A stretch of 29,589 nucleotides of DNA from a virus. Where the stretch lies: the IMG/VR virus record IMGVR_UViG_3300036760_000271, positions 1 to 29,589 of that record, one strand, 5' to 3'. Both the position numbers and the translations under genes were made by a program. Position 1 is the first letter of the stretch. Each line of letters starts with the position of its first letter. The notes beneath the pieces are model-generated. The model saw only the letters and a list, made by a program, of their open reading frames with translations, did no database searches and was not told the DNA's origin. Positions 1-29,589 of this stretch are shown in pieces.

Positions 1-725
1 GTGTACCATCTTCCGTCTACGGGAGTGAAAGCGACACGAGACCTAAGGGGGGTTGTAACTCCTGGTGTGCCAGTGAAAATTGTTCCTACGGAAGCCCACG
101 AGGGGGCGAGAATGTCGGCACTTTCATAAATATAGACACTCATGGCGTCCATGTTTGATGCCGCTGTGGCATAAACCGCTTCAGCATAGAATGTTTTAGT
201 CCCGTCCCAGTTAGCGGCGACATACTTCCAGTATTTAGGATTGGTGAGGATAGTAGCAGTTTCGGCTGTGCGACTTGTGTTGTAGTTTCCTATTTCTATC
301 TGGGTTTCAGTATTGGTGAGAGTGGTGGCGTTTTGAATGATAATAATTCTAACAGCCTTAAAAACATCCACATTACTAGCAGCCTGAGCTGAAATACTAT
401 GCGCCCAAGACATATTTGCCGCCACGGTCGGCATACTGCTAAATTTATTAGTGCTCCTGGTAAGAACATAAGAACTACCGTTTGTTCCAACGGTACCAGA
501 ACCAACCACGGCGGCGGTGTCTCTATTGTACATTGCCACAGTAACGCTTGTATTCCCACTTGTTTTCTTTTGCTCAAACTCAATATAAACCTGAACCGTG
601 CCATTATATTGGGAGGGGTCCCAATACCATTGACCCTTAGCATCCTCAACCGTAGACCCAGACGGGGTAGTGGCTGTATATTCTCGGTCAAGGATATTTT
701 TTTCTTGTCTGACCTGTGCTGCCAT
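1..725 (-). CDS. Virion-associated protein, C-terminus cut by window edge
   Basis: An open frame runs from an ATG at 723-725 leftward to the window edge without a stop, giving about 241 residues; the C-terminus lies outside. The visible protein starts MAAQVRQEKNILDREY and is rich in Thr, Ser, Ala, Asn and Tyr with no long hydrophobic segment, as expected for beta-rich phage fibre or baseplate-type proteins. It begins 1 nt after the stop of the 139-aa gene, so it belongs to the same leftward operon and is the most distal structural gene seen. I do not recognise a named family. Position after the long fibre gene suggests a fibre-associated or receptor-contacting protein; that is inference. A different frame inside it (296-691) is also open but lacks context. 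Confidence 0.8.
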   Translation of the reverse strand, partial: MAAQVRQEKNILDREYTATTPSGSTVEDAKGQWYWDPSQYNGTVQVYIEFEQKKTSGNTSVTVAMYNRDTAAVVGSGTVGTNGSSYVLTRSTNKFSSMPTVAANMSWAHSISAQAASNVDVFKAVRIIIIQNATTLTNTETQIEIGNYNTSRTAETATILTNPKYWKYVAANWDGTKTFYAEAVYATAASNMDAMSVYIYESADILAPSWASVGTIFTGTPGVTTPLRSRVAFTPVDGRWY

Positions 726-726
726 T

Positions 727-1146
727 TTATTTTAACGTAATTAGTTTCGCAAACTCACTTAGTACTTTATTTCTTTCTTGGGTTGTCAGCACTTTATCGA
801 AGTGCAGTTCCACTTGGTCTATGTTTCCTGAACCTAGAACAGACTCGGAGTAATAGACTCTATAAGGAAAGCCGATTGCCGTGCCGATGGTGTTTCTTTG
901 ATTGAAGATGTCTTTAATGATGAACTTTGAACCAGGTAAACTGGGCGGCAGGGTAGGGTTGTCTGCCATTACTCCGTCGAGTAGGGCTTTCTCTGGGTCG
1001 GTGAGTTCTCGGCTAAAAGTAACATAGGTAAAACCGCTGGTATCGCCTATTACCGTGGGTCTTAAACCTACGACTTCGCTTATTCTCTGCAAGGCATTCC
1101 AGGCGTATCCCTGGCTTCGGTTGATTTGGGGGTATTTGTATTCCAT
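727..1146 (-). CDS. Hypothetical protein downstream of long tail fibre
   Basis: This 139-aa protein starts at an ATG (1144-1146) and begins MEYKYPQINRSQGYAW. It has mixed alpha/beta character, no signal peptide, no membrane segment and no cysteine clusters. It sits 30 nt after the stop of the 1793-aa fibre gene and 1 nt before the next gene, so it is co-transcribed with virion genes. The 30-nt gap contains ACTAAC 8 nt before the start codon, a motif that recurs before several starts here, and no purine-rich SD. I do not recognise the family. A fibre-associated small protein or chaperone is possible from position only. Confidence 0.75.
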   Translation of the reverse strand: MEYKYPQINRSQGYAWNALQRISEVVGLRPTVIGDTSGFTYVTFSRELTDPEKALLDGVMADNPTLPPSLPGSKFIIKDIFNQRNTIGTAIGFPYRVYYSESVLGSGNIDQVELHFDKVLTTQERNKVLSEFAKLITLK

Positions 1147-1176
1147 AGATTTGGGTTAGTTAAGAAATTATATTCC

Positions 1177-4100
1177 CTAGGTGTGGCTTGTCCAATCATT
1201 CTCAGGATTGAAGTAGATTTCATCAGCCGTCAAGGCATACCCCACAATTCGGATAACGTAATCCGTAGTCGTGGGCTGTGTAACGACAATATCCCCCGTC
1301 GTACTTGCAAACACCGCAGCACCAATAGTAAGAGCGGGGAAGTTGGCATCTGCTCTAATTATTCCATTCAAAAGAACTGTTATAGCTGCTCCATCAGTAG
1401 AGGCAAGAACACACATACCAATTATTCCCCTAGCATCTCCTGTAGCGGCCGCAGCCACACTAATGTCCACCAGTTCCCAGCGGGAGTCGTCTTTATCCAG
1501 GGTCACAAGGTCACCAAAAGCAATGGTTGCTCCACCAGTACCCGTAACTGTGATACCCGAATACTTCCCATCCGCCGAACCAGCGGGGTCAAAAGCAATA
1601 GATGTATTTTCTGCTAGAGTAATAACCCCACCAGTCGTGAAAGCCGAAGGCGTGGTCAGGGTGGGTGAAGTTAAGGTCTTGGCTGTGAGAGTTTGGGTTC
1701 CACCTACCGTTACGACGCTAGCGGTATTAGTTCCAGCATTAGTGTTTCTTAATTCTCCAGTTCCGATTGTTAGAATGCCCGCTGTATGAGTAGCAACGAA
1801 GTCTCCGTTTTCTATATTTAGTACAAAGCCAGTGTTCCCAAAAAGATTTTGCCACCCTAGGGTCGTAGTTCCAAGCGAAGAACCTCCATCAGCTCCAGGC
1901 GATAGGGCCGTGGCAGTAAGTTGCATCTCTATGGCCGAACCAATAGACCACCCCAAGGTGCTGGCGGCGGGGAGGTACATACCATCTGAGGGAATGGTTG
2001 AACTGTTTGGAACAAACGAATTACCAATCACGGCCGTAAATGTTCCAGCCAGGGGCGTGGAAGTACCAATGATGATATTGTTTAATTGATTGCCTCCTCC
2101 AGCGATAGTACCAGCGAGAGTAAACGCATTGATAGTAGCCGCAGTTAATGAACCTGGGATATTTACGACAGTTGTATTCGGTCCAACACCCAGCACAACC
2201 GTCCCCGCCCTGTTCATCAAACTAACGTCGTTGGTAGTACCGTACCCCATTATTGCCGCACCACTCACTGTAGAGGCAAATCCAGTAAATTGTGTTGCAG
2301 CCAAAGCAGCTGGGGTTGCTAACGCCGTGGTGCTTATTAAGTTTGTTGTGAACGTAACCGATGTTCCGCTTACCGTTGTGAATGCCCCAGCCAGTGGGGT
2401 TACGGTTCCTATGATTATATTATTCAGTTGTTGACCACCGCCCGAAACCGTACCCGCTAATGTAGTTGCCCCAAGGGTTGATACAAAGTTACCTCCTGTA
2501 AGAGTTAGGGTGTTGGCACTATGAGTTAGAACCAAATCTCCAGAATCCCAATCTATTACTGCCCCTAAATCAAGATACAAGTCAGACCAATTTAGTGAGG
2601 TCGTACCCAGTGAGTTGCCATCTGTCGTAACGGGCGAAAACGAAGTCCCGTCTAAAACCAATTCTTTAGCCAATGAACCGGCGGTAGTTACGGAAAATAC
2701 CAACGAACCGTCAATGTTCGTACCCGCGTTTACATCTACGGCAATCCAGGTTATGCGGGCAAACTCAGACTGAGTTCCACCATCATTGGAAAGGATGAGC
2801 GAAAGGTAAGCCTCATCATTGTCAGCCATTGTAGCCCTGTCGCCTTCAAGTTTTACAACCTGTACGCTTGCATTATCGGTAGTGTTTACAAATCTACCCG
2901 CATTGCCCGCCAGAGAAACCGTCAGCAGGCCGGTGGAAGTTATTGCTCCCGCTCCCAGGGTGGTTACGGTTGCTGCTGCCGCGCTCGCCCCACCGATGGT
3001 TACGCCATCAAGCGTGCCGCCGTTAATATCCACCGTAGTGAGTATTCCAGCGTCCGCCACTGTCCTACCGGCGTTAGTCCAGTTGGCGGCAAAAGAAGTA
3101 ATCGTAAGGTTTACAAAGGTCGGACTGGAGCCCGTGGCTACGGCCTGGTTCTGCCCGTCTAAGAAAGCCCACTCATTAGTATCGAGAGTGTTGGCTCCAA
3201 TCACAAACGATGAACCCGTAATGGCCGTGCCGGTAATCGCCGCCGCTGAGTTGATTTTTACCGCTGGCACTATCTCCGAGGCACTACCATCCAGCGTCAA
3301 CATGGTAGTCAAGACGTTGTTTACCAAGGCGCTGAAAATTAAATCAGTATCTTGCGTGGCCCCACTCAAAACAGTCGTAGCTTTCCAGGTAATCCTGGCC
3401 CCCTCGTCTTGATTGCCAGCCGAATCTGATAATCTAAATGTTACATACGCCTCATCGCCATCTGCTATCGTCGCTCGGTCGCCCTGGATAATCGCACTCT
3501 GCACACTAGCGGCATCTGTCGTATTGGTCATGGTCAAACTTGACCCACCCCACAAGAAATCCGGGTCGCCCTCCAACGTCCCATCCCCTGTCCAAACTCC
3601 GATTTGATTGTCTACAGGAGTACCAACCTTAGTTACATCACCAGAGCCAGTAGGTATTGCAAAGGTGGGGGCGCTAGAAGCTCCATTAGATTTTAAGAAC
3701 GTTCCGTCAGCACCCAAGGCAAGCTCGGTGACATCACCATCGGTATTAGAATAAAATACCCTCCAAGCCGTTTGAGCTACAAATTGGGTTAAATTGGTAT
3801 ACCCCCCCGCCCCAGGTGTATAGGCTTCCCAGGCCGTACCTCCGGCGTTGATACGGATAGAATTACCCGCCCCTGGCGTTACTTCGGTTATCGTGTTGGC
3901 TGAATTGGCTACCCAAATTGAAAGGGCGGTGATGGCAGACAAGCCCGTGCCGCCGTCCAGCACAGCCACGTCCGTTCCGCTTACCCTATAAACATACGCC
4001 CCGCCGATAGTTACTCCCGTGTTCAAATCAGCCGTTACGGTGTTGTTGGCAGTGATGGTAAGGATGTCTACAAAAGCCGCTCCGTCTACATCATAGCCTC

Positions 4101-6558
4101 GCAGCTTGAGGGTATCTCCGGCCGTATCTCCGGTATTCAGGGTTGCTGCATATATCCCGTCCCAACGAACCGCCAATGAACCAAGGTCATCGGTTATATC
4201 GGTGTCATCAATTAAATCTGTATTAATTGCCACTACACCCAAATTAGCCAGTGTGGGTAAGGCATTGCCCGAAGCCGTACCCGTCAAAGCTCCTATAAAA
4301 GTCGTGGCATTCACCGTGTTGGCAAAAGTAGCACTCTGGTCGGCCGCTAAGGTAAGTGCAGTGGTAGCGGCACTTCCTACTGTGGTGGTTTTGAAAACAA
4401 GAGTTCGGGAAGCCCCCGTTCCTGACTGTATAATCATAGAACTCGCCCCACCCGTAATATCTCCCACTGCCGTAAGCGAACCTGTTACATCAGCCGCGCC
4501 CGTAAAGGCTTGACCCCATAGGTTCCTTGAAGTAGCCAGTACCGTAGCCGAACCAGCCAGTCCGGTAATAGCTCCGGTAATCGTATTCGTAACCGTCATG
4601 TCCAGAGCGTAGATTCTCTTGGCTACGGCCAGCCCTCCGGCTATCGCCACCGCCGCCGTTGTGGTATTAGTCGCTTCTTTGGAAGAAGTTATGTTTACTT
4701 GGCCCGTCGTAAGGTCAGCTGCATTTGCTCTAAGGGTTAGATTCTCGGTTGTTAAAGTAGAACCGTTTAATGTTTGTCCACCTGCTATTCCCGCAAGAAT
4801 TACCGCACCCGATAAACTTGTAAGATTTCCACTAGTTGTGCCCATTATGGTGTTCGTAACTGTCATATCTAAGGCCCATATTCTCTTAGCGACAGCTAGG
4901 CCACCAGTTATTGCTACTGCAGCGGTCGTGGTGTTGGTAGCTTCCTTTGATGATGTTACATTTATTTGTCCTGTCGTTAAATCTGCGGCATTGGCTCGCA
5001 AAGTAAGATTTTCTGCCGTAAGAGTTGAGCCCGCGATAGTTTGCCCGCCCGCTAAGCCAAGCGAACCCACAGCATAGTCAGACCCCGCAGTCGCAATCGA
5101 AAGCACGCCCGTGGTCGTGGTATTTTTTACCAACCCAGTCGTCAAGGCACCCAAGAATTGAGCGCCCGAAAGTCCCGTATCCACCGTACCCTGCACAATA
5201 AACTTGTTGGCAAAAGCCACATCGCCTGATCCGTCTACGCTATTACCCGCGAGGTTTCGGGCCGTCGTCCATTTGGCAGCTGAAGAAGCGGTTGAAGCGT
5301 TGCCTACTAAAGCCGCCGTTACCGTAGTCGCGGTTATCAACACAGTGGCCAGGGTATCGGTTGTCGTGTCAAAGGTCAGGCTAGCGTCACCCTCAAGTGT
5401 GCCATCACCAGTCCACACCCCCACTTGGTTATTTACCGGTACGCCCACCTTAGACACATCTCCCCCACCTGTCGGTGCCGCTAATTCAAAATCAGTTTCA
5501 CCCGCATTAACCCTGACTAATTTCAAGGCATTACCCGCATAAGACAACGCTGCCAGGCTCGTCAGCTGCGTATCTAAAGGTTGCTTGTTCCCCAACTGGG
5601 TTTGTAGAGCCGAGCTTACCCCCTTAACATATGAAAGTTCCGTAAGTGAAGGATAGGTAGCAACTGTGAGAGTTCCTAAAGTATCAGAATCCACCCAATA
5701 AGCCATCTCATTAGCTGACCCAGAACCATCAATTGTTCTGGGTAGGGAGTTTGTTATAACGAGTTTATTAGCATCTCCACCTGCCCCTTCAGCTACACTT
5801 ATTCCAGTCCCAGCGATTATTTTATCCGCTACATACCCCGCCGTAGGGTCACCTGCGTCATATTTAACTTTTTCGTCACTGCCGCTCCCACTGCCTACGG
5901 GGATATTTATAGTACCATCAGGACTTTTAGTTATTGCAGTGCCAGTGAAATTGATGATGCGGGCCACTTTATCTACAATATCTCCATCATCAAGAATCCG
6001 TAAGGGGTGCGCCCCCCAACCTGCCCGGGTAACAATCTTTTCAGTAACCTCTGGTAAATTCTTAACTGCCGAAGCGTCTAACCGCTCTTCATCTTGTAAC
6101 AATTCAAGGCCATCCCTAAACTTAGTACCCAAAATAGGCAACTTATTTTCTATATCTTCTAGGGTAGGGATTTTAGCTAGAACCTTATCTACTATCTCAG
6201 TCTCATCAGCGTCTTTTCCAGGTTTACCGTCCTTACCGTCTTTACCATCTTTTCCTTGTATAACCTCGTCTTTTATGGAGGCAATTTTCTTTTCCGCTTG
6301 AGTAAAAAGATTTTTAAGCTCCTGAATAAAAGCTTCTTTGATTACAGCAACGTCAGAAGCTGCGCCCTGCTTTAGTTTTTCTTGTAGGGCCAGCAGATTC
6401 TTATGAACAAGCCCCCATTCTTTTTCATTCCCGCCCCTAATCGCTTGAACAATCTCCAGAACTTTCTTAAAAGAATCCTCAAAATCAGTACGCGAAATAC
6501 CTTCATCTACCAGCTTGAGTAGCGCCTCTAACTTCTTGATTTTATCGTCTTTGGTCAT
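1177..6558 (-). CDS. Very long modular tail fibre with collagen-like segment
   Basis: At 1793 aa this is the largest gene in the window. Residues 1-100 are charged and predicted helical/coiled-coil. Residues 102-116 are five Gly-X-Y triplets (GKDGKDGKDGKPGKD), a collagen-like trimerisation element known in phage fibres. After a short linker, about 1500 residues are Thr/Ala/Gly/Ser/Asn-rich beta modules. They include a nearly identical 57-residue pair (about residues 500-569 and 588-659), two 'VWTGDGTLEGD' modules, and two modules sharing GDRAT, DEAY and ARITW. The last ~110 residues (from about DSRWELVDIS, ending NPENDWTSHT) look like a compact C-terminal domain I associate with fibres of environmental phages (from memory). 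Size, repeats and place among tail genes make a trimeric fibre or tail appendage the best call; receptor binding is inferred. Confidence 0.88.
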   Translation of the reverse strand: MTKDDKIKKLEALLKLVDEGISRTDFEDSFKKVLEIVQAIRGGNEKEWGLVHKNLLALQEKLKQGAASDVAVIKEAFIQELKNLFTQAEKKIASIKDEVIQGKDGKDGKDGKPGKDADETEIVDKVLAKIPTLEDIENKLPILGTKFRDGLELLQDEERLDASAVKNLPEVTEKIVTRAGWGAHPLRILDDGDIVDKVARIINFTGTAITKSPDGTINIPVGSGSGSDEKVKYDAGDPTAGYVADKIIAGTGISVAEGAGGDANKLVITNSLPRTIDGSGSANEMAYWVDSDTLGTLTVATYPSLTELSYVKGVSSALQTQLGNKQPLDTQLTSLAALSYAGNALKLVRVNAGETDFELAAPTGGGDVSKVGVPVNNQVGVWTGDGTLEGDASLTFDTTTDTLATVLITATTVTAALVGNASTASSAAKWTTARNLAGNSVDGSGDVAFANKFIVQGTVDTGLSGAQFLGALTTGLVKNTTTTGVLSIATAGSDYAVGSLGLAGGQTIAGSTLTAENLTLRANAADLTTGQINVTSSKEATNTTTAAVAITGGLAVAKRIWALDMTVTNTIMGTTSGNLTSLSGAVILAGIAGGQTLNGSTLTTENLTLRANAADLTTGQVNITSSKEATNTTTAAVAIAGGLAVAKRIYALDMTVTNTITGAITGLAGSATVLATSRNLWGQAFTGAADVTGSLTAVGDITGGASSMIIQSGTGASRTLVFKTTTVGSAATTALTLAADQSATFANTVNATTFIGALTGTASGNALPTLANLGVVAINTDLIDDTDITDDLGSLAVRWDGIYAATLNTGDTAGDTLKLRGYDVDGAAFVDILTITANNTVTADLNTGVTIGGAYVYRVSGTDVAVLDGGTGLSAITALSIWVANSANTITEVTPGAGNSIRINAGGTAWEAYTPGAGGYTNLTQFVAQTAWRVFYSNTDGDVTELALGADGTFLKSNGASSAPTFAIPTGSGDVTKVGTPVDNQIGVWTGDGTLEGDPDFLWGGSSLTMTNTTDAASVQSAIIQGDRATIADGDEAYVTFRLSDSAGNQDEGARITWKATTVLSGATQDTDLIFSALVNNVLTTMLTLDGSASEIVPAVKINSAAAITGTAITGSSFVIGANTLDTNEWAFLDGQNQAVATGSSPTFVNLTITSFAANWTNAGRTVADAGILTTVDINGGTLDGVTIGGASAAAATVTTLGAGAITSTGLLTVSLAGNAGRFVNTTDNASVQVVKLEGDRATMADNDEAYLSLILSNDGGTQSEFARITWIAVDVNAGTNIDGSLVFSVTTAGSLAKELVLDGTSFSPVTTDGNSLGTTSLNWSDLYLDLGAVIDWDSGDLVLTHSANTLTLTGGNFVSTLGATTLAGTVSGGGQQLNNIIIGTVTPLAGAFTTVSGTSVTFTTNLISTTALATPAALAATQFTGFASTVSGAAIMGYGTTNDVSLMNRAGTVVLGVGPNTTVVNIPGSLTAATINAFTLAGTIAGGGNQLNNIIIGTSTPLAGTFTAVIGNSFVPNSSTIPSDGMYLPAASTLGWSIGSAIEMQLTATALSPGADGGSSLGTTTLGWQNLFGNTGFVLNIENGDFVATHTAGILTIGTGELRNTNAGTNTASVVTVGGTQTLTAKTLTSPTLTTPSAFTTGGVITLAENTSIAFDPAGSADGKYSGITVTGTGGATIAFGDLVTLDKDDSRWELVDISVAAAATGDARGIIGMCVLASTDGAAITVLLNGIIRADANFPALTIGAAVFASTTGDIVVTQPTTTDYVIRIVGYALTADEIYFNPENDWTSHT

Positions 6559-6559
6559 A

Positions 6560-9500
6560 CTATTTTAACTTAGGTAATTTGGGAAGTTGGGGTAAGGATG
6601 GCAACAATTTACTTGATTGCGTTTTGGGCGATGTTGTAGGTATTGCTTTACTAATAATCTGCGAAGCCTGTGAAGCACCGGGTACACCAAACAAAGAACC
6701 ACCTGCACCTAATGCCCTTACCGCTCCCTTGATTTTAGTCTGTGACGTTTTACCTGTTGTAGCACTAGTAATACCACTCAATGCTTGCTCAAAGGTATTT
6801 ATTATGGGTACTGGATTAGAAGAGTAAGACATAGCAGAAGCAAGTTGTCCCATAATTGGTATTGATTGTACCACATTCATAATGGCATTACCGACAAATG
6901 ATTTTTCTGGTTGTTCATCACTCGTAGCCAGGTTGATTATTTTCCTTGTTCCCCTACGGATTCCCTCCTCCATTGAGGTAGCTACAACAACTATCCAAAA
7001 TAGTGAAGCGGCAGCTTTCTTATAGTTCTTTTCCTTAATCCCCATTCGCCAAACTTGTCGCTTCAAATTGTCCCACCTATTTAGCATAAAGCTTTGAAAG
7101 GTAAGGATTGTTTTGTTTAATGATTTATTATCGGTCAATCCATAACCTGAAGTTATTGCCAAGGGCTGGTCTTTAAAGAATGAGGAACCCTGACTTTGTC
7201 GCATCAAACGAGTCGCTTCCTGAACTAATGATTTATCAGGATACATCAAATCAATCGTTATACCTCTTTCTAAAGCAAGTTTTTCATATGCCCCTGCTAT
7301 GGCCGTAGAGCGCATCAGACCGTCTAGGGCTTGTAGCGGCTTAAGGCCAATCTGACTTAGCTTACCCAGGTAGCCTTCACCAAACTCCCTAAAGGCCACG
7401 TCATCTCCAACCGCTTTTTTAACTTCAGGAAAATTATCCATCACAAAGTTGCGCCACTCTTTTGACGTAGCAATCCTAGTAGCTCCCCTAGTAGCTGCTT
7501 CTACACCAATCGTAGCTATGGTATCCGCAAAAGAAGAAAATTGAACTAGGGCAGAAGAAAGACGAAACGCTAATACGCCGGCCCCAATATTTTTCCGTAT
7601 TATATCAAGGGCTGCAATTCTCTTGGCTCCCTCAGTACCACCCTTACGAGCCATCAAGTCTAGCCACTGTAGCCACGCCAAACTACCAACATCACCAAGT
7701 TTTGCTTTCATCTCTGGTGAATTCACTATCTCAAAATATTGCTTAATATCCCGCCCCATCGTAAGCATATAGGCGGTATCGTCTAGGTGACGGCGAAAAA
7801 TCTTATCAATGTTAGTTTCCAGCTTAATTCTACTAAGGTTTGCACGAGATTTAGTGAAACCCTGCTCAACGGTTTTGGTACGTATACCGGAAATTTCCTC
7901 TGCTCGTTGTCCAAATCGTTCGTATATTTCCAAATCGCTCATCGTATCGTAATCGGACATAAATGAAACATAGTTGTCTACCTGCCCCACATCAGCATTG
8001 TAGACATCAAGAGCATACTTTTTAACCGCTGGATATTCTGCCTCAAACTTAGAACGTACAAATTGGTAGGCGTTTTCCTCAGCGGGAGTTAGTGCTATAG
8101 CATCTATTTCGGCCCCAGTAAGCCCACTGTTAGCTAACCTCTCCAGTCCACCCGACTGCCTCGCAGCCGCGACTGTGCCAATACGTTCAAAATTGCCATC
8201 GGTAAAATCTTTGGTCAGTTCATACCATTGTTTTATTGCCTCATCATTGTGGGTAAGGTAGTTTCCATAATCCAAATCCAATGCAGCTTTCATCGGTTGC
8301 ATACCTGTAATATCTGCCAAACCATCTATGGGCGTAAGTCCGATATTAGATTTTTGTAAATAATTACGCAGAGCGATATACCGCTCAACCCATTGCTTAG
8401 GGTCGCTTCCAATCGGTTGTTTGCCCACTTCCTGCGAGTTTATAGGAGTAGCAGTATTAAGCAATTGTTGCGTCCTGGCTTCTTTTTCAGCGTCATATAG
8501 GGCTTGCTTACTAGCCCACTTTGTTTTACCCAGTTGTCCCATCAGTTCAATCTCATTTTGTAAACCTTGCACCTGACTCAGTGTAAGCTGGTCTTTTGGT
8601 ATACGAGTTAAAATCTTTAGTTTATCCAAAACACGCTGAGGCATTACCACATCTTCACCCGCCGCAGTTGTTCCATCTAGATAAGCCTGGGTAGCTTTTA
8701 ATTTTTCCAACATTCCCTCAGTGTGTCCCGAAAGTTCGTACTGACTGATTATATCTTTTATCTTATTACGATAGTCAGCCGATACATTAGAATCTCCCGC
8801 CAGTTTCTCAGTCGTCTTTCTTAGTTCTCTAATCGCCTGTTTCAGCTCTTGCGCCTGGGCATAATTATCAATCCGAATAAACGCCTTAGCCATATCCGTG
8901 GTTGTCTTGGCATCTCGCACCGTTACCAAGAATTTACCCCTGTCTTCAGGCGCTAACGCTTCACGAGTATAATTCTCCACGGATTTCCGAGCCTCATCAG
9001 CCGTTAAATTCTTCTCATTGAATTTAGCAATGGTCGCTATCCGCGCTTCGGTTCTTCCGGCAGCATATCCTATCTTAGCTCCCCTAGCCTCTGATTTTAT
9101 TCTTGACTTTAGCAGTTGACTTTCAGTAGTATTAATTCGAGGCGAAGGTTCTGGGGCCAGCCCTACTTTTTTAAGTCCTGTTTTTCCACGTAAACCACCA
9201 TTTTCCAAGCCCTGCCTTGTAACTTGGTTATAGAAGTCGGTGAGTTGGGAACGAGTAAGTGGTATATATTTACCCGAAGCAACACTATCTCTTATTTCCG
9301 CAAGACCAGATAAGTCATTGACATCTTTAGAAAGATTGAGATTTTTTTGCTCAACCATAACCGTACCGTATTTTTCTGTCAGTCTGTTTTGTTCTGTGGA
9401 TATTGCTTTATTAAAATCTGCTTTTGTAGAAGTTGGAGTAAGATTATGTCGAGCCATTATAGCAGCATCGCTTTCTTTGGCAGCATTTATAATTTTATCA

Positions 9501-10546
9501 TTCACAAACTCCTCCGCACTCTTATACTTCCTTGCTTCTAGGGCGAGGGGTTCTAGGGCTGGAGAAATCGGTTTAGCCTTTATGTCCCTAATAGACAATC
9601 CAACAGCCGGTTGTCGTATAGGTTGAAATGGCTCGGTTGGAACCGTTCCTGCTCGCTCAGGCAATAACCCCTTAGTAGCCACATAAGGAGCCTGCGGAGT
9701 AACATAAACCCCTGGTTCGCTGAGTAATGTCTTAGAACCTTTGTACGCCAAACGCTCAGCCGTAGTTATAGGCTGAGAACTCTTGAGGATTACATTGGCT
9801 TCATTCAATCTTTGAAAAGCTAAGGTATCTCCACCCAATTTATCGGGATGTACTTCTTGAGCAGTTTTAAGATAAGCCGCCTGTCGTTCGGCTTGTGTCC
9901 AGTCTTTAGGCAAACCCATCAATGTTCTAGCGGCTTCAACACTTTCTACTTTGGGGGCCACATTTCTTAATACTGACTTAGCCCCGCTTTCTACCAGCCC
10001 CCCCAAAAAAGCCGTATCAAGTATTGAGGTAAACCCTACTAACGAAAGAGCGGCTAAGGGTGAATATCCCGAAGCAATATAGTTCTGTAAATCCTCTTGA
10101 TAGGTAGGGGTATAGTTAACCGTTTGTTTTCTTTTGGGTACGGTTCCAGCTTGGGTGGCCGCATAATAAAGCGAAGTGGCTAATTTCTCCGGAGTGTTCA
10201 AAAGTCCGGCTACGTTGTCTTTAATAAAAGAATCGAACCCACCATTGGCAATTCCTATTTGTATTCCTTTATCAACAAAGGGAAGTTTTATAGTTATGGG
10301 TTGGGGTTCATTCGCAGCCTTAGCTGCAAACTTTTGTACATTAAATTTAGCAATCTTTTGTCTATCTAAATTGGCTGGATTAAGTGGCCCCATGCCTAGG
10401 GCTAGAATTTCATCATTAGTTGGTGCCCCCGCCATTCCCTCACCAATAGAAAAATTCATACTAGAAGTAGTTTTACGCTTGGCTACGGGAACGTAAGGTA
10501 TATATCCCGCAGTAGCTGCCTGACGTTGGGCTACTGGTATATACAT
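6560..10546 (-). CDS. Large internal virion (DNA ejection) protein with J-domain
   Basis: This 1328-aa protein begins MYIPVAQRQAATAGYIP and repeats a YIPVA(Q/K)R-like motif. Residues ~203-256 look like a DnaJ J-domain: a helix with W216, an HPD tripeptide at 233-235, then GGDTLAFQRLNEA, matching the helix II-HPD-loop-helix III pattern. J-domains stimulate DnaK-type Hsp70 ATPases through HPD. Residues ~260-900 are mostly charged helices. The C-terminal third has amphipathic and hydrophobic helices, including one membrane-like segment near residue 1185 (SLFWIVVVATSM). The tail is Pro/Lys-rich. The overall form resembles giant polyvalent or ejection proteins of short-tailed phages. It lies 1 nt after the 536-aa helical protein and just before the fibre. 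The virion/ejection role is inferred; the J-domain call rests on motif recognition. Confidence 0.8.
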   Translation of the reverse strand: MYIPVAQRQAATAGYIPYVPVAKRKTTSSMNFSIGEGMAGAPTNDEILALGMGPLNPANLDRQKIAKFNVQKFAAKAANEPQPITIKLPFVDKGIQIGIANGGFDSFIKDNVAGLLNTPEKLATSLYYAATQAGTVPKRKQTVNYTPTYQEDLQNYIASGYSPLAALSLVGFTSILDTAFLGGLVESGAKSVLRNVAPKVESVEAARTLMGLPKDWTQAERQAAYLKTAQEVHPDKLGGDTLAFQRLNEANVILKSSQPITTAERLAYKGSKTLLSEPGVYVTPQAPYVATKGLLPERAGTVPTEPFQPIRQPAVGLSIRDIKAKPISPALEPLALEARKYKSAEEFVNDKIINAAKESDAAIMARHNLTPTSTKADFNKAISTEQNRLTEKYGTVMVEQKNLNLSKDVNDLSGLAEIRDSVASGKYIPLTRSQLTDFYNQVTRQGLENGGLRGKTGLKKVGLAPEPSPRINTTESQLLKSRIKSEARGAKIGYAAGRTEARIATIAKFNEKNLTADEARKSVENYTREALAPEDRGKFLVTVRDAKTTTDMAKAFIRIDNYAQAQELKQAIRELRKTTEKLAGDSNVSADYRNKIKDIISQYELSGHTEGMLEKLKATQAYLDGTTAAGEDVVMPQRVLDKLKILTRIPKDQLTLSQVQGLQNEIELMGQLGKTKWASKQALYDAEKEARTQQLLNTATPINSQEVGKQPIGSDPKQWVERYIALRNYLQKSNIGLTPIDGLADITGMQPMKAALDLDYGNYLTHNDEAIKQWYELTKDFTDGNFERIGTVAAARQSGGLERLANSGLTGAEIDAIALTPAEENAYQFVRSKFEAEYPAVKKYALDVYNADVGQVDNYVSFMSDYDTMSDLEIYERFGQRAEEISGIRTKTVEQGFTKSRANLSRIKLETNIDKIFRRHLDDTAYMLTMGRDIKQYFEIVNSPEMKAKLGDVGSLAWLQWLDLMARKGGTEGAKRIAALDIIRKNIGAGVLAFRLSSALVQFSSFADTIATIGVEAATRGATRIATSKEWRNFVMDNFPEVKKAVGDDVAFREFGEGYLGKLSQIGLKPLQALDGLMRSTAIAGAYEKLALERGITIDLMYPDKSLVQEATRLMRQSQGSSFFKDQPLAITSGYGLTDNKSLNKTILTFQSFMLNRWDNLKRQVWRMGIKEKNYKKAAASLFWIVVVATSMEEGIRRGTRKIINLATSDEQPEKSFVGNAIMNVVQSIPIMGQLASAMSYSSNPVPIINTFEQALSGITSATTGKTSQTKIKGAVRALGAGGSLFGVPGASQASQIISKAIPTTSPKTQSSKLLPSLPQLPKLPKLK

Positions 10547-10547
10547 A

Positions 10548-12158
10548 CTATTGCAGTAGGGCCATTATCTCTTTATCGGTGTATCCGGCTTGCCTGTATT
10601 GTTCAACCAAAGGATACAAAGTATCGGTAAGGTACTTAGTAAAGTCGGCTCTTATATTAGCCTCCTCAGTGGCAGCCGATTGATACCAATGTGCGTAATC
10701 GCTGCGTGATTTACCTAATGCCTTCAACATGCTGTCAATACTCGCACTACCAAAGGAGGTTTTTAAAAACTCAGGTGTGATAAATGGCGTTACCGTGGCC
10801 TTACCAGTCAGCACTGTTTGTAGGGCTGATTTTTGAGTAGCATTCATGCCCTCGGTAGCCTTGGCAAATCCATATTGATTTATATCAGCCTGAATTTGAG
10901 GTAGTTCCGCTTGGGTAAATCCAGCAGCTATAAGTTGCTGTACGTCAGTTTGGGTAAATTTAGCCCCTGTAATAGATGGAGGAATTGCGCCGGTAGCTGT
11001 AGCTTTCCTGTTAGCATCCTCATTCTGATACTGAGTAAAAGTTCCCGTGTAACCATTCTTAACAGCGAATTGATATTCTTGAATGCTCGCCGTGGGTAGC
11101 GCACCACCAGCGGTACCCTTTACTAATCCCGCCGCCACTGCAATCTGCAGCGCAACTTCTTTAGTGGGCGCAGCCGAGATAGCTTGCAGCGCCAGAGCCA
11201 AATTAGGATACTCGGGCGTAGCGGTAAAGTTCTGTCCATTCGAGGCGGCGGTGGTGGCAATGTTCCAAATTTCTTTCTCCTTAATCGCCGCATCATTCAC
11301 TGCCTTAAGTTTGGCATTCTGTATATCAAGTTGCGCCTGAGCGCGGTTCCTGTCCTCTAGTGCAGTCCTGGGGTCATTAAGAATAAGCTGCAAGTTATGG
11401 CTAAGCGCATAAATCTGCTCCCTGATGGGGTCATACTTCTGGGCCACCGCTCTATCCACCTGGGCCAAGGCTGTGGCCAGGTTACCCCTGGAAGCCTCTA
11501 GGAGCGTCGAAACTCCCAAAGCCGCAATAGCGTTCGTTCTCAGTCGTGAGTTCTCCTGGCGGCCCAATACTGGGGTTGTAACGCCCCTATCAGCTGCTCC
11601 CTGTTGCAACTGCAAGGGAATGGCCGCAGCCTCGTTCTTTATGCCCTGTAGCTGGGTCTGTAGGTCGTTTTGGGTCTTGGTCAGCCCCTCAATGCCGTAT
11701 ATGCCCTCCTGCTGTGTCCTATAAGCCGATTCACCCACGGTTTGGTTATAGAGGGCTTGTAATTGGTCAGACAAAGCACTGGCCTTTTGTTCCTGGGGCG
11801 TGGCAGTTAAGGGGGCCGAAAGCCCGTCTACTGAAGCAGCCGGAACATCTGTTGGACTCACATAAGGAACCGTGGTGGTCGGCGCAAGTGCAGCCGAAGT
11901 TACAGGGCCATTAAATCCACCTTGCTGCTGTGTCAATTCAGCCGCCGAAGCAGTCGTTAAATTGGGGATATTCTGCTGAGTTTGGAACTGCTGGGTAACT
12001 GTGGGAGCACTGGGCGCAGAGTAAGTATTACTCGGCCCATTAAGTTGTGTAGTCCAGTCTGCCTCAGTGGAAGCTGAACCCTGCGTCGCTAAAGGCGAGG
12101 TGCTGAACACCCGCATTATATTGCCCCCGATGTTCCTAAATACCATTGAATCTGCCAT
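10548..12158 (-). CDS. Helical internal virion / ejection-type protein
   Basis: The start is set at the ATG at 12156-12158 (MADSMVFRNIGG), because the 8 codons upstream in frame overlap the previous gene and begin with a non-ATG codon. The product is 536 aa. Residues ~30-130 are Gln/Thr/Pro/Ala-rich and probably disordered. Residues ~130-330 are Gln/Ala/Leu-rich helices with coiled-coil character (QLQALYNQT, QLDIQNAKLKAVNDAA). The C-terminal part alternates short helices and Thr/Gly linkers and ends YTDKEIMALLQ. There is no signal peptide or enzymatic motif. It is paired by a 1-nt gap with the J-domain giant protein, as small and large ejection proteins are in short-tailed phages, so an internal virion protein is the likeliest role. 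A helical tail component remains possible. Confidence 0.75.
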   Translation of the reverse strand: MADSMVFRNIGGNIMRVFSTSPLATQGSASTEADWTTQLNGPSNTYSAPSAPTVTQQFQTQQNIPNLTTASAAELTQQQGGFNGPVTSAALAPTTTVPYVSPTDVPAASVDGLSAPLTATPQEQKASALSDQLQALYNQTVGESAYRTQQEGIYGIEGLTKTQNDLQTQLQGIKNEAAAIPLQLQQGAADRGVTTPVLGRQENSRLRTNAIAALGVSTLLEASRGNLATALAQVDRAVAQKYDPIREQIYALSHNLQLILNDPRTALEDRNRAQAQLDIQNAKLKAVNDAAIKEKEIWNIATTAASNGQNFTATPEYPNLALALQAISAAPTKEVALQIAVAAGLVKGTAGGALPTASIQEYQFAVKNGYTGTFTQYQNEDANRKATATGAIPPSITGAKFTQTDVQQLIAAGFTQAELPQIQADINQYGFAKATEGMNATQKSALQTVLTGKATVTPFITPEFLKTSFGSASIDSMLKALGKSRSDYAHWYQSAATEEANIRADFTKYLTDTLYPLVEQYRQAGYTDKEIMALLQ

Positions 12159-12168
12159 ATATTTTAAA

Positions 12169-13206
12169 TTAAGCCGCTGCAAGCCACTCAGTCGTACCTA
12201 CTTTAGCTATTATATCGTCCGTAGCCGCACCCGCTCCCGCCGCTTCACCAGTGATTTTCATTACATTAGTATTTGCAAGAGTTAAACCCGTGACCTCACC
12301 CACGGCAGTATAAGCTGCCAACGCAGCACCCTCAGTGGTCATGGAAATCATATACCTAACCACTGTGGAGGAAACCCTAATGATACTAACATAAATTGTC
12401 CAGGCAGAAGAAAGTGAAAGAGTCAATGCTCCAGAGTCGAAGATCATAGTGCCTCCAAAGTAGATTTTAAGTTCTCTAGTTGCGGTTGCGGAAGCAACAA
12501 ACGAACCTCCATACTCAGTTTGCAACTTTTCTCCATTATTGGCAAGCTGGTCTGCTGCTATGGTGTCTGAATAAAGGTCATCTTCTCCAGTTCCCACGTT
12601 TCCCACGTTGGCAAAGTGGTCAAATAGAGATTTGCGCTGATAAGTAAGAGCAACACCCAGCAACGGAGTTCCATCAACATACCTAAGCGTGGCATCAATC
12701 TCTGCCCCAATGGCATCTTGCGCCATTTCATCAGTATATTGGGTTATTGTGCAGGAAATTGCACCAGAACCATCATCATAGGAAAGCCCCGTTCCAACAG
12801 AATTGCCCACAGCGTCTTGGGCTGCCTCAGTGAAATCGGATATAGCGGCTGAAGTCAGGGCAAGCATGGTTATCACCTGAGCCGCAGTAAGCTGTTCTAT
12901 GACGCCCGTACCCGCTGTTGTTCTGCCCAAAAACCTGGCTGTAGCGATGCTTTGAATGTCTGTGAAAGTAATTGTCCCAGGCGGGAACACGCCCGACGCA
13001 GTCCCAAGCTCTAATCCCGAAGGAGTCAGCCTCCAGCCCGAAACCCCAGGCACCCAATTGGTTGAGCGCAGGTCAGCAGCTTCCTGACGACTCTTAGTTC
13101 GCCTGGAACCCAAAGCATCTTTCATCTGGGTATCTTTAGAGAACCCGTCAAAGACAACTGGAGCGAGTTGATATTGTTCGTGAGGTTTTGGCTTTGTGGA
13201 AAGCAT
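12169..13206 (-). CDS. Tail fibre / spike protein
   Basis: The chosen start is the ATG at 13204-13206 (MLSTKPKPHEQYQ), one base after the previous stop. An in-frame TTG 7 codons upstream lies inside that gene. The 345-aa product has a short basic N-terminus, an attachment-like region ending in LRSTNWVPGVSGWRL, then SAAISDFTEAAQDAVG...SGTGLSYDDG, a pattern typical of repeats in phage tail-fibre stalks. The C-terminal ~150 residues form a beta-rich globular region containing FDHFANVGNVGTGEDDLY and GGTMIFDSGALTLS. No enzyme motif is visible. It closes the receptor-binding-type cassette and precedes the ejection proteins. Spike or fibre is well supported by composition and motif; the receptor is unknown. 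Confidence 0.8.
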   Translation of the reverse strand: MLSTKPKPHEQYQLAPVVFDGFSKDTQMKDALGSRRTKSRQEAADLRSTNWVPGVSGWRLTPSGLELGTASGVFPPGTITFTDIQSIATARFLGRTTAGTGVIEQLTAAQVITMLALTSAAISDFTEAAQDAVGNSVGTGLSYDDGSGAISCTITQYTDEMAQDAIGAEIDATLRYVDGTPLLGVALTYQRKSLFDHFANVGNVGTGEDDLYSDTIAADQLANNGEKLQTEYGGSFVASATATRELKIYFGGTMIFDSGALTLSLSSAWTIYVSIIRVSSTVVRYMISMTTEGAALAAYTAVGEVTGLTLANTNVMKITGEAAGAGAATDDIIAKVGTTEWLAAA

Positions 13207-13207
13207 A

Positions 13208-13837
13208 TTAGGTATCTTGAATGTCAACGTCTATGGTAATAGGCAAGTCTATCACAGCAAGAGCAGCACCAGTAAACTGAAACTCCAAAAAGAAGTTATG
13301 TTTGCCGTGAGTAGAGTTGTCAAAATTCTTTGAGGTTATTTCTATCAGTTTGTTGTCGTTTGAATAATTAACTGCGTTTATTGTGGTGCTTGTTGCACTA
13401 TCTCGTTCGTTGTCAAAGTAAAGTTTAGGAATAATGGAAGTGCCACTCTCTAGGTCTACACCGAGATTAAAACTGATACTCATCACATCAAAATCCTTGC
13501 CTATGTTGTAGACAGGGCTTCGCCAGATAGTGAATTGTTGAGTGTCTGTTTTTTTAAATAATTGAAATTCATCTTCATTCAACCCGCCTTGCCCTGCGAT
13601 TACAAACTGCGGGAACGGCATGTTTTGATACACTCTGGCAATAGAGGAAATGATAGACGAATTATACACAGGTAAGGTATTTATTCCTGTTGTTGAGAAA
13701 GTCCATAGATTTGTTTCTAAATCAACAATAGGTGTACCAAACGAAATAAAACTCCATTGGTCTGTTTCAAAGTTTATAGCAACAATTGGAGTAGTTATTT
13801 CTTCCCAAAAATCTGTTTGTAAAGTATTCGTTGGCAT
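13208..13837 (-). CDS. Beta-rich virion protein, paralogue of 15337-15801
   Basis: This is a 209-aa protein. Residues from ~58 on align along almost the whole length of the 154-aa protein encoded at 15337-15801. Shared landmarks include (S/A)RV.QN.P.PQFVI, LFKKT, WRS.V..IGK.FDV, SIIP.LYFDNE, LI.(L/I)TSKNF, and an end of the form FFLE.QFTGAALAVI followed by DLPI.IDVDI. The first ~57 residues (MPTNTLQTDFWEE...) are extra, with two similar 'W.F..FGT/STTG' strands. There are no enzyme motifs. It is separated from the propeller gene upstream by 1 nt. I recognise no named family; a receptor-binding or fibre-adaptor domain is inferred from the flanking genes. The gene is AT-rich compared with those to its left. 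Confidence 0.75.
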   Translation of the reverse strand: MPTNTLQTDFWEEITTPIVAINFETDQWSFISFGTPIVDLETNLWTFSTTGINTLPVYNSSIISSIARVYQNMPFPQFVIAGQGGLNEDEFQLFKKTDTQQFTIWRSPVYNIGKDFDVMSISFNLGVDLESGTSIIPKLYFDNERDSATSTTINAVNYSNDNKLIEITSKNFDNSTHGKHNFFLEFQFTGAALAVIDLPITIDVDIQDT

Positions 13838-13838
13838 T

Positions 13839-15332
13839 TTATTGTGCTAGTTGATAAACCCTACAACTAATCCAATTACCACTGTCGTAGTAATTTGATA
13901 GACTTGTAGTTTTAGCTCCGACTAAAGTGAAAGGTATATTAGCCGATGAAGAACTATCAGATGCTAATGTTTCCCAAGTAGTAGAATTTCGGTTATAAAT
14001 TTGCAGATAAACTGTTGAAGTACTTGGTGCTATATCAGTTTTACCAATCCACGCAACATGAATTTCATCAGTGTTGTAAGTACTTTTATTTTTAAATTCA
14101 AAAATAGAATATTGATTAACTGCTACTTGACTAACATAAATAGCATCTTCAGTTGCTACTTTTGTATACTCAGCAAGAGAATATAAACTAGTTAATGAAA
14201 GGTCACTTGCTGGTAAAGAACCGGAGGCTCCACGACTATAATTTTTTGTAGCAAGTTGTGGAAATCCAATATCCGTACTCGAATAGAAACGAAATATATT
14301 TACAGTAGAAACTGTGTCATAATAAACGAATTGATAACCAGCAGTAGGGATATTAGTATGTTGTCCTCCAAAATTTGGATAAATTGTTGATTGAATTTGT
14401 GGTACAGAAAAACTATGTGTTCCTGAGGCATCAAGTATTTTTGTTTCTGCACCCCAACTTCCTGTATTTTGAATAATATATATATCGTTAGGAGATGTAT
14501 TAACATCAAAGGTGACCGTTAAAACATTTGAAGAATCTATCGCAATAGAAGGACGATAAACATCAACAGAAGTGGTGACAACCGCCTCTGCACTCCAAGA
14601 ATCAGTTGAAGCAGTATACTTTGAATAAGCTAGAACGTGGGTACTTCTAGGCCAAATCACATGAACATTATCCGAACTATCTATAACTAAATGTGGATAG
14701 GAACTCCCGATACTTGTAGAGCCAAGGACGACTTGAGTCGTCCAAAAAAATGTATATTTTACATAAGAAACTTTGCTTGTGCTTCCATTTTGAAATACCA
14801 CATATCTGTAATTATTTGAGTCAATTGCAATTTTGGGAGACCCATCACCACTACCAGATGGGGTTAACGCAGTAACCACACTCCATGTGCCTCCAACTCT
14901 ATTTTGATAACCTACCCCTGCACTGCTATTGTCTGTGTAAACAACATGAGGAATATCTGAACTATCAATTGCAATGTCTGGGTCACTACCAGAAGCAGAC
15001 AAAGTTTCCTCGCTCCCCCACACGAAACTAGTGATTTTTTTAAAATTAACAGTTCCAGCAGTACGTTTTGTATAAGCTACATGTAAAACTTCTGAACTAT
15101 CAATTGCAAATGCGGCACTATAGACAACTGACCCAGAATCTACGTCAGTCCATGTCAAACCAGAATCAGTAGAATATGAAAAATAAAGATGATTATTTGA
15201 TTCTCTTATGTAAAGCGCATACAAAGTACCATTCGAGCCTCTCACACAACGAGGTTGTAAAGTAATAATTGAATTTGAACTATCTGTTATTACAGTGCTA
15301 AAACTTTGTATTTGTTGGTCTATGATTGCCAT
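13839..15332 (-). CDS. BNR/Asp-box beta-propeller, likely receptor-binding protein
   Basis: This 497-aa protein has an Asp-box (STDSGLTW, residues 54-61) and five repeats of an 'IDS(S/N)...HV.Y' strand motif at about residues 77, 122, 170, 217 and 265, a period of ~45-48 residues. This is the signature of a beta-propeller of the sialidase/BNR type. The C-terminal ~140 residues form a separate beta-sandwich-like domain (from about YTKVATEDAIY to CRVYQLAQ). Asp-boxes occur in glycosidases and in non-catalytic carbohydrate binders; I do not see the arginine triad needed to claim sialidase activity. It sits between two paralogous beta proteins. Composition is markedly AT-rich, suggesting an acquired module. 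Glycan or surface recognition is inferred. Confidence 0.8.
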   Translation of the reverse strand: MAIIDQQIQSFSTVITDSSNSIITLQPRCVRGSNGTLYALYIRESNNHLYFSYSTDSGLTWTDVDSGSVVYSAAFAIDSSEVLHVAYTKRTAGTVNFKKITSFVWGSEETLSASGSDPDIAIDSSDIPHVVYTDNSSAGVGYQNRVGGTWSVVTALTPSGSGDGSPKIAIDSNNYRYVVFQNGSTSKVSYVKYTFFWTTQVVLGSTSIGSSYPHLVIDSSDNVHVIWPRSTHVLAYSKYTASTDSWSAEAVVTTSVDVYRPSIAIDSSNVLTVTFDVNTSPNDIYIIQNTGSWGAETKILDASGTHSFSVPQIQSTIYPNFGGQHTNIPTAGYQFVYYDTVSTVNIFRFYSSTDIGFPQLATKNYSRGASGSLPASDLSLTSLYSLAEYTKVATEDAIYVSQVAVNQYSIFEFKNKSTYNTDEIHVAWIGKTDIAPSTSTVYLQIYNRNSTTWETLASDSSSSANIPFTLVGAKTTSLSNYYDSGNWISCRVYQLAQ

Positions 15333-15336
15333 AAAA

Positions 15337-15801
15337 TTATATATCTAAAACATCAATGTCTATTGAAATTGGCAAACCGACTACTGCCAATGCACTACCT
15401 GTAAATTGAAGTTCTAAAAAGAAATTATTTCGGCCATGTACGGTGTTCGTGAAGTTCTTTGAGGTAAGAGTTATGAGTCTATCCGAGTTTGAGTAGTTTG
15501 TAGAGTTTAGAGTTGTGCCGACTGAATTACTGTCTTCGTTGTCAAAATATAAAACAGGAATGATAGACATATTGGTTGTCATATCTGGGTGAATGGGAAA
15601 CTTGATTTCTAAAACATCAAAGTTCTTACCGATTTGGAATACTTGGGAACGCCAGACAGAAAATACATACGCTGTGGTTTTTTTAAATAACTTATAGGTG
15701 CTGGCATTGCGCCCCCCTATCACGAATTGAGGGACTGGAATGTTCTGCTGTACTCTCGATACAGCACTAATGACTGAAGAAGCGTAGGAAGGCAGGGCCA
15801 T
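15337..15801 (-). CDS. Beta-rich virion protein, paralogue of 13208-13837
   Basis: This 154-aa protein begins MALPSYASSVISAVSRVQQN at the ATG 15799-15801, 3 nt after the propeller/nozzle-like gene. It shares most of its length with the C-terminal ~150 residues of the 209-aa protein at 13208-13837, including LFKKT, WRSQV, IGK.FDV, SIIP.LYFDNE, LTSKNF and an end of the form LELQFTGSALAVV followed by LPI. It lacks the N-terminal extension of its paralogue. There is no catalytic motif. The two copies bracket a beta-propeller gene, so this one may be the docking partner linking the propeller to the tail; that is inference. Confidence 0.75.
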   Translation of the reverse strand: MALPSYASSVISAVSRVQQNIPVPQFVIGGRNASTYKLFKKTTAYVFSVWRSQVFQIGKNFDVLEIKFPIHPDMTTNMSIIPVLYFDNEDSNSVGTTLNSTNYSNSDRLITLTSKNFTNTVHGRNNFFLELQFTGSALAVVGLPISIDIDVLDI

Positions 15802-15804
15802 AAT

Positions 15805-17136
15805 CTATGTAAACCCACTTATCGCAATATGATGAAGGCCTTTCGGGAAGAGGTCGCTCTTAGAACCGTAAGCGTAGAGCCCAGAGGACACAATCGGAAT
15901 CGTAGTATTAGCTCCCCAGACAAACCTGTTACCAACAAAATCACTAGCCATCTGCAGTGGAGGATAGCCGTCTTCGATTATCTTTAGGGTCTCAATTGCA
16001 TCACCGCCCACGTAGCGGAAGAGTCTGTAGCCTCCATTTATGTCTCCCGACAGCCCATAGAGAATGCCGTTGATGTATTTCAGGTTGGAACAAATGGGGT
16101 CTGGCAGCTTCACCACTCTGTAAAACAGCTCTTCAGCAGCATCCCAAAAGAACAGACAAGCATTACCCTGATTTACGGTTGAATCGGTGGTTTTAGAACC
16201 CGCCACCACGACATCAATGCCATAAGAAACCGCAGTGATGGGGATAAAATCGAAGGGTAAAGAAAGGTCGCCCACCGACTGATAAGCTGAGCCATCATCA
16301 GTGTCGCCCTGATTGGTTGTTCGCTTGGTTTGAATCTTATGAATGAAGCCCCTGCCGTTTTTGGAGTCTAAAAAGTAAGAAACTCCATCAGAATGCACGA
16401 ATCCAAAATGATTCAAGTAACCTATAGAAAACAGAGTTGTTGGATAACCTGTATCAGCAAGGGCCGTTTGTGAACCAAGCGTTGCTCCTGTCCAGACAGT
16501 GTTAGTTATAAGCGAAGCAAAAGTCCTGTTGACTGTTGCGCTACCTGTGCTTGTGTCTGTGATGGTTTCATTGTCCACAAAGATACCACTTATTTGCTGA
16601 AGAGTAAGCGTACCGGTGGTTCCAGCATCTACCTGAGACACAATCATCCCCGTTGCCCCCGAAGTTGCTCCCGTGACCACTAGGCCCACAGTGAAGTTGG
16701 CGCTCTGGTTGTCATAGGGCAGCGTGTTGAGTGGGCCAATCCTGGAAACGTCTGTAGCCGTCGTAATATAAATATAATTGTTGTAATACCAGGCTCCCCG
16801 AGCTGCATTACCCGTTACCTGGCCAATAGAATAAGAATCAGCCGAAACCAGCGTGTCCTTATAGGCCACTATTTTACCATTAGCTAAAATCACCCAAGTA
16901 ATATCACTCTTGGGTTCATTCAAGATTGCTATGGGGGCGGCATCAATTTCAGCTCCGGAGAAAGCGGCATACTGTACTGGTCTAATCGCCCCGCCAGTCT
17001 TGATGTCGTCAGCCGCATCAGTCAAGGGGACGTCTGGGTCAATTCCTATGCCAGCCAGATATTCATTAGGCAAGCCAAAGGTAGCCGAGGGCATAAGTCC
17101 CTCGAATATGCTCTCAATTTTTATGGTTGTCCTCAT
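15805..17136 (-). CDS. Beta-propeller-like tail nozzle/neck protein
   Basis: This 443-aa protein is made of repeating beta strands with aromatic-Gly turns (YKDTLVS, WYYNNYIYI, YFLDSKNGRGFIHK, FWDAAEELFY, YRLFRYVGG, RFVWGAN), which suggests a propeller. Residues ~148-204 form a Thr/Gly-rich insertion (VTGATSGATG...GTLTLQQISG) of a kind common in phage structural proteins. Its ATG overlaps the stop of the adaptor gene (ATGA, 17133-17136), so translation of the two is probably coupled. Following portal, capsid and adaptor, a nozzle or tail-hub protein fits a short-tailed particle. The structural class is moderately supported; the exact role is inferred. Confidence 0.65.
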   Translation of the reverse strand: MRTTIKIESIFEGLMPSATFGLPNEYLAGIGIDPDVPLTDAADDIKTGGAIRPVQYAAFSGAEIDAAPIAILNEPKSDITWVILANGKIVAYKDTLVSADSYSIGQVTGNAARGAWYYNNYIYITTATDVSRIGPLNTLPYDNQSANFTVGLVVTGATSGATGMIVSQVDAGTTGTLTLQQISGIFVDNETITDTSTGSATVNRTFASLITNTVWTGATLGSQTALADTGYPTTLFSIGYLNHFGFVHSDGVSYFLDSKNGRGFIHKIQTKRTTNQGDTDDGSAYQSVGDLSLPFDFIPITAVSYGIDVVVAGSKTTDSTVNQGNACLFFWDAAEELFYRVVKLPDPICSNLKYINGILYGLSGDINGGYRLFRYVGGDAIETLKIIEDGYPPLQMASDFVGNRFVWGANTTIPIVSSGLYAYGSKSDLFPKGLHHIAISGFT

Positions 17137-17840
17137 ACAGAATTCACAGGTTCAGCTGTTATCCTCAAGTTTTCATTCTTTTCTCTAGAAGAAAAATACT
17201 TTTTGATAGCAACTTCATCCAATTGAATCTGAGAAGCTATATCATTCTTTTGACCCTTTTGAAACTCTATTAGGTAAGGTAAGGCAGCCAAGCGGCAAAT
17301 ATACTGATGAAAAATTGAAGGAATACCTGGGACTTTTGTAGTATCCGTAGAAACAAAAGCGGACTTGTTGCGCTCAAAATAGAGCGACAGCCCGTTAGTT
17401 TTAGTATAGTTTGGCTTGGGGTAAAGATAGATATATTTCCCGAACAAATCATAATGCTCAGGTTGTCCGGCCACGCTGTTCCATTGTGGCAGCGACATAT
17501 CCCTGACTGAATTCCTATCGAACCTGTCAAGCGTTATCCCAACATCCCCAGAAGTCAACGCCTCCACCCTCAACACATTGATGATTTCTGAGGTGAAGAT
17601 GTCTAGGGCATACTTCTCTGTTCCGCTGGCCAAGTTAATGCTCTGCAAGGGAGCGGTGGTTTGATTTAGGTCATCAAAAGCCCAACGCCCATCAGTTTGG
17701 AAGGCCAAGGTAAAGAAGCGGTCTAGGGCTGAGTTGACCCGACGAGCCTTGCTAAGCAACGGATAAGAATTATTATCCGACTGACAAATGTCGTTGATTT
17801 CATCAACTATACCTATTCCAGCTCCAGGGTTAAATTGCAC
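17133..17840 (-). CDS. Head-tail adaptor (connector) protein
   Basis: This 235-aa protein uses a GTG start at 17838-17840; no in-frame ATG occurs early in the frame. The N-terminal half is helical (IVDEINDICQSDNNSYPLLSKARRVNSALDR), followed by WAFDDLNQTTAP and a beta region with PEHYDLFGKYIYLYPKP, then a final helical segment (IFHQYICRLAALPYLIEFQKG...). This layout is typical of adaptor or gp4/gp6-like connector proteins that dock beneath the portal. It follows the capsid gene after a 68-nt gap holding a stem-loop, and overlaps the next gene by 4 nt. ACTAAC lies 10 nt before the start. Confidence 0.7.
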   Translation of the reverse strand: MQFNPGAGIGIVDEINDICQSDNNSYPLLSKARRVNSALDRFFTLAFQTDGRWAFDDLNQTTAPLQSINLASGTEKYALDIFTSEIINVLRVEALTSGDVGITLDRFDRNSVRDMSLPQWNSVAGQPEHYDLFGKYIYLYPKPNYTKTNGLSLYFERNKSAFVSTDTTKVPGIPSIFHQYICRLAALPYLIEFQKGQKNDIASQIQLDEVAIKKYFSSREKNENLRITAEPVNSV

Positions 17841-17862
17841 AATGTTATAAGTTAGTTATTAA

Positions 17863-17907
17863 TTTCCCCATCCTATCCCACCTTTTATTGATGGGATAAG
17901 GGGAGAA
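17863..17907 (-). other. Stem-loop immediately downstream of the capsid gene
   Basis: Reading leftward just after the capsid stop codon (17909-17911), TATCCCA (17892-17898) pairs with TGGGATA (17874-17880) across an 11-nt loop. Outside this, runs of C and G followed by TTTC/GAAA can extend the stem with a small bulge. No U-run follows (AAATTAATAAC), so it is a poor intrinsic terminator. It may be a 3' stabiliser or a partial terminator separating abundant capsid mRNA from the adaptor gene; function is inferred. Confidence 0.5.
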
Positions 17908-17908
17908 A

Positions 17909-18769
17909 CTACGCTACGAGGACATCAAAAACCACTGAGGCAACTTTGTTCCACAGCTTGAATTGATAGTCTACGCGCATCACAACAGCGATGGCTGAAA
18001 CAGCACCGTCTGCGGTGGCTGGTTCCTGGTCAACCACAACTTGCCCATAGGTACTTTTTACGATACCTAGGGTGGTTGTTTTTTTGACTCCTGCCGTCAA
18101 GTGACCAGAGGTCATCTTGTTCGAGGAGTAGTGCTCGCCACCCATGTACTTAAAGCCCTGTGAGGTGCCGTCTTTCAACGCACCGTCAGCAGTGCTAAAG
18201 CCCTGAGCCTGAACGAATGCTTCCAGCTTCTCAAAGTCGGCAGGTCGCCACACAAAGTAAAGACCATTGCGGTTCATCAGGTCTTCACCGTTAGCAACCC
18301 GAATCTGACGCTTTACACCACGGATGATGTCGTCAATGTTCGTCTCGGAAACAGTGATGTTTCCTGCCGCGCCGCCAATGCTGGCGTTGTCGAAGTTGGT
18401 GGTTACCGATGTCGCCAAGTAGGTGAACATAGCAGTCTCAACCGCCTCATTCAAGAGTACGGCTTGAGAAGATGCCAGTTCCATCTGCTTAACGAATGTT
18501 GATTGAGCCAAGTCAGCTCGGTCAATGAACTGAGGGAGAATTGCAATCGCGTTGATTGTAACACTCTCATCAGTCAAAGTAACTGCTTGGTGAGTGTACG
18601 CTGAGCCGCGAGCCGTAGTCTGTACCGTAGCATCGGTTACGTAGGGGTTGTGAAGCACCCTGGTATCCGTATACTCGACGTTACAAATTTCCTTGAACTT
18701 ATTGTTCTCGGAAAGCCGCTCTTGGGCTTTAATTGCCCATTCTTCAGCGTAGATAATGGTGTTTGCCAT
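17909..18769 (-). CDS. Major capsid protein
   Basis: This 286-aa protein starts MANTIIYAEEWAIKAQ at ATG 18767-18769. Typical features are an N-terminal helix, a beta region with VTLTDESVTINAIAILPQFIDRADLAQS, a spine-like helix (VLLNEAVETAMFTYLA), a loop with the disordered-looking SIGGAAGNITVSETNIDDIIRGVKRQI, and a C-terminal strand ending KVASVVFDVLVA. The size suits an HK97-fold capsid subunit without a fused delta domain, consistent with the separate scaffold gene just upstream. It lies between scaffold and adaptor. A 12-bp hairpin ends 2 nt before its start and another stem-loop follows its stop, so expression may be tuned post-transcriptionally. The fold assignment is from pattern and context. 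Confidence 0.85.
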   Translation of the reverse strand: MANTIIYAEEWAIKAQERLSENNKFKEICNVEYTDTRVLHNPYVTDATVQTTARGSAYTHQAVTLTDESVTINAIAILPQFIDRADLAQSTFVKQMELASSQAVLLNEAVETAMFTYLATSVTTNFDNASIGGAAGNITVSETNIDDIIRGVKRQIRVANGEDLMNRNGLYFVWRPADFEKLEAFVQAQGFSTADGALKDGTSQGFKYMGGEHYSSNKMTSGHLTAGVKKTTTLGIVKSTYGQVVVDQEPATADGAVSAIAVVMRVDYQFKLWNKVASVVFDVLVA

Positions 18770-18771
18770 TT

Positions 18772-18801
18772 TCTGATAGGTTAGTTTTTTAGCCTATCAG
18801 A
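18772..18801 (-). promoter_or_regulatory. Hairpin ending 2 nt before the capsid start codon
   Basis: TCTGATAGG (18772-18780) and CCTATCAGA (18793-18801) are perfect inverted repeats of 9 bp. Three more pairs (one a G-T wobble) close the loop to about 6 nt of mostly A in the mRNA. The structure lies wholly in the 42-nt gap between scaffold and capsid genes, and its 3' arm contains the bases just after ACTAAC. It would occupy the ribosome approach site or act as a processing or stability element; which one cannot be told from sequence. Confidence 0.6.
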
Positions 18802-18811
18802 CAACTTTTGA

Positions 18812-19405
18812 CTACTGTACTACGGGATTTTCGGTAAAGATACTACCGCCCTTTTCTGTTTTAATGCGAGCATTGACAACCTGTTGTCTAAGTTCCCGTT
18901 CGGCGACAGGGGGTAATTCACCCTTCGCAATCCAGTATTCTACTGTAGATTTAGAGGATTGCCCCGTACGTTTTGAACCACTCGGAACCGCCTCGGCCAC
19001 AACTTTCGCATCGCGCAATTCTTTAAGTTCTGCCTGGAAGTATTTACTTGCCATAACATCATCTAAAGATTTGCCAGTATTGGCCATTATGTCCTTCACC
19101 AAACCAATCTCATCTGCTTCCTTAACGCCATTAGCGATAAGAAAGGCTTTTTGTCCGTAATCAAGGTTATCTGATTTTGGCTCTACTTTAGCTACTGGTT
19201 CCACTACCACGGGTTTGACCTCCTTTGATTTCTCAAACTTGGTTCTATACCGCTTAGCGATACCCTGGTTTTTAAGAGCAAGCTCTTTATTCGCCTGGGC
19301 TAGAGCCTTCCAGTCCGTAACATCATTTCCTTCTTCATCGGTTGCTTCGATGATTTCAGGAACTTCAATTACGTCTTCAATTACTTCCTCATTTGGGTCA
19401 CTCAT
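18812..19405 (-). CDS. Capsid scaffolding protein
   Basis: The start is placed at the ATG 19403-19405 (MSDPNEEVIEDVIEVPE), giving 197 aa; the longer frame begins only with TTG. The N-terminal ~35 residues are strongly acidic. The centre is a charged helix (ALAQANKELALKNQGIAKRY...) followed by a Val/Pro/Lys linker. The C-terminal part is helical and basic-mixed (YWIAKGELPPVAERELR). Acidic-helical composition, lack of enzymatic motifs and position directly upstream of the capsid gene are classic for scaffolds. The family is diverse, so identity rests mostly on context. Confidence 0.75.
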   Translation of the reverse strand: MSDPNEEVIEDVIEVPEIIEATDEEGNDVTDWKALAQANKELALKNQGIAKRYRTKFEKSKEVKPVVVEPVAKVEPKSDNLDYGQKAFLIANGVKEADEIGLVKDIMANTGKSLDDVMASKYFQAELKELRDAKVVAEAVPSGSKRTGQSSKSTVEYWIAKGELPPVAERELRQQVVNARIKTEKGGSIFTENPVVQ

Positions 19406-19536
19406 AAAATGATATATGTTAATCAATCTCAATTAAGATTGAGAGAATGTATGATTTTAAGAGAATCATAACTCTTTCAAACTACTTTTTGGGGGGTGGT
19501 ATAACCCAGATACTAATTTTTAAGGAACTTCAATCT
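19406..19536 (-). promoter_or_regulatory. 131-nt gap before scaffold with hairpin and weak promoter candidate
   Basis: This is one of the longer non-coding gaps in the leftward block. Reading leftward, TTGAAA (19480-19475) and TAAAAT (19459-19454) are 15 nt apart, a suboptimal sigma70-like pair. Closer to the scaffold gene is a clean 7-bp hairpin, TCTCAAT (19427-19433)/ATTGAGA (19438-19444), with a 4-nt loop. A C-run (19491-19496 on the opposite strand as G) lies upstream. An internal promoter or processing site feeding scaffold and capsid would make sense, but the evidence is thin. Confidence 0.3.
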
Positions 19537-19947
19537 TTAATCTGGTATCACCGCGACTACGTCTGCACCAATCGCTGAAACTCCATGCGCCATCCAGCCA
19601 ATCGTATTATCAATCTTTACTACTGAAACAATCTCGGTATCAGTGCAAAGGTACTCAACAGCTCCATCACTACAAACCACGTTATTTATCTTAGTGGTGG
19701 AATCTGGCGGAGTACGCATCTCAAAGTTAGAAGCCGCCATACAAATAATAGTGATTTCATGTCCGTTCTGAACCTTGTCAATCCTGGGCAGCACAATCCA
19801 GTCATTCGCTCCATTGGTCACCCCACCAACATAAACTGACTTTGCTCCACTGGGAACCCCGGCACCGTTAACCGCGTCAGCTACGAGTTGTTTAACCTTG
19901 AATTGAGTACCCTTGAACTTTGGGTCTATGCTATTGTTTTCTGCCAT
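19537..19947 (-). CDS. Decoration-like beta protein, copy 2 of a tandem pair
   Basis: The start is the ATG 19945-19947 (MAENNSIDPKFKGTQF), 11 nt after the upstream paralogue; an upstream in-frame ATG would overlap that gene by 61 nt. The product is 136 aa. It aligns end to end with the 134-aa protein at 19959-20363: DWIVLPRIDKVQNGHEITII versus DWVVLPALATVENGHTVCII, R(T)PPDSTTKIN versus R(T)PSGSNEKIN, and a shared end KIDNTIGW..HG.(S/T)AIGA followed by IPD. It is beta-rich with no enzyme motif. Small paired beta proteins between scaffold and portal genes are often capsid decoration or head-fibre proteins; that role is inferred. Confidence 0.7.
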   Translation of the reverse strand: MAENNSIDPKFKGTQFKVKQLVADAVNGAGVPSGAKSVYVGGVTNGANDWIVLPRIDKVQNGHEITIICMAASNFEMRTPPDSTTKINNVVCSDGAVEYLCTDTEIVSVVKIDNTIGWMAHGVSAIGADVVAVIPD

Positions 19948-19958
19948 ATAAGTAGGCG

Positions 19959-20363
19959 TTAGTCTGGCACAATAGCGGTAGTTTTGGCTCCGATGGCTGT
20001 GTAACCATGGCCTTCCCAACCGATAGTGTTATCAATCTTGGTGAAGTAATGCACCTGAGTAGAAATCAGGTTATATTCCTTGGTGCCATCAGAATCTTGA
20101 CCATTGATTTTCTCATTGCTTCCGCTGGGTGTACGAACCTCACAAGTTACCGCACCGGCAATGATGCAAACGGTATGGCCATTCTCAACTGTGGCCAAAG
20201 CTGGAAGCACCACCCAGTCATTGGTGTCGTTCACGTTAGCGGCTAAACGCACCGACTTGCATCCTGGTGGAATCACTGCCCCGAATACCGCATCCGGACT
20301 CAGGGTAATGGCCTCAAAATGCACTCCCTTAAAGACGGGGTAATCTGATGATACAACGCTCAT
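19959..20363 (-). CDS. Decoration-like beta protein, copy 1 of a tandem pair
   Basis: This 134-aa protein begins MSVVSSDYPVFKGVHFEAIT at ATG 20361-20363. It is paralogous along its full length to the protein encoded immediately downstream, with the same GC/GA-KSV, NDW(V/I)VLP, NGH and KIDNTIGW landmarks. The pair arose by duplication but the copies are now well diverged. No signal peptide or cysteine-cluster chemistry is evident. Capsid decoration, head fibre or a cell-surface-adhering head protein are the reasonable options. ACTAAC occurs 17 nt before the start. Confidence 0.7.
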   Translation of the reverse strand: MSVVSSDYPVFKGVHFEAITLSPDAVFGAVIPPGCKSVRLAANVNDTNDWVVLPALATVENGHTVCIIAGAVTCEVRTPSGSNEKINGQDSDGTKEYNLISTQVHYFTKIDNTIGWEGHGYTAIGAKTTAIVPD

Positions 20364-20368
20364 ATAAG

Positions 20369-20626
20369 TTAATTGGTTAAGTTAGTTAGGGTTTCCACTT
20401 GCTCTGGGGTTGGCTCTACTTCCTTTTTAGGCCGCCCACGCTTAGGCTTATCTTCAGATGGGAAATCTGAATCTGGCTCCTCAACAGTTGGTTCTGGAAC
20501 TGCTCCATTTACTACGCCACCCTGTAAGAGCCTCACATAAAACTGCGCCAGAGAATCGTTAGAAACTTCCTTACCCGCAGCTAGTAAGGCGTCCTTTTCC
20601 TCTTGTGAATCGAATAATACTTGCAT
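20369..20626 (-). CDS. Small acidic protein with AT-hook-like motif
   Basis: This 85-aa protein begins MQVLFDSQEEKDALLAAGKE. Residues 1-40 are helical; residues 41-60 are acidic and Pro-rich; residues 61-68 read PKRGRPKK, which matches the AT-hook core (RGRP) that binds the minor groove of AT-rich DNA; the tail is acidic. In the head operon it could bind packaged DNA or head proteins. The AT-hook match is short and may instead be a charged linker. ACTAAC lies 18 nt before the start codon. Confidence 0.6.
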   Translation of the reverse strand: MQVLFDSQEEKDALLAAGKEVSNDSLAQFYVRLLQGGVVNGAVPEPTVEEPDSDFPSEDKPKRGRPKKEVEPTPEQVETLTNLTN

Positions 20627-20645
20627 AGTGAAGTTGATTAATTGG

Positions 20646-22124
20646 TTAGTCTATGATAAAGGTTAGGTCAACTGTGCCACCCACGGTAACATAGAGACCT
20701 GTATTGAATTCAACATTCCCAAAATCTATCACATGCTCACCCGTAGTGGCTATGACAGAAAAAGTAATAGTATTGAACATAACTTTTCCATTCGGGCCAG
20801 TACCCGAAGCCATCACTGTGGAAGTCCAAGTGTAGTTAGCGAAGGTAGTCGTGGTAGCGATTGAGTTGCCAGCCGTGCCCACACTCAAGGCTTCAATTGT
20901 CTGAACTGTATTGGTATTAGTAGTAGCTTTTACTGTTGGATGGGCAAGCGTTCCAGTTGAATACTGAGTACCAGCTATACCAGAAGCATTGATGGCCAAT
21001 TTTAAGTTGTCCAAAAATACAGCTTCCGAAGTCACCCATAGAATCTGATTAGCTATAGCAGCAGCACCCAGGCTCTCAGAAAGCTCAACTACCGCCGTGT
21101 AAACCGTACTATCAATGGTAATAGTTGCTCCCGCCGTAGTAACACCTGGGTCCGAGGCTCCGGTACCACCACCCAACGTGGTGTCTGCCCAGGCAGTGTT
21201 AGCCATAGTTTCCGTGGTGGCTGTGGCGTCCAGCGAAGTCCCTGGTACACGGCCCCGAATCATCTGAGTGGTATCTGTATTCGTAGTAGCCACTACTAAG
21301 GTGTGGGCTACTGTTCCGGTAGAATATTGCGTTCCAGCCGTTCCAGTTCCGTTGATTGCCAGCTTCAAGTTGTCCAGCATGACTGCTTCACTTGCTCCCT
21401 TCAAAACTTGGTTAGCTATCGCTGCTGCTCCCAAAGTTTCTGAAAGTTCCACCACGGTAGTATAAACAATTGAACCTATAGTTATAGTAGCATTCGCAGT
21501 AGTTACTCCTGGATCAGAGGCACCTGTGCCTCCACCCAATGTAGTATCTGCCCAAACTGTTCTCAAGGCTGTACCAGTGGTGGAAACAGTATTCAGTGAC
21601 GTTCCTGGTACTCTGCCGCGCACCGTTACTGTAGTAGCATCGCTGGCCGTAGCAACCACTTGGGTGTGGGCAATCGTCCCAATACTATAAGTCGTCCCCC
21701 TAAGCCCCGCGCCTGTCGCAGCGTTGATGGCATTCTTAAGGTTCAAGAGCGAGGCTGTGTCAGTCGCCCCCACTAGAACCTCGTAAGCCACAGCGGGATT
21801 GTTAGATAAGGCCGCTACGAAAGTATAAGTAATAGCACCTATGACCACCACGTTGGTAGCCACAATCGCATCACCCGTAAGCACAGAAACAGCATGAGAG
21901 CCTGGAACACTGGCTCCAGTCGAGGTTAGCGTATTGGTGGCGTGAGAAGCTGGAACTGCCGCGCCGCTAGAGGTTATGTCACTCACCGCTGCCGCTCCTG
22001 CGGCTTCAGCTGCGTCATAAACCTTAATAGTACCTGAAGTATGAGAATTGATAACTACACTCTTGAGTTTTCCGAATACAGTTTTAAGTAGACTAGACTC
22101 GGTTATGTGAATATACTTTGACAT
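20646..22124 (-). CDS. Repeat-expanded beta-sandwich virion protein
   Basis: This 492-aa protein has ends that look like one small domain: residues 1-40 (LLKTVFGKLKSVVINSHTSG...IKVYD) and residues 445-492 (GKVMFNTITF...IDFGNVEFNTGLYVTVGG) together resemble a ~95-aa phage head-associated beta protein. Between them lies an insertion of ~400 residues. It contains two 17-aa repeats at ~51-83 (TSSGAAVPASHATNTLT / STGASVPGSHAVSVLTG) and three ~120-aa repeats at ~84-206, 207-325 and 326-444, each with an NLK.AIN, GT.YS.GT.AH, RGRVPGTSL (lost in copy 3) layout. Thr, Ala and Gly dominate. A capsid-surface or fibre protein grown by domain insertion is the likely identity; the small-domain recognition is from memory. 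Confidence 0.65.
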   Translation of the reverse strand: MSKYIHITESSLLKTVFGKLKSVVINSHTSGTIKVYDAAEAAGAAAVSDITSSGAAVPASHATNTLTSTGASVPGSHAVSVLTGDAIVATNVVVIGAITYTFVAALSNNPAVAYEVLVGATDTASLLNLKNAINAATGAGLRGTTYSIGTIAHTQVVATASDATTVTVRGRVPGTSLNTVSTTGTALRTVWADTTLGGGTGASDPGVTTANATITIGSIVYTTVVELSETLGAAAIANQVLKGASEAVMLDNLKLAINGTGTAGTQYSTGTVAHTLVVATTNTDTTQMIRGRVPGTSLDATATTETMANTAWADTTLGGGTGASDPGVTTAGATITIDSTVYTAVVELSESLGAAAIANQILWVTSEAVFLDNLKLAINASGIAGTQYSTGTLAHPTVKATTNTNTVQTIEALSVGTAGNSIATTTTFANYTWTSTVMASGTGPNGKVMFNTITFSVIATTGEHVIDFGNVEFNTGLYVTVGGTVDLTFIID

Positions 22125-22127
22125 AAA

Positions 22128-22457
22128 TTAGATTCCTGGATTAGCGGGACTGACCTCGCCCACTGGCTCTGGTTTAATGCTGGAGAGTTGAGCCAATCCT
22201 CCCTCCAGCAAACGCACGGCTTGGGCTAAGGCCCTTAAATCTTCACCTAAAGCATCATTCGTCACACTACCATTTGCCATAGCATAAAACGCTAAGGAAA
22301 GTGCGGCATTCTTAGTCGGTTCTGGGGCCAAATCCTTACGCAGGGTTCCGTTAGTGTAAATAGCCGCCAGCAAAACCTTGCGAACCGCATCTACTAAAAC
22401 AGTATCCTGATTAAAGGCGATGATTTTTTCTTGCTCTAGGTCTGAGAGATATTGCAT
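22128..22457 (-). CDS. Hypothetical helical protein next to portal
   Basis: This 109-aa, mostly helical protein begins MQYLSDLEQEKIIAFNQD. Helices at ~5-35, 50-65 and 75-95 are followed by a Pro-rich tail (IKPEPVGEVSPANPGI). It contains no cysteine and no membrane segment. It sits 3 nt before the repeat-expanded beta protein and follows the portal gene after a 70-nt gap that carries a tiny possible ORF. A head-assembly or portal-accessory role is inferred from position only; I do not recognise the family. Confidence 0.65.
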   Translation of the reverse strand: MQYLSDLEQEKIIAFNQDTVLVDAVRKVLLAAIYTNGTLRKDLAPEPTKNAALSLAFYAMANGSVTNDALGEDLRALAQAVRLLEGGLAQLSSIKPEPVGEVSPANPGI

Positions 22458-22458
22458 G

Positions 22459-22497
22459 TTAGTATCCTTTGGGCTTTCGGGGTTTCTTCTTATTCAT
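22459..22497 (-). CDS. Possible 12-residue basic micro-ORF
   Basis: An ATG at 22495-22497 opens MNKKKPRKPKGY and stops at 22459-22461, one base before the start of the 109-aa gene. Seven of 12 residues are Lys or Arg. Its stop and start spacing (TAACATG) would allow coupling with the next gene. It could equally be chance in a 70-nt gap; no SD is present. Confidence 0.25.
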   Translation of the reverse strand: MNKKKPRKPKGY

Positions 22498-22527
22498 AGT
22501 ATGTTCTAGTTTAAGAATAAAAGCAAA

Positions 22528-24306
22528 TTAAGCTGGCTGAGCAACAGGTTGGGGGATTACTGCAGCCGGCACAGCCAAGGCAGAAGCAGCCGTGATTTGA
22601 TTGAAGTCTATTGGACTTAGGCCACTTTCCTCAAGCAATTCATTGAATGCCTTACCAATACCAGGAATCTGTTGAAAGGCGGCGGGATTAGCAATCACCT
22701 CGCGAATTATGTTAGTTAGTTTATCGGCATTCTCAACCATATTGCGCTGCTTACCCTTAATGTTCACATAAACTGAAATTGGAATCTTGGTAAGTTCTCC
22801 GGCCAAAACCTCCATAAAAGTACGCGCCCCACCCTTCATTACCTGCTCCTTGATTGATTGTGTAAGCTCAGCACGAGTTTCAGGTTGAATATCTCCACCC
22901 CGCAGTACCATTTCTTTTAACAAATGCTCAGCCTGACTCTTAGCGACCGCCTCGGCCACTTGTTTCAGTTCATCAAAAGTAAGTTCCTCAGAGAATGTCT
23001 TTCCACCATTCATTTCTTTGACCAGATAATCAAGAATCCAATCTCTGTAAAGTTCATCGGCCACAAAAGTAGCAATCTTACCCTGCCGATATTCGTGAAT
23101 CCCTTGACCCTCCTGTACGATAAGCTGCTGTAGGGCGAACGGAGTTCCTGACACCGGATTCTTACCCAACGCAGCCTCAGATGCACTCCCCAGCACCCTA
23201 GCGTCATTCTCAGTCTTAAGTTGGTGGCTTTGGAAAGCGGGCAGGTTCTGCACCTGGCCGTCTAATTTTGTAATAGGCCGCCCCTGCTCATGCTTCAAAA
23301 CTGTGTTGGCCTTCAGGCTGGATAATTTCTGATTTCCATACTCATCACTGTCAGTTTGAAATACCGTTATTGCAGCGTCTAACAGTTCCTTAATCTTGAT
23401 GGCATCGTAGTTGTTCCAAACTTGTGGTTCAAACAAGGTTTCCACAATAGACTTTCCACAAGCGCGGCCAAAGCTCTTGATGCGGTCAATCTTGAGAGCC
23501 TTAAAAATACTCTTGGGTTCCTTAGCCTTGAACAAGCAAATACCATTCCGCTTACCCTCCTTTGAAGTATAGTAAGTAACGATATGCAACTGGTTACAAT
23601 AGGCTTCGCTGCCTGAGTAGTCTCCCCCCAACCAGTCTTCCTCAAACATACCATGCAACTCGTATACAGTGATATATTTTCCTGGAGTTTTGACCTGAGC
23701 ATCATTGGCATTAGCCACGGTCTTAGAAGCCTGAGCCATCGTAATCGCTTCATCAATTTTGTCGCTATCCCACTTACCCTTAAACTCTTGTAACTCAGCG
23801 ATAGAATACTGATGTTTCAAACAAATTGGCCCAGCCAGTACATCGGTCTGGTCACAAAAGGCTACAGATTGTAATGAGACAACTTCAGGTCTGACATCAT
23901 TTACATTCTTCACCAATGCCAAATCATAGATAACCGAAGTTTCTACCAGATCATCTATGAAGGTATCTATCTCATTCTTCCTGGCCCATTGCGGATGATA
24001 CTTTTTAATCAGGAATGACTTATAATACTGGTCAGCATCATCAACGAATGGGATGATGTCTTTTACATCAAATCCCTCCAAACGAAAGGCCACATTCACT
24101 ATAGGAGTTACTATATCATTGTAGGGACGTAAACCATCGTTATTCCCCTGATGGAACCAACCATTTGCCACATTAGTACAACGCTCAATGTGTTCGTGCA
24201 TATTCCAATCCTTGCTCCCTGTAATGGGAACACGATTGGTTTTCCAGCTGGCTTCCTCGTCTATGATGAACTGGTAAACGTCTTTCTTGGTATATGTTTC
24301 TGGCAT
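22528..24306 (-). CDS. Portal protein
   Basis: This 592-aa protein begins MPETYTKKDVYQFIIDEEAS. It has an N-terminal helical clip region, a mixed alpha/beta core (YNDIVTPIVNVAFRLEGFDVKDIIPF; DLALVKNVNDVRPEVVSLQS), a long helical stretch with VQEGQGIHEYRQGKIATFVADELYRD typical of the portal wing/stem region, and an Ala/Pro-rich tail. Length is in the usual range for portals. It follows the large terminase and two small genes, the canonical order. A tail of ~100 residues after ARTFMEVLAG may form the barrel or crown. Classification is from gene order and helical pattern. Confidence 0.75.
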   Translation of the reverse strand: MPETYTKKDVYQFIIDEEASWKTNRVPITGSKDWNMHEHIERCTNVANGWFHQGNNDGLRPYNDIVTPIVNVAFRLEGFDVKDIIPFVDDADQYYKSFLIKKYHPQWARKNEIDTFIDDLVETSVIYDLALVKNVNDVRPEVVSLQSVAFCDQTDVLAGPICLKHQYSIAELQEFKGKWDSDKIDEAITMAQASKTVANANDAQVKTPGKYITVYELHGMFEEDWLGGDYSGSEAYCNQLHIVTYYTSKEGKRNGICLFKAKEPKSIFKALKIDRIKSFGRACGKSIVETLFEPQVWNNYDAIKIKELLDAAITVFQTDSDEYGNQKLSSLKANTVLKHEQGRPITKLDGQVQNLPAFQSHQLKTENDARVLGSASEAALGKNPVSGTPFALQQLIVQEGQGIHEYRQGKIATFVADELYRDWILDYLVKEMNGGKTFSEELTFDELKQVAEAVAKSQAEHLLKEMVLRGGDIQPETRAELTQSIKEQVMKGGARTFMEVLAGELTKIPISVYVNIKGKQRNMVENADKLTNIIREVIANPAAFQQIPGIGKAFNELLEESGLSPIDFNQITAASALAVPAAVIPQPVAQPA

Positions 24307-24309
24307 AAC

Positions 24310-24453
24310 TCAATATTTAGTATTGGCGTATCTGGCTCGGACTGAAGCCTGAGCCTTGGCCCTAGAGGTGGAACTACCCACTACTTCACCTGTGGTTTTC
24401 TTAACAATCTTCCAAGGTTTCTTACCGCTTCCTTTACGAATTGTCCAGGGCAT
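24310..24453 (-). CDS. Small basic phage protein between terminase and portal
   Basis: This 47-aa protein runs from an ATG at 24451-24453 to a TGA at 24310-24312, 3 nt before the portal start. It reads MPWTIRKGSG, then KPWKIVKKTTGEVVGSSTS, ending in a basic helix with KAQASVRARYAN. Small proteins of this form (W.I..K.TGKVVG.S..KAKA..S..ARYA) are, from memory, common in environmental tailed phages near the portal. The first part looks like a beta-hairpin and the second like a helix, reminiscent of Arc/SPOR-like or nucleic-acid-binding folds, but function is unknown. It overlaps the end of the upstream 84-aa gene by 20 nt. Confidence 0.75.
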   Translation of the reverse strand: MPWTIRKGSGKKPWKIVKKTTGEVVGSSTSRAKAQASVRARYANTKY

Positions 24454-24688
24454 TGTCTTTGAAAATTAACATGTCAATAAAAATGTTCAGGAACAACTTA
24501 CTCCTAAATAGCATCTTACCCTTGAACACAAACAACTGCCGCATACAGCTCTTACCTTCTTTGGTTACGGTAATAATAATCCTAGTTTTGAGCGACTTGG
24601 GTTTGAATGACATAATCGCATCAGCCAGGTCATCTGTGTCGGTCTCAAAAATCTGGTCATTGAAGCTCATTTTAAGATGGTATTGCAT
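24434..24688 (-). CDS. Hypothetical 84-aa protein
   Basis: This protein starts at an ATG (24686-24688) after a 48-nt gap downstream of the large terminase. It begins MQYHLKMSFNDQIFETDTDD and has a beta-alpha-beta pattern (DDLADAIMSFKP; TRIIITVTKEGKSCMRQLFVFKG). The hydrophobic C-terminus (FLNIFIDMLIF) might be a helix or short membrane-associated element. A second in-frame ATG six codons later is possible. It overlaps the 47-aa gene by 20 nt. I recognise no family. Confidence 0.6.
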   Translation of the reverse strand: MQYHLKMSFNDQIFETDTDDLADAIMSFKPKSLKTRIIITVTKEGKSCMRQLFVFKGKMLFRSKLFLNIFIDMLIFKDNALDNS

Positions 24689-24736
24689 AGTCCTAGTATC
24701 GTTCTAATCAATATAAAAAGCAAGCCCCTGTCAAGT

Positions 24737-26290
24737 CTATATGGCCTGATTCACCTCTTTCTCAGCCGACCCCGGGTATTTCTCTTTAACCTTGACCCTG
24801 GTTTTATCTTTCATCTGCCAAGCAATACACAGGGCTACTAGCAAATCAAAGTGCTGTGTAGCTAATCGAACATCAGGCTCCAAATCAATCAAATCGTTGC
24901 GGGTATAAACCCTGGTCTCATTGATAAGGTCAGGGTCATTAAGCTCAATCAGACCAGCTTCTATTGCCTCCCGCAGTGAGGAGAGCATCTGGCTCTTGGT
25001 TAGGCTGTTGGTCTGCCAGCCATAGGTTGTAGGGGTCTGGAATCCAGCCTTAATAGCCTTACCTGGGGTCATAAATAACTTAGCCCCCAACTGCTTAGCC
25101 TTCAAAATAGCTTGGTCAAATCGATTATTCTCTACCCCCAACAAGCAACCCCCAAACCTGTTACCCTGCGAATAGATCTCATCTCCAAACGCTTCCGGCA
25201 GGATAGTATTGCTCTTGTACGTTCCTACCACCTGGGCCGGTATCGTGTCAAAATCTATGAACACGGAGGCAGAACTATCTAATCCGACCCCACCAGCTAC
25301 GTCATGTCCTCCGGCATACCTATGGGCGGCGTTATAAGCTCGGTATATCTTAAATCCTGCTATGTCCTTAATCGGCTCTCGTATAGGCATTTTATCCAGA
25401 GCCTCGCGGTCAAAATATACGTCCTTAGAAGCGTTAGGTTTGCAAAGATATTCACCCTCAAAGTCATCCGCCTCTTGCTTAATTCGTTTAATATCTTCCA
25501 GGGTAAATCGACCCCAAGTGGGTACGCCGTTCTTAATAATCGGTATTATCATTTGATTCTTAATCTTTTCAATGAGTTTATGCACATTACCCCGCTCAGA
25601 TATGTAGTTAGCCATATATTCAGAGCTACCATCTTTTGAAAGTCCAGTACGCGCTTCTTCCATATTTATCCATATCTTATTGGTTGTAACCGCGCTCATG
25701 AGGGAGAGGCGGGTTTCAAAATCATCATATAAATCAAAATCTGGCCGACTTTCTTCCTGAATCTCACCACGCTTATCGGTTCCTACGCTATCGGCAGCCA
25801 CCATAATTCCCGTCGAGGTTTTAAACACCATCATAGTTTCTTCACGCTTAGTAATGGTCTTCTCAAATATCTCGGGGTAAAGGGCGCGTACCCTGACGCT
25901 GACCAGCATATTGTAAATATCCGTAACTGTCTGTTTGGCATTACCTAGCTCTTTAGAGAGCACACGAAGATACTTGCGGTAGTGAGAGTTATCATTAGCA
26001 ATCACAAAGGCGCGGAACAGTTTAGCTCTCGTGGTCTTAGCACTATCCCTAAACGCTATATTGAGAAACGAGGTGTCCTTACCTAGGTAAAGTCTGACCC
26101 GCCGCAAATCCATTTCTTGATGGAATGGGGCGTCTGGGCTGGAGAAATACTTAACGAAAAAGTACCGTGCCCAAAGATTGAACTTTAATATGATACGCTC
26201 GGGTGTATCCTCTTTAGTAAACCCGAACAAGACCCTAAGTTTCCCAGGTTTACCTTCATGTATTATCTGCTTCACTTCGGGCCAGCCCAT
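24737..26290 (-). CDS. terL: Terminase large subunit (packaging ATPase-nuclease)
   Basis: This 517-aa protein is the motor that translocates DNA through the portal and cuts it. The ATPase domain shows a Walker A-like loop FRDSAKTT (80-87; lysine 85, with Ala replacing the usual Gly before it) and a Walker B-like PDFDLYDDFE (183-192). The RNase H-like nuclease domain shows three acidic positions in the expected order: D330 in GGHDVAGG, E387 in GVENN and D482 in HFDLLVALCIA. Its ATG (26288-26290) overlaps the end of the small-terminase-like gene by 35 nt. Motif order, length and neighbours make this call secure; the packaging strategy (cos or pac) cannot be read from it. Confidence 0.92.
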   Translation of the reverse strand: MGWPEVKQIIHEGKPGKLRVLFGFTKEDTPERIILKFNLWARYFFVKYFSSPDAPFHQEMDLRRVRLYLGKDTSFLNIAFRDSAKTTRAKLFRAFVIANDNSHYRKYLRVLSKELGNAKQTVTDIYNMLVSVRVRALYPEIFEKTITKREETMMVFKTSTGIMVAADSVGTDKRGEIQEESRPDFDLYDDFETRLSLMSAVTTNKIWINMEEARTGLSKDGSSEYMANYISERGNVHKLIEKIKNQMIIPIIKNGVPTWGRFTLEDIKRIKQEADDFEGEYLCKPNASKDVYFDREALDKMPIREPIKDIAGFKIYRAYNAAHRYAGGHDVAGGVGLDSSASVFIDFDTIPAQVVGTYKSNTILPEAFGDEIYSQGNRFGGCLLGVENNRFDQAILKAKQLGAKLFMTPGKAIKAGFQTPTTYGWQTNSLTKSQMLSSLREAIEAGLIELNDPDLINETRVYTRNDLIDLEPDVRLATQHFDLLVALCIAWQMKDKTRVKVKEKYPGSAEKEVNQAI

Positions 26291-26579
26291 GTATGGCTTG
26301 GGTTACTGCTATTTCATCTTCATCACTTGGCTTATGGGAAATGTTCACCGCGGCGTTAACATCTTGCTGGGGCCTACCCTCGGCCATTTGCCATTGTAAT
26401 TCCTTGGGCATATTTTTTAACCACTCGTCCTTTTCCGCTGGTGTCATCTCAGCTAGTTTAACTTTCAGGTAATCTTTAACACTGCCCTTGGGCCTACCAT
26501 TTGGATTACCCGAAACACCTGGGGGAAATGTCCCGTCAGGATTCCTCTTTATCTCCTGTTTGCTGGCTTCCTCTCCCAT
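26256..26579 (-). CDS. DUF5681-type putative terminase small subunit
   Basis: This 107-aa protein carries the motif NPDGTFPPGVSGNPNGRPKG (residues ~13-32), diagnostic for the DUF5681 N-terminus seen in phage proteins just before large terminases. A helical charged segment follows (VKDYLKVKLAEMTPAEKDEW), then a tail containing AAVNISHKPSDEDEIAV. It is probably the DNA-recognition subunit that hands the genome to the large terminase; the 35-nt overlap with terL supports coupled synthesis. DUF5681 proteins have not all been shown to be small terminases, so the functional part is inference. Confidence 0.75.
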   Translation of the reverse strand: MGEEASKQEIKRNPDGTFPPGVSGNPNGRPKGSVKDYLKVKLAEMTPAEKDEWLKNMPKELQWQMAEGRPQQDVNAAVNISHKPSDEDEIAVTQAIHGLARSEADNT

Positions 26580-26615
26580 ATCTAAATTATACTCAATTCT
26601 TGGCTAATCTTAGCC

Positions 26616-27014
26616 TTAAATTACCAACCCCTTAAGTAATTCAGTTTCCTCTTCGGCAAGCTCTGGAACAAGGGTAGAAACGTAGGGTTTTATTTCAATC
26701 TCTTTCTCATTAAACTTTTCCATCAAAACATTTTCATCCTTAATGCATTGAGTAAGTCCAGCCTTGGAAAATTTGAATCCCCGCTTACTAGTGGCATCAA
26801 CAAGCACTTCCTTGGTCTGAGGGTTTTCTAGGGCATTATTGATTCGTATCATAAACATTTCATCCTGCAATTCTTTAATCAGGGGGCTGTAATTCTTATC
26901 TGAAAAACGCTTGTAGGCGTAGCCAAATCTCGAGGCCTGTAGGGTTTTATCCTTTACATAAAGCTCACCTACTAAGGCGTCAACTTCTTGCAATTCTTTG
27001 AAGGTTTTGGTCAT
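26616..27014 (-). CDS. Hypothetical 132-aa phage protein
   Basis: The start is placed at the ATG 27012-27014 (MTKTFKELQEVDALVGELYV); the same frame stays open further upstream, but that part overlaps a better reading frame encoding a zinc ribbon. The protein is helical and charged, with RFGYAYKRFSDKNYSPLIKE in the middle, KRGFKFSKAGLTQ later and an acidic end EEETELLKGLVI. No cysteine cluster or enzyme motif is present. It precedes the terminase genes; similar small proteins upstream of terminases are, from memory, frequent in environmental phages, with no assigned role. Confidence 0.65.
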   Translation of the reverse strand: MTKTFKELQEVDALVGELYVKDKTLQASRFGYAYKRFSDKNYSPLIKELQDEMFMIRINNALENPQTKEVLVDATSKRGFKFSKAGLTQCIKDENVLMEKFNEKEIEIKPYVSTLVPELAEEETELLKGLVI

Positions 27015-27126
27015 AAGGGGGATTAAATAATTTAGGATTAGAGTGACATACGGGACACAGGCTTTTCTTTGTTTTACTTTTAAATAAACGGAAACACTTT
27101 TTACACTCAAGACGGTTTTTACTCAT
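26980..27126 (-). CDS. 48-aa zinc-ribbon protein in a gene overlap
   Basis: An ATG at 27124-27126 opens MSKNRLECKKCFRLFKSK and the frame stops at 26980-26982. Cysteines 8, 11, 24 and 27 form CxxC-x12-CxxC, a zinc-ribbon spacing, with Arg/Lys in the loop. Its ATGAGTAA start region overlaps the stop of the 64-aa gene by 8 nt, and its 3' end overlaps the 132-aa gene by 35 nt, a chain of coupled overlaps typical of phage early genes. Nucleic-acid binding or a structural zinc protein is inferred. Confidence 0.7.
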   Translation of the reverse strand: MSKNRLECKKCFRLFKSKTKKSLCPVCHSNPKLFNPPYDQNLQRIARS

Positions 27127-27313
27127 TCACAATTTCAGATACTTTAAAAAAATATCGTTTTGTTATTGACCCATTTTGGTTTGACCTATCCTCACTTTTG
27201 ACTACTTGGCCCTTTATTTGAAAAGAACACTCCTCATCAATTTCAAGCTCCCGCGACCCATCGGGAACTTCAAGTAATCCGCCTATCTTTAACTCTTTAT
27301 TAGAAATTTCCAC
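27119..27313 (-). CDS. Hypothetical 64-aa protein
   Basis: This protein uses a GTG start (27311-27313); a stop lies four codons upstream and no ATG is in frame. It begins MEISNKELKIGGLLEVPDG and is rich in strands and charged residues (ELEIDEECSFQIKGQVVKSE, RYFFKVSEI), with one cysteine and no motif I recognise. It overlaps the zinc-ribbon gene by 8 nt. The 77 nt before it, back to 27391, hold no other gene; they are AT-rich and I see no clear promoter. Confidence 0.55.
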   Translation of the reverse strand: MEISNKELKIGGLLEVPDGSRELEIDEECSFQIKGQVVKSEDRSNQNGSITKRYFFKVSEIVNE

Positions 27314-27390
27314 ATACGTAAATTAGGGGATAACCACTAAAAGAAATATATATTACCGGATAATAACCCGTATTCTGCCATTTAATTTTA

Positions 27391-27561
27391 CTAAAGCGCA
27401 CCTTCATCTCTTGAAGTCTCCTCTGGGGGCATAGAAATCCCCGCTACGAAAGCTGGTTTCTCTACCACAATAAACTGAGTTCCTATGGTCAGGCCATACT
27501 TGACTACCAAAGCGTTGTACTCCTCAGTAAACTTGGCCTTTCTGTCCTCAAAATCACCCAT
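27391..27561 (-). CDS. First gene of the leftward block, 56-aa hypothetical
   Basis: An ATG at 27559-27561 opens MGDFEDRKAKFTEEYNALVV and the frame ends with TAG at 27391-27393. The N-terminal 22 residues form an amphipathic helix. A beta-hairpin-like part follows (LTIGTQFIVVEKPAFVAGISM), then an acidic tail. The ATG lies 7 nt after the -10 of the leftward promoter candidate, so the mRNA may be leaderless. The family is unknown. A transcription or early regulatory role is possible from position only. Confidence 0.65.
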   Translation of the reverse strand: MGDFEDRKAKFTEEYNALVVKYGLTIGTQFIVVEKPAFVAGISMPPEETSRDEGAL

Positions 27562-27567
27562 AATCTA

Positions 27568-27595
27568 AGCATACACCACCCTAGTACCTAGTCAA
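27568..27595 (-). promoter_or_regulatory. Leftward promoter candidate
   Basis: Reading leftward, TTGACT (27595-27590) and TATGCT (27573-27568) are 16 nt apart, a fair sigma70-type match (5/6 and 4/6). The expected start of transcription, 6-7 nt further, falls on or next to the ATG at 27561, implying a leaderless transcript for the whole left block. The -35 overlaps a 9-bp copy of the origin repeat. Confidence 0.45.
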
Positions 27596-27611
27596 GGGTT
27601 ATCCACTTGAC
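27588..27611. promoter_or_regulatory. Dyad operator candidate with DnaA-box-like centre
   Basis: GTCAAG (27591-27596) and CTTGAC (27606-27611) are perfect inverted repeats separated by 9 nt. Each half-site is part of one of the two divergent -35 elements. The left half extends to CTAGTCAAG (27588-27596), identical to the 9-mer repeated in the initiator gene. TTATCCACT (27599-27607) differs from the DnaA-box consensus TTATNCACA at one base. One protein bound here could control both promoters; binding is inferred. Confidence 0.45.
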
Positions 27612-27634
27612 AGCTACCGTAGGGGGCATAAACT
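27607..27634 (+). promoter_or_regulatory. Rightward promoter candidate
   Basis: TTGACA (27607-27612, perfect -35) is followed after 16 nt by TAAACT (27629-27634, 4/6 of a -10). The predicted transcript start is near 27641, which is itself an ATG. It would drive the leader ORF, initiator and nuclease genes. Confidence 0.5.
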
Positions 27635-27640
27635 AAGGGT

Positions 27641-27748
27641 ATGCATAAATTAGCCTGTAGATTAGATAACTTTTTGTCGCACGCAGAGGGTAACCGGTAT
27701 TGGCTTCTACAGGAGCCATTGCAGCCGGTTGCCCTCTTTGTGTTGTAA
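27641..27748 (+). CDS. Possible 35-aa leader ORF before the initiator gene
   Basis: An ATG at 27641 opens MHKLACRLDNFLSHAEGNRY, followed by a Leu/Pro/Val-rich end, and stops with TAA at 27746-27748, 4 nt before the initiator ATG. The predicted transcript start coincides with its ATG. A 53-nt nested hairpin lies wholly inside it, so its translation would unfold that hairpin. A leader or coupling role is inferred; the ORF could also be fortuitous. Confidence 0.35.
   Translation: MHKLACRLDNFLSHAEGNRYWLLQEPLQPVALFVL
27685..27737 (+). promoter_or_regulatory. Nested RNA hairpin in the initiator leader
   Basis: AGAGGGTAACCGG (27685-27697) pairs with CCGGTTGCCCTCT (27725-27737) over 13 bp with one G-U wobble. 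Inside it TGGCTTC (27701-27707) pairs with GGAGCCA (27712-27718) around a TACA loop. The structure ends 15 nt before the initiator ATG. The following bases (TTGTGTTGTAAAT) are U-rich but interrupted, so it is not a standard terminator. Translational control, attenuation or an antitermination (put-like) RNA are possible. Confidence 0.6.
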
Positions 27749-27752
27749 ATAT

Positions 27753-28586
27753 ATGGTAGACAACCTACAAGTAGAAAATGGACATTTTACCAGGATTGTC
27801 AATCCTTTGATGGAAAACCTAGTAAAACTACCATTTAGGGGTAGCGAATTAGCAGTAGCAATTTATCTTATACGCAAAACCTATGGCTTCAATAAAACAG
27901 AGGATGAAATCAGTTTAAGCCAATTTCAAAAGGGTTTGGGCCGGTCAAAACAAACAATAGTTACTGCTCTAAAGAACTTACAACTAGTCAATATAGCTAT
28001 ACTAGTCAAACCTGGGACAAGCAAAAAACACAGTAATCTATGGAAAATAAACAAATACTATAAGACCTGGGAACTAGTCAAGATAGCTAGACTAGTCAAG
28101 AGTAAGCACGGAACTAGTCTAACGAAAGGCCCCCAACTAGTCAAGATAGCTAGACACACAAAAGACAATACAAAAGACAATATACAAAAGACACCTCCTA
28201 CAGGGGGTAGTGATATTCAAAAATTGGTTTTGGAATTCTACCGATTAAAGGGTTGGGTCTACAATGAGTCCACTAAAGCTGTTTTTGCGCGGCATGTTAA
28301 ACCAGCCAAAGATATACTTGAACTTTGTACTCTAGACCAAGCCATTGAAAAAGTAGGTAAACTAGCTCATTGGGCTGACGTTAAACAACTTGATTGGTCT
28401 CTAAATACGATACTTAGCAAATGGCACGACCTTCCCTATCTTGATGAACAGCTTGAAAACAGTAAAAAGGCCTTTATAGGTAAAGACCGAGCCTACCAAA
28501 AAGAAGGTAAGTGGTGGGTAATCTCAAACGGTGAGCACAAGCTTTATATGGGTAGTCCTAACGACGTACACTATGAAGCGACTTGA
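27753..28586 (+). CDS. Lambda O-type replication initiator
   Basis: The start is placed at ATG 27753 (MVDNLQVENGHFTRIVNPL), since the upstream TTG in frame lies inside the hairpin. The product is 277 aa. Residues ~8-76 match the phage replication protein O N-terminal winged helix: ENG-FTRI, then FRGSELAVAIYLIRKTYG, KTEDEISLSQF, GRSKQTIVTALKNL. That domain binds origin repeats. Residues ~77-147 form a low-complexity linker with repeated LV(K/N)IA peptides, encoded by the DNA repeats described separately. Residues ~150-277 form a helical C-terminal domain (VLEFYRLKG, LDQAIEKVGKLAHWAD, LDWSLNTILSKWHD) plausibly contacting a helicase or loader. The next gene overlaps by 14 nt. The role is well supported by the N-terminal motif and by the internal origin-like DNA. 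Confidence 0.82.
   Translation: MVDNLQVENGHFTRIVNPLMENLVKLPFRGSELAVAIYLIRKTYGFNKTEDEISLSQFQKGLGRSKQTIVTALKNLQLVNIAILVKPGTSKKHSNLWKINKYYKTWELVKIARLVKSKHGTSLTKGPQLVKIARHTKDNTKDNIQKTPPTGGSDIQKLVLEFYRLKGWVYNESTKAVFARHVKPAKDILELCTLDQAIEKVGKLAHWADVKQLDWSLNTILSKWHDLPYLDEQLENSKKAFIGKDRAYQKEGKWWVISNGEHKLYMGSPNDVHYEAT
27983..28143 (+). repeat. Iteron-like repeats within the initiator gene
   Basis: ACTAGTC(A) occurs at 27983, 28001, 28073, 28091, 28113 and 28136. Two pairs are spaced exactly 18 nt (27983/28001 and 28073/28091), with AGCTA-containing palindromic cores between (TATAGCTATA at 27992-28001; GATAGCTAGA at 28082-28091). The copy at 28136 also carries AAGATAGCTAGAC. Initiator-binding iterons inside the O coding sequence are the hallmark of lambda-type origins. 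Confidence 0.72.
28159..28193 (+). repeat. A-rich direct repeats, candidate unwinding element
   Basis: CAAAAGACA occurs three times (28159-28167, 28171-28179, 28185-28193) in a purine-strand-biased AT-rich stretch directly after the last iteron-like copy. In lambda the AT-rich unwinding region also flanks the O-protein sites. The repeats encode TKDNTKDNIQKT, a hydrophilic linker without obvious structural constraint. Confidence 0.6.
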
Positions 28587-29085
28587 TAAACTTAAAGAAG
28601 AACTTTTTGAACGCAACGCAGAACGCCCAGAATCTCATCTTGAAAAGTGGGTGAAAAGATTTTTAATTGAGTGGGGATTCTATGATTATATTCCTGAACA
28701 CCAAGTAGATTTTTATTTTATTGATGTAGCGTTTGTCAATCAAAAAATCGCCCTGGAACTTGATGGCAAGGAATTTCATAAAGACAAAGAGCGCGATAAT
28801 AAAAAAGATGACTACTTAAAAAATAAAGGCTGGCAAGTTATTCGTATTCCATCAAATGAATGTTGGAATCCGCGTATTCTAGCTAGACATTTATTCGATT
28901 TAGGTAGGTTGCTTTATGGAGATTATTGGCGACCAAGCTGGGGACTTGCTGAAGTGCTAGGAATTGAAGATATGATGGTTTTAAGGCGGCCCGTTCGCTA
29001 TTGGTGCGAAAGCTGCCAAGAGGTGATTAGTGAATCCCAGTTTGATAAACACATTGAACATAGTCCGCCACCGACGCTTATATGA
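28573..29085 (+). CDS. PD-(D/E)XK (DUF559-like) nuclease with C2H2 zinc finger
   Basis: The start is placed at ATG 28573 (MKRLDKLKEELFERNAERPE), overlapping the initiator gene by 14 nt; the product is 170 aa. Core motifs: E24 in the first helix, D46/D51 in VDFYFIDVAF, E62-x-D64 in ALELDGKEFH (62-69 region), and a later GWQVIRIPSNE strand, matching the VSR/DUF559 branch of the PD-(D/E)XK superfamily. Residues 145-163 form C145-x2-C148-x11-H160-x2-H163, a C2H2 finger that could give DNA specificity. The position right after the initiator, where lambda has the helicase loader P, suggests a replication, nicking or recombination-linked activity. Activity and substrate are inferred. Confidence 0.75.
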   Translation: MKRLDKLKEELFERNAERPESHLEKWVKRFLIEWGFYDYIPEHQVDFYFIDVAFVNQKIALELDGKEFHKDKERDNKKDDYLKNKGWQVIRIPSNECWNPRILARHLFDLGRLLYGDYWRPSWGLAEVLGIEDMMVLRRPVRYWCESCQEVISESQFDKHIEHSPPPTLI

Positions 29086-29438
29086 GACCCCGAATACACA
29101 CTAGACCCAATGTTTTACCAGCAAAAACCTCTGGTACTCCAGTGTTGGGTGAATACATCAATACATACCTTAAAACCCACCGTATTGATGGTTGGAGTAG
29201 AAGCTGTATTCAGGATATGTGTGATTTTTGCCTTCAATATCGGTACATTTCACGCTCAAGCATAGGACTTAGGGTGAGGGGATATAAATTTGGGTGTCGT
29301 TATTGTTTTGAGGAAAAAAAATTCACCGGCTACGGAAAGAAAACAATGGTATTGCCTTGTTGGTTATTTAAGACTGCCCCAAGCTTTGCGTCTGAAAATT
29401 ACTTGGTTAATCTTGGCTATAGAGCCGCTAATTCCTAG
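29082..29438 (+). CDS. Zinc-binding hypothetical protein
   Basis: This 118-aa protein begins MRPRIHTRPNVLPAKTSG; its ATG overlaps the nuclease stop (ATGA). Cysteines 47/50 (CDFC) and 72/75 (CRYC) form a CxxC-x21-CxxC zinc-ribbon-like arrangement, flanked by YINTYLKTHRIDGWSRS and by an aromatic C-terminal part. Other conserved-looking residues are basic and aromatic. It is likely nucleic-acid binding and co-expressed with the initiator and nuclease. I recognise no family. Confidence 0.7.
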   Translation: MRPRIHTRPNVLPAKTSGTPVLGEYINTYLKTHRIDGWSRSCIQDMCDFCLQYRYISRSSIGLRVRGYKFGCRYCFEEKKFTGYGKKTMVLPCWLFKTAPSFASENYLVNLGYRAANS

Positions 29439-29447
29439 GGAAAGAAA

Positions 29448-29589
29448 ATGAAAGAAGTTAATTGTACCACCTGTGGTGAGCAGATACTAAGAACCAACCG
29501 TTTTAAACGCATGACATGTTTTGATTGCAAGCGCATAGCCAAGAGAGCCTATAGGTTAGCCAAAAAGTTATCAACAGGTGTACCCATAG
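29448..29589 (+). CDS. Zinc-ribbon protein, cut by the right edge
   Basis: An ATG at 29448 opens MKEVNCTTCGEQILRTNRFK and stays open to the window edge (47 residues seen). C6-x2-C9-x14-C24-x2-C27 is a zinc ribbon, followed by a basic stretch (KRIAKRAYRLAKK). AGGGAAAG a few bases upstream is the nearest thing to an SD on this strand. A DNA- or RNA-binding phage protein is likely; the C-terminus is unseen. Confidence 0.7.
   Translation, partial: MKEVNCTTCGEQILRTNRFKRMTCFDCKRIAKRAYRLAKKLSTGVPI

Follow-up and report, generated by a model that had tools for sequence, protein, structure and literature searches.

Putative lambda-type replication origin within the O-type initiator gene of an uncultivated phage, and an A-rich word apparently shared by its family

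A short array of repeats in the viral DNA analysed here, IMG/VR record IMGVR_UViG_3300036760_000271, the whole 29,589-nucleotide stretch of which is called the window, touches the question of how the initiator of a lambda-type origin recognises the strand that has been opened and keeps hold of it. An earlier note on this DNA had likened six ACTAGTC elements, followed by three direct repeats inside a diverged O-type initiator gene, to the origin of phage lambda. On supercoiled DNA, lambda O protein bound to the iterons opens an adjacent A+T-rich region of 40 bp, and both O and P contact the open DNA unwinding element, or DUE (PMC5043065); according to a 2024 review, the O-iteron complex is without a known structure (PMC10797057). 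The anatomy of the window suggests, with a probability of roughly 90%, that theta replication of the phage starts in this segment, at a lambda-type origin composed of O-bound iterons and an A-rich unwinding element.

The initiator gene and its iterons

The features of the locus are as follows.

27753..28586, + strand: O-type replication initiator gene (277 aa; PF04492, O-like PHROGs, AlphaFold2 model)
27983..28007, + strand: distal pair of iterons in the winged-helix coding region (ACTAGTC starts at 27983 and 28001, a distance of 18 nt)
28073..28155, + strand: proximal iteron array (units with ACTAGTC at their start at 28073, 28091, 28113 and 28136; spacing 18, 22 and 23 nt)
28158..28193, + strand: proposed DNA unwinding element (three ACAAAAGACA, at 28158, 28170 and 28184, with intervals of 12 and 14 nt)
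27679..27743, + strand: strong hairpin just ahead of the O start codon (-46.6 kcal/mol, z = -6.35), outside the origin claim

The assignment of the gene to the O type is borne out by a match of residues 7-106 to PF04492 (Phage_rep_O; E = 2.9e-12, 47.4 bits against a cut-off of 28.7) and by matches to the O-like replication initiation families phrog_678 and phrog_277; the signature RKTYGFNK is also present. A PDB sequence search with the initiator yielded no relative, and a Foldseek search with its model yielded only generic winged helices (E > 0.001). The AlphaFold2 model predicts a winged-helix domain (approximately residues 9-118), a disordered linker (residues 119-152) and a C-terminal helical part, with block-mean pLDDT of approximately 88-97 for residues 11-110 dropping to 44-58 over residues 111-150. 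The location of the array in the low-complexity middle of the protein, as the earlier note had it, therefore holds only in part: the A-rich block is the code of the disordered linker, and the proximal array spans the code of the last helix and the linker, but the confidently folded winged-helix domain includes residues 77-85, encoded by the distal pair, as well as residues 107-115, encoded by the first proximal unit.

The hairpin ends 9 nt before the O start codon and matches nothing in Rfam; comparably strong ones stand ahead of O in the contigs L218, L004 and L234, and z is below -3 at this place in 11 of 71 O genes tested. Where a helicase or loader might stand, O is followed by a gene (28576-29085) for an MTES_1575/DUF559 endonuclease-like protein and, 1 kb later, by the end of the window. 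All structural genes are on the - strand (1-27313), divergent from O, and relatives of the terminase with 54-61% identity occur in about a dozen uncultivated viral contigs. Kinship through structural genes was not informative: none of the 14 contigs with terminase relatives has an O gene bearing these repeats.

The six ACTAGTC copies, including two pairs exactly 18 nt apart, are confirmed on the + strand, and none occurs elsewhere on that strand of the window. The four proximal units form the array that adjoins the A-rich repeats; the distal pair stands apart. Dyad symmetry of the form CTAGTC-N10-GACTAG is perfect at 28074-28095, with a single mismatch in the copy at 27984-28005; in the units at 28113 and 28136 the right side is degenerate. 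The last binding unit (28136-28155) is followed by 2 nt and then by the first of the three exact copies of ACAAAAGACA, which is found nowhere else in the window, so the direct repeats reported immediately behind the iterons are also as described. Dinucleotide shuffles of the whole window reached the ACTAGTC count in 5 of 100 cases, a weak excess. Synonymous codon shuffles that kept the protein and the codon set of the gene gave six ACTAGTC in none of 20000 cases, six ACTAGT in 88 and three ACAAAAGACA in 33, and this null is conservative because the codon set that was kept is the one that the repeats created.

These repeats might in principle exist at the protein level, as selected LVK(I)AR and TKDN peptides in a low-complexity linker, with the DNA repeats following from codon usage. 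Most copies share one frame (TKDN or TKDT), the linker is disordered, the coding sequence runs on through the A-rich repeats, and TKD-type linkers may have some role in the protein. The failure of the synonymous shuffles to reproduce the repeats argues against such an origin, as do the ACTAGT copy at 28113 and the third ACAAAAGACA copy at 28184, each of which is in a different reading frame from the others of its kind.

The closest homologue of the initiator, L298 (viral contig IMGVR 3300009285_001633), is 67% identical in the matched N-terminal segment (tblastn) and 46% identical over the alignment. By the earlier note, its reading would fall if homologues kept the peptide and scrambled the repeat, and the comparison with L298 did not refute it. 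L298 retains all six ACTAGT at offsets of 18/72/18/22/23, identical to those of the window and including the fifth copy in another frame, whereas the seventh base, C in the window, is T or A at all six copies. With six cores kept and a seventh base that drifts, conservation covers ACTAGT and does not extend to ACTAGTC; NAA follows the core in most copies. The A-rich block is also retained, with copies spaced 15/15 nt rather than 12/14 nt and all in one frame, so that the frame of the third copy differs from that in the window. The iterons of a Gracilibacteria contig whose initiator is among the nearest (L218) likewise contain ACTAGT, as ACTAGT(T/A)AA. Iterons with CTAGT or ACTAGT in other contexts are found in L301, L310 and the O genes of Acinetobacter (e.g. 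L519 and L523).

Comparison with lambda and related origins

The proposed likeness to lambda ori (NC_001416) extends to the level of single bases. In both, the origin, a proposed one in the window, is inside the O gene with several iterons in mid-gene, four of which are spaced at 20/24/23 nt in lambda and 18/22/23 nt in the window; lambda iteron 4 ends at position 919 of L217 and ACAAAAGACA begins at 922, the same 2-nt junction as in the window; and the A+T-rich region of lambda, with ACAAAAGACACTATTACAAAAGAAA at its start, likewise contains ACAAAAGACA repeats. In contrast, the lambda iteron (ATCCCTCAAAACGAGGGA) is unrelated to that of the window, which has three exact ACAAAAGACA copies, an extra distal pair, and a nuclease gene instead of the adjacent P gene. 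In the gene 18 origin of P22 and its HK544/HK97-type relatives, iterons are again followed by an A-rich word (ACACAAAAGACAATATACAAAAGACAATAA, two copies in two frames), but the iterons are different and a DnaB-type helicase gene comes next. No match to the exact 20-mer of the window's iteron was found in viral_contigs. The iteron is new and, as the earlier note said, unlike lambda's; possession of its own iteron by each O lineage is normal for the family.

The lambda-type reading has good support in the anatomy of the locus, whose unit spacing and 2-nt junction match those of lambda, and by this anatomy the locus is judged to be a lambda-type origin with its own, newly found iteron in an uncultivated phage. 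Dimers of O would bind the ACTAGT-based iterons within their own gene through the N-terminal winged-helix domain, forming an O-some that, together with negative supercoiling, would open the adjoining A-rich block (28158-28193). The ACAAAAGACA repeats of the coding strand would be the conserved signal of the unwinding element, most likely caught as single strand by O, and the captured strand would allow a phage or host helicase to be loaded.

Alternatively, the ACTAGT repeats might serve as operators through which O regulates itself, or as partition or incompatibility sites, rather than as parts of an origin. Their position inside the initiator gene would suit such a function, and in lambda the iterons of O in trans contribute to inhibition phenotypes (PMC3349717). 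The junction of the array at a fixed distance to a conserved A-rich block, which is the layout of the origin in lambda, makes this very unlikely. The GC skew changes at approximately 28 kb, coincident with the switch in gene orientation; because the record is a 29.6-kb fragment and skew follows gene orientation, it was set aside as evidence of an origin, and the phage genome may have another origin elsewhere.

The A-rich block was also considered as a unique minimum of duplex stability, and this was rejected. Its AT content is only moderate (64%), and a 50-bp window over it ranks at approximately the 4% least stable, compared with approximately 2% where such a window covers the distal iteron or the domain-linker junction.

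An A-rich word common to O genes

The first hint that the A-rich block is widespread came from two distant initiators, L004 and L005 (approximately 36% and 32% identical), which have nearly the same A-rich DNA block in different frames, behind iterons that are wholly different, L005 encoding the same DNA block as HKRQYTKDNIQKT. A scan for three copies of AAAAGACA also matched mostly O genes. A second set of O genes was assembled by N-terminal protein alignment only (peptide pattern KTYG[WFY]NK), so as to keep the DNA motif out of the selection; it comprised 160 genes, with 71 representatives less than 60% identical to one another.

The word CAAWAGAMA is present in 70 of the 71 representatives, the coding strand bearing 164 copies and the opposite strand one, whereas synonymous shuffles of the same genes gave 22.2 copies (maximum 35) in 19.5 genes (maximum 29). 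At least two copies within 30 nt were found in 58 genes, compared with 1.7 (maximum 5) in shuffles, and an unsupervised de novo count placed ACAAAAGA, CAAAAGAC and AAAAGACA at the top of the enriched 8-mers. The 83 neighbouring pairs are spaced 13, 14 or 15 nt apart in 16, 20 and 36 cases, respectively (72 of 83 in total), and in 44 of them the spacing is not a multiple of 3. An upstream repeat was detectable in 61 O genes; its unit generally stops no more than 9 nt from the motif, and the commonest spacing is 23-24 nt or multiples thereof. The O gene of the window belongs to this pattern, with three coding-strand copies in the linker.

The linker copies are distributed over the three frames as 113/35/15 (113 of 163 share one frame), with TKDN, QKTT and HKRH among the peptides encoded, and more than one frame is used in 32 of the 51 multi-copy genes. 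Together with the encoding of the same block by L005 and the confinement of the motif to one strand, this mixture of frames renders selection on peptides an extremely improbable cause of the repeats. As judged by these comparisons, the ACAAAAGACA block is family-wide and conserved as DNA regardless of frame.

The genome contigs with these O genes have titles that name Patescibacteria, Planctomycetota, Omnitrophota, Zixibacteria, Ignavibacteria, Bacteroidetes, Nitrospinae and Proteobacteria, although phage contigs may be wrongly placed in metagenome bins. Variant forms of the word are ACAAAAGAAA (e.g. Bacteroidetes bins) and CAATAGACA (e.g. Parcubacteria, WWE3 and Nitrospinae bins). The word is present in the named phages lambda, P22, HK544, mEpX1 and 4A7, and Morganella phage IME1369_01 has ACAAAAGAAA. 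No description of it was found in the open-access literature. Whereas the earlier note held the repeat block to be secondary, the CAAAAGACA block is, on this evidence, the deeply conserved part of the origin: the iterons are new in the window, yet every O lineage has its own, and it is the A-rich word that is constant. It is apparently a universal, undescribed DNA-opening signal of lambda-type initiator genes.

The A-rich repeat might be a generic, easily melted tract in which only A-richness and strand asymmetry matter, in keeping with general theory of the DUE. O proteins bind single-stranded DNA, as reported without a comparison of sequence specificity, and iteron binding was unchanged when the AT-rich region was swapped (PMC7466680). 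However, a word of 9-10 nt with its internal G and C is kept, two or three times at 13-15 nt, in 70 of 71 distant genes, including those of GC-rich hosts; composition alone is insufficient to fix such a recurrence of word and spacing. An unrelated phage initiator family, described below, does not share the word. A generic tract seems somewhat unlikely.

Candidate readers of the word

An unrelated family of phage initiators (e.g. L097 and L118), which surfaced in the AAAAGACA scan, has CAAWAGAMA in 5 of 28 genes, compared with 3.7 expected. A general phage or host signal was rejected for this reason: the word is not enriched across that family and occurs in a few close lineages only. In such close lineages (L378, L384 and L390), AAAAGACA repeats occur in mixed frames after the N-terminal domain, ten copies in the case of L384; other members of this family share ACAAACAATAATG-type words instead.

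Within the O family, relatives with the altered signature KT[RKTA]GW have CAAWAGAMA in only 1 of 16 representatives, 11 of which keep ACACACAA at the junction. The word is also lacking in named phages whose signatures are altered (those of Acinetobacter and Pasteurella, Pseudomonas MPK9, Caldibacillus CBP1 and Bacillus SDFMU_Pfc). The same rule of signature and motif applies to most PF04492 members that an HMM detected in whole genomes, but not to L553, in which RKTYGYNR is present and the motif absent; in the opposite direction, L529 combines KTRGWYK with the motif. In the KT[RKTA]GW clade (L473-L552), the ACACACAA junction after the iterons is accompanied by other A-rich words (AATAAATA, CACTATCA and AAACAACT), which are possibly a second DUE code.

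The repeat might be read not by O but by a host or shared replisome factor such as SSB, primase or DnaB, since it must be where the helicase loads, and P, DnaC and DnaB also bind single-stranded DNA (PMC5043065). The gene after O encodes a DnaB-type helicase domain in 29 of 57 cases, an IstB/DnaC-type protein in 9 of 57 and a TOPRIM protein in approximately five; because this gene varies, recognition of the word by one particular loader is unlikely. The word is kept across hosts of many phyla and with different helicase or loader partners, is absent from the other phage initiator family and is altered in the KT[RKTA]GW clade of O, all of which makes a replisome factor a distinctly doubtful reader.

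The distribution instead points to O itself as the probable reader, although common ancestry could give the same pattern, and the association of KTYGxNK with the motif is confounded by shared ancestry. That O reads ACAAAAGACA by sequence is, in our estimate, an evenly balanced proposition, and we infer that the KTYGxNK region may take part in the reading. Even odds would likewise be given to the broader proposal that two or three copies of ACAAAAGACA at 13-15 nt beside the last iteron are a universal, sequence-specific unwinding code of KTYGxNK-type O proteins, read as single strand by an invariant part of O.

Such a code would have parallels in the DnaA-trio and 13-mer DUE of oriC and in the single-strand motifs of RctB or Rep, which are also short repeated single-strand signals beside initiator boxes, with the duplex sites and the open DUE both contacted by the initiator (PMC10797057); these systems differ in sequence and in initiator fold, and the O family shares one word. 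If the proposal is true, the ACAAAAGACA code, unchanging beside freely varying iterons, would be the counterpart in phages of the DnaA-trio. Reviews see the lambda DUE as an A+T-rich tract, and the DUE repeats of lambda and plasmids as differing between replicons in length, spacing and sequence (PMC10797057); to this view the present data add a word shared across the O family. The presence of a constant word in lambda, P22 and phages of many phyla would make the strand-capture step testable by point changes in lambda, and would allow O-type origins to be located to the base from sequence.
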